Positions 1-64,000 of a stretch of DNA of 64,000 nucleotides are shown here, piece after piece. Numbering within the stretch: the first letter of the stretch is position 1; the number at the start of each line of letters is the position of its first letter. The position numbers and the translations under genes are program-made. The DNA comes from a bacterium. GTDB taxonomy: Bacteria > Bdellovibrionota > UBA2428. The notes beneath the pieces were generated by a model. The model did no database searches and had not been told where the DNA came from. It saw only the letters and a program-made list of their open reading frames with translations. The DNA is taken from contig JAACVK010000021.1 in the NCBI GenBank assembly GCA_009991595.1, positions 100,048-164,047 on the forward strand. The letters run 5' to 3'.

Positions 1-3000
1 GCTAGCGGCAATTCCTACGCAGGAATCTCAGACACGACAAGCTGGACCTTTACGACTGCTGCAGGATCTGATGTCACTGCACCTTCTATGAGCACGCTTA
101 GCCCAGCCGACAATTCAACCTCGGTTTCTAACACTCCCAATCTGGTCATAACCTTCGATGAAGCCGTGGATACCGAAAGCGGAAACATTGTTGTTTACAA
201 AAGCTCAGACGATAGCGTTATCGCAACCGTTGATGTAACCGATACTGGACTTGTTTCAGGAACGGGAACAACCTCAATTACCATCGATATGGGTGTGATT
301 TTGAGCGATAGTACTGAGTACTATGTTCTTGTTGATGCTTCAGCTTTCGATGACGCCTCAGGCAACTCTTATGCTGGAATATCTTCAACCACTGCCTGGA
401 GTTTCACCACAGGTGATTCAACAAATCCTACTGTTTCAACACTTTCGCCGGCAGATAATGCCACAGGCGTGAGCGAAATTGCCAATCTTGTGATTACCTT
501 TGATGAGGCGGTGGATGTAGAAACTGGCAACATCTATATATATGATAGTGATGACACCTTGATTGAAACCATTGATGTCACTAGCGGACAGATCACAGGC
601 ACTGGCACAACTACCATCACTATCAACCCCTCAGTTACACTTGAGTCTAGCAAAGGACACTATATTCAAATCAATGCAACTGCCTTTGACGACACAAGCG
701 GCAATTCATTTGCTGGCATAAACGACACCACTACCTGGAGCTTCACCACAGGCGTGTCGGCCACTCCGATCGTGACTACGCTTAACCCTGCCGATGATGC
801 CATGAGTGTAAGTGAGAACGCCAATCTTGAGATCACCTTCAATCGAGATGTTGATGTAGAAACGGGCAACATTTATATCTATGACAGCGATAATGATCTG
901 ATTGAAACTATAGACGTGACAAGTGGTCAAGTTACAGGAAGTGGATCAACCACGATCACCATCGACCCAACTTATCCTCTCGAAAACTCGAAGGGACACT
1001 ATATTCAAATCGATGCCACAGCTTTTGACGACACAAGCGGCAATTCATTTGTTGGCATAAACGACACCACTACTTGGAGCTTCACGACCGGAAATGAAGT
1101 CGCCCCCGAGGCCATCTCGTATAGCCCGGCCGATGACAGCACCGGCGTAAGTTTGGACACAAATCTTGTCATAACCTTCCATGAGGCTGCCCTGGCTGAC
1201 ATAGGAAACATTGAAATCTATGACTCTGACAACTCCTTGATTGAAACCATTGATGTCTCTAGCGGGCAGGTTTCGGGTTCAGGAACCAACACCATAACGA
1301 TTAATCCGAGCACAACTTTAGAAGCCTCAAAGGGGCACTATATTCAAATAGACTCAGGCGCCTTCAGGGATTCAAACAACAATTACTATGCCGGCCTAAG
1401 CGATAACACGACCTGGAGCTTTACAACTGGAACGGGGGCTGACGTAACAAACCCGACAGTTTCGTCCCTTTCGCCAGCCGATAACGCCACTGGTGTATCA
1501 ACGACAGCAAATTTAGTAATTACATTCGACGAGTTCGTAAATACAGGCTCTGGAAACATTGTGATTTATCGCACGTCTGACAACAACGTAATGGAAACCA
1601 TCGACGTCACTTCTGGGCAGGTAACAGGACATACGGGCGGAGCAGAGGTTACCATCAACCCCTCAATCACCTTAGCCAACAACACAGAATACTATGTGCT
1701 TATAGACGCTACAGCTTTTGATGATGATGCTGGCAACTCTTTTGCAGGCATCTCTTCAACAACTTACTGGAGCTTTAACACTACAGATACAGTTCAGCCA
1801 AGCATATCATCTGTCTACCCTGCAGATGATTCTATAGGAATTTCTCCGATCACTAATCTTGTAATCACAGCCGATGAACCCATTCAACTTAGTGGTAGTG
1901 GTAGTGTCGATCTATACAGACTTTCAGACTACAGTTTCGTAGAAACTATGACTGTCGCCAATGGAAAAATTTCTAAGACAGGGGCCACCGAGCTTACCAT
2001 CAATCCTTCAACTACCTTAGCAGATAGCACTGCCTATTACCTGTACGTTGATGACGGTCTTTTTGATGATTTTGAGAACAACCCGAACCTCGGAATTGAT
2101 GACAGTACCGTTTGGAATTTCACGACAGCGGCGGCCGACGCAACTAAACCCGATGTAACAATCAACGAGAACTCGGGCCAAGTGGACCCAGCGAACTCTT
2201 TACCGGTAATTTTTGATGTGGTCTTTAGCGAAGAAATTGACCCGAGCACTTTTACAATAGCTGACATCACTCAAAACGGCACAGCTAGCGGAATTACTTG
2301 GACCATCACTGACTCGGGTGATGCAACAACCTTCACCCTTCGAGCAACTGTGGTGACAGGAGCCGGAACCCTACAACCTTCCATTGCGGCGGGTGTGGTT
2401 GATGATTTAGCGGGAAATACAAATACGATTTCGACTGCAACAGACAACACCGTAACTTATACTCCTGGCTCACGGACTATCACTCTAGACTCTACTGGGT
2501 GTAACGACACAACTGCAGCCATAGGCTCTGCTTCACCTCCATTCTGCACAGTGCAAGCTGCCGTAGATGAAGCCATTGCCGCCAACCCCTCTGGAACAAA
2601 TCCTGTTGTGATTGAAGTCGCCAATGAAACTTTTGGGACAGCCATCGTTAGCACTAACTTTGGAACCAATGTTACTTGGCAGGCAATTTCAGGTTCACCA
2701 GTGATCACAAAAATTGACGCAAGTGGTTCCGATGGTGCCACTGGTGCCATCGCTCAACCCGGGACCGATGATGGATCTGGATGTGACAGCTCTAGCGGGG
2801 GAGGCACTGGCGAGAGTGGGACAAACGGATACAGCCTTAGCATCATTTCTGACGGCAATATTACCTTCACAACTATTGATAGTTCTGGTGGCAATGGCGG
2901 AGACGGGGGCGATTACACGATAGACTGCCAAGGATCTGATTTGTCTGGAGGCTCCGCTGGAGCAGCTGGTTCTGGCGGTACTCTGATCTTGGAGAATGTC

Positions 3001-3663
3001 ATAGCAACCACGGTTACTGCCGTTGGTGGAACAGGGGGAAGCGCTGGCACCTGTATGGCAAGCTGCGGAAGCGCATCAAGTGGAGGGGTAGCTGCTGATA
3101 TAACTCTAACAAATTCTACGGTCGTGACAGTTGACGCAAGTGCTGGATCCCCAGGTAGCGATGCAGGGATATTTTCAGGATTTGGAGCAGATGGTTCAAA
3201 CATACATTTGAATTCCACTACTGTTACTGGAACATGCACCACAAATGCGTCGAGTGATAATCACATGAGTGGAAGCTGTTATTCCGCGGGAAAAATTTAT
3301 GATGATGCGGGCGATTCCTCCTGCGGATCTACAAGTTGGAGCGGCATTTCCGATTGCCTCCCTCCAGAGTCAGCTTGGTTCGATGGGGCATACTGTGACG
3401 GGACAGATGTCATTACAGCCACAATCGACGATTCATGGGGAGTAAGCAATACTTACAGCATAAACTGGTCGGGCGGAAGTTCAGGTTGGTACACCTACTC
3501 TGATGATCAAGGCAGCACGGATCTTACATGGGAATCTGGCACCAGTTCCACATCCACCTCTTGGAGTTCTTTCGGTGGCTCGGGCACGCTAAACGTTATT
3601 GTAAGCGACTTTAAATGTAACAATATTACTTCAGGAACTGACTCGGCTGCATATTCTGACTAA
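1..3663 (+). CDS. Large secreted/surface protein with tandem Ig-like (SbsA/Big-type) repeats and a Gly/Ser-rich beta-helix-like C-terminal part; 5' end lies outside the window
   Basis: The frame is open from base 1, so the ATG at 88 is internal. Repeated ~110-aa units carry 'SPADNATGVS..ANLVITFDEAVD...GNI.IYDS...TTWSFTTG'. Confidence 0.85.
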   Translation, partial: ASGNSYAGISDTTSWTFTTAAGSDVTAPSMSTLSPADNSTSVSNTPNLVITFDEAVDTESGNIVVYKSSDDSVIATVDVTDTGLVSGTGTTSITIDMGVILSDSTEYYVLVDASAFDDASGNSYAGISSTTAWSFTTGDSTNPTVSTLSPADNATGVSEIANLVITFDEAVDVETGNIYIYDSDDTLIETIDVTSGQITGTGTTTITINPSVTLESSKGHYIQINATAFDDTSGNSFAGINDTTTWSFTTGVSATPIVTTLNPADDAMSVSENANLEITFNRDVDVETGNIYIYDSDNDLIETIDVTSGQVTGSGSTTITIDPTYPLENSKGHYIQIDATAFDDTSGNSFVGINDTTTWSFTTGNEVAPEAISYSPADDSTGVSLDTNLVITFHEAALADIGNIEIYDSDNSLIETIDVSSGQVSGSGTNTITINPSTTLEASKGHYIQIDSGAFRDSNNNYYAGLSDNTTWSFTTGTGADVTNPTVSSLSPADNATGVSTTANLVITFDEFVNTGSGNIVIYRTSDNNVMETIDVTSGQVTGHTGGAEVTINPSITLANNTEYYVLIDATAFDDDAGNSFAGISSTTYWSFNTTDTVQPSISSVYPADDSIGISPITNLVITADEPIQLSGSGSVDLYRLSDYSFVETMTVANGKISKTGATELTINPSTTLADSTAYYLYVDDGLFDDFENNPNLGIDDSTVWNFTTAAADATKPDVTINENSGQVDPANSLPVIFDVVFSEEIDPSTFTIADITQNGTASGITWTITDSGDATTFTLRATVVTGAGTLQPSIAAGVVDDLAGNTNTISTATDNTVTYTPGSRTITLDSTGCNDTTAAIGSASPPFCTVQAAVDEAIAANPSGTNPVVIEVANETFGTAIVSTNFGTNVTWQAISGSPVITKIDASGSDGATGAIAQPGTDDGSGCDSSSGGGTGESGTNGYSLSIISDGNITFTTIDSSGGNGGDGGDYTIDCQGSDLSGGSAGAAGSGGTLILENVIATTVTAVGGTGGSAGTCMASCGSASSGGVAADITLTNSTVVTVDASAGSPGSDAGIFSGFGADGSNIHLNSTTVTGTCTTNASSDNHMSGSCYSAGKIYDDAGDSSCGSTSWSGISDCLPPESAWFDGAYCDGTDVITATIDDSWGVSNTYSINWSGGSSGWYTYSDDQGSTDLTWESGTSSTSTSWSSFGGSGTLNVIVSDFKCNNITSGTDSAAYSD

Positions 3664-3670
3664 TGAACAC

Positions 3671-4819
3671 CTAGTTAAGAGCATTTTGAAGATCTGATAC
3701 CAAAGATTCAGAACTCTCAATTCCAACGGACAAACGTAAAAGCTGACTATCAATTCCAAGATGCTCTCGCATTTTCTCGGGGACCGAAGCATGGGTCATT
3801 TTCTCTGGGTGATTCACAAGAGACTCCACGCAACCAAGACTCTCGGCAAGGCGAAACATTCTCAGCTTAGCTAAGAATGTTTTTACATCCTCGTAATTGC
3901 CCTTAAGTTTAAAAGAAACAATTCCCGAAAAACCACGCATTTGCTCTTTCGCAATAGCATGTTGCGGATGAGACTCTAATCCTGGATAAAAAACCACGTC
4001 AACCTTTGGATGAGTTTCTAAGAATTCGGCCACGGCAAAAGCATTTTCTTCGTGTTTTTTCATTCTTATAGCGAGTGTCGACAGACTTCTGTGAAACAAA
4101 TGACAATCCATTGGAGAAGGGATCGCCCCTGCTGCAAACTGCACGTATTTAAGAGATTGAAAAAGCTTGGGGTCATTAACCATCAAAGCTCCACCGATCA
4201 AATCGGAATGGCCACCAATGTATTTGGAACTGCTATGCAAAACAATACTAGCTCCTAGCTCCAACGGAGATTGAAACACAGGTGAAGCAAAGGTGTTATC
4301 CACCAAAAACTGGCAGTCTTTGCCTTTAAGCAATTTTGCTACACCAACAACATCGATGACTTTTAAAAGTGGATTTGTCGGAGACTCTACCCACACCAAA
4401 CGAGTTTTTTCGTTTAATGCTGCAGCTACGTTATCGAGATTGGACATATCAACAAAGTGAAATTTTAGGTCATATTTGGCAAAAAGAGTGCGGAACATAC
4501 GGCCTGTCCCACCGTAAACATCATCACACACAATGACTTCGGCACCTGGATCTAAAAGTTGTATCACGGCTTGTTCTGCCGCAAGGCCTGAGGAAAAGGC
4601 CAAACCATGTTGAGCAACCTCCACTGCAGCCAGAGCTTTTTCATAAGCCTCCCTGGTTGGATTGTCCGCACGAGAATAGTCGTAACCCAGGTGTTCGGCA
4701 GGAGCCTTTTGCTCATAGGTTGAAGCCGTATGAATGGGTTTGACCACCGCACCGGTCAACGGATCGGAGTCTTTAGCAGCATGAACACAAGTATCAAAGT
4801 CACGGCTTCTTATTGTCAT
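3671..4819 (-). CDS. PLP-dependent trans-sulfuration enzyme (cystathionine gamma-synthase / gamma-lyase family)
   Basis: Cys/Met metabolism PLP enzyme motifs: 'YDYSRADNPTREAYEKALAAVE', 'VWVESPTNPLLKVID', 'SSSKYIGGHSD'. Confidence 0.9.
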   Translation of the reverse strand: MTIRSRDFDTCVHAAKDSDPLTGAVVKPIHTASTYEQKAPAEHLGYDYSRADNPTREAYEKALAAVEVAQHGLAFSSGLAAEQAVIQLLDPGAEVIVCDDVYGGTGRMFRTLFAKYDLKFHFVDMSNLDNVAAALNEKTRLVWVESPTNPLLKVIDVVGVAKLLKGKDCQFLVDNTFASPVFQSPLELGASIVLHSSSKYIGGHSDLIGGALMVNDPKLFQSLKYVQFAAGAIPSPMDCHLFHRSLSTLAIRMKKHEENAFAVAEFLETHPKVDVVFYPGLESHPQHAIAKEQMRGFSGIVSFKLKGNYEDVKTFLAKLRMFRLAESLGCVESLVNHPEKMTHASVPEKMREHLGIDSQLLRLSVGIESSESLVSDLQNALN

Positions 4820-4924
4820 AGGGGCAAACCTAGCAAGAAGCCGTTCAGATCGAAAGCCCCTAACGCGCCTGGTAGGCGAAAATATGCTTATGATTCTCTT
4901 CTAGAGTGTCGAAGAATACTCATA

Positions 4925-5062
4925 ATGAAAATATCCCCAGTAAACCCCATGACCGGCTTTGGCATAGCTCAAACAAAACCTAAAAAACCGAAGGATAAAG
5001 CGCCTCAGAAGGACAAAAGCCCTTCAAAAGATCAAAGCAAAGACAAGAAACCTGGCAAGTAA
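4925..5062 (+). CDS. Small Lys/Pro-rich protein (45 aa), hypothetical
   Basis: ORF with ATG at 4925: MKISPVNPMTGFGIAQTKPKKPKDKAPQKDKSPSKDQSKDKKPGK. Low-complexity tail. Confidence 0.4.
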   Translation: MKISPVNPMTGFGIAQTKPKKPKDKAPQKDKSPSKDQSKDKKPGK

Positions 5063-5072
5063 AAACAACCGA

Positions 5073-6347
5073 CTATCTTTTCACCGCGGATTGAAAGGTT
5101 TCTGGAAACTTCCGCTTGAGCACCAAAACGAGCAAAACTCCTGGAAGAGCAATCACCGAACAAAACACAAAAAATGGTGCGTAGCTTATCTTCTCAACCA
5201 AAACACCTGCGTATCCAGCAAACAAAGTTCGACTAATGGAAGCAAGGCTAGCGAATAAGGCGTATTGAGCCGCCGTAAAGTTTTTATTAGTTAAATGCCC
5301 CATAAAAGCGACCAATGCGGCAGTCCCCATTCCGGCGCTTAAGTCCTCGATGGCAACAACAAAACTAAGAGCTGGAATAGAGGCTCCTGTCATAGATAAG
5401 ATCCCAAACAGCGCAGTGGATACAGATTGAAAAATTCCAAATATTAAAAGCGCCCAAAAATAGCCCAATCTAAAGAGAACAATGCCTCCCAAGAATAAGC
5501 CGACTAAAGTTGAAACAAAGCCAACCCCAGAAGTAACCTCAGCGATGATCTTATTAGAAAAGCCAAGGTCTACATAAAACGGACTCAGCATGGAGCCCCC
5601 CATGGCATCGCCTAACTTGTAGAACAAAATAAAAAAGAACACATAAGCAGCACCGGGCCGCCGGAAGAAATCAACAAAAGGCTCGATGATAAAGCTAGAC
5701 AGCGATTTCTTTTCTAGATCTTGAGAAACTGGAGCTTTATCGGCCCACAAACTAGCAAACAGCCCCACCCCCATACAAAAAACTAAAATCCAAAAACTCT
5801 GTTGAAAACTTAGCCCCAGAGTATCCTTATCAACGGTCCACAAAGCAAAGCCGGAAGCAACCAACATTCCTATACGATAACCATAAACACTCAAGGCAGC
5901 CCCCACGCCTAGCTCTTCATCCGAGAGAATCTCTCGTCGATAGGCATCAACAGCAATGTCTTGAGTTGCTGAAAAAAAACAGAGAACCAAGGTAACAATT
6001 GCGATGTAAGTCAAAGAAACTTTTGGGTCAGCAAAAGTCATACTAGCAAAACCCGTCATCAATCCGAGTTGAGTTAGAATCATCCAACTTCGGCGACGCC
6101 CAAGCTTTGTTAGACTAAACTTATCGAGCAAAAAAGCCCACGCAAAATTAAAAGAGTAAAATGTGGTAATCCAAGAAAAGAATCCTATTGTCGATAACTC
6201 AATGCCTTCTCGTCTAAGCCAAATTTTTAAGGTCTTGTAAAAGACCATAATTGGCAAACCACTGGAAAACCCCAACAGAAATACGATTAGCATTCTCTTA
6301 GATTTCAAGGCCCGCAACAATTCCCCAAAGCTCTGTTTTTCGCTCAT
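5073..6347 (-). CDS. MFS transporter, AmpG-like
   Basis: 424 aa polytopic. 'FLLGFSSGLPIMVFYKTLKIWLRREGI' and 'ATQDIAVDAYRREIL' resemble AmpG-family permeases. Confidence 0.8.
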   Translation of the reverse strand: MSEKQSFGELLRALKSKRMLIVFLLGFSSGLPIMVFYKTLKIWLRREGIELSTIGFFSWITTFYSFNFAWAFLLDKFSLTKLGRRRSWMILTQLGLMTGFASMTFADPKVSLTYIAIVTLVLCFFSATQDIAVDAYRREILSDEELGVGAALSVYGYRIGMLVASGFALWTVDKDTLGLSFQQSFWILVFCMGVGLFASLWADKAPVSQDLEKKSLSSFIIEPFVDFFRRPGAAYVFFFILFYKLGDAMGGSMLSPFYVDLGFSNKIIAEVTSGVGFVSTLVGLFLGGIVLFRLGYFWALLIFGIFQSVSTALFGILSMTGASIPALSFVVAIEDLSAGMGTAALVAFMGHLTNKNFTAAQYALFASLASISRTLFAGYAGVLVEKISYAPFFVFCSVIALPGVLLVLVLKRKFPETFQSAVKR

Positions 6348-6433
6348 GGTGTTTAGTATGAATGCATAAACGCCATACTTCCAGACATAGGTAAGTGTTT
6401 TTAGGTAATTTTCCTTTAGAGTTATGACATTGG

Positions 6434-6507
6434 AGAGCTAGAGGGCTTGCACCTCTCCCCGTGCTCGCTTTGCTGCACTAAGGTCGAAACGCAATCCCTC
6501 TAGCTCT
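6434..6507. repeat. Intergenic inverted repeat: 12-bp perfect stem AGAGCTAGAGGG / CCCTCTAGCTCT with a structured ~50-nt loop
   Basis: Arms at 6434-6445 and 6496-6507. The loop contains further short complementary segments (GTGC...GCAC). Confidence 0.6.
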
Positions 6508-6578
6508 ACGAATCCACACATCTTACTGAAAACGAGTCGTATTCACTTTAAATCTGATAAGAGGATAGCATTTCCCAA

Positions 6579-8177
6579 CTAAGAAATAAGTTTTTCTATC
6601 AAAGGACCTGATATTCGAACAACACTTGGCTTAGGAATGTTCTTTCCTCCAAAAGGCCAATGGCTGCTTAGCCGATCTAAGCCCTGAGAACCGCTTCCAG
6701 GATGCTGAACCGAAACATAGATAGCTTTTTTCGAAGGACAAAAGCAAGGCCCAGTGAGTTCTGCATCAGGCGGAGCTGAGGCTATCTGAAAAACCCTACC
6801 TGCATCCAATCCAGAAGTGGGAACCACAAACAAGCCATTCCTTCTTGCGCTTGAATAAGGGCCCTTGCCCATAAGTTTTTCTGACACGTCATTGGTGACC
6901 CAAAGGTTACCCTTACTATCAAAGGCTACGTTATCGGGACAAAGCAAGCCTGAGGCCGAGCCTCCACTCACAAAAGTAGAAAACTTAAACTCTTCTGATT
7001 TGTGATCTCCGTTAGCGGGCACAAGCTTAGCTATTGAGCCATAAAAACGAAGTGCTTTCGCATTTCCAGTCAGCGAAACAAAGACAGAATTGTCTTTTGG
7101 ATTAACCGCAATTCCCTCCGGTCTATCCAAAGGCGTGCCCCCAACAAGTCGAGCCGCTTCGCGAGCGTAAATCATAACCTCTAATTGACTAGCAAAAGCT
7201 TCCTTTAGCTTTTTTGATTTTTCTCTTAGTAAAGGAATCCACTTTTCATTCTTAGTATCGGCCACAAACAAGGTTCCGGAATCGAGATTCGTTTTTGAAT
7301 CAGAAACAAACTTAAAAATACAAGCGTCTTCTCGATCATCGCCCATATAGACGACTGGCGTGCCATCTTTGGCTCGAACGACAAAAGCGCCTTCGTGCAA
7401 AAAACGACCCATGGAGGTGTGCTTCTTAGCCTTCCCCGTCATTGGGTCTACTTCTACAACCCAACCATAATGCTCTGGCTGAAACTTAAAATGCTTGGTC
7501 CAACCATAACTATCTTCTTCCTTTTGAAACTTTCCATTCTCGAGCGCGTAATCTCCAACACAATCATCGTAATTTTCTTCGCAAGTTAAGAAAGTTTTCC
7601 ATGGAGTAACCCCTCCAGAGCAATTGGCCAAGGTGCCTTCTGCAACGTTAGAGCCTTTGACCTTAACGTTGGCCGCAAAGGGTATCTTAGAAAACGAATC
7701 GATACGCTTGTTGAGGCGGTGCCCTTTAACCGGGTTAAACTTGCCTTCCTTGTCTTTTTCAAAAACCACAACAGATACGCCGACCTCTTGGCGCTCTTTC
7801 TTTGCTTGCTCCAAAGTAGGTGAATTGCCCTTTCTTCCACTCACTAGCAAAGTGCTCACACTTTCATGATTAACCATGAAAACGCTTTGTGCGGAGGAAA
7901 GCGAAATCTCACCGATAAAATCATTATTATATCCAAAGTGTCTGCCATCAGGAAAGATTTCATCCTCATAGCTCAGCACTCGCTCCCAAAGCACACCGGC
8001 CGCCGTGTGCAAAGTGTCTTTTGAATTTGCTAACGATCTACTCAGCCCATCAAAAGGACCGGACTCCGCCCAAAGTAGTCGAGACAGGCTCATTGGCATT
8101 AAAACCGCGGAACTAGCCACAAGACCGCTTTGACCCAAAAACTTTAAAAACTCTCTTCGACTCCACTCGTGCTTCAT
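6579..8177 (-). CDS. PhoX-family (DUF839) phosphatase-like protein with Tat signal
   Basis: N-terminal 'SRREFLKFLGQSG' twin-arginine motif. Body has 'VEVDPMTGKAKKHTSMGRFLHEGAFV', 'YMGDDREDACIFKFVSD', 'DRPEGIAVNPKDNSVFVSLT'. Confidence 0.8.
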   Translation of the reverse strand: MKHEWSRREFLKFLGQSGLVASSAVLMPMSLSRLLWAESGPFDGLSRSLANSKDTLHTAAGVLWERVLSYEDEIFPDGRHFGYNNDFIGEISLSSAQSVFMVNHESVSTLLVSGRKGNSPTLEQAKKERQEVGVSVVVFEKDKEGKFNPVKGHRLNKRIDSFSKIPFAANVKVKGSNVAEGTLANCSGGVTPWKTFLTCEENYDDCVGDYALENGKFQKEEDSYGWTKHFKFQPEHYGWVVEVDPMTGKAKKHTSMGRFLHEGAFVVRAKDGTPVVYMGDDREDACIFKFVSDSKTNLDSGTLFVADTKNEKWIPLLREKSKKLKEAFASQLEVMIYAREAARLVGGTPLDRPEGIAVNPKDNSVFVSLTGNAKALRFYGSIAKLVPANGDHKSEEFKFSTFVSGGSASGLLCPDNVAFDSKGNLWVTNDVSEKLMGKGPYSSARRNGLFVVPTSGLDAGRVFQIASAPPDAELTGPCFCPSKKAIYVSVQHPGSGSQGLDRLSSHWPFGGKNIPKPSVVRISGPLIEKLIS

Positions 8178-8289
8178 AAATAGTCTCGAATAGATAGCGC
8201 CAACAGAGCCGGTGGTATAGGTAGAATTTGATTAGATAACAGTTTCAGAAATAGGGACGTTGCCCCTCCAAAAAAGCCAATAAAAACGC

Positions 8290-9195
8290 TCAAAAAGTAT
8301 CCTGGAACCGAGAGGAGAGGCCGCGGAGCCAGGTGCGTTGTTTTTTGGCTAGCTGGCGGTGGGCGATAAGAACTTCTTGGCGGCATTCTTCAAAACTTGT
8401 TTGGCCTGCAAGGTGTCGGACGACTTGTTCGTAGCCGATGGTTTTTAAGCCCCAGCTTTCGTCAGAAAATTCTTTGCGAAGGTTTTTCACCTCTTCTATC
8501 CAGCCGCTCTCGAACATTTGGTCGATTCGAGTCAGGTAGTGGCTATCCGGCGCAACTTTAGTGGCATTTAGAACTAAGGTTTGAGTATCGCTATCGAAAG
8601 GAGCATTGTTCGAATTTTTTAAGTCGGCCAAGGACAAACCTTGCCTTAAGATCAGATCAGCATAACGATGAACACGGTATTCGTCATTGGGATGAATCCA
8701 CTCTCCAATATCAGGCTCTTTTTTTCTTAGTTGCTCAAAAACCTCTTCTAGCTTTTGAGCCATTAACTGCTGCAAGTAACTCTCATCACTAGCCGCTCCT
8801 GGGGCTGGTCCATCCACGAGCATTCTTTCATAGAAAAAACTGCCACCTACAAAAATAACAGGGTGACATGCTTCAAGAGCTTTTAAAACATCCTCCTTTA
8901 GAACCTTTAAATAATCCGACGCTGTTAAGCGCTCTCCACAGGAAACTAAATCCAAACCTAACCATTGATAATTTTCTCGCTCCGCCCCCGATGGTTTAGC
9001 CGAGCCAATGTCTAATTTCTGATACACAGCCACCGCATCAACACTCACAAGGATAGCTGGTTTCAAACCCTTTTCCACACAGGCATCAGCCAGACTTAAA
9101 GCTAAAGCCGTTTTACCCGAAGCCGTCGGCCCCAAGACAGAAAGAATTTTCTTTCCCGGCTGCCATTCTTGTTGGGTTGAAATTATTTCTCTCAC
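8290..9195 (-). CDS. miaA: tRNA dimethylallyltransferase
   Basis: P-loop 'LGPTASGKTALALSLAD', 'VSVDAVAVYQKLDIGSAKP', 'GLKTIGYEQV', terminal 'LAKKQRTWLRG'. Adjacent to mutL. Confidence 0.93.
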   Translation of the reverse strand: MREIISTQQEWQPGKKILSVLGPTASGKTALALSLADACVEKGLKPAILVSVDAVAVYQKLDIGSAKPSGAERENYQWLGLDLVSCGERLTASDYLKVLKEDVLKALEACHPVIFVGGSFFYERMLVDGPAPGAASDESYLQQLMAQKLEEVFEQLRKKEPDIGEWIHPNDEYRVHRYADLILRQGLSLADLKNSNNAPFDSDTQTLVLNATKVAPDSHYLTRIDQMFESGWIEEVKNLRKEFSDESWGLKTIGYEQVVRHLAGQTSFEECRQEVLIAHRQLAKKQRTWLRGLSSRFQDTF

Positions 9196-9202
9196 AAAAG
9201 AC

Positions 9203-11080
9203 CTAACGATGAAACATGTCTTCGATCTGTTGATGGGACATCAAAATCCAAACGGGCCGACCATGAGGACAAAAAGCACCCCAGTCCACTGCATCCAAAT
9301 CATGCATGAGCGCTTTTATTTGTTCATGTTTCAAACGCTGCCCCCGCCGAATACTTCCATGACAAGCCAGGCTAGCTGCTATCTTAGATTCAATCTGCAA
9401 TCTAAGAGCATCCAAACTAAGAGAGTCTTCGACTCGCTCAAAAAGATCTTCGAGCAATTCTTCCCACTTAATTTTTCGATCGCTTTCAGGCAAAGCAATG
9501 AATTCAATTTCATCGTCTTTCAGGTGGTCAATGTCAGAACACTCAAAAGCAAAGGTTTCTAAAACTTCAACCAGCTCGTCGCGATAGTCACTCACGGCCA
9601 TTGGCAACTTTATTTTAATAGGCAAAAGCAAAGGCTTCGGCCGAAGCAAATCCTGTTCTTCTAGTATTCGCTCGTAATTGATACGCTCATGAGCTGCGTG
9701 TTGATCCACCAAAACAAGTCCATGCTTGGACTCCAACACCAACCAACTAGCACCCGCTTCCCCAACAATATTTAACTCTGCAAACTTAAACGGGGGAGCC
9801 GATATATTCCTTCTCTCAGGCACGGCTACCGCTCGCCTACCTTCGATAGGCCACATAAGCTCTTCTCTTTCATACGAGGCATCGTCTTGGGACTCTTCTT
9901 CTTTTTGAAGGTTTGAAAAGTTTGAATCGCGATCAAAAATAGAGTCTTGTGAAGCTTGTCTGCGATTAGCCAGAGCCTCTTGAAAGACATTACTTCCTAT
10001 ATTCTTCAGCAAACCTGACTGAGTCGGCATGTTCACAAAGCCCGAATCGGTAGGCATCGTTTTTAAATCCAGATGAGGGCGCAAAACTCTATACGCTACA
10101 GAAGCCAAACTAAAGCCCTTTGGCCAACGAAGCTCTTTCTTTTGCGGGTGAATATTCACATCTACTAAACTTGGGTCAACGTGCGCATCAATCCACACAG
10201 CAGGAAAACAACCCACCTCTATCAAACCCGTATAAGCTTCACGTAAAGCATAACTCAGTCGTTTATCTTGCACATAGCGACCATTCACAAATAAATGAAT
10301 GTTTTTTTGCGTGCGGTAAGAAACGGGAGCGCGAGCGGCAATCATCGAGATACGATCCACTTCGGGAACAGGTTTCTTAGAGAAAACCTCTACCAACTCG
10401 GCATCGTTGCCTAAAGAAAACAAAAATCGCTCTCGTGGAGACTGCGAAGGAAGTTTTTCCTGCTCCTTAAGCTCTCCTTTGGCATCGACAATGTGCCATT
10501 CAAATTCAATGCTAGGATTAGACAGCGCCAAGTTCCATAGAGCCTGAGAACAAGCCGAAGCTTCTGAACCAGCGCTCTTTAAAAACTTTCTACGAGCGGG
10601 GGTATTGTAGAACAATTCGCTGATCGAAATTTTAGTTCCGTTCTTTCGAGTAAAAGGAATAATCTTGTTCTCGTTATCATTGTAAGTTAACTGCCAGGCA
10701 TCCGAATCTCCACGAGCCTTGGTTTCAATGGAGATCTTGGCTACGGAACTTACCGCCGCTAAGGCCTCACCCCTAAACCCTAAGCTTAGAATATGATCAA
10801 GGTCGTCCTGGTTGCTAATCTTGCTAGTCGCGTGACGCTTTAAGCACAGGGCTAAGTCTGAATGGGACATCCCCACGCCATTGTCTTCAATTTCAATTAA
10901 GTCTAAGCCACCGGAGACAAGCATCACTCGAACCTTCGTGGCTTTTGCATCGATGGAATTTTCAACAAGCTCTTTAACAACCGAGGCTGGTCTGTCCACA
11001 ACTTCGCCGGCGGCAATTCGGTGGACAGTGGCTTCGTCCAATACTTTGATAGACGAATGCTGGCTTGAAGAAATCGACAT
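9203..11080 (-). CDS. mutL: DNA mismatch repair protein MutL
   Basis: 'IAAGEVVDRPASVVKELVENSIDA', 'GFRGEALAAVSSV', C-terminal 'CHGSIRRGQRL...PHGRP'. The ORF extends to 11215, but the start at 11080 (MSISSSQHSSIKVLDEATVHRIAAGEV) fits the family. Confidence 0.95.
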   Translation of the reverse strand: MSISSSQHSSIKVLDEATVHRIAAGEVVDRPASVVKELVENSIDAKATKVRVMLVSGGLDLIEIEDNGVGMSHSDLALCLKRHATSKISNQDDLDHILSLGFRGEALAAVSSVAKISIETKARGDSDAWQLTYNDNENKIIPFTRKNGTKISISELFYNTPARRKFLKSAGSEASACSQALWNLALSNPSIEFEWHIVDAKGELKEQEKLPSQSPRERFLFSLGNDAELVEVFSKKPVPEVDRISMIAARAPVSYRTQKNIHLFVNGRYVQDKRLSYALREAYTGLIEVGCFPAVWIDAHVDPSLVDVNIHPQKKELRWPKGFSLASVAYRVLRPHLDLKTMPTDSGFVNMPTQSGLLKNIGSNVFQEALANRRQASQDSIFDRDSNFSNLQKEEESQDDASYEREELMWPIEGRRAVAVPERRNISAPPFKFAELNIVGEAGASWLVLESKHGLVLVDQHAAHERINYERILEEQDLLRPKPLLLPIKIKLPMAVSDYRDELVEVLETFAFECSDIDHLKDDEIEFIALPESDRKIKWEELLEDLFERVEDSLSLDALRLQIESKIAASLACHGSIRRGQRLKHEQIKALMHDLDAVDWGAFCPHGRPVWILMSHQQIEDMFHR

Positions 11081-11183
11081 ACTTAGGGTGTAAAAAGCAA
11101 TTACGCCCCTGTCCACTATTTCGCCACCCCGTTGACAAAAAAGGGCACTTTTAGAATTTCTTAACAATATCTTAACATTAGCC

Positions 11184-11251
11184 AGTGTCGAACTTGACTG
11201 CACATGTGAAGACATCAGTCAGACAGGAAAATCGTCGATAAGTTCGACACT
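11184..11251. promoter_or_regulatory. 12-nt perfect inverted repeat AGTGTCGAACTT ... AAGTTCGACACT (candidate upstream activator site or leader hairpin)
   Basis: Arms at 11184-11195 and 11240-11251. A nested GACTG/CAGTC pair lies inside. Confidence 0.5.
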
Positions 11252-11315
11252 TGGTGCGCAAAACGTCATAGGGCTATGTGTCTGTTTTTAAAGCGATAAG
11301 CCGAAAATTTTCAAT

Positions 11316-11331
11316 TGGCACGGCTTATGCA
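11316..11331 (+). promoter_or_regulatory. Candidate sigma-54 (-24/-12) promoter TGGCACGGCTTATGCA
   Basis: Matches TGGCACG-N4-TTGCA except for one base, with correct GG-to-GC spacing. It lies 68 nt upstream of the ATG at 11399. Confidence 0.6.
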
Positions 11332-11398
11332 ACTTGTTGTGCGACCTCGATAGCGGAAGTGGCGCAGAAACAAAACGAATTTGGAAGTTGGTGTAGAT

Positions 11399-11980
11399 AT
11401 GGAATTAAAGCTTAAATGGACCCTCAACGGAATTGTGGCTCTAGTAATGAGCGTTGCACCCTGCGTGTTTGCTCAAAGCCAGGATGGCGCTCAAGAGCCT
11501 TCTCAAATCAAAAGTCAACTCACTCTGGAAGACCTAGAAACAGTCTTAACCTCAAGCAGCTTCAAGGATGAAACACTGCAAGGACTGCGTCTTTCTGAAC
11601 TTAGCCCAACTGCAAGGAAGCAGCTTTTGGCTAAAGTGAGCGTTCTCAAGGACGAGATGACAAAAAGAATCAAGGAAGTCGATTCTAAAAATGTGGAGCT
11701 TAAGGAAAAGCTTCGCGCCGAACGGAGAAGCATTCAGCAGGAGCGAATGCGCGTCTATGGCCCTATGGATGAACAAGCCAAGATGAAATTATTCTCCAAC
11801 TTGCTAGACGAAGCTAACATCGACGCTATGGATAGCGGCGATCGCAGGCAGATTGAAAGCGAGTATCTTGTAACCATCACAACCAAAGATGTAGAGGACA
11901 TGAAGTCCTTGAAAAGCATTGCCACGAAGAAGGCTAATCTTTGGACAGAACAAAACAGCAGAAGAATCGCTCAGAACTAA
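11399..11980 (+). CDS. Secreted hypothetical protein, charged/coiled-coil-like
   Basis: Signal-like N-terminus MELKLKWTLNGIVALVMSVAPCVFAQ. The ORF could also start at 11381. Confidence 0.7.
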   Translation: MELKLKWTLNGIVALVMSVAPCVFAQSQDGAQEPSQIKSQLTLEDLETVLTSSSFKDETLQGLRLSELSPTARKQLLAKVSVLKDEMTKRIKEVDSKNVELKEKLRAERRSIQQERMRVYGPMDEQAKMKLFSNLLDEANIDAMDSGDRRQIESEYLVTITTKDVEDMKSLKSIATKKANLWTEQNSRRIAQN

Positions 11981-11988
11981 GCAGCACT

Positions 11989-12933
11989 TTACTCAGGGGC
12001 CGTGACTTTGTTGCGGCCATTTCGCTTAGACTTGTAAAGAAGCTTATCAACCGCTTCGATAAATTCCTCAGCATTCGTGTATTTAGGCTGCCAATCAGAG
12101 ACTCCTAAAGAGGAAGTCACAGGAATTTTCTTATCTTGAAAGTTAAAGGAATGTTCCTCGATGGTGAGGCGAATTCTCTCGGCAATGCCGGCCGCAACAT
12201 CAAGAGGACTATCCGGAAGAGTCACAACAAACTCTTCTCCCCCAAAACGACCAATGACATCTTCGCTACGAACCAACTCTTTAATCAAAGCACAAAGTTC
12301 TTTTAGGATAAAATCTCCCGCAATGTGTCCATAGGTATCGTTAATCTTTTTAAAATGATCAATGTCTAACATGATCAAACAAAGAGAATAACCGGTTCGT
12401 GCGATGTCGATAGAGGAATCTAAAGACTTTAAAACATGCCCTTTATTAAAAACCCCAGTGAGCGGATCCCGAGTTCCTTGGGTGTGCAAGGACTCCGTGA
12501 ATTTTGCATCCAACTTCGAATCTACAAAACGAAGAACCGTGCTACCCACTTTGACAAGATCTCCGGCCTGAAGAACGGCGGGTCTTTCAATTTTGTCTTT
12601 ATTTAAATGAGTTCCATTTGTAGAATTTGTGTCTTCCAAAATTACGGAAGAATCTGAAACTCGAATCACAGCATGAAAACCACTCACAGCCCGTTGATTC
12701 AACGAAATATCACAGTTGGGGTGACGGCCGATGGTAAAATCCCCGTTCTGAAGATTAAAAACTTCCCCCATGTTCTCGCCTTGCATAACAATCATGGCTG
12801 GCTGTTTTTTAGCAGCTTCGTCTAGGAGTTCTTGAACATTGGCATTGGGCGAAGTCTCAACGGCCGTTTTGGTCGCCGTCTGATCAGAGTCCTTGTTTTT
12901 CCATACTGGGTTTTTAGGTTTTTTTGCGCTCAT
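11989..12933 (-). CDS. FHA domain-GGDEF diguanylate cyclase
   Basis: FHA: 'FTIGRHPNCDISLNQRAVSGFHAVI...DTNSTNGTHLN'. GGDEF: 'DPLTGVFNKGHVLKSL...MLDIDHFKKINDTYGHIAGD...RFGGEEF'. Confidence 0.93.
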   Translation of the reverse strand: MSAKKPKNPVWKNKDSDQTATKTAVETSPNANVQELLDEAAKKQPAMIVMQGENMGEVFNLQNGDFTIGRHPNCDISLNQRAVSGFHAVIRVSDSSVILEDTNSTNGTHLNKDKIERPAVLQAGDLVKVGSTVLRFVDSKLDAKFTESLHTQGTRDPLTGVFNKGHVLKSLDSSIDIARTGYSLCLIMLDIDHFKKINDTYGHIAGDFILKELCALIKELVRSEDVIGRFGGEEFVVTLPDSPLDVAAGIAERIRLTIEEHSFNFQDKKIPVTSSLGVSDWQPKYTNAEEFIEAVDKLLYKSKRNGRNKVTAPE

Positions 12934-12949
12934 CTGACCTCTATCATTA

Positions 12950-14653
12950 TCAATGGTAAACCCTTAAAGGACCACCGCACAAAGCGTCAAAACCCACACC
13001 TGTTCCACCACCCGATATATTCATTTCAGAGCACATTTGAGCAATGGACATTAGCTTAATCTGGTAGCCTTGACGCCCTATGCTTCCAGAAAGACCTGGA
13101 TTAATATTTCCGCCACCATCATAGAGTGGCGCCCATGAGGACAAAGTCATTGCACGGCTCGCATAAAATTGATCTAGGCCAAATAGTTGTCGCCTATGCA
13201 TGCCAGGGTCTCCCGAATTTCGATCCGTAAGCTCATACCCCGCACTCGTAGGGGGAGGCATTAAACTACCAGGAAACATGTCACCCGCCCGTCCACCCTC
13301 AACAGAAAAGCCACTGTAATACAAAGCCTCATAACGAGTTGGAGAATTTACGATCGGCATAAAACTATTAGTGGGTCGAAGTTCGTTTTGTCCCGTATAG
13401 CGAGAAGGCATCATACTTAATGCTGCATTCAAAATATCTTTGTTAAAAATTCCTCTGTTACGGGAAGTTAAATCGTTGGGAAAGAAATTAATATTCACAA
13501 GTCCTGCGTCCCCACCAAAAGTCTCCTCTTCAAAATAGTCTTCGGGAGGACCTATGCGAGAGCCAAAAGCTTTAGCTCCCCCCACCGACACCATTACTGG
13601 CATCAAACCACGAGGCCAAAATAGAATATTAGGTCGAGCTTCTCCTCGCAGAGTAACGTTCATCGCATTCTCCGGGTAACTACCTGCTCCACCGTTCATG
13701 TCTTTAGAGAATCCGGTGGGAGTGGTGGCTCCCTCAAGAGGCTGAATAAACACACCGCACCCACCACCTGGGGTAGATTCAAAGTTTACAAAGTTCATAA
13801 ACAAACGAGCATCACTTCTGGTAAACCTTGGACTCGCTCGATTACGCTGAGGAGTAATCCACTTTAACTCAGGACTTCCCGACAAATTACTCGCCATCAA
13901 ACTTCCAATAAAAGTTGAATAAGCTGTGCTATCCGCTACTGGACTCCCTTGATTGATAGGCGTCCCGACTCCTCCACCACCAAAGGCAGACTGAAAACGA
14001 CCCAGCAATGCTTGAAATTGGCTGGCTTGATAGCCGTTAATCTGGGCAGTTCTGTTTGTGGTCCAACGCAAATAGGCTTCGTTCTGCCCCGAGGATTCGT
14101 CGCAAATCAATTCAGCTTCGCGCCCCAACCTCCTAATTGTTTCGTTAATAGCAATGTAAATTGGGTTATAGGCTGGAGCCGCCGAGGGAACAATCGGAGG
14201 AATTTGAAAACCTCCGGCCAATGCGTTCTTACACATGTCGGTCCGATCATTGGTTCCACGACCGGTTTCATTAATCGCACCAACGGGTTGATAGCCAAAA
14301 GATTGCTGGCAAATAGCAAAGACTTGTTCAGGGTTATTGATGTAGCCAGTGCTGCCATCCACCTGATTTTTAAATTCACCATTCAAACGACTTTGGGTTA
14401 CGTAAACATCAAACAAAAGCCATTTATAGTTTTGTCGCATTCTAAAGTTCACGCCCGCCAATGCGTTCTGATAACGAGCCTGCCAACTAGCACCACTCAT
14501 TGCGGCCAAATCCACAGCCGTCTGCAAATTCATTTTACTTTGCACCAGGTGCCCAAGAGAAACAACCATGCCCATTAGAATGGCTAGAGTCGAGGCAAGC
14601 AAAGCCATCAACACCAAAACCTGGCCCTCTCGTCTTTTCCTTCGTTTAATCAT
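12950..14653 (-). CDS. TadE/TadG-like Flp pilus-associated protein
   Basis: N-terminus 'RREGQVLVLMALLASTLAILMGMVVSLGHLVQSKMNLQTAVDLAAMSGASW' is typical of TadG-like proteins. Confidence 0.7.
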   Translation of the reverse strand: MIKRRKRREGQVLVLMALLASTLAILMGMVVSLGHLVQSKMNLQTAVDLAAMSGASWQARYQNALAGVNFRMRQNYKWLLFDVYVTQSRLNGEFKNQVDGSTGYINNPEQVFAICQQSFGYQPVGAINETGRGTNDRTDMCKNALAGGFQIPPIVPSAAPAYNPIYIAINETIRRLGREAELICDESSGQNEAYLRWTTNRTAQINGYQASQFQALLGRFQSAFGGGGVGTPINQGSPVADSTAYSTFIGSLMASNLSGSPELKWITPQRNRASPRFTRSDARLFMNFVNFESTPGGGCGVFIQPLEGATTPTGFSKDMNGGAGSYPENAMNVTLRGEARPNILFWPRGLMPVMVSVGGAKAFGSRIGPPEDYFEEETFGGDAGLVNINFFPNDLTSRNRGIFNKDILNAALSMMPSRYTGQNELRPTNSFMPIVNSPTRYEALYYSGFSVEGGRAGDMFPGSLMPPPTSAGYELTDRNSGDPGMHRRQLFGLDQFYASRAMTLSSWAPLYDGGGNINPGLSGSIGRQGYQIKLMSIAQMCSEMNISGGGTGVGFDALCGGPLRVYH

Positions 14654-14781
14654 TCCTTTAGTCTTTTCGGCACATTAGAGCAGAACTTTGAGCTGAGTAT
14701 TTTGAGTATTCAAGAAGCCAAAAAGGCACAGCCCTAGACCTTCAACCCTCATTATAAAGGAGCTGGAAAAGACTTTACCAG

Positions 14782-15981
14782 TTAAGCGTTGGTTAAGGAT
14801 GGGCGCTCATAAAGTGAACAGTCCTCGGAGTAGATACGGGAGAAAAAATCCAAAGTCTTAAAACCAACGTCTAGCTTTGCAGCAAAGCCAGACAAATCCT
14901 CTAAGAAGCTCTGTAAACTCAAGTTAGTCTCCACCGGGAAACTGACCCTCAAAACACCCAGTAAGTTTTTATGAACATCAATAATAGGCAAGGCAGCTAA
15001 ACTCAAATCTCGTTTGGCTCTTGGCTTAGCGTCGTAAACAACAGACTCATCGGCATTGTAAACAAAAACAGGAAGTTTTTGATCCACACAATAACGAAGC
15101 TCCGGAAAAGTCGAAATTGAAAGCTCTTTCGAGAAACTCATATTGATGTCATTACCGGCAATCACTCTTACTTTTTGAAAACTATGATCTAAAGGCGACT
15201 GCGCGCGCACACTAAACAAAGAGATGTTTCCCATGCCAATGTCTTTGAGCAACTTCTTCAATAGGGTTTTATGGTTCTGCTTTAAAACTTCTAGCGACTC
15301 AAAGGGACCTCGCACGTAAGATTGAGCGTAGCCATCCCATGCCGGTCTTCGCTCGGGGTAATCTACCTTCTGCTCTAGAGTTTTAAATGATTTCTGAAAA
15401 ATCGGTCGCTCCTTATCGGAAATCAACGACGCAGAAGAAAGGCGCTTGGCCTTCTTCTCAACCACCGGCTCTTGTTGAACCTCTTCTTGAATCAAATCCT
15501 CTATTTCGTCCGTTTTCGTAGATTGAAGCGATACAGGGGCCTTTTGAACAACCTTAACAACAGGTTTAGATTCTGGAGCCACTTTTCTTGAAGACTCAAA
15601 AACTGCCAACATTTGTTTGGCTCTGAGCAGATATTGCTCTGGATCGGTCGGCCTAAAAAGAACAAGTGCCGCACCGGCCGCCATAGCTTGATGGCTTATT
15701 ACCTTGCCGAATTGATCACGAAGACAAAAAACCCAAGCCGCCTTGGAGTGCTTCCTAAGCTCCTGTAAAACGCGAGTGGATTCTTTACAGAAATTATCGT
15801 CCATAAAAACACAAAAGCAACTGGGTTTTATAGACTCTTCAATCAGTTTAAAACGGTCGGTAACTTGGAGACATTCCATTCCGTTTCTTCGAAAGAGCTT
15901 TCTGTGCTTAGAAAACTCAAGATTGGCTCGACTTGCAATGATCACAACCGGCTTTGAAATTGCGTATTTTGTCTCGTCCAT
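14782..15981 (-). CDS. Hypothetical protein with receiver-like N-terminus and GAF-like C-terminus
   Basis: 'VVIIASRANLEFSKHRKLFRRNGMECLQVTDRF...CVFMDDNF...' resembles a degenerate REC domain. The C-terminus has 'LAALPIIDVHKNLLGVLRVSFP'. Confidence 0.5.
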   Translation of the reverse strand: MDETKYAISKPVVIIASRANLEFSKHRKLFRRNGMECLQVTDRFKLIEESIKPSCFCVFMDDNFCKESTRVLQELRKHSKAAWVFCLRDQFGKVISHQAMAAGAALVLFRPTDPEQYLLRAKQMLAVFESSRKVAPESKPVVKVVQKAPVSLQSTKTDEIEDLIQEEVQQEPVVEKKAKRLSSASLISDKERPIFQKSFKTLEQKVDYPERRPAWDGYAQSYVRGPFESLEVLKQNHKTLLKKLLKDIGMGNISLFSVRAQSPLDHSFQKVRVIAGNDINMSFSKELSISTFPELRYCVDQKLPVFVYNADESVVYDAKPRAKRDLSLAALPIIDVHKNLLGVLRVSFPVETNLSLQSFLEDLSGFAAKLDVGFKTLDFFSRIYSEDCSLYERPSLTNA

Positions 15982-16027
15982 AAGAACCCCTTTTAAAGTA
16001 TAGCAGACCTAATTAGTTATGAGCGCT

Positions 16028-16714
16028 CTAGTGTCCTTCGTGCTCATTCCGAATATGTTCATCTAGTCTTTTTAGCTTTTCCTTCGGGCTATTTTCAAAG
16101 AAGCCAATCTTCTGACCAAACTTATAAACACCATAAACACCAAAACCAATCACAGCCGCCTCACCAACAGACCTCCAAAAGCCTCCCTTGAAAAGACCAC
16201 CTTGGAAAAGTCCAGCATGAGCACTGGGAACAAGCTCAAACATTGGACAGCTTTGCTCTTGAGCAAGAACCGTCTCAAAATGCTTTCGCATTTGCAGGAA
16301 AGTATATCGCAATCCCATCTTGGGGTTCAAAATGAAGGGAACTCCATTTATGAGAAACTCATGTTTTTTTGCATCAACAAGAGAAATTTTAATTTGGCCT
16401 TCATCGCCAATCAGAACCTTGTCTCCACTTGAGCTTATGGTTGGGAATGGAAAGTCTGTAGAGTCTTTTGTTTGTTCTTCCCACTCAGCCACTAAATAGT
16501 CCCTATCTTTTTGAGAAGACCACGGAAAGGCTTCCTTTAAGAACTTGGCTTTGTTAGAACGACTCCAATGAGCTCTAAGATTCTTCATGTCGCTTGCAAC
16601 TTCGGCAGCCACCTTGTTTCGATCAGCTTTGGCTTGTGAAACACCAACAAAAGTAACAAATGAAAAAGAAACAAACAGTGAATTCAAGATAAAGGCTTTA
16701 GTAAAGCTAAGCAT
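16028..16714 (-). CDS. Secreted hypothetical protein
   Basis: Signal-like N-terminus MLSFTKAFILNSLFVSFSFVTFVGVSQAKA. Confidence 0.6.
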   Translation of the reverse strand: MLSFTKAFILNSLFVSFSFVTFVGVSQAKADRNKVAAEVASDMKNLRAHWSRSNKAKFLKEAFPWSSQKDRDYLVAEWEEQTKDSTDFPFPTISSSGDKVLIGDEGQIKISLVDAKKHEFLINGVPFILNPKMGLRYTFLQMRKHFETVLAQEQSCPMFELVPSAHAGLFQGGLFKGGFWRSVGEAAVIGFGVYGVYKFGQKIGFFENSPKEKLKRLDEHIRNEHEGH

Positions 16715-16769
16715 GTTAAGATCCCCCCAAGGTCTATATTATGGTCCAGACTAGCTTTAGCTACAAGAG

Positions 16770-18035
16770 TTAGCTTTCTAACACTGAGGGCAAGATTTTC
16801 TTGCCTATTTCGACTCCAGGCTGATCGAAAGGGTTGATTTCCTTGAGTGCCCCACAAGCGACCGTCAAATCCATGGCATGCGCATACAAAGCTCCAAGAT
16901 TTGTTTCGTCTAACTTTTCGACAAGTAATTCAAAGCTAGGTCGGCCCACTTCGCTCAAAGCTCCTTGGGTGGCCTTCGCCTCGGCATTCAAAATCTCAGA
17001 ATATTTTCTACCTTGAGAAAATCCCAACTTAGAGTGAAAAGATTTTGGCAAGGAGACCATCCAATCCTCTGCACCTTCCCAACTCTTTAAACAAACAAAC
17101 ATACTCACACATCGAGGAGAGCCTTCGATCAAAAACTGCAGCAAGGAATGTTGATCATTGGCTCCTACACAGGCAGCAGGAAAACTCCCCACCCCAACGC
17201 CGTTTTTAGCCCTTTTTCCTAAGCTCTCGCCCCAAAGTTGTTGAAACCAACGCCCCCAATCAAAAAGGACACTGGCGTAAGGCCACAACGTGAGAACTCC
17301 CATTCCAGCGACTTCCAATTCGTTTAAGCGTTTTGCCAATGGCCATAATTGAGGCTCGGGGGCATTTAGCTCTTGGCGGGCTCCCGCGAGAAAATAATCA
17401 ATGTTCACATCGGCAAAAGCTAGCGGAAGCAAACCTGCGGGAGTCATTAAACTAAAACGACCTCCAACCAGCTGGGGAATATAAAATGAATCCAAATTGT
17501 TTTCTTGAGCCCACGAATAAAGAGACCCAGCCCCATCCGTCGTTACGGCCACAGTGCGCTCTTTGAAATCAATACCGCTAGTTTTGTAAAGATCCATCAC
17601 TCGAGCGGCATTGACCATAGATTCAATGGTTCCGCCTGATTTTGAAATAATTAAAAGTGCCGTCCGACCTAAATCAAGTTGTGCAAAACTACGTTCAAAA
17701 TGAAAACTATCTAAATTATCTAAGAACAATACCTTTGAGCTTTTTCCAAGTGCCGACAAAACACTTTGTGCGCCCAACGAAGAACCACCAATACCGCAAA
17801 CCACTAAAACATCGGCAAGCTTCTGCAATTTTTCCGCACAAGCCTTCAACTCAGACAAGTCAGAGGACTTTAAGAGGTCTTCTCGGTAACCCGAATAAAT
17901 TGAAGCCGAAGCGTCTTGAGTAAAACTCTCGAAGCGACTCTTAGCCTCTTTGAAGTCAAAACCCGATTCATGGCGAACAAGCGCCTGCACGTCATCGCTA
18001 AAGAGGTTTTCTAAATTATATTTTAATAGACTCAT
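16770..18035 (-). CDS. pgi: Glucose-6-phosphate isomerase
   Basis: 'VVCGIGGSSLGAQSVLSAL', 'LLIISKSGGTIESM', 'VGGRFSLMTPAGLLPLAFA', 'INPFDQPGVEIGKK'. Confidence 0.93.
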   Translation of the reverse strand: MSLLKYNLENLFSDDVQALVRHESGFDFKEAKSRFESFTQDASASIYSGYREDLLKSSDLSELKACAEKLQKLADVLVVCGIGGSSLGAQSVLSALGKSSKVLFLDNLDSFHFERSFAQLDLGRTALLIISKSGGTIESMVNAARVMDLYKTSGIDFKERTVAVTTDGAGSLYSWAQENNLDSFYIPQLVGGRFSLMTPAGLLPLAFADVNIDYFLAGARQELNAPEPQLWPLAKRLNELEVAGMGVLTLWPYASVLFDWGRWFQQLWGESLGKRAKNGVGVGSFPAACVGANDQHSLLQFLIEGSPRCVSMFVCLKSWEGAEDWMVSLPKSFHSKLGFSQGRKYSEILNAEAKATQGALSEVGRPSFELLVEKLDETNLGALYAHAMDLTVACGALKEINPFDQPGVEIGKKILPSVLES

Positions 18036-19199
18036 TTAAATTCCAGGAAAGACATCTTTCATTAATAGGCGAGCCAAAATGATGCGCATTACCTCATTGG
18101 TTCCAGCACCTATCTCCATAAGCTTTGCATCACGCATGTAACGCTCAACGGGATATTCTTTCGTGTAGCCGTAGCCTCCAAGTATCTGAATTGCATCCAA
18201 AGCCACCTTCGTGCCCACTTGCGCAGCAAACAGTTTCGCTGAAGTTCCCAACATTAAGGCTTCTTGAGACTCAACCCCCAATCGGTCGATGGCTACAGCT
18301 GCTTCGTAGGTAAGGCTTCGAGCAGACAAATATTCGGCTGTCGCATCGGCCAACATTTTTTGAATCATTTGAAAATCCATCAAAGGCTTTTCAAACTGCT
18401 TACGGTCTTTTGCATAGGCAGTGCAATATTTAATACACTCCCGAGCAATCCCTAGAGAAATTCCAGAAATCGTCACACGTTCAATCAAAAGATTGTGGTT
18501 CATGTGAGCAATGCTTCCGCCTTCAGAACCTACCAGGTTCTCTTCAGGCACTTCGCAGTTTTCAAAAACAAGCTCGCAGGTCGGAGAAGCTCTCATACCA
18601 AACTTATCGAGTTTGCGACTAACGGAAAATCCGGGGAAGGACTTTTCTACAATAAAGGTGCTAATGTCTTTTTTAGTAGGACCTGTTTTCGCGTAAACCC
18701 AAAAGAAATCCGAATGAGAGGCATTGGTAATCCACATCTTAGTTCCATTAAGAATGTATTTGTCGCCTTTTTTCTTGGCCTCAGTTTTTAAACCGAAGGC
18801 ATCGGAACCCGAGCCGGGCTCACTAATGGCCATGGAACCGATCCATTCTCCGCTGCAGAGTTTTGGCAAATATTTTGCCTTTTGTTCTTCGCTGCCATTC
18901 ACACTCAAATTGTTTACAGCCAGAATGGAATGAGCCAGATAGGAAAGCGCCGTGCTCGCACAAGCAGCCCCGAGTTCTTCCATCGCCAGAGTCGCAGCCA
19001 CAGCATCCATTCCACTGCCGCCATGATTGGGATCAGCGGTAACTCCCAGCAAGCCTAATTCTCCCAGCTTTTTCATGGCCTCAAGGTTGAAACCCTGTTC
19101 TTCGTCCAACTCAGCCGCTCTCGGCCGGAGCTCCTGGTCCGCAAAACGACGCACCGTTTCTTGAAGTGTTTTATGGGTTTCATCAAAGAATAAACTCAT
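18036..19199 (-). CDS. Acyl-CoA dehydrogenase (isovaleryl-CoA dehydrogenase-like)
   Basis: 'AISEPGSGSDAFGLKTEAKKKGDKYILNGTKMWITNA', 'ILGGYGYTKEYPVERYMRDAKLMEIGAGTNEVMRIILAR'. Confidence 0.93.
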   Translation of the reverse strand: MSLFFDETHKTLQETVRRFADQELRPRAAELDEEQGFNLEAMKKLGELGLLGVTADPNHGGSGMDAVAATLAMEELGAACASTALSYLAHSILAVNNLSVNGSEEQKAKYLPKLCSGEWIGSMAISEPGSGSDAFGLKTEAKKKGDKYILNGTKMWITNASHSDFFWVYAKTGPTKKDISTFIVEKSFPGFSVSRKLDKFGMRASPTCELVFENCEVPEENLVGSEGGSIAHMNHNLLIERVTISGISLGIARECIKYCTAYAKDRKQFEKPLMDFQMIQKMLADATAEYLSARSLTYEAAVAIDRLGVESQEALMLGTSAKLFAAQVGTKVALDAIQILGGYGYTKEYPVERYMRDAKLMEIGAGTNEVMRIILARLLMKDVFPGI

Positions 19200-19245
19200 A
19201 GGCGTTTAGGTCTCCCTGTCGGCACTTTTATAACCTATTTGACCG

Positions 19246-20415
19246 TTGTTGAGAAATTACCTAATGTCCTTTTTTGCAGATTCACATGGAGGTCTTTTGA
19301 AAAGAGTTGAAATTGCCAATTGCATCGAAGAATTAGTCGGGAACACCCCTCTCTTAAAGGTAAGAAGAAGCCACTTGAACCTTCCAACAGGACGATGGTT
19401 GAGTGAAATTCAAAAAGTTGAACCCCCAAAAGAACTCAAAAGCGACATTCTACTCAAGCTGGAATACCTGAATCCAGGCGGTTCGGTTAAAGATCGCATT
19501 GCCAGGAAAATTATAGACTCTGCAGAAGATCGTGGCGAAATCAAACCGGGAGCCACCATTGTAGAAGCCACTTCAGGAAACACCGGAGCGGGCTTAGCCA
19601 TGATTGCAGCCAGTCGTGGATACAATGCTATTTTATGCATGCCCGACAAGATGAGCTCTGAGAAGATTAATGCCCTCAGAGCTTACGGTGCGAAAGTTAT
19701 GATCTGCCCGACCAACGTTGAAGCAGAAGACCCTAGAAGTTATTACTCCGTTGCAAGACGGCTTGCTAAGGAAAGTCCGAATGGATTTTTGGCCAATCAA
19801 TATTTCAATAACGACAATCCACAATCCCACTACGAAACCACAGGACCTGAAATTTGGGAACAAACCCAAGGTCGCATCAAAGTTTTTGCCTGCGGCATTG
19901 GCACCGGTGGAACCATCTCTGGAACTGCGAAGTATCTCAAAGAAAAAAACCCCGAGATCAAGATTATTGCCATAGATCCAAAAGGAAGCGTTTACGCTGA
20001 GTGGATGAAGTCTGGAAACATTGACGGCTATCACTCCTATTTGGTCGAAGGCATAGGCGAAGACATGATTCCTGGAACTGTAACCCGAGACTTGATCGAT
20101 GAACTTGTCACCGTATGGGATGACGAATCGTTTAATGCCACGCGCGTGCTCTCGGAACGAGAAGGTGTTCTTGTTGGCGGAAGCTGTGGAAGTGCTTTCT
20201 TTGGAACTCTCCAATATTTGCAAATGCGTGAAGCTCAAGGCTCAGGACCACTCACTACAGTGTGCTTGTTGCCGGATAGCGGAACACGTTACTTGTCCAA
20301 AGTGTTTAATGAAACTTGGTTTGAAGAAAACTCTGTCCCCTCCACCTGGGGAGACTTCAACCCCAAAGGCGGCATTGAATACGTCGACGGATCAAAACCA
20401 GTTCCAGGTTTGTAG
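19246..20415 (+). CDS. Cysteine synthase / cystathionine beta-synthase family PLP enzyme
   Basis: 'ELVGNTPLLKV', 'LEYLNPGGSVKDRIA', 'EATSGNTGAGLAMIAA', 'GIGTGGTISGTAKYLKEKNPEIKIIAIDP'. The start could be 19264. Confidence 0.92.
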   Translation: MLRNYLMSFFADSHGGLLKRVEIANCIEELVGNTPLLKVRRSHLNLPTGRWLSEIQKVEPPKELKSDILLKLEYLNPGGSVKDRIARKIIDSAEDRGEIKPGATIVEATSGNTGAGLAMIAASRGYNAILCMPDKMSSEKINALRAYGAKVMICPTNVEAEDPRSYYSVARRLAKESPNGFLANQYFNNDNPQSHYETTGPEIWEQTQGRIKVFACGIGTGGTISGTAKYLKEKNPEIKIIAIDPKGSVYAEWMKSGNIDGYHSYLVEGIGEDMIPGTVTRDLIDELVTVWDDESFNATRVLSEREGVLVGGSCGSAFFGTLQYLQMREAQGSGPLTTVCLLPDSGTRYLSKVFNETWFEENSVPSTWGDFNPKGGIEYVDGSKPVPGL

Positions 20416-20515
20416 CGAGAAAGGCGCTAGGCGTCATTGCAGTATCACCAGCAGCAAGAGAGTTCTCCGTATTAGTCGAATCAAATTCTTCGGGAACGAA
20501 AGCAGTAAAAACGGG

Positions 20516-20551
20516 CGGTATCGCCCCTTGCTAGAAGCGATACCGTTTTTT
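20516..20551 (+). terminator. Rho-independent terminator
   Basis: CGGTATCGC (20516-20524) pairs with GCGATACCG (20537-20545), followed by TTTTTT. Confidence 0.8.
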
Positions 20552-20656
20552 AATTCTCATCTAACCAGTTCTAGACATACGTCTTTATATTAAAATTGTC
20601 ATTGCCCTTCCCGTGTGCCAAGAGGGGAAACCAGACTAATTTTAGAAGGAGTTCCT

Positions 20657-21154
20657 ATGAAAAAATATTTGTTAATTTTCTCAATAATGCTCGTGTCCTT
20701 TTCCACTATAGCCGAGTCTATTGTGCGAACAGAGGGTGACACCTATTTTGTAGAATGCACGGACCCGAATGCAACCCCCTTGAAACAGACAAAGCTAGAG
20801 CAAACTATTTTTGCTAATGTGGCTTCCTCACTATACAGCCACCAGGGCATGAAGTTGCTCCTTCCAGCACCAGGAACTTACACAACATTGCCACAAGAAG
20901 GTGTAGAGCAAAAAACTCTAGTTGTGAGTTATAATGGAGACCTACAAAGCAAAGAAATGCAGGCGACTCAATTTAAGATGTCTGTTTCCGCTGAAGAAAC
21001 TACTACCAACTTTAAGTTAGACTATTTGTATGAAATACATTTTGGTCGTAATTCCACATCTATCAAAACTTCTGGACGTTTAGAGGTCTTAAGTGACTCG
21101 CAGGAGAAAAATGCTGAGCAAGAAAACATTCACTGCGACTTCATAACTATTTAA
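20657..21154 (+). CDS. Secreted hypothetical protein
   Basis: AGAAGGAG ribosome-binding site then MKKYLLIFSIMLVSFSTIAES signal peptide. Confidence 0.75.
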   Translation: MKKYLLIFSIMLVSFSTIAESIVRTEGDTYFVECTDPNATPLKQTKLEQTIFANVASSLYSHQGMKLLLPAPGTYTTLPQEGVEQKTLVVSYNGDLQSKEMQATQFKMSVSAEETTTNFKLDYLYEIHFGRNSTSIKTSGRLEVLSDSQEKNAEQENIHCDFITI

Positions 21155-21219
21155 CAAATGCCTCGGCGGGCGTGGCGACCACAAACCCCGACCCGCTTAA
21201 GTTGTTTTATTAAAACGGC

Positions 21220-21261
21220 AAAGAGGAATCGATTCAAATGAAATCGATTCCTCTTTTTTTT
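21220..21261 (+). terminator. Rho-independent terminator
   Basis: aaagaggaatcgatt ... aatcgattcctcttttttttt hairpin plus T tract. Confidence 0.85.
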
Positions 21262-21450
21262 AGCATCGCTAAATTCTAGTTATAAAAGTTAAAGATTGGG
21301 TTTTTGGGAATCTATCCACCTGTCCCGGAATTGAACCTCGTAATATTTTGTATGTAACTCAGCACAACGGCCACAAAAAAAATCGAGTATAGACCACAGA
21401 CACTCTTTCAAAAAATAGCTAAGCAAAGACAAAGCGTTGATCTTGTTTAC

Positions 21451-21645
21451 ATGGAAGAGACGCTTGTTAAATTTCAAGAAAGCGCTGCTCGAAATCCAAA
21501 CCTTTTTAGCAAATATCCTATTTTCTCAGATTTAGAGTTCCAAAGCCACGCCCTCACTGAGAGCATCCCTCTCGCCCAAGAGGCCGCCAAAACACTCAGC
21601 CAATTGCCTGCCGATTCCTGCGAAGGAATCTTAGGCCGCTTTTAG
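21451..21645 (+). CDS. Small hypothetical protein (64 aa)
   Basis: Sole ORF in an otherwise empty interval. Its TAG stop merges into the left arm of the 21645-21736 hairpin. Confidence 0.45.
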   Translation: MEETLVKFQESAARNPNLFSKYPIFSDLEFQSHALTESIPLAQEAAKTLSQLPADSCEGILGRF

Positions 21646-21736
21646 GCGCCTAGCGACTTTTTCCATACCCCCCGCTACCTTTTTCCAGGCAGTTGGAAGA
21701 AGGTAGCGGGGGGTATGGAAAAAGTCGCTAGGCGCC
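21645..21736. repeat. Long hairpin repeat, copy 1 (42-bp stem, 8-nt loop)
   Basis: GGCGCCTAGCGACTTTTTCCATACCCCCCGCTACCTTTTTCC / GGAAGAAGGTAGCGGGGGGTATGGAAAAAGTCGCTAGGCGCC. Complementary except for one G.U-compatible position. Confidence 0.95.
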
Positions 21737-21808
21737 CTGTAAACAAAGTTGGCACTTTCTTAACAGAGATTTGATTTAGGAAGGCTTGTTTTAGAGCATA
21801 ATTGAAGA

Positions 21809-23407
21809 GTGAGAAGAATTTACTTATTGGTAGCTGCCAGCATCTTTGGAACCTCGGCTTATGCTCAGAACTCTGTATTGGGACACGCCGAGAATGCTAA
21901 CTTTGGTAACGTCAACAACTCTAGTTCTGCTGAAGCAGATTTGGCCAAAAGACAAGCCGCCCTTCAATACACTCAACAAATCAACGATATTAATAGTGGC
22001 TTCAACAACCAGATCGGGAGCCTGCAAACCCAGCTAGCTCAACAGCAAGTTCAAAAGAACCAGTGTGAAATCGATTATGCACAAGCCATTGGCGACGCCG
22101 AATCAAATGCGCAAGATCAAAAGTCAGGTGCTTTGAACGGACTCATGCAACAAGCCATGGGACCAACGGTTCAAGCATTGGGCGGCCTTCTTAACAAAGA
22201 AGACGAAAAACAAAAAGAGAACTTTGACATACAAGTTCAAAGCTTCAACTCACAAGTCGACTCTACATTTAGAGAATTTCAACTAGGTGGATCTGCCGCC
22301 TTTCACCACCCACCCTCTGGACTAAATGCAAACAACTACAATCAATTCAGAACAGCTTGTTCAAACCTACAATTATCAGAAACTGACCCACGAAGAGGCG
22401 ATATTAAAAAGGGACAGTGCGATCAAGCTGTCGCCAATCTTGAAAGCCAAAAGCTTGCACTCAACAACTTGGCTACTCAATTCAACGTGGATCAAAACGC
22501 CTCTTCCGACACAGCAGGGAAACTGCTTCAAGCAGCTATCCCAATCGGACTTGGTTTATACGGATACAACACAACTAAAAAAGGTGCCGAACAAGGTTTA
22601 GAAAGCACCAAGGAGGCCGCCGAATCTGCACGACAACAATGTAATGCCAACGCAGACATTGCCGTCAACGAAACGAAACGACAACTCTCTAGTTTAGAGG
22701 GGCAGAAGCAAGAAGCCTTGAAGGCAGCCTTAGCTTCAGCAAACCTTGCAAACGACGCTCTTAAAGCAGAGCTTGCTCAACAAGCACTCGAAGCAACTTA
22801 CGGACCTGACCCACAAGGCATAGTAGTAGATCCGTCCACACTTCCTAACAGCGATGGAGGGCTCAATGCTGCTCTTGCGGTTGGCCCAACTGTGGGAGAC
22901 CCGGAACTTCCAGGCAATGGATCAAACGGCCCACTGGGCTTTGCACAAAACTCTAACTCTGACGACAAAGCTGGCGCTGCAGGCGGCGGCGGTGGTGGCG
23001 GCGGTGGCGCCGGCGGCGGTGGTGGATCACCATGGACCTTCGGCTCTTCTTACGCAGGCTTTCCCGGTGGCGGTGGACTTCCAGAGCAACCAGACAAAGG
23101 AAAATTTAGCGGCACCGGTGGCGGTGGATTCGGTGGCGGCGGATTTGGTGGCTTTGACAGCGCCCAAGATGCTTTCAACAGCTTTGCTCAATGGGGCCAA
23201 GATTCTGGTCAAGGTAGAAGTCTTGCCGCAAGTGGTGATGGCGGAATGCTCGTCTTACTACAACGCGCTCGACTTAGGCTTTCAGCCCACGCTGCAGAGC
23301 TTTTAACGGATAACAACGCTCCCTTGTTGAGCCGTAGTGAAAAACAAGAAAAGGGTGATGCCAATCCAAAGTCAGCTCAAAGAGCAACGGCTTCTCGCCT
23401 ACGCTAA
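21809..23407 (+). CDS. Secreted hypothetical protein, coiled-coil-rich with Gly-rich tract
   Basis: Signal-like N-terminus MRRIYLLVAASIFGTSAYAQ. Gly-rich region 'AGGGGGGGGGAGGGGGSP'. Confidence 0.75.
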   Translation: MRRIYLLVAASIFGTSAYAQNSVLGHAENANFGNVNNSSSAEADLAKRQAALQYTQQINDINSGFNNQIGSLQTQLAQQQVQKNQCEIDYAQAIGDAESNAQDQKSGALNGLMQQAMGPTVQALGGLLNKEDEKQKENFDIQVQSFNSQVDSTFREFQLGGSAAFHHPPSGLNANNYNQFRTACSNLQLSETDPRRGDIKKGQCDQAVANLESQKLALNNLATQFNVDQNASSDTAGKLLQAAIPIGLGLYGYNTTKKGAEQGLESTKEAAESARQQCNANADIAVNETKRQLSSLEGQKQEALKAALASANLANDALKAELAQQALEATYGPDPQGIVVDPSTLPNSDGGLNAALAVGPTVGDPELPGNGSNGPLGFAQNSNSDDKAGAAGGGGGGGGGAGGGGGSPWTFGSSYAGFPGGGGLPEQPDKGKFSGTGGGGFGGGGFGGFDSAQDAFNSFAQWGQDSGQGRSLAASGDGGMLVLLQRARLRLSAHAAELLTDNNAPLLSRSEKQEKGDANPKSAQRATASRLR

Positions 23408-23802
23408 GGGTTTCTTCTTATAAAGACCGCTTGGAAGATACAATTTGCCTCGCCATCCTTATTCAGCAAAAACACCTTGTTACGAGCAGAGGGATCGCTT
23501 AGTTCCTTTGATTCATCCAGCTCAACTTCAACTCGAAAAGAGTCATTAACAAAAGTCATTCCAGAAAACTTTGAACTTAGTTCCTTGATCCTAAAGTCTG
23601 GTGACTTTTCTAAAAGAAAATCATCAATGGCTTTATACACAATACAATACAAAAACATTCCGTGAACAATCAACCCGGGAAGACCTCGTCCATCGGCGAC
23701 TTTTTCATCAAAATGTATAGGGTTATGATCCCCTGATATCCAGCCATATTGCATAAGTTCTGCACGACTTAATCCGCTACTTTCAAACAGACGAACTCTC
23801 AC
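23404..23802 (-). CDS. MaoC-like hot-dog dehydratase
   Basis: 'SGDHNPIHFDEKVADGRGLPGLIVHGMFLYCIV' hydratase 2 motif. Confidence 0.85.
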   Translation of the reverse strand: MRVRLFESSGLSRAELMQYGWISGDHNPIHFDEKVADGRGLPGLIVHGMFLYCIVYKAIDDFLLEKSPDFRIKELSSKFSGMTFVNDSFRVEVELDESKELSDPSARNKVFLLNKDGEANCIFQAVFIRRNP

Positions 23803-24227
23803 GACAAAGCCTCACGAACAAAAATCGTCCCACTGGTCCGAGCAATCAATTCTTCGTTACGAAAATACTCCGTTGTGATCTCGAGAGTCACAAAAGGGTT
23901 TGCCGAATTGAGCTTGGTTCTAACCTTTGTTACGGCCGGTCGAGTGACAATTTCATCACCCACAAAAATGGTTTTCATAAAATCAAAGGTCTGCGTGGTA
24001 TGAAGAAGGCGATCTAAATCAATATCCAAAACTTCAAATATTTTAAAATCCGCCTCTCTCAAACAGGCTATGAAAATGTCGGGCACAGTATCATCGTGCA
24101 CTTTTTCTTCAGAATAGCCCATCAGGCTTTTAAATTGCCTCACCCAAAGAGAGCTCACTTTAAATTTAAACTCTGGGTATCGACGCGAGCAGAGTTCCGG
24201 GGTTAAACAAGATAGTGGTGCGCTCAT
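23799..24227 (-). CDS. MaoC N-terminal-like (FAS1-type) dehydratase-domain protein
   Basis: 'FKVSSLWVRQFKSLMGYSEE..VPDIFIACLREADFKIFEVLDIDLDRLLHTTQTFDFMKTIFVGDEIVTRPAVTKV'. 4-nt overlap with the downstream MaoC gene suggests a two-subunit enzyme. Confidence 0.75.
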   Translation of the reverse strand: MSAPLSCLTPELCSRRYPEFKFKVSSLWVRQFKSLMGYSEEKVHDDTVPDIFIACLREADFKIFEVLDIDLDRLLHTTQTFDFMKTIFVGDEIVTRPAVTKVRTKLNSANPFVTLEITTEYFRNEELIARTSGTIFVREALS

Positions 24228-25123
24228 ATTGGAAACTTTTTTTTAGGTTATTTTTGCTGTTTTTACCAGTTCAGACCTGGGCAGAATTGCAGCCCGTCTA
24301 CAGCCCGCATGGCACCGAGCTCATTTACCCAGGAATACTCCAGAACACCACCACCTTGGGGCACTACGGCGTCGCACTAAACGGCAGAATCGGCACACAG
24401 CGCAATGATTCATCTGCCTTCGCCCTAGCCGGGTCTTTTCCGCTCAGTTTTCGATTTAAAGAAGATGATCGTAACTCTGGATGGGCTTTCGGTTTTGCAG
24501 CAGGCATCTCGGAATATGTATACGAACCACAGCTTTTACTTTCTCCAGGACTCTATTTCTGGGAATTTATGATTGGAAGAGGCTCTAACCACTCCGATCG
24601 CAACATTCGCACTGGATTACTAGGCTTCTTTGAAGTCACAATAAAAGACGAGCGCCCCAACACCAAAGGAGACCAAGCTAAAGTTCTCTCCGATCACAAC
24701 CGCATTGTTGAGGAACATCGATACAGCTTGAACTTTAGAATGGGAACAAGCTTCAGCCCTCTTGGTGATGGCCTCGTTCGGCAAAAAGCTGGAAGATTCT
24801 CTAGTAGTCTTTTTTTCAATGCTTCTCTACCTCTTCAAAACGATGAACTAAGGGGATCTATTCACTACCAAGGCCTATTCAAAACCTGGCGCAACCTTAT
24901 AACAATCTTTGATCTAGGAGTTTTTGGATCTTATTCAACAAACAGAACCCTAGATGAAGCAGACGATTTAAAGTCCCTCATATTTTGGGGTCCACGTTTG
25001 GAATATCGCTTTAGCAGACAATCTTTTTCACTCGGAGCTCAGTGGAAACACTTTCAGGGAGCTCGTGAACATCACTTCAAAGCTTTCCCCTCCATCAACA
25101 GCGTCTACCAGCTCGCCTTTTAG
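24215..25123 (+). CDS. Secreted/outer-membrane hypothetical protein
   Basis: GTG start and signal-like LFFRLFLLFLPVQTWAE. Beta-rich body with C-terminal aromatic residue 'VYQLAF'. Confidence 0.65.
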   Translation: MVRSYWKLFFRLFLLFLPVQTWAELQPVYSPHGTELIYPGILQNTTTLGHYGVALNGRIGTQRNDSSAFALAGSFPLSFRFKEDDRNSGWAFGFAAGISEYVYEPQLLLSPGLYFWEFMIGRGSNHSDRNIRTGLLGFFEVTIKDERPNTKGDQAKVLSDHNRIVEEHRYSLNFRMGTSFSPLGDGLVRQKAGRFSSSLFFNASLPLQNDELRGSIHYQGLFKTWRNLITIFDLGVFGSYSTNRTLDEADDLKSLIFWGPRLEYRFSRQSFSLGAQWKHFQGAREHHFKAFPSINSVYQLAF

Positions 25124-25127
25124 CTAA

Positions 25128-25222
25128 GGCGCCTAGCGACTTTTTCCATACCCCCTGCTACCTTTTTCCGTAATACTTTTGGAAAAAGGTAGCAGGGGGT
25201 ATGGAAAAAGTCGCTAGGCACC
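25128..25222. repeat. Long hairpin repeat, copy 2 (42-nt arms, 11-nt loop)
   Basis: GGCGCCTAGCGACTTTTTCCATACCCCCTGCTACCTTTTTCC / GGAAAAAGGTAGCAGGGGGTATGGAAAAAGTCGCTAGGCACC. Confidence 0.95.
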
Positions 25223-26724
25223 TACAAACCAACATTCAAAGGGTTAAATGGTTTCAATTGCAATTCGGCCGGATAATTCAATTCTTTTTGACGATTAACA
25301 ATCCTTTGATCCAACTTTCTGCGCATCGAGATAAGATCAACTAAAACTTGATCTTTGGTAGCCTGTGGAGAATAAATAAGAGCATTGATCTTGGCTTTTT
25401 CAGAAGACAAGCCCGTTGCATCCAGAGCATTGGTAAAAAAAGTAACAGCTTCAGATCCTAGCCCCTCTACGCGAATAATCCGAATCAACCCATCTAAAGA
25501 TAACAATAAACTCAACCTAAGAGAAACTTCAGCCAACAAGGCTGGCTTAACTTCATCAAAACTCTCAATGCTGGCTGCCAAAAACAAAACTAAGCACATT
25601 CTCTTCTGTTCCCAGCTTTGATTTTTTTCTTTTGCACATTCGGTATAAATTCGAGCAAACCTTAAATTCAGAAGCCTTAGGTATAAATAGCTAGACCCCT
25701 GAAGTTTAGTTGCAATATCATAGTAAGCTCGACTTTTAGACTCTCCACCCAAATTCTCTTTCTCTAATTCAATCAGAGCGGTTATTGAGTCATACTTTTC
25801 CAATGAATGTTGATAACGAGCAACCCTCATCACAGGATAAAACAACGCAGATAAAATGAGGAGCATTCCCAAGGGTTTGGACCAAATCGATTTAATTTTA
25901 AAGCGCCAATCCCCGAGGCGTTTCTCTAGACCTTCAAAAGAAAGTTTATAATTCAAAAAGAAAGCGCCCAGAACAACTAGTAAAAAGTAATACCAACGTG
26001 TTTTTAGGATCAATACAAATAAAAGGAAGTAATCTAAAGCCCCACCCAATTTAAGCAACTCGGCATCGGCCTCAAGTATGGGAGCAAGAGAAGAACGGCT
26101 CCAAAAATTAAGTATGAAAAATGAGAAAAGCAAACTCAGAAGCAAACTTCCTAGCGAAGAAACTCCAACGAAGTGTGTTTCGACTTTTTGCTCAGATTGT
26201 TTTTCTTCGGACTCGGGCTGCTTTTCTTTATTAAGCTTGGCCTCAATTTTGGATCGTTCAACACCGGAATCGGCCTGCTTAAGCGTGCTCTTAGTTTTTA
26301 ACGAAGCTTCCTCTTTGGATTTGCTTGGAAGCCCCTCGAGCATGGTTCTCTCTAAGAGCCTAGTTGCACCCTCATCCTCATCTACAAACGCAGTGTGCTC
26401 TTCATCAAAGCCCTGTAACCCCCAAGCCAAAACCAAGGGAACATCAGCCAACAAAAGACTTAATTCTGTGGGGGAAGGAGGAAAAACCTTCTTCTCAAAT
26501 GGAGCTTTTTCTACAAATGTTTTCGTTCCATGAGTCGACTTTAAGTCCCGGACGCTGACCTTGCGCCCATCCCAAGACACTTCAAGATGTTTTTTGCTCA
26601 CAGAGCGGCTCTCTAAAACGATGTCACAATCTTCACTTCGACCCAAGACAATCTTAGTCGCCCCACGAAGTTCAAGACGAAGGTCTCGCTGACCGATTCG
26701 AACTGTTAAATAAAGAACCCCCAC
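25222..26724 (-). CDS. FHA domain membrane protein
   Basis: FHA 'KIVLGRSEDCDIVLESRSVSKKHLEVSWDGRKVSVRDLKSTHGTKTFV', then hydrophobic segments 'LGSLLLSLLFSFFILNFW' and 'YYFLLVVLGAFFLNY'. Confidence 0.8.
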   Translation of the reverse strand: MGVLYLTVRIGQRDLRLELRGATKIVLGRSEDCDIVLESRSVSKKHLEVSWDGRKVSVRDLKSTHGTKTFVEKAPFEKKVFPPSPTELSLLLADVPLVLAWGLQGFDEEHTAFVDEDEGATRLLERTMLEGLPSKSKEEASLKTKSTLKQADSGVERSKIEAKLNKEKQPESEEKQSEQKVETHFVGVSSLGSLLLSLLFSFFILNFWSRSSLAPILEADAELLKLGGALDYFLLFVLILKTRWYYFLLVVLGAFFLNYKLSFEGLEKRLGDWRFKIKSIWSKPLGMLLILSALFYPVMRVARYQHSLEKYDSITALIELEKENLGGESKSRAYYDIATKLQGSSYLYLRLLNLRFARIYTECAKEKNQSWEQKRMCLVLFLAASIESFDEVKPALLAEVSLRLSLLLSLDGLIRIIRVEGLGSEAVTFFTNALDATGLSSEKAKINALIYSPQATKDQVLVDLISMRRKLDQRIVNRQKELNYPAELQLKPFNPLNVGL

Positions 26725-26819
26725 GCACTCAGTTTAACATAAAAAGAAAAAAGGTCTCTCAGCCCCAAGAAAAAGAGCCTTTGAGTCTCATGGCGAGCCC
26801 TATCCTATAAAAGGAGTGG

Positions 26820-26901
26820 ATTTTCGTCAGGACGAGGAGCAAGCAGCGACGTGTATTGAAAAATACACGAGCGCCCGAGCGACAAAGATCCTGGCGGAAA
26901 T
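26820..26901. repeat. Palindromic intergenic element with nested GAAA-tetraloop hairpin
   Basis: Outer arms ATTTTCGTCAGGA (26820-26832) / TCCTGGCGGAAAT (26889-26901), pairing with two G.U. Inner CGTGTATT-GAAA-AATACACG at 26850-26869. Confidence 0.75.
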
Positions 26902-26972
26902 AGGCCTTTGGGTTTCATATCCATGCGAGCATAGCTCTTACGGCACTCAACCTGTAAACACCTAAACGGTGT

Positions 26973-29087
26973 TTACTTACTCTCTTCGAGGCGTTTCTTT
27001 TGATAGGCCTTAACCATTTCGTCCTGAACGTTGCGAGGAACAGCAGCGTAACGAGCAAATTCCATACTGAATTCACCTTTACCCTGAGTTGCCGAACGCA
27101 AGTCAGTTGAATAACCAAACATTTCACTAAATGGAACTTCAGCTACACCTGTGAAATATTTATCTTCAGTGCCTGACTCCATGATCATTCCACGACGTTG
27201 GTTAAGCTGACCAATCACAGAACCTTGAAACTCTTCAGGGGCAGAAACTTCCACCTTCATGATAGGCTCCAAGATGGTTGGCTGTGCTTTACCATAAGAT
27301 TCTCGAACAGCAGCCATAGCCGCTAATCTAAAGGCCATTTCCGAAGAATCCACTGGGTGGTAAGAACCATCCGTGATTGTAAACTGAACGTTCACGACAG
27401 GAGCACCAATGAGCAAACCTTTTGTAAGCTGCTCTTTGAATCCCTTATCAACTGCTGGGATGTATTCTCTCGGAATAGATCCACCGACAATTTTATTGTC
27501 GAAAATATAGGTTTCATTGCTATCAGCTGGAATTGGTTCCATATAACCAACCACTTTCGCAAATTGTCCGGCACCACCTGTTTGCTTCTTGTGGGTGTAA
27601 TCCAATTCAGCACGGGCCTGAATCGTTTCCCTGTAAGCCACCTGAGGCTTACCAACTTCGACCTCAACACCAAATTCGCGAGCCATACGCTCGACGTAAA
27701 TCTCAAGGTGAAGCTCACCCATTCCAGAAATCAACGTATCGCTTGTTTCCTCGTCTCGAGAAACTCGGAAAGTCGGATCTTCTTTGGAAAAGCGGTTCAA
27801 TGCTTTTGAGAAGTTCACTTGGTTGTCACGGTTCTTAGGCTGAATTGCCAAAGAAATAACCGCTTCAGGCACGTGCATGGAGGTCATCGTGTAATCCACT
27901 TTACCGTCGGTAAAAGTATCACCAGAAGCACACTCCACACCGAACAAGGCTACGATGTCACCAGCGCGAGCTGATTCGACATCATGCATTTCATCTGCGT
28001 GCATTCGAACAATTCTTGGAACCTTAATCTTTTTGTTACCAGCATTAATATTGAAAATGAACTCGCCCTTGGCAAGAGTCCCTTGATAGACGCGCATAAA
28101 GGTCAACTGACCATAACGACCATCCTCAAGCTTAAAGGCCAAACCAACGAAAGGCTTAGAAGCATCAGATTCAACAATGACTTCTTTTTCTTCGTTCTTT
28201 TGATCAAGCGCCTTGTTTTCAACTTCATCAGGGCTTGGAAGATAACGACAAACAGCATCCAACAAAGGCTGAACGCCTTTGTTTTTAAAGGCCGTCCCCA
28301 CAAACACAGGAGTAAAGTTTAAAGATAAAGTCGCTGTTCGAATCGCATTTTTTAGCTCTTCTTCGCCCACTTCTTCTTCGTTCAAATACTTTTCAGCTAC
28401 AACGTCATCAAAATCACCTAGTGCAGCAATCAAATCTTGGCGCGCAGCCTTACACTTGTCCACCAACTCAGCTGGGCAGTCTTCGTAACGAATAATTTCG
28501 CCATGCTCGCCATCAAAATACATGGCCTTCATAGTAACCAAATCAACCATTCCCAAGAATTTGTCTTCTGCACCGATTGGATAGTTCACCATCCAAGCAT
28601 TGTGATTAAGTTTTTCACGAAGCATATCAACCACGCGGAAAGGGTTAGCTCCTGCGCGATCCATTTTATTAATAAAGGCCAAACGAGGAACACCATATCG
28701 TTTCATTTGACGATCTACAGTGATCGACTGAGATTGAACACCTGCAACCGAACACAAGACAAGAACAGCTCCATCAAGAACTCGCAATGCGCGCTCTACT
28801 TCGACCGTAAAATCCACGTGGCCCGGGGTGTCGATCAAGTTGATCGCATAATCCTTCCAGGTCAAATAAGTCGCAGCCGACTGAATCGTAATACCTTTTT
28901 CTTTTTCCAGCTCCATGAAGTCCATGGTGGCGCCAACGCCAGATTTTCCGCGAACCTCTTCAATTTTGTGAATTTTCCCACCATAAAAGAGAACTCGCTC
29001 AGACAAAGTTGTCTTACCCGAGTCAATATGCGCGGAAATACCAATATTACGAACGTGTTTGATGTCTGTTTCTTTTTCTTTGGCCAT
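26973..29087 (-). CDS. fusA: Translation elongation factor G
   Basis: '[60 protein letters not shown]', '[27 protein letters not shown]'. Confidence 0.97.
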
Positions 29088-29161
29088 AAGTCGTAGTTAA
29101 TTAGCCGAAAGATAGAGCTTATTCAAAGCCTTAATCAGAGAATAAACACACTATTTAAGGC

Positions 29162-30175
29162 CTAGAGCTTCACCCCAACTGCCATACCTTCTCCGGTGGG
29201 AAGAACAATAGAGGCCAACTCTGGATGAACGGCGAGCTGTTGCCAACAAGAAAACATTCCCGAAACCTGATCGGAATTAAAGGAGTGATCTCCATTTTCA
29301 TGTTTAATATTAGGCGCTTGCTTACCAACCTCAAAGTGATTCATGGCGCCCCAAAGATAGGAGTTATCGCAAACAATGAGCCCGCCTGAGCTCAATTTTG
29401 GCACCAACATCTCGACGTAAGCGCCGTAAGAAGCCTTGTCGGCATCAATAAAGACAAAGTCCAAAGGCGCTGAGCCCTCTAAAAACTTGGCCAACTGCTT
29501 CCTAGCATCCCCCTCAATAACCTCAACGCACTGGGAAAGCTCTGCTCTGCGCAAGTTCTCTCGAGCCACCTCAGCATTCTTTGGACTCTTTTCAAAGCTG
29601 TAGAGCTTACCCCCTTTTGACAAGCCACGAGCAATCCATGAGGCCGAATAGCCCCCTAGCGTCCCCACTTCAACAGCGCACTTAGAAGAAACCGATCTCG
29701 CCAATATCTCTAACAAACGCCCCTCAAAAGGCCCGACATTAATTTTAGGAAGACCAGCCTCCTTAGAGGCCTCTACAATGGCTCTTTGAGAAGAACTTTC
29801 GTTTGAGAAATCTTTCTCTATCCTAAGATCCAGCCACGTGGATCGATAATCACTTCGACCTCCCGGCACTTCATCTAAAACCAAATCATAGCCCTTAAAC
29901 TGGGGAGGACCGCAATAGGCCTCTCTCGGCACAGTAGAATTCCCGTGGGCTTTTTTCATTTGGGCAGACTCAATCCATTGATCGAATCCAGCCTTTGTTA
30001 GCCACTCTGTATAAGAAACAAACTCCGTAGAGGAGTCCTCAGCAGGTGCTCTTAAAAAACGAAAGCGCATGAATTCGGGCATCTGCCCTAAGAAAGACTC
30101 TCTCTTTCGCCAGTGTTTCTCAAAAAGGTCGGCAAATTCATTCTTGATTTGAAAGCGATTGGTTGCGATCCACAT
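29162..30175 (-). CDS. Fusion of N-terminal ABM/IsdG-like monooxygenase domain with C-terminal class I O-methyltransferase
   Basis: N-term 'MWIATNRFQIKNEFADLFEKHWRKRESFL..MPEFMRFRFLRA...FVSYTEWLTKAGFDQWIESAQMKKAH'. C-term 'AVEVGTLGGYSASWIARGL...FVFIDADKASYGAYVEMLVPKLSSGGLIVCDN'. Confidence 0.8.
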   Translation of the reverse strand: MWIATNRFQIKNEFADLFEKHWRKRESFLGQMPEFMRFRFLRAPAEDSSTEFVSYTEWLTKAGFDQWIESAQMKKAHGNSTVPREAYCGPPQFKGYDLVLDEVPGGRSDYRSTWLDLRIEKDFSNESSSQRAIVEASKEAGLPKINVGPFEGRLLEILARSVSSKCAVEVGTLGGYSASWIARGLSKGGKLYSFEKSPKNAEVARENLRRAELSQCVEVIEGDARKQLAKFLEGSAPLDFVFIDADKASYGAYVEMLVPKLSSGGLIVCDNSYLWGAMNHFEVGKQAPNIKHENGDHSFNSDQVSGMFSCWQQLAVHPELASIVLPTGEGMAVGVKL

Positions 30176-30203
30176 AATAAACCTCTAAAACTATAGGTAT
30201 CCT

Positions 30204-31202
30204 ATGAGAAAGCCTATCATTTCACAACCCGTGATTATCACCGGAGGAGCCGGTTTTATTGGCTCACAGTTAGCCCTACACCTTCTCAAAGAGGGCGTGA
30301 CGGCCGAAGAATTGCTATTAGTAGACGCCCACGATGCTTTTCAACTTAGACCCTGTTGCGAAGAGCTCCGAAACCGTGGAGTGAATATTGTTGATCCCGA
30401 CGATTTTTTAGAAAATCTTTCTGATTTCTCAAAAGCAAAAGTTATTTTCCACATGGGAGCCAGCTCCAGCACCGAAGAAATGCGCGAAGACTTCCTTAAG
30501 CGAGTGAACATCGATTACTCAAATTCTCTCTGGGACCATTGCACTAAAAACTCTATTCCATTTTTTTACGCAAGCTCGGCCGCTACCTATGGGGATGGAA
30601 GCCTAGGCTTTGACGACAACCCAAACCAATTCCATAAGCTTTTCCCCTTAAACCCCTATGGCCGAAGCAAACTAGTTTTCGATCAAATGGTCAAAGACAT
30701 GGTGGAAAGCAATTTAACCCCAAAACAATGGGCTGGCTTTCGATTTTTCAATGTTTACGGGCCAGGCGAAGAGCACAAAGGATCCCAAGCAAGCGTTCTT
30801 TGGGTTGCCAAAAAACAACTTCAAGAAAACGGGATCATCAAACTCTTTAAGAGTCATCACCCAGACTTCAAAGACGGTGAACAAAAAAGAGATTTTGTCT
30901 GGGTCGATGACATCACGCAGACCTTGATTGCGTTTTGGAAGAATTCCTACAAAAACGGTATTTACAATTTGGGCACAGGCAAAGCTCGCACTTTTATAGA
31001 CTTAGCTCAAGCTGTTGCAAACGCCCTCAATAAAGAGGCTAAAATTGAGTTCATTCCAACCCCCGAACGCCTCAGGGAACACTATCAATACTTTACTCAA
31101 GCAGATCTAAGTCGCCTCGAACAAAGCGGCTACACTTACAAGCCGCATTCTCTCGAAGAGGGAATCTCTAAGAGCATCGCGGCCATTAAGTCGACAATCT
31201 AG
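30204..31202 (+). CDS. NAD-dependent sugar epimerase, ADP-glyceromanno-heptose 6-epimerase-like
   Basis: 'VIITGGAGFIGSQLALHLL', 'FHMGASSSTEE', 'NPYGRSKLVFDQMV', 'RFFNVYGPGEEHKG', 'RDFVWVDDI'. Confidence 0.85.
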   Translation: MRKPIISQPVIITGGAGFIGSQLALHLLKEGVTAEELLLVDAHDAFQLRPCCEELRNRGVNIVDPDDFLENLSDFSKAKVIFHMGASSSTEEMREDFLKRVNIDYSNSLWDHCTKNSIPFFYASSAATYGDGSLGFDDNPNQFHKLFPLNPYGRSKLVFDQMVKDMVESNLTPKQWAGFRFFNVYGPGEEHKGSQASVLWVAKKQLQENGIIKLFKSHHPDFKDGEQKRDFVWVDDITQTLIAFWKNSYKNGIYNLGTGKARTFIDLAQAVANALNKEAKIEFIPTPERLREHYQYFTQADLSRLEQSGYTYKPHSLEEGISKSIAAIKSTI

Positions 31203-32341
31203 TCACATCCAAGATAGCGATTGATTCCAAGAACAACGCTTTGGGCATACATCATATAAAGACGACTCACTTGATAGTCCGCTACTTTTTGAGAGCCTCG
31301 AAAAAACTGAACGGCTTTATAGCGACTAGAGTCTTCTAATTCTCTATGAAGCAGGTGCCCTACTTTTCCCGTCATAAAAAAGGACTCTGTTAAAAACTTC
31401 GTTGTATTATCCGATCCGACCATTCGGGACATCATCTTTAGAGGACGAGTCAGAGGCATTATTTTTGTCCTCGATAGGGCAAAGGCATCACGGCTTTCAA
31501 ACTTCAACCTTTTGTCTACGGCACTATCGTTTGAGCTTTCTTCTAAGTAATCCGGCAAAATCTCGTCGAAACTCTCAGCCATTTTTCTTGCCGCCACATA
31601 ATCCATACTTCCCAAATGAGCCTCTGGATCTAGAATAATCCAGGAATAGTCGGCATCATCGTAGACACCGCCCGAGTTATTTGAATGGATCGAGACAAAA
31701 AGAGTCTCATCAGGAACGCTTGTTGTTTGTTGAGACCAACCATCTGCACGAGAAGGGTCAAACAGCCGGTGCTTATTCATTGCAAAATTTACTCGATCGA
31801 CTCGATTGAGAACGCTAGAATCCATTTCGCCTTGATTGCTATTGCTATAGCCGGCACGCTGCTCGTAATCCCCAAAAACTCTTTCCCCAGGATGCCGGGT
31901 AAAGCGAATCATAGTGCTTAATTCTCGACGCTCAAGTGCATTCAAATGGCTTCCCTTTAAAATCAGATCATAAACTAGCCACGAGACCAGCTGATTGAGC
32001 TTTCCCTCGTGAATGCGGGGCCTCAAAAACTCCTTCTCCCTAGATTGCTCACTTCGTCTCGCTTCGCTTCGCATCGACAAAGGGGATTCATCGTGTCCGG
32101 AGTCCATCAGAAACAGTTTATAGCCCTTGGCCCTCAAACACTGAGGCGTTATTTTTATGCCATCCAGCGGTCTAGGGTCAAAATTGATCGATTGAGCCTC
32201 AAAAAAGGGATGAGACGACATCGAATAGCTTCTTTGTTGAGAGAGGGCACTCTCGCTTCCCATAAAAGCGCAAAGCAGGAACAGGCCAAAGCTTAAAAAC
32301 CCCAAAGAATTCCCCCCTATAGCCTTATTGTAAAAGCTCAA
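31199..32341 (-). CDS. Secreted N-acetylmuramoyl-L-alanine amidase-like protein
   Basis: Signal-like N-terminus. 'KLFLMDSGHDESPL', 'TLFVSIHSNNSGG' resemble Amidase_3 metal-site motifs. Confidence 0.55.
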   Translation of the reverse strand: MSFYNKAIGGNSLGFLSFGLFLLCAFMGSESALSQQRSYSMSSHPFFEAQSINFDPRPLDGIKITPQCLRAKGYKLFLMDSGHDESPLSMRSEARRSEQSREKEFLRPRIHEGKLNQLVSWLVYDLILKGSHLNALERRELSTMIRFTRHPGERVFGDYEQRAGYSNSNQGEMDSSVLNRVDRVNFAMNKHRLFDPSRADGWSQQTTSVPDETLFVSIHSNNSGGVYDDADYSWIILDPEAHLGSMDYVAARKMAESFDEILPDYLEESSNDSAVDKRLKFESRDAFALSRTKIMPLTRPLKMMSRMVGSDNTTKFLTESFFMTGKVGHLLHRELEDSSRYKAVQFFRGSQKVADYQVSRLYMMYAQSVVLGINRYLGCD

Positions 32342-32419
32342 TTGAATTAAGCTATGCCAACAGCGTCAATTGGACTTTCTGTTGAGAGTCTACCAAAGCT
32401 GGTCTATCACTTGCCCCTC

Positions 32420-33769
32420 ATGAAGGGCGTTTACATACAAACCTACGGATGTCAGATGAATGTGTCTGACTCAGATCGAATGGAAGCTATCTTGGATTCC
32501 ATTCACTATGAAACCGTTAAAACACCTCAAGACGCTGATTTAGTCCTTGTGAACACATGCAGCATCCGAGAAAAAGCTGAAAACAAAATGAGCTCTTTTG
32601 CTCACGAACTTAAAAGCTTAAAAAGCCAAAAGCCGGGCATGTTACTGGGAGTTACCGGGTGTGTTGCCCAACAAGAGAAAGAACAAATCCTTAAAGAGCT
32701 GCCCTTCGTAGACTTGGTCCTGGGACCCGACAACATTGACGAACTCCCTTGGGCTCTAGAAAAGCTTAACGAAGACAAAAGCACCCCCATACTTCGAACT
32801 GAATTCGATCAAGAGTCCCGAGTTTGGGAAAGCAAAACACTCATCAAAAACCCAGGTCCCTCAGAATTTATTTCAGTCATGAAAGGCTGTGACCATTATT
32901 GCAGTTATTGCATTGTTCCCTGGACCCGCGGCAGAGAAAGATCTCGAACCATTGATTCTATCATTGAAGACACCCGCCGCTTAGTGAACAAAGGCGTGCG
33001 AGAGATCACCTTCCTCGGCCAAAACATCAACACTTTTGGAAAGCGCAACAACGAATCCTTACACGAACTCTTTTACAGAGCTCACGAAATAGACGAACTA
33101 CGCCGCATTCGTTTCACAACCTCCCACCCTGGCGACCTTCAAGACGAGCTTATTCAATGCTACGTAGACCTGCCAAAACTATGCAGCTATTTTCACCTGC
33201 CCGTTCAATCTGGTTCAGACAAAATTCTTCGAGCGATGAGACGCTTTTACACAGTTGAGCAATACATGGAAAAGGTAGAGAAACTAAAAAAGGCTCGGCC
33301 TGACATAGCTCTCTCTTCCGACATCATCGTTGGCTTTCCAGGCGAAACAGACGAAGACTTTCGAAAGACTCTTGAAGTCGTCAAAGCCTCTCGATACGAC
33401 AACCTCTACTCTTTTGCCTACTCACCGCGCCCTGGAACCTCGGCCTCTACCCGCAACAACCAAATCTCAGAGCTTGAAAAAAAGAGTCGGCTCATGGAAC
33501 TTCAAAACCTTGCTCGCCAAATCTCTAAAGAGAGTCATCAGCAGTGGGAAGGTCAAAAAATTGAAATCATGTTGGAAGGCCCGAGTAAAAAGAATCCTCA
33601 ATTTTGGACGGGTCGAAGCTCCCAGAACATTCCCGTCCACCTTGCTGCCAAAGCAGGCATGAAACCCGGAGATTTCGTCTTAGTGAATGTTGTAGAGGGC
33701 ACACTCACCCATTTAATGGCAACTTTGACAAATGCGGCGTCCCATAAGCAGCCCGATTTAAGCAACTAA
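32420..33769 (+). CDS. miaB: tRNA-2-methylthio-N6-dimethylallyladenosine synthase
   Basis: 'VYIQTYGCQMNVSDSDRM', radical SAM 'VMKGCDHYCSYCIVPWTRGRERSR', 'DIIVGFPGETDEDF', C-terminal TRAM-like. The ORF extends to 32354. Confidence 0.95.
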   Translation: MKGVYIQTYGCQMNVSDSDRMEAILDSIHYETVKTPQDADLVLVNTCSIREKAENKMSSFAHELKSLKSQKPGMLLGVTGCVAQQEKEQILKELPFVDLVLGPDNIDELPWALEKLNEDKSTPILRTEFDQESRVWESKTLIKNPGPSEFISVMKGCDHYCSYCIVPWTRGRERSRTIDSIIEDTRRLVNKGVREITFLGQNINTFGKRNNESLHELFYRAHEIDELRRIRFTTSHPGDLQDELIQCYVDLPKLCSYFHLPVQSGSDKILRAMRRFYTVEQYMEKVEKLKKARPDIALSSDIIVGFPGETDEDFRKTLEVVKASRYDNLYSFAYSPRPGTSASTRNNQISELEKKSRLMELQNLARQISKESHQQWEGQKIEIMLEGPSKKNPQFWTGRSSQNIPVHLAAKAGMKPGDFVLVNVVEGTLTHLMATLTNAASHKQPDLSN

Positions 33770-33831
33770 ATAAGTTCTGACATGAGTCTAGTTGCAGTTT
33801 GATGCCTTTGTGCCCCATAATCTTTTTTATT

Positions 33832-34191
33832 ATGAAAAACTTTAGCAAGATCATCACCTTAGTCACATTAACCCTAATCCTTTCTGCCTGCTCATCAGAA
33901 AGCACAAAAAAAGAAATGAAAGACACCGCTGACAAGCCCGTGAGCAAAGAAGTGGACAAAATGGAGTCGCACAAGCAATCAGCGACTGCGAAAGGCAAGC
34001 GCACGTGCACGAACAAAAAAGATGTTCGCCACATTGAAGTTGTAGAAAAAGATGGCGGTTGTGCAGTGAACTACACCAAGTTTGGCACAAGCAATGAAAT
34101 TGCTAGCGCCGCTAAAGACATGGGCCATTGCGACCGCGTCTCTGAAAAGATTCAGGTCAACTTAGTTGAATCTGGCTTTATGTGCGAATAG
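33832..34191 (+). CDS. Small lipoprotein, hypothetical
   Basis: MKNFSKIITLVTLTLILSACSS lipobox. Confidence 0.75.
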   Translation: MKNFSKIITLVTLTLILSACSSESTKKEMKDTADKPVSKEVDKMESHKQSATAKGKRTCTNKKDVRHIEVVEKDGGCAVNYTKFGTSNEIASAAKDMGHCDRVSEKIQVNLVESGFMCE

Positions 34192-34218
34192 TCCGTTTTT
34201 AATTTTTGTTAGATATAG

Positions 34219-34264
34219 AGGGCGGTGTTTGTATGGGTAAGTCGACTCAAACAAACACCGCCCT
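34219..34264. terminator. Strong hairpin, likely terminator
   Basis: agggcggtgtttgt (34219-34232) / acaaacaccgccct (34251-34264), followed by a short T run. Confidence 0.7.
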
Positions 34265-34363
34265 TTCTGCTTTGTAAAGCAGCAAATTCACCGCGGCATC
34301 TAACCAATCATTGACCTTAACTCGGTGGCACCGATTCCAATTTTAAAATATTCTGACAAGACA

Positions 34364-35452
34364 ATGCAAATCTTAAAGAAGACTCAACAACAATCTATAC
34401 TTCTATTCCTAAGCATCTTGTTGGCCAACAGTAATGTCCGAGCCGGGCTGTTTGAGATTCCGGCAGAAAATCGTGACTATGGCTCTCTTCCGGAAAGTCT
34501 TCACGATGAAGCAGATCTACTCTTCGATGCCCTGGAGGACAAAATTAACTCCGATTTACCAAGCACTACTAACGCAGGAAAATACGTAAAAAATGTTTCA
34601 AACGCTTCAGTGCTTTCTGGAACCGGCTCGGGGACCGATTACGCCTCACCCTTTAGTCTAGGGTTGCTTGGCTTCCAATCGAGCGTTGGCGTCGATCTAG
34701 GCGACACAAAATTAAGTAAAATTTCCGAAGAGCCTGAGAGAACAGGGGGATTCGCTCCACAATTTGCAATCACCGCTGGATTGAACTTAGAGGCTCTAAA
34801 ACTTGCTACCTTGGGAGCCATAGACCTCAATAAAGTGAAAGTTTATCTTCATTATTTTAAAAAGACTTTTAAACAAGATGAACTCAGCCTTGAAGCCAAG
34901 TCCTGGGGGCTTCACGCACAATATAAATACATAGATCCGGTCTCTCTTGCTCGCCTCGTTCGATGGCACGGAATTGATTTCACAACCGGCTATCGATACA
35001 ACTCAATTGAAGGCGGCACAGACATCGCCCTTAGTAAAAATAGCGTAAAGAATATAGATGGGTTTGGCGAGACAACCCTTAGTTTCTCGGGATTAGCAGA
35101 CATCAATCTAGATATAGCCACCCACACCATTCCTCTAGAAGTCTCTAGTGCGATTCGAGTCCTGTATTCAATCTTCGCCTATGGCGGCGCAGGAGCCGAT
35201 GTATCATTTGGAAAATCTAGGGCGAGTGGGTCACTTTCTAACTCAAGTGTTACTGCCTCTGGTGGAGCTGGAACAATCTCGGCAACGGGCACTCTTGATA
35301 TAGCAGAAACAAAAAAACCACAGTTAGCTAGCCTCAAATATTTTGTTGGTGGCGGAGTTGAGATGGGAGTTCTTTCTGTCTACGCGCAATGGCACCAATC
35401 CTTAACCAACGACACCTTAGGCTTCGCTCTAGGTGTCAAAGGCTTTTGGTAG
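34364..35452 (+). CDS. Secreted/outer-membrane hypothetical protein
   Basis: Signal-like MQILKKTQQQSILLFLSILLANSNVRAG. Alternating beta-strand pattern and C-terminal 'FALGVKGFW'. Confidence 0.65.
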   Translation: MQILKKTQQQSILLFLSILLANSNVRAGLFEIPAENRDYGSLPESLHDEADLLFDALEDKINSDLPSTTNAGKYVKNVSNASVLSGTGSGTDYASPFSLGLLGFQSSVGVDLGDTKLSKISEEPERTGGFAPQFAITAGLNLEALKLATLGAIDLNKVKVYLHYFKKTFKQDELSLEAKSWGLHAQYKYIDPVSLARLVRWHGIDFTTGYRYNSIEGGTDIALSKNSVKNIDGFGETTLSFSGLADINLDIATHTIPLEVSSAIRVLYSIFAYGGAGADVSFGKSRASGSLSNSSVTASGGAGTISATGTLDIAETKKPQLASLKYFVGGGVEMGVLSVYAQWHQSLTNDTLGFALGVKGFW

Positions 35453-35494
35453 AATCAACTTGCTGCACATTTCATAGTTGGCTAGGGTGCCAAA

Positions 35495-36112
35495 ATGGAA
35501 ACATTCATTGGCAACTTATCATGGCGCTACGCGACTAAACTTTTTGATGATTCAAAGAAACTCTCTGAAGATCAAAAAGAAAAACTTTTTTCATCCATTC
35601 AAGACGCCCCAACCTCTTTTGGGTTGCAGCCTTTTAAAGTTTTTGTAATCGAGGATTCCGAAAGAAAAGCAGCCATCCAAAAGGCTGGTTGGAATCAGCC
35701 TCAATACTCTACCTGCTCTACAATTCTTGCCTTTGTAACAAGCTCAGACGTTAGTAAGCGTATCACTGATTACATTCAACTCGCCTCAGGCGGTAACGCC
35801 GATGTTGCCGAAAAGCTTAAAGGCTACGAATCCATGATGCGTGGCTTTTTAGAAGGCAAAGATGAGGCCTGGCTTCACAACTGGGCGGGTAAGCAAGCCT
35901 ACATCGCCCTTGGCTTTGCTATGGCAGCCTGTGCAGAGCTTAAAATTGACAGCTGTCCCATGGAAGGTTTTTCTCCGGACGAGTTAGACAAGATACTTCA
36001 GCTTCCGAAAAACGAGAAAACGGCCGTGCTTTTAACAGTTGGATTTAGAAGTTCACAGGAACAACCTAAGGGGAAAGTTCGTTTTTCAAAGCAAAGCCTC
36101 TTTCAAAAGTAA
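35495..36112 (+). CDS. Nitroreductase family NAD(P)H oxidoreductase
   Basis: 'RYATKLFDDSKKLSEDQKEKLFSSIQDAPTSFGLQPFKVFVIED', 'AWLHNWAGKQAYIALGFAMAACAELKIDSCPMEGF'. Confidence 0.88.
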   Translation: METFIGNLSWRYATKLFDDSKKLSEDQKEKLFSSIQDAPTSFGLQPFKVFVIEDSERKAAIQKAGWNQPQYSTCSTILAFVTSSDVSKRITDYIQLASGGNADVAEKLKGYESMMRGFLEGKDEAWLHNWAGKQAYIALGFAMAACAELKIDSCPMEGFSPDELDKILQLPKNEKTAVLLTVGFRSSQEQPKGKVRFSKQSLFQK

Positions 36113-36128
36113 GGGAACAAAACTGCTC

Positions 36129-37226
36129 TTAACTTTGCCTATAACCCTTAAGAGGCAAACCCTTCGTGGGTTGGCAGGGATCAAAATCAGACGCTAAGAC
36201 CGAAACAGAGTCTGACGAGGGCTCTTTTCCCCCACAATGCATACAAAAGGACTTAAACAAGTTTGGATCAATTTTTACGCCTGCCGCTTTAGACATAATG
36301 GCCAAGGCATCTGGGATTGAAACCACTGTGTTGTAGGCACGCTTCGTGGTGATAGCATCAAAAAAATCGCAAATTGCGGTTAAACGAGCCATGCGATGAA
36401 TCTCTTCACCTTTAAGACCTTCTGGATAGCCCGAACCATCAAAACTCTCGTGATGCTCAAAAACAACCCTCTTTAAAACATCCAAATCCACGCCCTTAGG
36501 TGCCTCAAAATCAACCTCGCACAACAATTCCTTCCCAAACCACGGATGTCTTTGAATCTCTGCAAACTCTTGGGGACTCAATTTTTCAGGCTTGTTGATA
36601 ATACTCGTGGAAATTTGAATCTTCCCAATATCGTGCAACATTCCACCAAGCCCAGCTAAGCTCAACTCTTCTTGGCTAGAATCTGGCTTTAAAAATCGCT
36701 GAAAGGCAATGCAATACATAGCCACATTCACAGAGTGATCATAAGTATAAAAGTCATGAAAGCTCAAACGAGCAATGTGTGCTTGAAGCGCATCAATCGA
36801 ATAGTCTTGAACCAAATCAACCATAACCGCTACAGCGTCCTGACATTTCTTTACCGACTGAGTTAGCAGCTCTGTGCTGAACTTCTTATTAGGTTCAAAA
36901 AGCTGATCCAAATATTCAATTGCAGAACTTTTAATGATCTCTGACTTCTTTTCTTCGCTGATATCATTCCCGGAGATAAGTCCACTAAGAAACAGGTGCC
37001 GTTGCTCTTCTAATACGTAAAGCCTTCCATACTTTTCCTGGATTTCGTTTAAATCATCAACCTCAAACACTTCCCCTATTGGGAAAACCTTCATAAATTT
37101 ATTAGAGGATCCGTCCCCGGAAAAGTTTGTATACAAGTCAAAACTCATGGGCTCATTCAACGGCACATTCTGCATTGAAATGCTGAACACTTGATCAAAC
37201 TTTTTATTTACAACTGCCTTCTTCAC
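36129..37226 (-). CDS. HD-GYP domain phosphodiesterase
   Basis: 'YDHSVNVAMYCIAF', 'GMLHDIGKIQI', 'HHESFDGSGYPEGLKGEEIHRMARLTAICDFFDAITTKRAY'. Confidence 0.92.
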   Translation of the reverse strand: MKKAVVNKKFDQVFSISMQNVPLNEPMSFDLYTNFSGDGSSNKFMKVFPIGEVFEVDDLNEIQEKYGRLYVLEEQRHLFLSGLISGNDISEEKKSEIIKSSAIEYLDQLFEPNKKFSTELLTQSVKKCQDAVAVMVDLVQDYSIDALQAHIARLSFHDFYTYDHSVNVAMYCIAFQRFLKPDSSQEELSLAGLGGMLHDIGKIQISTSIINKPEKLSPQEFAEIQRHPWFGKELLCEVDFEAPKGVDLDVLKRVVFEHHESFDGSGYPEGLKGEEIHRMARLTAICDFFDAITTKRAYNTVVSIPDALAIMSKAAGVKIDPNLFKSFCMHCGGKEPSSDSVSVLASDFDPCQPTKGLPLKGYRQS

Positions 37227-37342
37227 ACAAACAATTGTATCGGATCAAAGTGGCAAGAACAGGGTTAATGCCGCGCGCCAGACGAATTATCCCCTCTTCT
37301 AAGAAAACTAAGCTAATTAATTGCTATCCTAAAGCTAGATAC

Positions 37343-38590
37343 ATGAAACGACTTAAACTTAGACTTCTTTCCCTGATTATTTTTCTACTGACCTCGTGTC
37401 AAAGTCAGAAAAAGCATTTAAACATTGGCGACCCTACCTTGACGCAAGAAGAGAAAGCCGAACAACTAACAAGAGAAGTAGAAATCGACTCAGGAGTCGT
37501 TCAAATCGAAATTCTTCTAGAAGACAATATAAAAGAAATTTTTCAGAAGAAGCACTCTAACAATAAAGTTGTGCCACCAGATCTACTCAAAGAAGAATAC
37601 GAGTATCTTCTTACAAATCTATTTCGAAATCGAAGATGCTTTCGAGCCACCGGGGAGCAAAAGACTCTCACCAACTTCTTTAAGGATTATCGAATAGCCT
37701 ATACAACCTCAAAAGAGGCCACTCCTATCAAAATTGCCACATCTCGTTTAAGCAACATTTTTTGCACCGAATTCCCTCAAAGTCTTTCCGAAGGAAGCGT
37801 CTTAATTCTAAAAAAGGACTCTCCAAAAAAAGCCTCTATACTTGAATGGTCTACGCAATTTACCCTATCAAACTATGACCTAAACCAGTTAAAGGAAACT
37901 GCTTACCATGAGCTCCCTTCAACCATCTCGTTAGATTTGATAGAAAACGACAAGGAACAGAAGCGGGTCCTTAAAGTCGCCTTGAGCACTCATAACCTTA
38001 AGTATGTGAAGAAGATCCTTAGCAAAAAAAAATTAGCCTACAGTCCAGGAGATCGAAATTACATTTTCAAACTGTTTCAAGACTACGCAATCGCCTCTCG
38101 CGCAAATTGTGACAACAAGATTGCAGAGCACTTGATTATTTCTGGTGCGAGCATTGATGCCATAAATGACACTCGAAGCGAAGGCACATCAATCGCGCTG
38201 GACTGCCCTATGTTTGCCGAATTTCTTTATGTTTGGTCCCCAGCCCATAGAGAACAAATCGTGCATCATGTCAACGAACTCTTTGTAAGCATTCTCAACT
38301 CATCAACCCCCAAAACTCCACGCGCCGTTCTCGATGTCAGTAAACTTTATAAAATTATCTTAGAGCGACTCCTATTTGCCTGTCAGTCGGGAGACGAAAG
38401 TCAATGTGTCGTCGCCGAACTGTTTTTTAAAAACTATCAAAACGCACTACCCACCTTGTCCCGATTTGAACAGAATGGAATTCAAACCCAGCGACAAAAA
38501 ATGCAGGGATTATTTGAAGAGCTTCAAAAGCGCAACGCCCCACAACAACCCGCCAAACAGAAGAAAAGCACCCAAAGCATCGCCATATAA
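37343..38590 (+). CDS. Lipoprotein, hypothetical
   Basis: Start at 37343: MKRLKLRLLSLIIFLLTSCQSQ lipobox. Confidence 0.65.
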   Translation: MKRLKLRLLSLIIFLLTSCQSQKKHLNIGDPTLTQEEKAEQLTREVEIDSGVVQIEILLEDNIKEIFQKKHSNNKVVPPDLLKEEYEYLLTNLFRNRRCFRATGEQKTLTNFFKDYRIAYTTSKEATPIKIATSRLSNIFCTEFPQSLSEGSVLILKKDSPKKASILEWSTQFTLSNYDLNQLKETAYHELPSTISLDLIENDKEQKRVLKVALSTHNLKYVKKILSKKKLAYSPGDRNYIFKLFQDYAIASRANCDNKIAEHLIISGASIDAINDTRSEGTSIALDCPMFAEFLYVWSPAHREQIVHHVNELFVSILNSSTPKTPRAVLDVSKLYKIILERLLFACQSGDESQCVVAELFFKNYQNALPTLSRFEQNGIQTQRQKMQGLFEELQKRNAPQQPAKQKKSTQSIAI

Positions 38591-38677
38591 AGACGGCCAG
38601 CTTATGCCATTTGTTTGACTTGAGAAGCAAAAACACTAACACCTTCGCTCGCCAGTTTCGTATTATAATGGCTCTAT

Positions 38678-39544
38678 ATGCACACTCGGCTGAAGTATGT
38701 TTTGATTATCGGACTAGTGAGCCTAGGCCTGCAAACCTGTGAAAATTTTTATAGCTCCTACAATAATGTTAACAGCCGAAAGTATCGCCTGGAGAAAGCT
38801 AGAAACCACATAGACAATGAAGAATTTACAGACGCTATTGCTCAACTTTATCCAGAATGGATTGATGACGTTACAAATGAAGAAGTTGCCTATTATTTTG
38901 CCATTGCTCACGCAGGCAGAGCAGGCCTCAACATCATTGATCTAGTGTCTGAACTCGCAGAGGATCTCAGCTCAAAAACAATCGTCGAAGGAATTAGTGA
39001 GTTTTTTGAAGACGCCGACGATGAGGACATCAGTGACATAAAAGAAGCTATTCGAATCATTGAATTCACGGCTGATGAAGTTAACGATCGCTCTGCCCGC
39101 ATGAATTTTCTAGCTCTCTTTGCAAACTGGGCCCGAATTGGAATTGTTCTTCATCGCTATTCCTATTCAAGCAACACACTTTTAACGAGCAACTTTGATG
39201 CTTGCAAACTAAGCTCAAGCATTGGCTCAGCCCGAACAGGACTACCTGACAACGCTGTCGATGAAATCATGGTTTCAGTTCCCAGGATTGTAGAGCTCGC
39301 GGCCGTCATTTCAGGAACGGGCGATGCCTTTGATGCCCTTTTAGGAAGCTCTTTCTCTGGCCTTGGATCGGCCCCCACTGAGCCCATCCCTTGCTCTGCT
39401 GACTCTGACGCGGTCCTCTGCCTAGCCACACGCTCTTTAATCAACCTGGGTGCTGACGATGGCGGAATTGGCTTAGACACAGGAAATTTTGCTGGCGATA
39501 ATGCAGGCCCTCCCATAGGGACCTGCGATGACACCTACAACTAG
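38678..39544 (+). CDS. Secreted hypothetical protein
   Basis: MHTRLKYVLIIGLVSLGLQTCENFY, lipobox-like Cys. Confidence 0.6.
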   Translation: MHTRLKYVLIIGLVSLGLQTCENFYSSYNNVNSRKYRLEKARNHIDNEEFTDAIAQLYPEWIDDVTNEEVAYYFAIAHAGRAGLNIIDLVSELAEDLSSKTIVEGISEFFEDADDEDISDIKEAIRIIEFTADEVNDRSARMNFLALFANWARIGIVLHRYSYSSNTLLTSNFDACKLSSSIGSARTGLPDNAVDEIMVSVPRIVELAAVISGTGDAFDALLGSSFSGLGSAPTEPIPCSADSDAVLCLATRSLINLGADDGGIGLDTGNFAGDNAGPPIGTCDDTYN

Positions 39545-39653
39545 GAAAAGGCCTCCCCCTAGCGTCAACAAATCTACAAAGAGCCAAAAAGCTGCTTAGT
39601 TCCTGTTTCACCGAAGCTTTAACCTTAGGGAGGAATAAGCAATAATAGAGAAG

Positions 39654-39977
39654 ATGTCGGGTATTCAAAGACGTTCTTGCTACCGTGTGCAATATCCATC
39701 AGGAGAAGGCCCCACCATGCAAATGTCAAAAGGGGTTTACCCTGTTATCGATCTATCCGAAGGCGGCCTTTCCTTCTCTACCGACGTTGGACAATTTCTT
39801 ACTGGAGAAGTTTACAACCTCAAGCTTCATTTCAAAGACGGCGAACAGTTCAGTAGCTCAGCAGAGGTGGTTCGACTAAGCGCCAAGTCTGTGAGCCTTC
39901 GCCTTAGCACTGAAGTGCCCTACCGGAAGATTGTGGCCGAGCAACTGCGCCTTAAGAACAGCTATCCCAATATTTGA
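39654..39977 (+). CDS. PilZ domain protein
   Basis: 'RRSCYRVQYP...VIDLSEGGLSFSTD...LKLHF..GEQFSSSAEVVRL'. Confidence 0.8.
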   Translation: MSGIQRRSCYRVQYPSGEGPTMQMSKGVYPVIDLSEGGLSFSTDVGQFLTGEVYNLKLHFKDGEQFSSSAEVVRLSAKSVSLRLSTEVPYRKIVAEQLRLKNSYPNI

Positions 39978-39995
39978 AAATTCTTCAAAAAGCGT

Positions 39996-40012
39996 TTTCA
40001 AATAACTTTCAA
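39996..40012 (+). promoter_or_regulatory. Candidate LexA operator TTTCAA-N5-TTTCAA (lexA)
   Basis: TTTCAAATAACTTTCAA, part of a 23-mer identical to one upstream of imuA. Ends 23 nt before the lexA ATG. Confidence 0.75.
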
Positions 40013-40035
40013 ACATGATAGATTGAAAAGCACAT

Positions 40036-40644
40036 ATGGCCAACAAAGATCTTACCCCCAAACAAAAACTCGTTTTGGATTACATCAAACGCTACAGCAA
40101 AAAGCATGGGCACACGCCCACCCAAGAGGCCATAACAAAGGGACTTGGCTTTCGCTCCGTAGGAACCATAAACTACCACCTACAAGGGCTGAAAGAACAA
40201 GGCTACCTAGAAGAAACTGAAAAGAATGCAAAGTATGGCATTCAACTAAAGACTAAAGACAATCAACTTCCGCTATTGGGCAAAGTTGCTGCTGGTAACC
40301 CTATCGACTTTAGAATCAGCAATGAAAGCATAGAAGTGCCAAGCAGTTTCATAAAAGGCAATAAAGAGCATTTCGTTCTACAGGCCTCTGGAAACTCTAT
40401 GATCGACGCCCATATTCTAGATGGCGACCTCTTGATTATTCGAAAGCAAGAGTCAGCAGACAACGGTCAAATTGTTGTGGCTGAGATAAACAATGAGGCC
40501 ACGATTAAACGTTTTTTCAAAAAATCCAGCAGTGTCGAGCTACACCCAGAAAATGAGAACTACAAAATTATAAAAGTCTCTAACGATTCTGACGATTTTA
40601 GAATTGAAGGAATTCTGGTCGGAGTGCTCAGCCCAAGGTCCTAG
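40036..40644 (+). CDS. lexA: LexA repressor
   Basis: N-terminal wHTH 'LTPKQKLVLDYIKRYSKKHGHTPTQEAITKGLGF'. Cleavage site 'KVAAGNP'. Catalytic 'ASGNSMIDAHILDGDLLIIRK' and 'EATIKRF'. Confidence 0.93.
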   Translation: MANKDLTPKQKLVLDYIKRYSKKHGHTPTQEAITKGLGFRSVGTINYHLQGLKEQGYLEETEKNAKYGIQLKTKDNQLPLLGKVAAGNPIDFRISNESIEVPSSFIKGNKEHFVLQASGNSMIDAHILDGDLLIIRKQESADNGQIVVAEINNEATIKRFFKKSSSVELHPENENYKIIKVSNDSDDFRIEGILVGVLSPRS

Positions 40645-40652
40645 AACAATTC

Positions 40653-41111
40653 CTAGTTCTCAACCGAAGCGGGGTGAACATTTCCACCTCTAGGACCTTC
40701 GAGTTGAAGAGCCAATTGAGCTCGCTCAAAACAGCCTTGCAAAAGATTTTTTCCATCGCTCGACTCTAAGTAGACTCCTGTTAGCTCTGAGATGCGCTGC
40801 TCAACTTCCCCCGAAGATTCTTCTAGAGTGTTGTAATTTGTAGGAATCACTCCAGCCTTTTCAATCCCAGTGGCCATACAAGGGCAATACATTGAAAAAA
40901 GAGCAAAGTGTTCTTTGGGAGCCTGTTCCTTGCAGCCGTCAATAAAGCCCTCTCGCAACTCAATCGACCAATCTTTCGATTGTGAAACCTGTGATCGGTT
41001 ATCTAAAACTCCATACTTGAAACAAACGCAAAACAACCCAACAGCAAGCAACGTCCCAGCTATCAACAAAATTCGTCCCTTCCAAATGAAAGATTGGCTC
41101 ATAAAAAACAT
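40653..41111 (-). CDS. Hypothetical protein with N-terminal membrane anchor/signal
   Basis: 'GRILLIAGTLLAVGLFCVCFKYG' hydrophobic segment. Confidence 0.6.
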   Translation of the reverse strand: MFFMSQSFIWKGRILLIAGTLLAVGLFCVCFKYGVLDNRSQVSQSKDWSIELREGFIDGCKEQAPKEHFALFSMYCPCMATGIEKAGVIPTNYNTLEESSGEVEQRISELTGVYLESSDGKNLLQGCFERAQLALQLEGPRGGNVHPASVEN

Positions 41112-41249
41112 CTCCTATTCTTAAGGTAAGCCATCTAGCCAGCCAAACCAGTTAAGTTTTAGTTAAGAAGACAATCTTAACATTCTTAGAATAGATAATT
41201 TAAACATAAACAGCCTAAGCTCAAGCCATAGATATGCCGATCTTAACTC

Positions 41250-41384
41250 GTGTTTAAAAAAGAATTTTGGAAAGACATTCGTGGAGCCGTCCCCGTATAC
41301 GATGAACATCGGTTTTTTCCGCTAGCATTTCCTACCAAACATCTCACAAAAATAGGCACTGCCTGCTCTAGGAACATAGAGTAA
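41250..41384 (+). CDS. Possible small ORF (44 aa, GTG start) or gene remnant
   Basis: GTG TTT AAA AAA GAA TTT TGG ... GAG TAA reads MFKKEFWKDIRGAVPVYDEHRFFPLAFPTKHLTKIGTACSRNIE. It ends 1 nt before the next GTG. Confidence 0.3.
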   Translation: MFKKEFWKDIRGAVPVYDEHRFFPLAFPTKHLTKIGTACSRNIE

Positions 41385-41385
41385 A

Positions 41386-43266
41386 GTGAAGTATCGGGCT
41401 GAAATTGATGGAATGCGTGCTATTGCTGTTTTGGCAGTCATCTTCTTTCACGCTGGCTTCAAGCACTTCTCTGGTGGCTATGTTGGCGTCGATATATTCT
41501 TCGTGATCAGCGGCTACTTGATCACTACTCAAATCACTCAAGAGATCAAAAAATCCAATTTTTCATTACTCTACTTTTACGAACGAAGAGCAAGACGAAT
41601 CCTTCCACTATTATTTGCTGTCTGTTTGATAACCTCTCCCCTCGCTTTCATTCATCTCTCAAATCGAGATTTTTACGACTATGCGCAAAGCTTGATTGCG
41701 TCGTCTTTATTTTCATCCAACATCCTATTCTTTTTTGAAAGTGGCTATTTTGATTCTCTTGTGGACACAAAGCCACTTTTGCATACCTGGAGCCTAGCCC
41801 TAGAAGAACAATATTACCTCGTGTTTCCCCTGCTCTTGTTGATGCTAAAAGGCTGGAACTCAAAGAAAGTGTTTGCAAGTATATTGCTGCTTACCATTAG
41901 CAGCTTGCTTCTTGCCCAAGCCTTTGTGGAGGAATACCCAAGCGCTACATTTTACTTACTACCCTTTCGAGGCTGGGAAATCCTCATAGGTGCCTTGCTG
42001 GCTTGCTTTGAAGTCTATTGGCCTAAGCAACTCAAAAAAATTAATCACTCAATTAGCAATTGCCTTTCATTCATTGGCCTGGTCTTCATTATCACTTCGA
42101 TTTTCATTTTTTCGCCCGAAACCCCATTCCCAAGCTTCTACACTCTTTTGCCTACGATAGGTTCTGTCCTTATCTTGGGCTTTGCTCGACCGCAGACCTT
42201 TGCTCACTATATTTTGAGATCAAGACTCTTAGTTGGGTGTGGCCTTATTAGTTATAGTTTGTATCTTTGGCATCAACCCCTCTTTGCAATAGTTAAATAT
42301 CGACGCCTCTTAGAACCTTCATCCGAGCTCATGATGTTTTACTCACTTCTGCTATTCCCGCTTTCTTATTTTTCTTGGCGCTGGATTGAACAGCCCTGGC
42401 GAAACAAGAACTTTCTTTCTCAAAAGAGTGTTTTTCAATTTTCTGGCTTAGGAATCCTTCTCTTTACAGCTCTCAGCAGTGCCTTTATTTTCAGCAAAAA
42501 TGAACGTGCCCTCTATGCAGGAGAAGGTCTTGCATGGGTTGAAAAAGTTCAAAACAGTAATCCTCGACTGATTCTTTACGGAGATAGCCATGCACGGCAA
42601 TATTTTCGTTCTTTGGAAGAGGTTTATGGTGAATCAACTCTTTTATCAAAAGGAGCTTGTCTAGCCTTGCCCGGTATTTTAGGAAAGTATGAGGGAGCAG
42701 ACTTCAACTCAAAAAAATGTGCTGGGCTCTTGTTAGAATTAAAAAATTTATTAAAACAACACCCCACGACACCACTTTTCATAGCCTATCGCTGGGATTT
42801 GAAAGTTCTGGACTCTAGGTCAGAAAAAGGAATCGGGAACACACAAGAAGAGTTAGGCATCAACGCATTAGCAGAGTCTTTAAAAATGCTTTTGAGTTGG
42901 CCAGAAAATCATCAAAGAAAAATTGTGCTCATTGGCTCAGTACCATCGGCTGCCTCAGCCAGCCCTGGAATGCACTCTGGATACGAACGATGTGAAAAAT
43001 ACATTGACGCAAAATGTCCCCTCTTTTACCCCAAAACAAAAGGCGAGGGACTCAAAGTTAATGAGATGCTTTCTAAACTCACCCTAGAAAATGCTAACCT
43101 TAGCTTCATCGACCCCTACGAAAGCCTCTGTGATGAAAAAGGATGTCATTTGTTTATAAAAGACCAAGCACTGTATTCGGATCACGCCCACTTAACTCGA
43201 TTTGGCGCTGACCTCGTCATCGATCAAGCCCTACAACAAGAAAAGAAACAAATACCCTCTATCTAG
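41386..43266 (+). CDS. Acyltransferase 3 family membrane protein with C-terminal SGNH-like domain (OafA/OatA type)
   Basis: 'YRAEIDGMRAIAVLAVIFFHAGFKHFSGGYVGVDIFFVISGYLI', 'WSLALEEQYYLVFPLLL', 'LILYGDSHARQY', 'YSDHAHLTRFGADLV'. Confidence 0.92.
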   Translation: MKYRAEIDGMRAIAVLAVIFFHAGFKHFSGGYVGVDIFFVISGYLITTQITQEIKKSNFSLLYFYERRARRILPLLFAVCLITSPLAFIHLSNRDFYDYAQSLIASSLFSSNILFFFESGYFDSLVDTKPLLHTWSLALEEQYYLVFPLLLLMLKGWNSKKVFASILLLTISSLLLAQAFVEEYPSATFYLLPFRGWEILIGALLACFEVYWPKQLKKINHSISNCLSFIGLVFIITSIFIFSPETPFPSFYTLLPTIGSVLILGFARPQTFAHYILRSRLLVGCGLISYSLYLWHQPLFAIVKYRRLLEPSSELMMFYSLLLFPLSYFSWRWIEQPWRNKNFLSQKSVFQFSGLGILLFTALSSAFIFSKNERALYAGEGLAWVEKVQNSNPRLILYGDSHARQYFRSLEEVYGESTLLSKGACLALPGILGKYEGADFNSKKCAGLLLELKNLLKQHPTTPLFIAYRWDLKVLDSRSEKGIGNTQEELGINALAESLKMLLSWPENHQRKIVLIGSVPSAASASPGMHSGYERCEKYIDAKCPLFYPKTKGEGLKVNEMLSKLTLENANLSFIDPYESLCDEKGCHLFIKDQALYSDHAHLTRFGADLVIDQALQQEKKQIPSI

Positions 43267-43282
43267 CCAAGACCGCCTTGTC

Positions 43283-43525
43283 CTAGTGCATTTCTTCGCA
43301 GGTTCCTGACTCATACGAATCTAAACCACTCGCCCTTGCATCACATTCGTTAGGATAGGTTTTTCCATCGCCACCACAAACACTGCCTGAGTCGACCCTG
43401 CAACTAGTTCCATCTTCAGCCTCCAGAACGGACGAAGTGCTTTCTGACTTATCAGCGGTGCACCCTACTAACAAAAAGACAGTAAAGATAGTTGCGCAAA
43501 CAGTCTTAAATTGATCCATAAACAA
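43283..43525 (-). CDS. Small lipoprotein with Kazal-type serine protease inhibitor domain
   Basis: Lipobox 'FLLVGCTA'. Kazal signature 'C...SGSVCGGDGKTYPNECDARASGLDSYESGTC'. Confidence 0.8.
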   Translation of the reverse strand: MFMDQFKTVCATIFTVFLLVGCTADKSESTSSVLEAEDGTSCRVDSGSVCGGDGKTYPNECDARASGLDSYESGTCEEMH

Positions 43526-43628
43526 TATTTAACCTGTCTCCGAATACTAAAACAACTCTTTGAAACTTTTTTTTAGACTAGAGAACCTTTTAAGACTTAA
43601 ATACGTCTAATATTTGAAAGGTATCTTT

Positions 43629-44117
43629 ATGAAAAAATTCTTAATCTACTTTCTACTACTTCCAATTTATTCGCAGGCCAAAGAAAGCCCCGAATGGTTT
43701 AAAAAAGCCTCTAGCTTTTGTGCAAGCCTTAGCTTCAACAGCAGTCAGATGAAGTGCCAAAAACAGGTCTCTTCTGCAAAGTTTATGTCCATTGGAGCCA
43801 TCGACCTTTGCACAAGCCTTCCGATGCCCGACCTCAAGTTGAAATGCATTCAATCCATTAGCAATAAGGTTTACAGGGACGAAGAGGTTGTTGCCTGCAA
43901 GAACAACATGATGAGTTCAGACAAGATGAAGTGTCTCAATGAACTTGGACAACAATGGGTCGAAAAAAAGAAAAAGAAAGAAAAGCACGATAAGCACAGA
44001 CTAAGCAAAGATCATCGTGAAAGACTTGAAGATATTTTAAGCATGCTTAAAGACGGTCGATACAAACGGGCTAGAAAAAATCTTCAAAAATTACTAGGAG
44101 AAGACTCGGGTAGCTAA
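43629..44117 (+). CDS. Secreted hypothetical protein, Cys-containing, basic C-terminus
   Basis: MKKFLIYFLLLPIYSQAKE signal peptide. Repeated Cys-containing segments and a Lys-rich tail. Confidence 0.65.
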   Translation: MKKFLIYFLLLPIYSQAKESPEWFKKASSFCASLSFNSSQMKCQKQVSSAKFMSIGAIDLCTSLPMPDLKLKCIQSISNKVYRDEEVVACKNNMMSSDKMKCLNELGQQWVEKKKKKEKHDKHRLSKDHRERLEDILSMLKDGRYKRARKNLQKLLGEDSGS

Positions 44118-44254
44118 ACTCAACTACCCCTTTTAGGGAGGCTGGAGCCAGTTTTCTACTTGTGTCATAGCGCACTTCTAATTTAGAGAGGCCCTCATTG
44201 GCTTTTAAGAACCACTGAACTATTGTTCCGGTCTCTAAACAGGAGTTTTAAATT

Positions 44255-45322
44255 ATGACAAAATATATTTTTTCTTTTACTTTCGCCTTGGCGATTTCAT
44301 GCTTGGCTAGCGCCGTTGACCTTGATGGGAGCTTCACCTTTCAACAAGAATACCTCAAAATTAAAGGCATCAAAGCAAGACATAGACAAAGAGTAAAAGC
44401 TTATCTAACTGGCAATCACACCCTCAACGAAAATGCCAAAGTCACCATTGGACTCGCTTCAGGGCCCACCACTCCCACATCCACCTACAACACGCTTGGA
44501 GGATCTTTTTCTTCGATGGCCGTTAATCTCGATCAGGCCAATGCTCAGTTGAGCACTTGGAAGAATCAGATTCACTCTACCTTCGGCAAGATGAAAGATC
44601 CATTCACCCGAGTGGGAGGGTCTCAGCTTCAATGGGATAGCGATGTTCGGCCTGAAGGAATTTCACTAAACTTTGATAACAAAGAAGTGGTTGCTAATTT
44701 AGGTGGTTTTGTTCTTCAGGAACGTCCTGTTGACGAAGACTCCCTGCTCTTCGCTGGAGATGTCTATTTCCCAATTGAGTTAAACGAAAAGACCAGCCTT
44801 AAGTTGGGCTTTGGCGTTTTTGTCTACACTCAGGTTAGAGGGAAGAGCACTCTTTTCGACAACGAAAACACATACGGGAACAGTGGAACCGCTATCGTAG
44901 GCACAACCTCTACCACGTATACCTATACTGAAGACTACACTCTTATGAACCCAGGCATCGAGCTTAACACTCGCCTGTCGAACATCCCTTTTAAAGTCTA
45001 CTTTGATTTTGTCTATAACACTGAGGCAAGCAACGACAACACAGGTTGGACTTTTGGTGCCCAGCTAGGAGATGTTAAAGGCTGGAAAGATTTTTCGGTT
45101 GCTGCTTACTTCTTACGTAAAGAGGCAGATGCGGTTTTAGGAGCGCTAACCGATAGCAACTTCTACTCACAGAGCACAGGAACCCAGGGCTTTGTTCTCT
45201 CGGGTGCTTTTGGACTCTTTGACAACGTCAGTTCTAGCCTAACTTGGTATTCCACTGACGCGATTGGAAGCGCAAAAGCGAGAGAAAATAGACTTCAGCT
45301 TGCTGCTTCAATGAAATTTTAA
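44255..45322 (+). CDS. Putative outer-membrane porin
   Basis: Signal peptide, beta-barrel-like alternation and C-terminal 'RLQLAASMKF'. Body 'STFGKMKDPFTRVGGSQLQWDSDVRPEG'. Confidence 0.75.
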   Translation: MTKYIFSFTFALAISCLASAVDLDGSFTFQQEYLKIKGIKARHRQRVKAYLTGNHTLNENAKVTIGLASGPTTPTSTYNTLGGSFSSMAVNLDQANAQLSTWKNQIHSTFGKMKDPFTRVGGSQLQWDSDVRPEGISLNFDNKEVVANLGGFVLQERPVDEDSLLFAGDVYFPIELNEKTSLKLGFGVFVYTQVRGKSTLFDNENTYGNSGTAIVGTTSTTYTYTEDYTLMNPGIELNTRLSNIPFKVYFDFVYNTEASNDNTGWTFGAQLGDVKGWKDFSVAAYFLRKEADAVLGALTDSNFYSQSTGTQGFVLSGAFGLFDNVSSSLTWYSTDAIGSAKARENRLQLAASMKF

Positions 45323-45334
45323 CTTTCTTTAGAC

Positions 45335-45374
45335 AAAAAAAGCCCCTTTAGTGTTTCCACTAAAGGGGCTTTTT
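45335..45374. terminator. Bidirectional rho-independent terminator between convergent genes
   Basis: AAAAAA-AGCCCCTTTAGTG-TTTC-CACTAAAGGGGCT-TTTT. Confidence 0.92.
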
Positions 45375-45378
45375 ACAT

Positions 45379-46251
45379 CTATTCTCGACTACAACTTGCC
45401 CAGCTCGTGAATTCCTTATTTTCGTAGTAACTTTGCCCTAAAAAGGACGCCTTCCTAGAGCCGTAAACTTGCAAAGGAATTTCAAAACCTCCACCGGGCT
45501 GATCTTCCACCTGTGTTCTTAGGAAAACCCGTTGGTTAGCCCACCTAAGTTTTGTTAACATTTTCCGCTCAGGATACGACATTAAGCTCAACTCGCTAGG
45601 CTCGGCTGCCGCCGTGCTTTTCGAAACTAAAGTTGGGGAGGATTGTGTGTGAACTCCAGAAGAAGCCACCAAATCACTAACCCCACTTTGGCAGGACCAA
45701 TTGTCAGAAGATAGGTTTTGGGGAACTATCTTAGCACTCAAACTACTTTTATCAGAGTCCAAGTGACAGCTAACAACAAGACTTTCAAGAGTGCTTGTTA
45801 GGCCATAGACTTCAGAATCAAAGGAAATTTTTGCGGCCATATCAACCACACCATTTTTCGAATGAAGAAAATTAATTGAACCTATCTCAGGGGCATCCTG
45901 AATATAAGACACACTCAAGCTTTCCACTTCATCTTCAAAAAGAGTTTTACTCTTTCCATCCAAACTGAGTCGCACTTCGCTTTGAGATTCTTCCTCATAC
46001 TTTCGAACAACACAATTGAGAGCTACAACTGAGGAAGGAGTCGTTTGAGCATCTTCTCCCTTAGGCTTGGGCTGATACAACAAACCATCACCCTCGGCCA
46101 CAATCTCTTTTCTGTTCGTACAAGCAACAAGCAGGCTAAAAATTGCCACCGTGCTAAATATATATTTTTTTAATTCCACTAACGCACTCCTTAAAACAAC
46201 AAACATGAAAAAGCTTCGCCTCATACTGTGCGATATCCGTGCCAAGCACAT
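45379..46251 (-). CDS. Lipoprotein, hypothetical
   Basis: 'LKKYIFSTVAIFSLLVACTNRK' lipobox. The true start is probably internal to the ORF. Confidence 0.6.
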   Translation of the reverse strand: MCLARISHSMRRSFFMFVVLRSALVELKKYIFSTVAIFSLLVACTNRKEIVAEGDGLLYQPKPKGEDAQTTPSSVVALNCVVRKYEEESQSEVRLSLDGKSKTLFEDEVESLSVSYIQDAPEIGSINFLHSKNGVVDMAAKISFDSEVYGLTSTLESLVVSCHLDSDKSSLSAKIVPQNLSSDNWSCQSGVSDLVASSGVHTQSSPTLVSKSTAAAEPSELSLMSYPERKMLTKLRWANQRVFLRTQVEDQPGGGFEIPLQVYGSRKASFLGQSYYENKEFTSWASCSRE

Positions 46252-46338
46252 CGTGCCTGTTTTTAGTCATTTAGAGGCACTCAACGAGGGTTTTACTCGA
46301 CCCAAGAGCAAATTTTGCGGTCATTGTGTATAGAATGT

Positions 46339-46362
46339 GTGAAAAGTAAACGGATACGTTTT
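46339..46362 (+). repeat. Copy of short repeat GTGAAAAGTAAACGRATACSTTTT
   Basis: GTGAAAAGTAAACGGATACGTTTT. Compare 62047-62073. Confidence 0.6.
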
Positions 46363-46397
46363 AGGCAAAGCAATCGAACATAATGAGAAAGGTCCCA

Positions 46398-46484
46398 ATG
46401 ATGAAAATCAGTGCCCACGTATTTTCCAGGTATCTCTTACTCATTTCAAAAGAATACAATCAAAACGGAGCACAATATGAGTAA
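46398..46484 (+). CDS. Possible micro-ORF (28 aa) upstream of imuA
   Basis: GAGAAAGG then MMKISAHVFSRYLLLISKEYNQNGAQYE. Its stop overlaps the ATG at 46477. Confidence 0.25.
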   Translation: MMKISAHVFSRYLLLISKEYNQNGAQYE

Positions 46485-46572
46485 AAAAGTCGCCGCCTCA
46501 CCCTACCTTCAAGCACTTAACGCGCGTCTGAGAAGGCCTTTAAAAAGGACTAGAGCCCCTCTTTTCAAATAA
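46477..46572 (+). CDS. Possible micro-ORF (31 aa, basic) ending inside the imuA SOS box
   Basis: ACGGAG then MSKKVAASPYLQALNARLRRPLKRTRAPLFK*. Stop at 46570-46572. Confidence 0.3.
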   Translation: MSKKVAASPYLQALNARLRRPLKRTRAPLFK

Positions 46573-46579
46573 CTTTCAA
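46563..46579 (+). promoter_or_regulatory. Candidate LexA operator TTTCAA-N5-TTTCAA (imuA)
   Basis: TTTCAAATAACTTTCAA. The 23-mer at 46562-46584 is identical to 39995-40017. Confidence 0.75.
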
Positions 46580-46665
46580 ACATGTTACAAATAAGAAGGT
46601 AGGCCAAAGCACTTAGCCAAAGCCGAGAAAAGCGACCCACTCACAGTTTTAAAGAGAGGAAAGAA

Positions 46666-47190
46666 ATGGAAACCGCAGAGCTAAAAGCTCTTGTCGGAAA
46701 GGCGTCGGGCTATACCCGAAGAGAAACTTTGCGTTTTTCTTTGTGCCCAGAACCCCTTCCCAGAGGAGCCCTTATTGAAGTCACCGGCTTTGGAAAGAGC
46801 GAATTCGTTGCCGAATTTTTAGCTGAGCACAAACATCAAGCCATTTGGCTAGAAGAAAGCTTCAACCTAAACCCACTCGCTTTTTTACAACGCCAAATCT
46901 CTCTTAAGAATATTCACTTTGTTGAAGCCGAGCACAATTTGTTTTGGGCAAGTGCTCAAGTCATTAGCAGCGGTCTTTACGATTCGATTGTCATCAATCA
47001 ACCCAACTGGGATCTGAAACAATTTAGAAAAATTCAACTCATGGCAGAAAAGAATAATCAACTGATTTTTCTTCTAGCAAAGACCCCCTTAAACGCTTGG
47101 CCTATTAGCTTAAGCCTGCAGGTAAAACATCGATTCTTCAACAAGGACTTTCAAGTTCAAATTAGACGCAAGAGATCTTTTTATAGATGA
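46666..47190 (+). CDS. imuA: ImuA-like (SulA/RecA-like) mutasome accessory protein
   Basis: 'LPRGALIEVTGFGKSEFVAEFLAEH', degenerate RecA-like core. Overlaps imuB by 4 nt. Confidence 0.8.
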   Translation: METAELKALVGKASGYTRRETLRFSLCPEPLPRGALIEVTGFGKSEFVAEFLAEHKHQAIWLEESFNLNPLAFLQRQISLKNIHFVEAEHNLFWASAQVISSGLYDSIVINQPNWDLKQFRKIQLMAEKNNQLIFLLAKTPLNAWPISLSLQVKHRFFNKDFQVQIRRKRSFYR

Positions 47191-48455
47191 ACATTATTTG
47201 CTTATTTTTTACGAAAGGAACTCCTCTCGAGTTTTTTGAATGCTGCTATAGCTTTACCCCCCGCATCTACTTTAACTCGGAAGCCATTTTTTTAGACATA
47301 GAAGGTTGCCAAAAACTTTATTCTACAGAAACTCTCATAAAGAGACTCCGCATTTTTGAACGGCGCTTTGGAGTTAGCTTTCGAATAGGAATTGCATCAG
47401 ACACTCCAACCGCTCTTGCCTTTGCTCGCTTTGAAGAAACTCGCAAAGCAGACTTACCTATAGAGGCTTTACTTGATTACGCCTCTCCCCTTAATAAAGA
47501 ACACATAAGTGAGGCCCTCCCCATGCTTTCACTTTTACAAAGACTAGGCGTTGAAAACTTGAGCGCCTTCCTGGCCCTCCCTAGCCAATCTCTTAGCTCA
47601 AGGTTTCAACGTCTAGGTCTTCACCTTCATCAGAGAGTCCAGGGGCTCTCGGCTTTACCGTGGCCCTCCTTAAAAAAGCCACTTCGAATTAGGGAAGAAA
47701 TCGTTATTGATGAATCCCAAAACGCACAAAGCCTAGAGCCCCTTCTCTTCCTCCTCAAAAACCCCCTTCAAAGAGCTTGCTCTCGACTTCGAGGAAGAAT
47801 GGAAAGAACACAATGCTTGAACTTAAGAATTGAAACAGAAAAATATTCTACCGTTAAAAGACCCGTGCTTGATTTGAGCTTCTATTTTTCAACCCCACAA
47901 GGCTGCTCTTTTTTTATTCTCCAAATATTAAAAGAAAAATTGGCCCACCATCTTCAAAGAACTCCTCTAGAGGCCCCAATTATTCACCTGAGCATTGAAT
48001 GCACGGAAACCTCTCCAGCCCAAATTTCTCAGCAAAACCTATTTAACGAAAAAGAAGAAAAAAAAGAGAAAATTGAATCCCTCCTCGAGCGCCTTAAAGC
48101 TAAGCTGGGCTCTCAGAAAGTTTTTCAAGCCTCCCTTATCGCCTCCTACATTCCCGAGCGTTCTTGGACAAGAGTTCAGAGCCTTCCCTCCGACATTGAT
48201 ACACCACTACCAAAGCGACCTATTCGTCTTTTAAAGAACCCTATTCCCTTAGAGCGAGTTAACAACCTACTTATCTTTAAAGGCTCTAGTATGAAAATTG
48301 TAGACGAAGAGGGGCCAGAACGCCTACAAGGCTATTGGTGGCAAGAGCTCTTTCACCGAGACTACTACACAACCACAGTGCAAAGCGGTGAAACCCTTTG
48401 GATATATCAACAAGATGCTTCCGGTCCCTACTATCTTCATGGGCTATTTGACTGA
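47187..48455 (+). CDS. imuB: ImuB-like inactive Y-family polymerase
   Basis: 'IFLDIEGCQKLY', 'RFGVSFRIGIASDTPTALAFARF', 'LSLLQRLGVENLSAFLALPSQSLSSRFQRLGLHLHQRVQGL'. Lacks the N-terminal DxD catalytic motif. Confidence 0.85.
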   Translation: MNIICLFFTKGTPLEFFECCYSFTPRIYFNSEAIFLDIEGCQKLYSTETLIKRLRIFERRFGVSFRIGIASDTPTALAFARFEETRKADLPIEALLDYASPLNKEHISEALPMLSLLQRLGVENLSAFLALPSQSLSSRFQRLGLHLHQRVQGLSALPWPSLKKPLRIREEIVIDESQNAQSLEPLLFLLKNPLQRACSRLRGRMERTQCLNLRIETEKYSTVKRPVLDLSFYFSTPQGCSFFILQILKEKLAHHLQRTPLEAPIIHLSIECTETSPAQISQQNLFNEKEEKKEKIESLLERLKAKLGSQKVFQASLIASYIPERSWTRVQSLPSDIDTPLPKRPIRLLKNPIPLERVNNLLIFKGSSMKIVDEEGPERLQGYWWQELFHRDYYTTTVQSGETLWIYQQDASGPYYLHGLFD

Positions 48456-48470
48456 TATACTCCAAAAACA

Positions 48471-48839
48471 ATGGATACAAAGAAAACTCTCATAGTGGGC
48501 GCATCAACAAACGCCGATCGATTCTCATACAAAGCCGCTAAACGCCTTAAAGAGAACAATCATCCCATTGTTCTTTTTGGAAACAAACAAGGCGAAGTTG
48601 CAGGAGAAACAATCACAAACGAACTCCCCTCTTCAATAGAAGGCCTCGATACGATAACCATGTATCTTTCACCCGAGAATCAAAGTGAAATGACAGACAA
48701 ACTCATTGCCCTAAAGCCCAAACGAATCATCTTTAACCCAGGAACAGAAAACCCCTCTTTTATGGAAAAGGCTCAAAAGAACAACATCCAAGTAATCGCC
48801 AACTGCACACTTGTCATGTTGAGCACAGACTCATATTAA
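48471..48839 (+). CDS. CoA-binding domain protein (YccU-like)
   Basis: 'TLIVGASTNADRFSYKAAKRLKENNHPIVLFGNKQGEVAGETI...LKPKRIIFNPGTENPSF'. Confidence 0.8.
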   Translation: MDTKKTLIVGASTNADRFSYKAAKRLKENNHPIVLFGNKQGEVAGETITNELPSSIEGLDTITMYLSPENQSEMTDKLIALKPKRIIFNPGTENPSFMEKAQKNNIQVIANCTLVMLSTDSY

Positions 48840-48976
48840 GGCCTACTTCTCTTTGTAAGAGCAGTGTATAAATTTCAAACAAAGGCACTCAAAAATGGAC
48901 AAACGAGCCTTCAATTACCCAGTCGCTTAACGCAATCTTAACAAAAAATTCACGTTAAGATCACTAAGCTTAAGGC

Positions 48977-49768
48977 ATGAGAAAATTTTCCTTGGCCCTA
49001 ATCGTCTTTTCAATCATCTCTGTAAATGCAACAAAAGCAGAGACAAGAAAAGAGAAGAGACAAAGAATCATCCGAGAATCTTTTAAAGACGAAGCAGCCT
49101 ATAGAAAGGTCTACGGAAAGCTTCACAAGCTAAACCCAGAAGAAGCTCAAACAGAATCAAACACTGCTGAACAGCCTTTGGAGCAGATAGAGGAAAGCCC
49201 AGACACTAAGACCATCTATGACGGAGGATTTATTCCAGGCTTGAGCCTAAGCCCTGAACAACTCCAAGGGGTCTATCAACCTTCTAGCGAAATTATGAAG
49301 ATCGAAAGTCCTGACTTTCAGCCCAAAGAACCTCTTTATCACCCATGGTCCACTATATCAGGAGTGGACCCCAACAAAGAGGAGTTTGATGACTGGCAAA
49401 AAGCCGAAGGGCTTTTTGTTCCTCTAATTGAAGGATACCTTCACTATCGACACATGAACCTTGAAAAGCTTAAAGACGTTGAAGCTGAGAAAGCTTTCGC
49501 CTCCGAATATTTGAAATCAGTTTTAAATGAAACCATGGAAATTGATTTAGACTCTAAAAACAACGCCAAACCGCTTTTGAGTGGAATGATTCAAGATTAC
49601 ATCGCCTACCAATCAAAATATTTTGATTTGCTTAGCACAAGCCTAAGAAAGCAAAACAGCCCTGCCGCAGATCATGTTGAGATGAGAAAACACGCAATAG
49701 ATTCCATCAAAGAAGTTTATCAAGAGATCTCTGATTACAGGTCTCAAAATTGGTCCAAACTTAAATAG
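48977..49768 (+). CDS. Secreted hypothetical protein
   Basis: MRKFSLALIVFSIISVNATKAE signal peptide. Confidence 0.65.
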   Translation: MRKFSLALIVFSIISVNATKAETRKEKRQRIIRESFKDEAAYRKVYGKLHKLNPEEAQTESNTAEQPLEQIEESPDTKTIYDGGFIPGLSLSPEQLQGVYQPSSEIMKIESPDFQPKEPLYHPWSTISGVDPNKEEFDDWQKAEGLFVPLIEGYLHYRHMNLEKLKDVEAEKAFASEYLKSVLNETMEIDLDSKNNAKPLLSGMIQDYIAYQSKYFDLLSTSLRKQNSPAADHVEMRKHAIDSIKEVYQEISDYRSQNWSKLK

Positions 49769-49773
49769 AAGCC

Positions 49774-50289
49774 TTACTCACCTAAGCGAAGGTTTGCGCT
49801 GCCTTTTTTTCGAAGAATATACTCTTCAACCAAAAGAAGACGATCTGGGCCTGCACGCTTAACAGTTGCAAGCAAATCTTCCATGCTGGAAATTTCTTCA
49901 AGCTGCTCTTTGATAAAAAACTGTAAAAAGTTCTCAGTCGCAAAGTCATCTTTCTTTCGAGCCAAAGAAGCCAGTTTATTAATGCACTTCGACAACTCAA
50001 CCTCTTCATTCAAAGAAAAAGAAACAGCCTCTTCAACCGTTGAAAAACGATACTGACATTTTTCAACTCCAGGGATATCCAAATCCGCCCCTGTGTCGTG
50101 AAGATACTGAATCACCTTCAAACCGTGAGTTCGCTCTTCGTCTGATTGTGCATAAAAATATTTAGCCAGCTCAGGCAGAGTTTCTCTGTGAAAATAATTA
50201 GCAATGGCTAAATATTGCAACATTGCTCTAAACTCTCTACCAATTTGTTGATTCAATTCTGCGGCGACTTCTTTTGAAATTAATTCCAT
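49774..50289 (-). CDS. Ferritin-like non-haem iron protein
   Basis: 'LNQQIGREFRAMLQYLAIANYF', 'FYAQSDEERTHGLKVIQYL', 'FLQFFIKEQLEEISSMEDLL'. Confidence 0.88.
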   Translation of the reverse strand: MELISKEVAAELNQQIGREFRAMLQYLAIANYFHRETLPELAKYFYAQSDEERTHGLKVIQYLHDTGADLDIPGVEKCQYRFSTVEEAVSFSLNEEVELSKCINKLASLARKKDDFATENFLQFFIKEQLEEISSMEDLLATVKRAGPDRLLLVEEYILRKKGSANLRLGE

Positions 50290-50396
50290 GCCCCTATTCT
50301 ACTCATTTAGAACGAAAGCTCCAGGTAGAAATTCAAAGAAACTGTCAAATGATTTGAAGCAAAAATGTCAATTTACTCAACCATTTACTGAATTAA

Positions 50397-51083
50397 CTAC
50401 TTTTTACGAATTTCTATATCAATCCGACGAGGAAAAGACGGCAACTTCAAAGCTCTGGGCTCAGGCTTAGGTTTATTCGAAAAAAGAGGCTTCTCATCAC
50501 ACTTTTCACCGCCCTCTAAGCCAGAGTCGCTTAAACAAAGTTGCATCGCCAAAGCGCGCGCCTCAATTTCCGTTTCGGCCATTGCCTGGTATTGAAAGGC
50601 TCGCGTGGAGCTCTCCACTTGAAAAACATGTGCCGATTGAGGCGATCCTGCCCTGAAAATATAGCGCTTGATCTTCCGATCAGCGTTAGGAATATCTGCT
50701 CGCAACCCTACCGGAGGCAGGTTTCTATTTAATTTTTCGATACTCGTGTTTGGTGCCTCTGACTCAGATTCTTCACATTCTTTAAAAGAACACTTTGCCT
50801 TATTCCCTTGAGGGCTACTTAAACACTCTGTTTGAGCTAATGTTTTGGATTCATCTCTAGAAGCAGCACGAGCAATGATAGGCCACTGGGTTATTTCGTT
50901 TCGGAAAACGCACACAAATCGCCCCTTACCTACAATCTCCACATAGGGCCCCTCTTTAGTTCCGGGAGCAAAGAAACGCTGAGCCTGAAGCTCTTGATCA
51001 GTGTCGCCATGAGCAGACTTATCATCGGCCCACAGCAAAGATGCACCTAGGCAAAGCGTAGAGATTAAAATATTTCTTAGCAT
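50397..51083 (-). CDS. Secreted hypothetical protein
   Basis: MLRNILISTLCLGASLLWADD signal peptide. Confidence 0.65.
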   Translation of the reverse strand: MLRNILISTLCLGASLLWADDKSAHGDTDQELQAQRFFAPGTKEGPYVEIVGKGRFVCVFRNEITQWPIIARAASRDESKTLAQTECLSSPQGNKAKCSFKECEESESEAPNTSIEKLNRNLPPVGLRADIPNADRKIKRYIFRAGSPQSAHVFQVESSTRAFQYQAMAETEIEARALAMQLCLSDSGLEGGEKCDEKPLFSNKPKPEPRALKLPSFPRRIDIEIRKK

Positions 51084-51169
51084 TAGAAACTATATTGACA
51101 TATTTTTAACGAAAAAGAAGCGTGGATTTTGGCTACGACCGAAGCAAACAAATCTGCTAATATACCTAG

Positions 51170-52528
51170 GTGGTGAAACGAACTCAGCTAGCTCTATTTA
51201 TTTTGATTTTCATCACAACTGCATGCTCGACAACACCGTCAAAAAATCAACAATCTCGAGATCCAAAGTCTTTCAGCTTTAAGCAACTCTGTGAGACTTT
51301 TCTTTTAGGAAGCACAAACAGAAACGCTGGAGAGCCCTTTGACTCGAAAGCCCCCATCGGCAAGGTTCAGGTGGGCGTTGATCCACAAAGTTTGATTCCC
51401 AACAAAGATTTAAACTCTCTTGATTCAGAACGATTAAGAAACGTGGAGGAGCACGCTAGAGACATTCCCATCGAGGTCAATCATCTTGGCTTTGTCATTC
51501 AAGGCCATCATCGCTTAAAGAATGCCCTGAAAAACAATCGTAGCATCGACGTTAAGATAGTTTCTCTAGAACCTCTGCTTGAAGCTCCCTATGTCGTTAA
51601 AGAGCCTTTAGTCATCAAAAAGTCTCAAATGCTGAGCGCTTATGAACTGAGTTTTTTGAGGCAAGAATTCGCAAGAAAACAAATTCCCTACGTCTCTGCC
51701 CTTGGAAATAGAAACCATAATTTAACCTTGTCCATTTTTAGCCAGCTACATCCCCTCACTCAAGAAAGCCTCTTAAAACTTTTAGATTATTATCGAGAAA
51801 AAAAGATAAAATCATCCGAAATCGAGGACAAGCTCCTTAAGCTCACGGGCATAACTTTTAGAAAAACTTTCCTACAAGTCTTGATTGAGAAAAGATTAAC
51901 CTCGACGCAAATACGTCTCGATCTTGAAAAGTATAGACAGATGGATTCAGAGGAGCAACTTGAGTTCGCCAAACAGGCTCGTGCTTTTATTCAGTCGGAG
52001 ATCGCTTCCAACGCTTGGAACTCCTACTACTTCACGAAACTTCCTTTAACCCCGGTTAAGGGAAGTAAGTTTAGTGTAAAAATCAAGGATCAAGTGCTTT
52101 ACGGGACAAAGAAAGGCAAGAATATATTTTTGCAAGTGCCCACCTCAATGATCAGACACGCTTCCTGGAATCCTCTTACAAATTTGACCGGTGCAGCTCA
52201 AAATTCTTTTGGCCCTCCAAGATCTTACCCAGCCGACTTGGCTTTAACAGGTGTCTTCTATCTTTTTGATGGCAATCACCGCTATGCTTTGTATGACGCA
52301 AAAAAAGAATCTGTAACACTCCGACTCGCATTCCGAAGCGACGAAGATGGAAGCGCTTATATCAAAAGCTCGGGCGTTCGACATCTTTTAGACGCAATCG
52401 GACAACGCCAACCATCTCACGATGAATTGAAGGAACTCCAAAACGGCAAGATTACGCCCGAAAGCCTTGTCCACGAAAACTTTCGACCTCTTCTCATGCC
52501 AATCACCGAACTACCTCAAGACGACTAA
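51170..52528 (+). CDS. Lipoprotein with ParB/sulfiredoxin-like domain(s)
   Basis: 'LALFILIFITTACSTT' lipobox. 'VQVGVDPQSLIPNKDLNSLDSERLRNVEEHARDIPIEVNHLGFVIQGHHRLKNALKNNRSIDVKIV' resembles a ParB N-terminal domain. Second motif 'YLFDGNHRYALYDAKKESVTLRLAF'. Confidence 0.6.
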   Translation: MVKRTQLALFILIFITTACSTTPSKNQQSRDPKSFSFKQLCETFLLGSTNRNAGEPFDSKAPIGKVQVGVDPQSLIPNKDLNSLDSERLRNVEEHARDIPIEVNHLGFVIQGHHRLKNALKNNRSIDVKIVSLEPLLEAPYVVKEPLVIKKSQMLSAYELSFLRQEFARKQIPYVSALGNRNHNLTLSIFSQLHPLTQESLLKLLDYYREKKIKSSEIEDKLLKLTGITFRKTFLQVLIEKRLTSTQIRLDLEKYRQMDSEEQLEFAKQARAFIQSEIASNAWNSYYFTKLPLTPVKGSKFSVKIKDQVLYGTKKGKNIFLQVPTSMIRHASWNPLTNLTGAAQNSFGPPRSYPADLALTGVFYLFDGNHRYALYDAKKESVTLRLAFRSDEDGSAYIKSSGVRHLLDAIGQRQPSHDELKELQNGKITPESLVHENFRPLLMPITELPQDD

Positions 52529-52537
52529 CTATTATAC

Positions 52538-52554
52538 TTTCAATTAACTTTCAA
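52538..52554 (+). promoter_or_regulatory. Candidate LexA operator TTTCAA-N5-TTTCAA (dnaE2)
   Basis: TTTCAATTAACTTTCAA differs from the lexA/imuA boxes only at one spacer base. Confidence 0.72.
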
Positions 52555-52580
52555 TATTGCTAGTCTGGAAAAACAAAGCA

Positions 52581-55500
52581 ATGAAGCATATGTATTCAGA
52601 ATTAAAGGCAAAAAGCTACTATTCCTTTCTTCAAGCCGCTTCCAGCCCAGAAGAGCTTATGGATGTAGCCGCCGAGCGTGGACTCTCTGCCCTCGGCCTT
52701 TGCGATGTGAACGGAGTCTATGGAATCCCCAAAGCTTATTGGAGGCGCAAGCACCATCATTCAAAACTTAAGCTACTGGTGGGTGCTGAACTAAGTATTG
52801 AAAAACTTCCCCCCATAACTCTGATTGCTCAGAACAAAAGCGGTTACAGTCTTTTATGTAAAATCATCACACAAGCCTTCCAAGACAAAGAGAAAGGACA
52901 AGCTAGCCTAAGCCTTGAGCAACTAACATCGATCACGCAAGAGAAATCCAACGAAGACCTCTTTTGTCTGAGCCTAGCTCATCCACAACTAAAAGGACTA
53001 AAGACACTTTTTAAAGAAAAGCTTTTTCTTAGCTTAAGCCGCCATCTCAACGGTCACGACAAAGAGAATACAAGACTGACACTTCAGAGCTCTGAAGAGC
53101 ATTGTATTCCTATCGTCGCCACCAACGACGTGCTTTTTGCCAAGAGTGAAAAGAAACAACTTCATGATGTGCTCACGGCGATTCATCACAAAAAAGGACT
53201 CAATGATTTGGGCTTTAGACTCGGACCTAATGCGGAACGCTTCATTAAAAGTCCTTCACAAATGAGAGAACTCTTTCACGACCTACCCGAGGCCATAAAC
53301 AACACACTTCTCATTTCTGAAAGTTGCGATTTTTGTCCGAGTCAATTGCGTTATCAATATCCAGACGAGTGGTTACCCAAAGGTATTTCAGCTCAAGAGT
53401 TCTTAGAACAACTGACTTGGAAGGGAGCAAAACGTCGCTACAAGGAAAACATTCCATTAAAAGTGAAAACTCAACTCATACATGAATTACACTTAATCAA
53501 CGAGCTAAGTTTTGCGGATTACTTTCTCACAATTTACGACATCGTTGATTATGCTCAAAAAAAAGACATTCTGTGCCAAGGTCGAGGATCGGCAGCCAAC
53601 TCGGCTATTTGTTTTTGTCTTGGGATCACCGCAATTGACCCTGTCGCGATGAATCTTCTTTTTGAAAGATTTATTTCTGCCGAACGCGGAGAACCTCCCG
53701 ACATCGACGTGGATTTTGAACACGAAAGGCGAGAAGAAGTCATTCAACACATTTACGAAAAGTATGGGCGAAACAAAGCGGCCATGGTTTGCACCATGAT
53801 TACCTATAGAAAAAGGTCCGCCCTGCGTGATGTGGCCAAGGCTTTCCACATACCAATCGGCACACTTTCTGCTCGAAAAGTAGAAAAGCAAATGACAGAG
53901 CTCTGCAAAGAATCCCCCATCCCTGACTCTCAGTCCAAAGTCGCACAACTTTGTGAAGAAATTTCGGACTTACCTCGCCATCCAGGCGTTCATAGCGGAG
54001 GATTCATTCTCTCCTCTAAAGACTTAAGTGAGATTGTCCCCATCGAGCCTGCACGTATGCCAGGACGCACAGTGATTCAGTGGGATAAATACGATCTGGA
54101 CTATCTCGGGCTCTTAAAAGTCGACATTCTAAGCCTTGGCATGCTCAGCGCTCTAAAGAAGTCTCTAAAAATGACCGGAAAAGAACTTTACGAAATCCCT
54201 CATGATGACACAAAAACTTATGAAATGATTCAACAGGCAGACACGGTCGGCACCTTTCAAATTGAATCACGCGCACAAATGTCTATGCTCGGACGATTGA
54301 AACCTAAAAATTTCTACGATCTTGTTGTAGAGGTAGCCATTGTGCGACCTGGCCCCATAGTCGGGCAAATGGTTCACCCTTACTTAAAACGACGACAAGG
54401 TTTAGAGAAAGTTGAATACCACCACCCTCAGCTAAAGAAAATACTAGAAAAGACTCTAGGCGTTCCCCTTTTTCAAGAACAAGTCATGAAAATTGCCATA
54501 GAGGTCGCCGGTTTTACTGCAGGAGAAGCCAATGAACTTAGGCAGAGTATTGCGGCATGGAGATCCGAAGGTTCTATCAACAAAATGGCTCAGCGGCTTT
54601 TCTATGGTTTACGAAAGCAAGGAATCCCCGAGGAATTTTGCCATCGCATCTACAAACAAATCTATGGGTTTTCAAAATACGGATTCCCTGAAAGTCATGC
54701 CGCAAGCTTTGCCCTACTAGCCTATGCCTCTTGCTACTTAAAATGCCACCACCCGAGTGAATTCACCTGCTCTCTACTGAACTCACAACCGATGGGTTTT
54801 TACGCCACCCACACCCTTGTCGACGACGCAAAGAGACACGGCGTTAAAGTGCTAGCTGTTCATCCCAATTTTTCAAACTGGGATTCTCACATTACAGGAA
54901 GCGCAATTCAGCTAGGCTGGCGCATCGTAAAAGGGCTTGGCAAAAAAGACGGAGAGCTAATCGCACAGGCCAAACCTTATGCTGATTTAAAAGACTTTGT
55001 TACAAGAACTTCTCTTCGGAAAGACTTGCTATATCGCTTAGCTCTTGCCGGCTGCTTTGACTGCTGGAAGCTGGATCGACGCCACACACTATGGAGTCTT
55101 TTAAAAGATTTACCAGAGACTCAAGTTCCATTCTTTCAATTTGCAAACTCCAACAAAGGCAAACAGGTCGATCTGTTTCAGGACTTTGATGAGGTCGAGA
55201 AAACCGCGCTCGATTTTGAGGCCTATCGCCTCACTACTCGTGGGCACCCAATGGAATTCTTGAGAAAACGCTACAAAACCAAGGCTCTTAATTCACGACA
55301 AGCAAAGTTAAAGAAACATGGCACGTGGATTCGTGCGGCCGGCCTCAACCTGGTGTTGCAAAAACCTCCCACAGCTAAGGGTGTTGCCTTTAGCACACTA
55401 GAAGATGAGCATGGCTTTTTGGACCTAGTCATCCACCCCCAAGTGTATGAAGACTACAAAGAAGCCTATTATCATGAAGCTTTTTTAATCATTGAAGGTC

Positions 55501-55607
55501 GGCTTCAAAGAGATAGAAACACTTGTAATGTGCTTGTAAAAAAAATCATTCCTCTTTTAAAAGACAAAAAAGAACTTCCTCTAGAACCTAATCGCTTTTT
55601 CCATTAA
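52581..55607 (+). CDS. dnaE2: Error-prone DNA polymerase DnaE2 (ImuC)
   Basis: PHP start 'YSELKAKSYYSFLQAASSPEELMDVAAERGLSALGLCDVNGVYG', 'CQGRGSAANSAICFCLGITAIDP', 'PPDIDVDFEHERREEVIQHIYEKYG', 'YGFPESHAASFALLAYASCYLKCHHP'. The upstream TTG start at 52557 is less likely. Confidence 0.95.
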   Translation: MKHMYSELKAKSYYSFLQAASSPEELMDVAAERGLSALGLCDVNGVYGIPKAYWRRKHHHSKLKLLVGAELSIEKLPPITLIAQNKSGYSLLCKIITQAFQDKEKGQASLSLEQLTSITQEKSNEDLFCLSLAHPQLKGLKTLFKEKLFLSLSRHLNGHDKENTRLTLQSSEEHCIPIVATNDVLFAKSEKKQLHDVLTAIHHKKGLNDLGFRLGPNAERFIKSPSQMRELFHDLPEAINNTLLISESCDFCPSQLRYQYPDEWLPKGISAQEFLEQLTWKGAKRRYKENIPLKVKTQLIHELHLINELSFADYFLTIYDIVDYAQKKDILCQGRGSAANSAICFCLGITAIDPVAMNLLFERFISAERGEPPDIDVDFEHERREEVIQHIYEKYGRNKAAMVCTMITYRKRSALRDVAKAFHIPIGTLSARKVEKQMTELCKESPIPDSQSKVAQLCEEISDLPRHPGVHSGGFILSSKDLSEIVPIEPARMPGRTVIQWDKYDLDYLGLLKVDILSLGMLSALKKSLKMTGKELYEIPHDDTKTYEMIQQADTVGTFQIESRAQMSMLGRLKPKNFYDLVVEVAIVRPGPIVGQMVHPYLKRRQGLEKVEYHHPQLKKILEKTLGVPLFQEQVMKIAIEVAGFTAGEANELRQSIAAWRSEGSINKMAQRLFYGLRKQGIPEEFCHRIYKQIYGFSKYGFPESHAASFALLAYASCYLKCHHPSEFTCSLLNSQPMGFYATHTLVDDAKRHGVKVLAVHPNFSNWDSHITGSAIQLGWRIVKGLGKKDGELIAQAKPYADLKDFVTRTSLRKDLLYRLALAGCFDCWKLDRRHTLWSLLKDLPETQVPFFQFANSNKGKQVDLFQDFDEVEKTALDFEAYRLTTRGHPMEFLRKRYKTKALNSRQAKLKKHGTWIRAAGLNLVLQKPPTAKGVAFSTLEDEHGFLDLVIHPQVYEDYKEAYYHEAFLIIEGRLQRDRNTCNVLVKKIIPLLKDKKELPLEPNRFFH

Positions 55608-55617
55608 GTCTAGAGTC

Positions 55618-56733
55618 ATGAGTTTTTCGAAATGCTTTCAAAGAAGCCCTCATCACACTCCACTTAACAACGCGGGCCTCTCTCACATGACAACCCATGC
55701 TCACGATGCCCTAGTTGAGATTTCAAAAGCGGCTACCTTTCAAGCTTTTTCCAATTTGGAAAGTCTCATCACACAATATCAAACAGACAGAACAACTTTC
55801 GAAAAACTCGTTGGCTGCGACGAGAACTGCCTGGCCTTCACGCAAACTTGTGCAGTCTCTATTTCGCAAGCGGCCTTAGGGTTGGAACTTAAGGCAGGTG
55901 ATGAAATTCTAAACTTTGCTGGCGAATACCCCTCCAACACCTACCCCTGGATTGAAGCTGCCAGACGAAGTGGTGCAAGTTATAAGCAAGTCGAAGCAGA
56001 AGAAGGGTTTCGCTTCACTGAAGAAGCGATAATTAATAAAATTGACTCAAAAACAAAAGTTGTTGCAGTCTCTTGGGTTCAATTTCAAAATGGCTGGCTC
56101 ATCGACCTGAAAAAAATTTCCGAGGCCGCACACAATGTTGGCGCACTCTTAGTAGTCGATGTAATACAAGGATTGGGAATAATCCCCTTCAACATGAAAG
56201 AGCTGGGTGTTGACGTTGTCTGTGGAGGCACGCACAAATGGCTCTGTGGCCCCCTAGGACTTGGTTTTCTAGCCGTTAGCAAAGACTTGATCCAGCAGCT
56301 TAAACCCTTGTGCGTAGGCTCCAACACCTTCACAGATTATGAAGAGCTTGCAACAGATCTCAAACGAAAACCCTACACAGACTATCGTCGCTTTGAACCT
56401 GGCTCGCCCTTTTTTATAATGGCCAGAACCGCAGCTGCTTCGATTGAGCAAATCCTAAAGGCAGGCGTTGAAAACATTAACCATGAAACAAGAGTTTTAC
56501 GCAATCTGATTACCACTACAGCCGAAACACGAGGCTTCAAAACTCTCTCACAACAAGAAGGAAAGTTTCTAAGCCCAACCGTTACAGTGCTTCCCAACAA
56601 CCTAGAGAAGAGCATTCAACAGCTTCGAGAAAAAAATATTCTCTTTGCCCATCGCCTTGGCGGAATTCGACTATCTCCACACGTCTACAACAACAAAGAC
56701 GACATTGATCGAGCGATGAATTGCCTTTGCTAA
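55618..56733 (+). CDS. Class V aminotransferase (cysteine desulfurase / selenocysteine lyase-like)
   Basis: 'LNNAGLSHM', 'VVAVSWVQFQNGWLIDL', 'LLVVDVIQGLGIIPFNMKELGVDVVCGGTHKWLCGPLGLGFL'. Confidence 0.9.
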   Translation: MSFSKCFQRSPHHTPLNNAGLSHMTTHAHDALVEISKAATFQAFSNLESLITQYQTDRTTFEKLVGCDENCLAFTQTCAVSISQAALGLELKAGDEILNFAGEYPSNTYPWIEAARRSGASYKQVEAEEGFRFTEEAIINKIDSKTKVVAVSWVQFQNGWLIDLKKISEAAHNVGALLVVDVIQGLGIIPFNMKELGVDVVCGGTHKWLCGPLGLGFLAVSKDLIQQLKPLCVGSNTFTDYEELATDLKRKPYTDYRRFEPGSPFFIMARTAAASIEQILKAGVENINHETRVLRNLITTTAETRGFKTLSQQEGKFLSPTVTVLPNNLEKSIQQLREKNILFAHRLGGIRLSPHVYNNKDDIDRAMNCLC

Positions 56734-57824
56734 GCTTGTTTTAGTTTTCCAAAATCGAGGGCACCCACAGGGCAGATGTCTACGCATCCACCACAACCAA
56801 TGCAAGGAGTCTCCATAAGACCAAAACTACCCATGATAGGTTTACGATCTTTGTGAGCAAAGCTAGCAACATCAATCCCCATCGGGCAGACCTGTGAACA
56901 TAAATCTAGACCTTTGCATTTATCGTTGGCCACAACTTGAAACTTAGAACCGAAATAACGTCCCTGCAATTCCATCATCTTTGCCAATGGACAGCCATAG
57001 CGACACCACACACGGGTGCCCAAGAACGGATAGGCTCCCACACCAATAAGCGCACCAAAGATTAAATCAACCGCTAAGTCTTGAAACAACTTTCCTGCTT
57101 CTAGCAGGCCTTGGGCTGTGAAAATCTTTAAAAAATCAAAAAATATAACCAAACCATAAGCTAAGCCAAAGAATAGAAAAACTGTCTGAAGATGCTCCAA
57201 CCTCTTAGCGGTAGCACCCGTAGGCGTCTTGTGTTTAACCCAGTTCGAACCCCATTTGGTGACACCAATAACTTCGGCCAAGTTTCCGCAGGCGCAAAAC
57301 CATGAACAATATCTTTTTCCAAAAAACCAAACCGAAGCCGGCACCAAAACAAAGACATAGCCCATCCCACTCCAAGACTTGAAAGCTCGTGAAACATAAA
57401 CGTAGGCGTCACGACTTGCTGGTGCAATTGAATCAGCAAAAAGGGCCTTCCCCTGAAAAAAGGGAACGACGTAAAAAGGAAGTAAATACAAAAGAACTAA
57501 TTGAACTAAAAATATACTTAGAAACTTACGATACTGATATTTAGAAATACCTTGTCCCTTAGACTTCTTATAAGGCGATTTTTTTCTCCAAAGAACAAGA
57601 CCCGCAACAAAACAAACAACTCCAGAATAAAGAGTTCCATACCAAAAAGCAGGACTTTTTCCCAAAAGGTAAAAAACAGAAATGTCGTCGACTAAACCCG
57701 CATAAACAAACACCTCGGGGTATTTATAAACTGCATACATCAAAAAAACAGCTGGCAAGAAAAAAACCAAAAAGACTTTCTCAGCGACACTCCGTTTATA
57801 TTCGTTGCGAGCATAGCTCATCAA
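56730..57824 (-). CDS. Membrane 4Fe-4S ferredoxin-type protein (NapH/NosR-like)
   Basis: Several TM segments. 'CSWFCACGNLAEV', 'CRYGCPLAKMMEL', 'CKGLDLCSQVCPMGID', 'CIGCGGCVDICPVGAL'. Confidence 0.85.
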   Translation of the reverse strand: MMSYARNEYKRSVAEKVFLVFFLPAVFLMYAVYKYPEVFVYAGLVDDISVFYLLGKSPAFWYGTLYSGVVCFVAGLVLWRKKSPYKKSKGQGISKYQYRKFLSIFLVQLVLLYLLPFYVVPFFQGKALFADSIAPASRDAYVYVSRAFKSWSGMGYVFVLVPASVWFFGKRYCSWFCACGNLAEVIGVTKWGSNWVKHKTPTGATAKRLEHLQTVFLFFGLAYGLVIFFDFLKIFTAQGLLEAGKLFQDLAVDLIFGALIGVGAYPFLGTRVWCRYGCPLAKMMELQGRYFGSKFQVVANDKCKGLDLCSQVCPMGIDVASFAHKDRKPIMGSFGLMETPCIGCGGCVDICPVGALDFGKLKQA

Positions 57825-57847
57825 AAACCCATCCTTAAACCAATAGC

Positions 57848-58708
57848 CTAGAAACGAATGCTGATGCCCGCCGAGCCTAAAACATAGACCGTTGTTCGTA
57901 TAAAGGTTTCACCTTCAATAAAAACTCCAAAATGATCGGTGGGATAAGCGCGGGCCGCAAGCCCCAACACTAGAGAATTGGAATAGCTAAACTTCGAGGT
58001 CGGATCGTTCATAACAGCCCAACCAATTCTAGGACCAATCATGAAGTCTCTAAACTCACCCATTCGGTAGAGCCACTGCATAAAGACACTTCCATGAAAA
58101 AAAGCTTCCTCGTCACCCAACACTAAATAAGAACCCGAAATTCCAAGCTCTGTTTGATCATAGCGAAAATCAACCAATCCATCTGGGAACCAATTCCAGA
58201 GGAGAGCCCCTACAGCTCGACCCAACATGGGGCGTCCACCATAGCCAAATCCACCTTGTAGCGAAAGCCCTGAAGTCAAAGCATGACGTGCTTTCACATT
58301 GTATAGAAACTGTTCCTCGTTTTCTACAACCCCGGTATGCTCCTCAAGATTAAAATACGGAGTCCAAAGTTCAACACCTGTTGCTAGAATAACTTTTGCC
58401 CATTCTTGATTAAGTGATAAACCTTCAAAATAAACAATTTCACCTTTTTCGAGCATTTTATCTGAGCTGCCATATCTTTTCCCAGGCCCCAGAAACAAAG
58501 GTGTTTTGCGACGGCCTTTCATAAAGTGAGGGGTTAACAAAAGCTCATTTCGTTTTGCGTTTGGTGAAATCGATGAAAAACGAGAATGTTGAGCCAAACT
58601 ACCAAATGAAAAAAAGACTAGGAAGAAACAGAAGATGACTGCCCTGAATCTTGTTGCAGTTGTGATAATTGAGAATACGCCCATAGCACTAAGATTAATA
58701 ATAACCAT
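57848..58708 (-). CDS. Secreted/outer-membrane protein with SH3b-like N-terminal region
   Basis: Signal-like 'RAVIFCFFLVFFSFGSLAQ'. 'GPGKRYGSSDKMLEKGEIVYFEGLSLNQEWAKVILATGVELWTPYF'. The start may be 58684. Confidence 0.65.
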   Translation of the reverse strand: MVIINLSAMGVFSIITTATRFRAVIFCFFLVFFSFGSLAQHSRFSSISPNAKRNELLLTPHFMKGRRKTPLFLGPGKRYGSSDKMLEKGEIVYFEGLSLNQEWAKVILATGVELWTPYFNLEEHTGVVENEEQFLYNVKARHALTSGLSLQGGFGYGGRPMLGRAVGALLWNWFPDGLVDFRYDQTELGISGSYLVLGDEEAFFHGSVFMQWLYRMGEFRDFMIGPRIGWAVMNDPTSKFSYSNSLVLGLAARAYPTDHFGVFIEGETFIRTTVYVLGSAGISIRF

Positions 58709-60048
58709 GTTATGGCAATATTAACACCCACACTTGTCAGAAAGACGCCAAATACCCAGGTTATTACGAACACCGCCATAAAGCTTCGAATGGGCAGCAA
58801 ATGCAAAAAAGAAGGCGAGAAAGTCTTAAACGGACTCATAAACCAACCCAAAAGAACTGCATCGAAGAAAAAACCACACAAAGACGCTGCAAACCAATGC
58901 CCTTTAGTCGGCGGTAAAATCAAGGCCAGAGCCAGACACCCTAACCACATTGAGAAAACCCGAGACCCGAGCATGAAGCCCAGCAATAAACCCACAAGAA
59001 ACACTTTCAGCTTCATTAGGCTATCGCCCACGCTTACCAGAAGCACTGAACTCAACCAGCTCCAACCTTTACAAATCAAAAACACAATAGGTGCGGCCAA
59101 GCCAAGGTTGAATTTAGTCAAAAACTCTGTTCGAGAGGCCTCTTTTGCTCTTTGAAAGTATTTGCGATCCATCAAATAAAGAAGAAGTATCGAGAAACTA
59201 AAAAATCGATAACAAAAAGACCCTAAATAAATTTTCCACCAAGAAGCATCGTCAGACCAAACCGCAAACTGAGAGCTTCCCCAAATCATAATCGGTTCTA
59301 AGAGAAAACTTAAAACTAGAAACTGATGAAGTCGAAGCCTCTTCACCGGTTTACGAATTGCCAGAAGGACCAGTGCCGTAACAACGATCCATAAAAAAGA
59401 TGATATTTCTGGAAGCCTATACATGTCCTGTATAAACCATTCTCCACTTATGCTGCGTCGATAGGCCTCCTGAAAGAGATCACTTATAAAGTTATAAAGA
59501 TAGGATGGCACTTCCAGTAAATTCCATTTAGACGCCCAAACCAACGATGTGCCTAAACCAAAAATTACGCTGAACGCCGCCCCCGCTCCAGCCAGTAAAA
59601 AGAAAAGTGTAACCCAGGGGCCTAGTAAAATTCCGTTGTTAGTAAGGCGGCTATCTCCAGTCCACGCTTCCCACACACCCGATTGAGGGTCCCAAAGCTC
59701 AATTCGAGCTCTGAGTTTGCTGTCCTGCGCAAAGAAAGCCCTGATTTTGTAGCCCTTCCCCGTGTTCTTGAGAATAAAGTCTCTTTGAAGCTGTGCCTCA
59801 AAATAATCCTCATCCACCGAAAGCCGCTTAATTCTCTCAAAACTAATTTCACTGCCCTTGGCGACCTTGGAACCAGTCTTTGACCAGCGCCAACCTTGAT
59901 AAAGCTCTAAAACAGCCTGCTGCTTTACTATTTCTGTATCTAAGCCAAGACGTAATATAAAGGGCAGGAATGCCACTGCAGCCAAAAGAAACCATGCCCA
60001 AAGTCTCTTTTGTCTAGCGGGAGTAGTCTGTGCTAAAAGCTGATTCAT
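58618..60048 (-). CDS. Multi-pass membrane protein, hypothetical
   Basis: N-terminal TM, hydrophilic domain, then multiple hydrophobic segments. Confidence 0.7.
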   Translation of the reverse strand: MNQLLAQTTPARQKRLWAWFLLAAVAFLPFILRLGLDTEIVKQQAVLELYQGWRWSKTGSKVAKGSEISFERIKRLSVDEDYFEAQLQRDFILKNTGKGYKIRAFFAQDSKLRARIELWDPQSGVWEAWTGDSRLTNNGILLGPWVTLFFLLAGAGAAFSVIFGLGTSLVWASKWNLLEVPSYLYNFISDLFQEAYRRSISGEWFIQDMYRLPEISSFLWIVVTALVLLAIRKPVKRLRLHQFLVLSFLLEPIMIWGSSQFAVWSDDASWWKIYLGSFCYRFFSFSILLLYLMDRKYFQRAKEASRTEFLTKFNLGLAAPIVFLICKGWSWLSSVLLVSVGDSLMKLKVFLVGLLLGFMLGSRVFSMWLGCLALALILPPTKGHWFAASLCGFFFDAVLLGWFMSPFKTFSPSFLHLLPIRSFMAVFVITWVFGVFLTSVGVNIAITWLLLILVLWAYSQLSQLQQDSGQSSSVSS

Positions 60049-61228
60049 GAGTTCTTATATCTATTTGGCAAAACGCAGCGCCATCGGCTCTTTCAATGGT
60101 ACCCTTTCATCGCTTTCAGCACCAGACATAGCGGCACAAGTTATTACCGAAATGCTTAAAGACACCCAAAACCTAAAAAAAGAAGATATTGAGGAAGTCT
60201 ATATTGGGAACGTTCTCAACGCTGGAATGGGACAGGCTCCTGCCAGACAAGCCGCTCTAAAGGCCGGCCTTCCCGACAGCATCCCCTGCACGACCGTCAG
60301 CAAGGTCTGTGGCTCGGGCTTGAAATCTGTGATGTTGGCCGATTTGACCATTCGTGCCGGTGAAGCAGACGTTGTTCTTGCTGGAGGCATGGAAAACATG
60401 TCTCAGTCCCCATACCTTTTGCCAAAAATTCGCAACGGGTTAAGGCTTGGTCACGGGCAACTCATCGACTCTATGATCAAAGACGGACTGTGGGACGTTT
60501 ACAACGACTACCACATGGGCAATGCAGCAGAGCTCTGTGCGGAGAAGTATTCAATTTCCCGCGAGAAACAAGACGCCTATGCAAAAATGTCTTACGAACG
60601 AGCCATTAACGCAAATGCCAATGGTTTATTTAAAGACGAGATCGCAACGGTCAGAGCCAAATCTAGAAAAGAAGAACTGCTTTTTGAGCACGATGAAGAA
60701 CTTCAGAAAGTTAATTTCGACAAGTTTCCCAACCTTAAACCTGCCTTTACTAGCAACGGAACCATTACAGCGGCAAATGCCAGCAGCTTAAGCGACGGCG
60801 CCTCCATGACCCTGCTTCTGTCTGAAGAAAAAGTTAAGGAAAATGATCTTCAACCTATGGCTAGAATAGTTGCACAAGCTCAAGCGGCGCAAAAACCAGA
60901 GTGGTTCAGCACAGCACCTGCTGCGAGCATAAAGAAGCTACTCACTAAAGCATCTCTGAAAGTTCAAGACATCGATTTTTGGGAAATCAACGAAGCGTTT
61001 TCTTCTGTTGCCATTGCCAACAGAATGCTCCTTGAAATCGATCTATCAAAACTCAACGTCCGAGGGGGGGCGGTTGCTATGGGACATCCGATTGGTGCCA
61101 GCGGCAACCGAGTTCTTGTCACCCTACTCCACACCCTTAAACAAGAGAAAAAGAAATACGGCGTTGCCAGCCTGTGCATAGGTGGTGGTGAAGCCGTCTC
61201 CGTGCTCGTTGAAAATCTACATGTTTAA
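60047..61228 (+). CDS. Acetyl-CoA C-acetyltransferase (thiolase)
   Basis: 'TTVSKVCGSGLKSVMLADLTIRAGEADVVLAGGMENMSQSPYLL', 'GGAVAMGHPIGASGNRVLVTLL', 'GVASLCIGGGEAVSV'. Confidence 0.95.
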   Translation: MSSYIYLAKRSAIGSFNGTLSSLSAPDIAAQVITEMLKDTQNLKKEDIEEVYIGNVLNAGMGQAPARQAALKAGLPDSIPCTTVSKVCGSGLKSVMLADLTIRAGEADVVLAGGMENMSQSPYLLPKIRNGLRLGHGQLIDSMIKDGLWDVYNDYHMGNAAELCAEKYSISREKQDAYAKMSYERAINANANGLFKDEIATVRAKSRKEELLFEHDEELQKVNFDKFPNLKPAFTSNGTITAANASSLSDGASMTLLLSEEKVKENDLQPMARIVAQAQAAQKPEWFSTAPAASIKKLLTKASLKVQDIDFWEINEAFSSVAIANRMLLEIDLSKLNVRGGAVAMGHPIGASGNRVLVTLLHTLKQEKKKYGVASLCIGGGEAVSVLVENLHV

Positions 61229-62021
61229 CGCCTTAGAAAAAGAACTCCAAGCTCAATTAGAGCAGTTGAAGGCTGCCGATGTTGCCGACCTTGTTCTTTC
61301 TCCGTTTGTGAACCCCAAGCTTTTGTTAACCATTTGCCACGAAGCGGGACCAACCAATTGGGTTGTTAATCGTAGCGATGTTTATGATGAAACCATTGAG
61401 GCGCTGCTACAGCATCCCGATGAAGTTATTTCTCGACGGGCCGCCGAAAAAATAAAAATCAGAAAATCTACACTGACCACACTTACTCCTCCGCTCTTTG
61501 AAGGAGATTGTGAAAACATACCAGACCATTCGGTAGAAGATTTTCTAGGTCACCCCCTTTGTCCCTTTGAAGCAATTTTGTATTTTTCAACATCTAGCAA
61601 CGACGACCACAGAGCTAGTTCTTGTCTCAGCCTTACAAGGCGATTACTCGAGCATCCTCCTAACTGGGAAATCAACCCTCATGCAAAAACTGAAATCGCG
61701 CGCCACTTTGGACGCCTCCTCAACGGCGACCCAAGCCCCATGGTCAGAGGCTATGCGGCCCGTATCCCCATCCTGTCTTCAGCAGACATCACCGAATCAA
61801 CTGAAAACGAAACCCATATTTTTGTTCTTGGTAGAGTGCTCCAAAACCCTGCGCGTAGCATCGCCAATCTAGAAGAAGTAGCCGCAGATCAAATTGCTAA
61901 AAATGATTTCGTAGCAAACGTTCTAGCTTTAGACGCACAATTGCCTATGGAGCTTAGAAGAAAACTTCGACAAAAACCAAGCTCCCACACCAACGAACTC
62001 ATTCACAGCTGGCATCTATAG
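61221..62021 (+). CDS. HEAT/LRV-like repeat hypothetical protein
   Basis: Repeats such as 'ALLQHPDEVISRRAAEKI' and 'LLNGDPSPMVRGYAARI'. ATG overlaps the thiolase stop region by 8 nt. Confidence 0.6.
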   Translation: MFNALEKELQAQLEQLKAADVADLVLSPFVNPKLLLTICHEAGPTNWVVNRSDVYDETIEALLQHPDEVISRRAAEKIKIRKSTLTTLTPPLFEGDCENIPDHSVEDFLGHPLCPFEAILYFSTSSNDDHRASSCLSLTRRLLEHPPNWEINPHAKTEIARHFGRLLNGDPSPMVRGYAARIPILSSADITESTENETHIFVLGRVLQNPARSIANLEEVAADQIAKNDFVANVLALDAQLPMELRRKLRQKPSSHTNELIHSWHL

Positions 62022-62046
62022 CCGCGTGAAAAGGTCGCGGGTTAGA

Positions 62047-62073
62047 GTGAAAAGTAAACGAATACCTTTTCAC
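62047..62073. repeat. Second copy of short repeat, perfect 8-bp hairpin GTGAAAAG-N11-CTTTTCAC
   Basis: GTGAAAAGTAAACGAATACCTTTTCAC. Shares GTGAAAAGTAAACG.ATAC.TTTT with 46339-46362. Confidence 0.65.
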
Positions 62074-62669
62074 TAATAGGTGAAGTGGGAGATAATTCCG
62101 AAGTTGAAGTCGCGGCTTTTTGAGCCACCACCGGTTGTGTCATCTACAGAATCTGCTAGCGCATATTTATAAGCGAGTTTGAAACCTAAGTAGAAATCTT
62201 CGCTCACAGGAAACGCGGTAGAAAAGCTAAGAAGCAAGCTTAAAAAGGATCTGGCATCAAAGGTTGCGCCATTAATACTATAGTCCCCTAGAGGAATGCC
62301 ATAACTCACTCCAACATCTGCATGCCCAAGACCACTCCCCCAAGCCCCATATTGAAAACTAAGTCCTGCTGGAACGTCTATATAGTTAGCCGACCCCGAG
62401 CTGCTAGCCCCAGAGAGTGTGGAGCTTTGAAAACTAAGCTTTCGCTGAATCAACTCTGCACCGGAAAAAAGTCCTACATGATCCGAAAAGAAAAACCTTT
62501 GAGTGAGGCCAAAAAAATACCCCACTCCGGACTCGGTGTTAGCGCTATCAAAGGTCGTTATGTTTGCCCCACCCCCAATGGTGGTGTTCCACTCACTAAA
62601 CTGGGAATACGCAGACGCGGACAAAGATAAAAAAGTACAAAGAGTCACTAAAGATGATTTAAGCTTCAT
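62073..62669 (-). CDS. Outer-membrane beta-barrel protein (OmpW/opacity-like), hypothetical
   Basis: Signal peptide MKLKSSLVTLCTFLSLSASAYS, beta-rich body, C-terminal 'NFGIISHFTY'. Confidence 0.7.
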   Translation of the reverse strand: MKLKSSLVTLCTFLSLSASAYSQFSEWNTTIGGGANITTFDSANTESGVGYFFGLTQRFFFSDHVGLFSGAELIQRKLSFQSSTLSGASSSGSANYIDVPAGLSFQYGAWGSGLGHADVGVSYGIPLGDYSINGATFDARSFLSLLLSFSTAFPVSEDFYLGFKLAYKYALADSVDDTTGGGSKSRDFNFGIISHFTY

Positions 62670-62679
62670 TAAGTGAAAT

Positions 62680-63270
62680 TTAACACAGAAAGCCTAAGCC
62701 TAGAAGGTAGACTTCACGACTTCGAGTTCGAGTGGCTTTCGGCTTCACAATTTCGGTCTTTTTAAACGCCTTGCGAAAATCCTTCAAAAACTCCTGGTAG
62801 CCAGGCCCCTCAAAAACCTTAGCCAACAAGCGGCCCCCTGGCCGAAGCGCCCCTTTGCCGCTCAAATACAAAGCATACTCAACCAAGCCAATGGAAGCCG
62901 CACAATCAACGGCAGGTATCCCAGTAGTCTTGGTCATGGCATCGCTTTGAACAAAATCAAAGGGCACTAAATCTTTAATGGGATCTTCGTCGATCCTAAG
63001 ATCAAAAATATCCATTTGATGAAAAATAGAGTTTGGAGCACCAACGGTGATCTCCGCCAGGTCGACCCCTAACACCCTCCCCTCGGGCCCAACCTTGCTA
63101 GCGGCATATTGCATCCACGACCCAGGAGAACAGCCAAGGTCTAAGACCTTGCCGCCATTTCGATAGAGAGCGTGTTTTTGATCAATCTCTTCTAACTTAA
63201 AAACACTGCGAGCCGCAAAGCCCGTTTCTTTTGCTTTTTTGTAAAAATGATCGCCCTTTTGCCTTGCCAC
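62680..63270 (-). CDS. rlmE: 23S rRNA 2'-O-methyltransferase RlmE/FtsJ family
   Basis: 'ETGFAARSVFKLEEIDQKHALYRNGGKVLDLGCSPGSWMQYAASKVGPEGRVLGVDL', 'FVQSDAMTKTTG', 'RPGGRLLAKVFEGPGY..FLKDFRKAF'. Confidence 0.9.
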   Translation of the reverse strand: MARQKGDHFYKKAKETGFAARSVFKLEEIDQKHALYRNGGKVLDLGCSPGSWMQYAASKVGPEGRVLGVDLAEITVGAPNSIFHQMDIFDLRIDEDPIKDLVPFDFVQSDAMTKTTGIPAVDCAASIGLVEYALYLSGKGALRPGGRLLAKVFEGPGYQEFLKDFRKAFKKTEIVKPKATRTRSREVYLLGLGFLC

Positions 63271-63278
63271 AAGGCTGC

Positions 63279-63782
63279 CTAACGTAAACCCATTCCTTGA
63301 GCGTGTCTATAAAGGAGAGCTAACTCAGAGCTGGAGTAATCTGACTGAAAGATATCCAAAGAGAAAATGGCTGATGAGGGCTCCTCGTTCATCTGAGAAC
63401 GAAAGAAAGACTCCTTACCGCTAGAATCGACTAAATAACCTAAAATATTAAAAGTCTCTCGAGACTCTTGTTCTATTTCTACAAGATTTACGGTGAATTG
63501 AACAACTTCACCGGCGACCCTGCTCGTGAGCTTAAAGCTAACACCATTGGAGTCGACCAGTTTTGAGGAAATCTCCATTCCATTGTTCAATTTAAATTCT
63601 TTGACCTCAGGGTTCTTCAACCAGCTTATTAAAGTCGAAGGGTTTCGAGAGAACTTCAACGATAACCCTGGGAAATCTTCTGCATTCTGGGGAAGGAAAC
63701 TAGGCAGGTAAGTAACAAAGCCCAGCATAAGCACAATAATGGAAAGCCCCAAGAGCGGCTTTAGAACCCCTTTTTCAGACAT
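63279..63782 (-). CDS. Hypothetical membrane-anchored protein
   Basis: N-terminal TM 'LLGLSIIVLMLGFVTYLPSFL'. Confidence 0.6.
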   Translation of the reverse strand: MSEKGVLKPLLGLSIIVLMLGFVTYLPSFLPQNAEDFPGLSLKFSRNPSTLISWLKNPEVKEFKLNNGMEISSKLVDSNGVSFKLTSRVAGEVVQFTVNLVEIEQESRETFNILGYLVDSSGKESFFRSQMNEEPSSAIFSLDIFQSDYSSSELALLYRHAQGMGLR

Positions 63783-64000
63783 GAAAAACCCCTATTAACC
63801 TAGTTGCTTGAGCAACTTGGCCACAAAGAACCAGTGTAGCAGTGAGCTGAAGAAAACCCCTTGGCAAAATTGTCAAAAGCTTGTTCAAAATCCGATATAT
63901 TGGCCCGGCTCTTCTCGACATCAAGTGGGTAAATTCAAGGGCTTGTGTCTTGTAAAGTTTGTGTAAAGCTGTCCGAGGATTCCGCAACGTTGCAAGATTT

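Follow-up and report, generated by a model that had tools for sequence, protein, structure and literature searches.

LexA is the textbook example of a repressor that is itself conserved while the DNA it recognises keeps changing. For Bdellovibrio bacteriovorus, a report by Campoy from 2005 is said to be the original source of the TTAC-N3-GTAA box, and its title reportedly states that canonical SOS genes are not repressed by LexA in this species. In total, 17 LexA motifs have been counted (PMC8565304). The boxes of Escherichia coli (CTGT-N8-ACAG) and Gram-positive bacteria (GAAC-N4-GTTC) are palindromes (PMC3323433), and the LexA box of B. bacteriovorus is given as TTAC-N3-GTAA (PMC3323433; PMC8565304). 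Direct-repeat recognition by LexA arose several times, and a direct repeat in Balneolaeota, TTACACATATTTTWTACATA, has been validated by EMSA (PMC7739468). The site described here shares its layout with the alphaproteobacterial direct repeat GTTC-N7-GTTC (PMC3323433; PMC8565304). In this Bdellovibrionota genome, we predict that LexA uses TTTCAA-N5-TTTCAA as its operator (probability roughly 0.93), based on the repeat itself, its restriction to SOS genes genome-wide, the architecture and residues of LexA, and homologous operators across the phylum, all of which are read from sequence.

Predicted operators in the window and the genome

The window, i.e., the whole 64,000-nt stretch of DNA that was analysed, encodes a LexA of 202 amino acids (40036–40644, forward strand) with a winged helix-turn-helix (wHTH) and an S24 autoprotease domain (Pfam LexA_DNA_bind and Peptidase_S24; NCBIfam TIGR00498 above cut-off). 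The predicted operator of lexA, TTTCAAATAACTTTCAA, is an exact match on the forward strand at 39996–40012, so that a site lies ahead of lexA itself, as autoregulation requires; its two equal TTTCAA half-sites (39996–40001 and 40007–40012) have the same orientation, which places it in the direct-repeat class of operators. An identical predicted operator (46563–46579, forward strand) precedes the imuA-imuB operon, which encodes a RecA-like mutasome protein of 174 amino acids (imuA, 46666–47190, forward strand; NCBIfam ImuA_translesion E = 2.8e-15, under the curated cut-off) and a Y-family-like mutasome protein of 422 amino acids (imuB, 47187–48455, forward strand; E = 2.6e-8 in a weak match to DNA polymerase IV). 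ImuB has 27–41% identity to homologues elsewhere in the phylum, several of which adjoin lexA. The preliminary description had reported a 23-mer, TTTTCAAATAACTTTCAAACATG, upstream of lexA (39995–40017) and, identically, of imuA (46562–46584), and had read it as a direct repeat of TTTCAA with an 11-bp period; both copies and the repeat were located as claimed, whereas the predicted operator TTTCAATTAACTTTCAA (52538–52554, forward strand) upstream of dnaE2, which is the third exact copy within the window, had been missed. The dnaE2 gene (52593–55607, forward strand) encodes an error-prone DNA polymerase (NCBIfam 1150.7 bits, cut-off 939; also Pfam), for which an alternative TTG start at 52557 is possible. 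All three copies are co-oriented with their genes, at 23 (lexA), 86 (imuA), and 38 nt (dnaE2) ahead of the start codon. By inspection, the TTAC-N3-GTAA dyad is absent from all three window sites, as had been stated for lexA and imuA, and the half-site is TTTC(AA) in place of the alphaproteobacterial GTTC.

The draft assembly (2.96 Mb; fragmented, 90.6% complete, 4.7% contamination) was scanned for the motif TTTCAAWTAACTTTCAA alongside a reversed-pattern control. Only three matches without mismatch were found, all at SOS genes (lexA, imuA-imuB, and dnaE2), followed by one match with one mismatch, one with two (within an ORF), and 53 with three. Across the whole assembly, matches with up to three mismatches were not in excess over the control (58 vs. 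75 in total), and 22 of the 25 three-mismatch sites retrieved as loci lie inside ORFs; at this threshold, no target beyond lexA, imuA, dnaE2, and recA rises above the genomic background. The single one-mismatch match, TTACAAATAACTTTCAA, is located on the opposite strand, 163 nt upstream of the recA ATG, and recA is probably a LexA target. Elsewhere in the phylum, 6 of 378 genomes contain the exact motif, in a single copy each (~0.016 per genome), as a rare product of chance. The dnaE2 and recA sites are independent of the motif definition; as a rough estimate, the chance that an exact copy falls no more than 300 bp from one of ten core SOS genes would be of the order of 1e-5, and for a one-mismatch copy of the order of 1e-3, yet the first happened at dnaE2 and the second at recA. 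Because these probabilities are low and both sites lie outside the motif definition, a dispersed repeat, or a lack of enrichment, is ruled out for dnaE2 and recA. The genome-wide enrichment check proposed in the preliminary description thus adds exactly these two genes, the 23-mer does not turn out to be dispersed in the genome, and the reading of the 23-mer as a LexA operator gains support from the four best sites in the genome being those at lexA, imuA, dnaE2, and recA. One candidate, L006 (TTTCAATACTTTTTCAA), was set aside, with no obvious SOS gene close by.

The window contains other repeats, namely two nearly identical long hairpins (21644–21734 and 25127–25219; inverted repeat beginning GGCGCCTAGCGACTTTTTCCATACCCCC), possibly REP- or MITE-like, and same-strand short repeats of at least 23 bases (685–712 and 1024–1051; 557 and 1235), possibly within a repetitive coding region.

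Phased half-sites in relatives

Relatives were compared by architecture, with the exact TTTCAA letters found in one genome only. The comparison covered 63 distinct lexA upstream regions of 120 bp each, mostly from Bdellovibrionota and a few from other or uncertain phyla, which were obtained mostly by a search of the phylum and in some cases from named records. An exact 6-bp direct repeat at a lag of 11 is present in 41 of the 63 regions, compared with six at lag 12 and zero to three at each of the remaining lags between 8 and 20; dinucleotide shuffles gave ~1.4 per lag on average, with a maximum of seven. The letters of the half-site differ by clade, the classes at lexA being TTACGC (e.g., TTGACTTACGCATAACTTACGC), TACGGA, GTACG, TTCGG, and TTACA, as well as TTTCAA in this genome only; the spacer ATAAC is common to this genome and part of the TTACGC class. 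To judge from these upstream regions, the relatives appear to keep the head-to-tail layout and its 11-bp period while the letters differ.

The pattern TTACGC-N5-TTACGC was matched 36 times across 15 of the 16 genomes of the TTACGC type, vs. one control match; phylum-wide, it occurs in 118 of 379 genomes. Nearly all retrieved loci adjoin lexA, recA (L170, L172, L175, L188, L193, and L196), genes for S24/UmuD-like proteins (L173, L184, L191, L195, and L197), or an operon containing a Y-family polymerase (L176). Three loci are unexplained or fall outside the classic SOS set (L168, L171, and L185), the last being close to a gene for a radical-SAM protein, a protein class also found in the Balneolaeota LexA regulon (PMC7739468). 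Half-sites recur within a genome at recA, umuD/umuDC or imuA: TACGG is shared by lexA and recA in G032, G088, and G018, TTACGC by lexA and recA in G038, G010, G081, G077, G062, and G054, and TTTCAA by all four genes (lexA, imuA, dnaE2, and recA) in the genome studied here. At recA of the three TACGG genomes, the repeat (TACGG-N6-TACGG) is on the opposite strand, as at recA here, and the opposite orientation is also seen at umuDC of G070; this indifference to orientation speaks against a plain promoter element. Upstream of one recA (L193, 1501–1528), three half-sites follow one another in 11-bp steps, and rows of this kind would be expected if the unit recognised is a phased half-site. Rows of four TTACGC half-sites with an 11-bp period were also recorded, as positions only, at G098:C4:74109–74147, G101:C254:154–192, and G103:C39:7846–7884.

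Outside the phylum, direct repeats at lag 11 were seen upstream of lexA in 14 of 66 cases, vs. one to four at other lags; examples come from Omnitrophica (L056 and L066), Uhrbacteria and a further bacterium (L096 and L100), and an Acidobacteria MAG (L059), and the repeats include TTTCGG-N5-TTTCGG and ACTTACGCATAACTTACGC. A separate observation concerns G065, which encodes two LexA-like proteins (L015 and L151); their direct repeats differ (TACGAATAACTTACGA and GACGGACTAAAGACGGACT, respectively), and the second lies beside imuB.

The Bdellovibrio palindrome and the evolution of LexA specificity

In 12 Bdellovibrio-like genomes of one family (f6), 10 of them of a single genus (g40), the sequence TTAC-N7-TTAC-N3-GTAA was found, and it lies at lexA in every f6 locus checked, as well as in a named Bdellovibrionales record (L116). 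Nine of the 10 g40 genomes have one further site, TTAC-N7-TTAC-N3-GTAA-N7-GTAA, which in L198, the sole case scanned with Pfam, is upstream of a gene for a RecA-like, ImuA-like protein. No matching site was found at recA of G047. Extra TTAC/GTAA half-sites in 11-bp steps stand beside the palindrome at L198 (1501–1533), L204 (1501–1533), and L199 (1501–1522), on one side of it at lexA and on both sides at the imuA-like locus. In the context TTAC-N7-TTAC-N3-GTAA, the palindrome coincides with the junction of phased repeats, and the TTAC-N3-GTAA box may, on this sequence evidence, be such a junction. The preliminary description had contrasted the TTTCAA site with the B. bacteriovorus box; the two do differ, but the gap is smaller than thought, with TTAC-N3-GTAA overlapping a TTAC-N7-TTAC direct repeat.

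The LexA of this genome is canonical, with an intact Ala86-Gly87 cleavage site, Ser121, and Lys158 in addition to its wHTH and S24 domains, and it aligns along its length with E. coli LexA structures (e.g., 3JSO and 7B5G). Its recognition helix is FRSVGTINYHL. None of the 62 other aligned LexA proteins has a Tyr at the position of Tyr47, which corresponds to E. coli Glu45, and in the same alignment only L022 and L153 share Asn46. The LexA tree groups the operator classes, with 12 changes compared with 35 in shuffles, and a branch with 99% SH-aLRT support separates a palindrome-type clade (ATACCATAC..GTATGGTAT) from the direct-repeat types together with this LexA. The palindrome-type clade includes the LexA proteins of G001, G002, and G003, members of the same GTDB family as this genome, and the palindrome is present at recA of G002 and lexA of G003. 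In this genome, the palindrome CCATAC-N4-GTATGG has one two-mismatch place only, not above the control, and a single LexA was found. RecA here is nearest to those of G003 and G001 (72%), which agrees with the family assignment for the recA contig; no ImuB turned up in G001–G003. For this fragmented draft assembly, the simplest account would be that the genome acquired or retained a LexA of the direct-repeat type, perhaps along with the mutasome genes, and lost the palindrome type, and that recA gained a matching site.

The candidate palindromic LexA box ATACCATAC-N4-GTATGGTAT was observed in families f1, f3, f9, and f16, upstream of lexA in L155, L154, L157, L159, L162, L166, and L150, and upstream of recA in L252. 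At several lexA genes it overlaps the chosen start codon, and the true start may lie further downstream.

A joint reading, which we hold at about even odds, would be that LexA in most Bdellovibrionota reads 11-bp-phased half-sites that face the same way and form no dyad, with half-sites added singly (three or four in a row) or head-on, the B. bacteriovorus TTAC-N3-GTAA being only the junction (at imuA, in TTAC-N7-TTAC-N3-GTAA-N7-GTAA); the palindrome-type LexA of the family would in this genome have given way to one of the direct-repeat type whose recognition helix has changed, and the vertically inherited recA would have gained its TTTCAA site.

Promoter context, alternatives, and known LexA boxes

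Possible extended -10 elements were read from the sequence, on the forward strand, at lexA (TG-A-TAGATT, 40016–40024), imuA (TG-T-TACAAA, 46583–46591), and dnaE2 (TG-C-TAGTCT, 52558–52566). By eye, this TG-N-TANNNN element is at a constant spacing at the three genes, its hexamer beginning 7 nt after the last base of the repeat, with a gap of 6 nt; a scan for consensus sigma-70 promoters gave no hit at lexA or recA on the strand of the gene. The first TTTCAA would then occupy the -35 position, with a 17-bp spacer, and the second would lie between -35 and -10. We infer binding, a head-to-tail domain arrangement, repression, and damage induction. Two LexA winged-helix domains would bind head to tail on the same face of the DNA, 11 bp (one helical turn) apart, a non-symmetric arrangement that a flexible linker could permit; such a linker in LexA has been described (PMC8565304). 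Bound LexA would cover the region used by RNA polymerase, including the -35 and the stretch up to the TG-N-TA-type -10, and would thereby repress its own gene, imuA-imuB, dnaE2, and probably recA. Upon DNA damage, activated RecA would trigger self-cleavage of LexA at Ala86-Gly87 (Ser121/Lys158), and the mutasome would be induced. Repression by blocking polymerase and release through RecA-driven self-cleavage follow established LexA biology.

The constant spacing to the possible -10 at the three window sites is also what a pure promoter element would produce, and in actinobacteria damage genes have LexA-independent RecA-NDp/PafBC promoters. The 17-mer could accordingly be a promoter element that serves an alternative sigma factor or a damage-gene activator, a proposal that draws on the shared orientation and distance to TG-N-TA at lexA, imuA, and dnaE2, but that we consider highly improbable: the repeat is on the opposite strand at recA, likewise in the TACGG-type relatives and at umuDC of G070, a period-11 repeat precedes lexA itself in most genomes, and the half-site letters change between clades in step with the LexA tree. 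The lexA site also invites a reading as part of a palindrome or larger inverted structure, with the direct repeat incidental, given that its second half-site, CTTTCAA, is followed after 10 nt by the inverted partner TTGAAAG, and that repeats overlap TTAC-N3-GTAA in the Bdellovibrio-like genomes. However, the partner is missing at imuA, dnaE2, and recA, so the inverted repeat CTTTCAA-N10-TTGAAAG was dropped, whereas the direct repeat is present at all four genes; moreover, the period-11 repeats of relatives, tandem arrays included, occur without dyads, which leaves a palindromic site very unlikely.

Chance, a dispersed repeat, or a promoter block copied between SOS genes without regulatory meaning is barely conceivable and is already contradicted by the genome scan. 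Recent copying could explain the 23 identical bases at lexA and imuA, yet the flanks differ on both sides, the dnaE2 and recA variants have another spacer letter or lie on the other strand, and there is no further copy with at most one mismatch in 2.96 Mb, against a background of six exact copies in 378 genomes. A LexA operator is our preferred reading of the repeat.

The site had been put forward as a new type of operator. Its half-site, TTTCAA, appears not to have been described earlier; only the letters appear new, and the 11-bp direct-repeat layout is known. No report of these operators came up in searches that paired LexA with Bdellovibrionota, Bacteriovorax or TTTCAA, which is weak evidence, subscription literature being mostly outside their coverage. 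Within a single phylum, these sites supply a range of half-sites that differ while the 11-bp scaffold stays the same, together with the recognition-helix sequences of the LexA proteins paired with them, and a possible link from direct-repeat to palindromic boxes, by which a change of LexA specificity and symmetry becomes directly testable; predicted SOS regulons are also provided for many uncultured relatives of predatory bacteria.

Compared with the E. coli and Gram-positive boxes, the predicted operator has the LexA family and core targets in common, but those boxes are palindromes and are absent at the sites here. The Balneolaeota box is likewise a direct repeat at lexA, recA, and translesion polymerases, with its ACATA halves 11 bp apart, although it belongs to another phylum and has another half-site. 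The B. bacteriovorus box comes from the same phylum and targets lexA and an imuA/dnaE-type cassette, and Bdellovibrio-like genomes have TTAC-N7-TTAC; in contrast, the half-site here is TTTCAA, there is no TTAC/GTAA dyad, and recA carries a site. The suggested likeness to the alphaproteobacterial layout is borne out: both boxes are direct repeats with an 11-bp period at SOS genes, and TTTC-N7-TTTC here is one letter off per half-site. The half-site here nonetheless extends to TTTCAA, and two alpha-like LexA proteins have the helix LKSKSGI(H/Y)(R/Q)LI, unlike FRSVGTINYHL in this genome.
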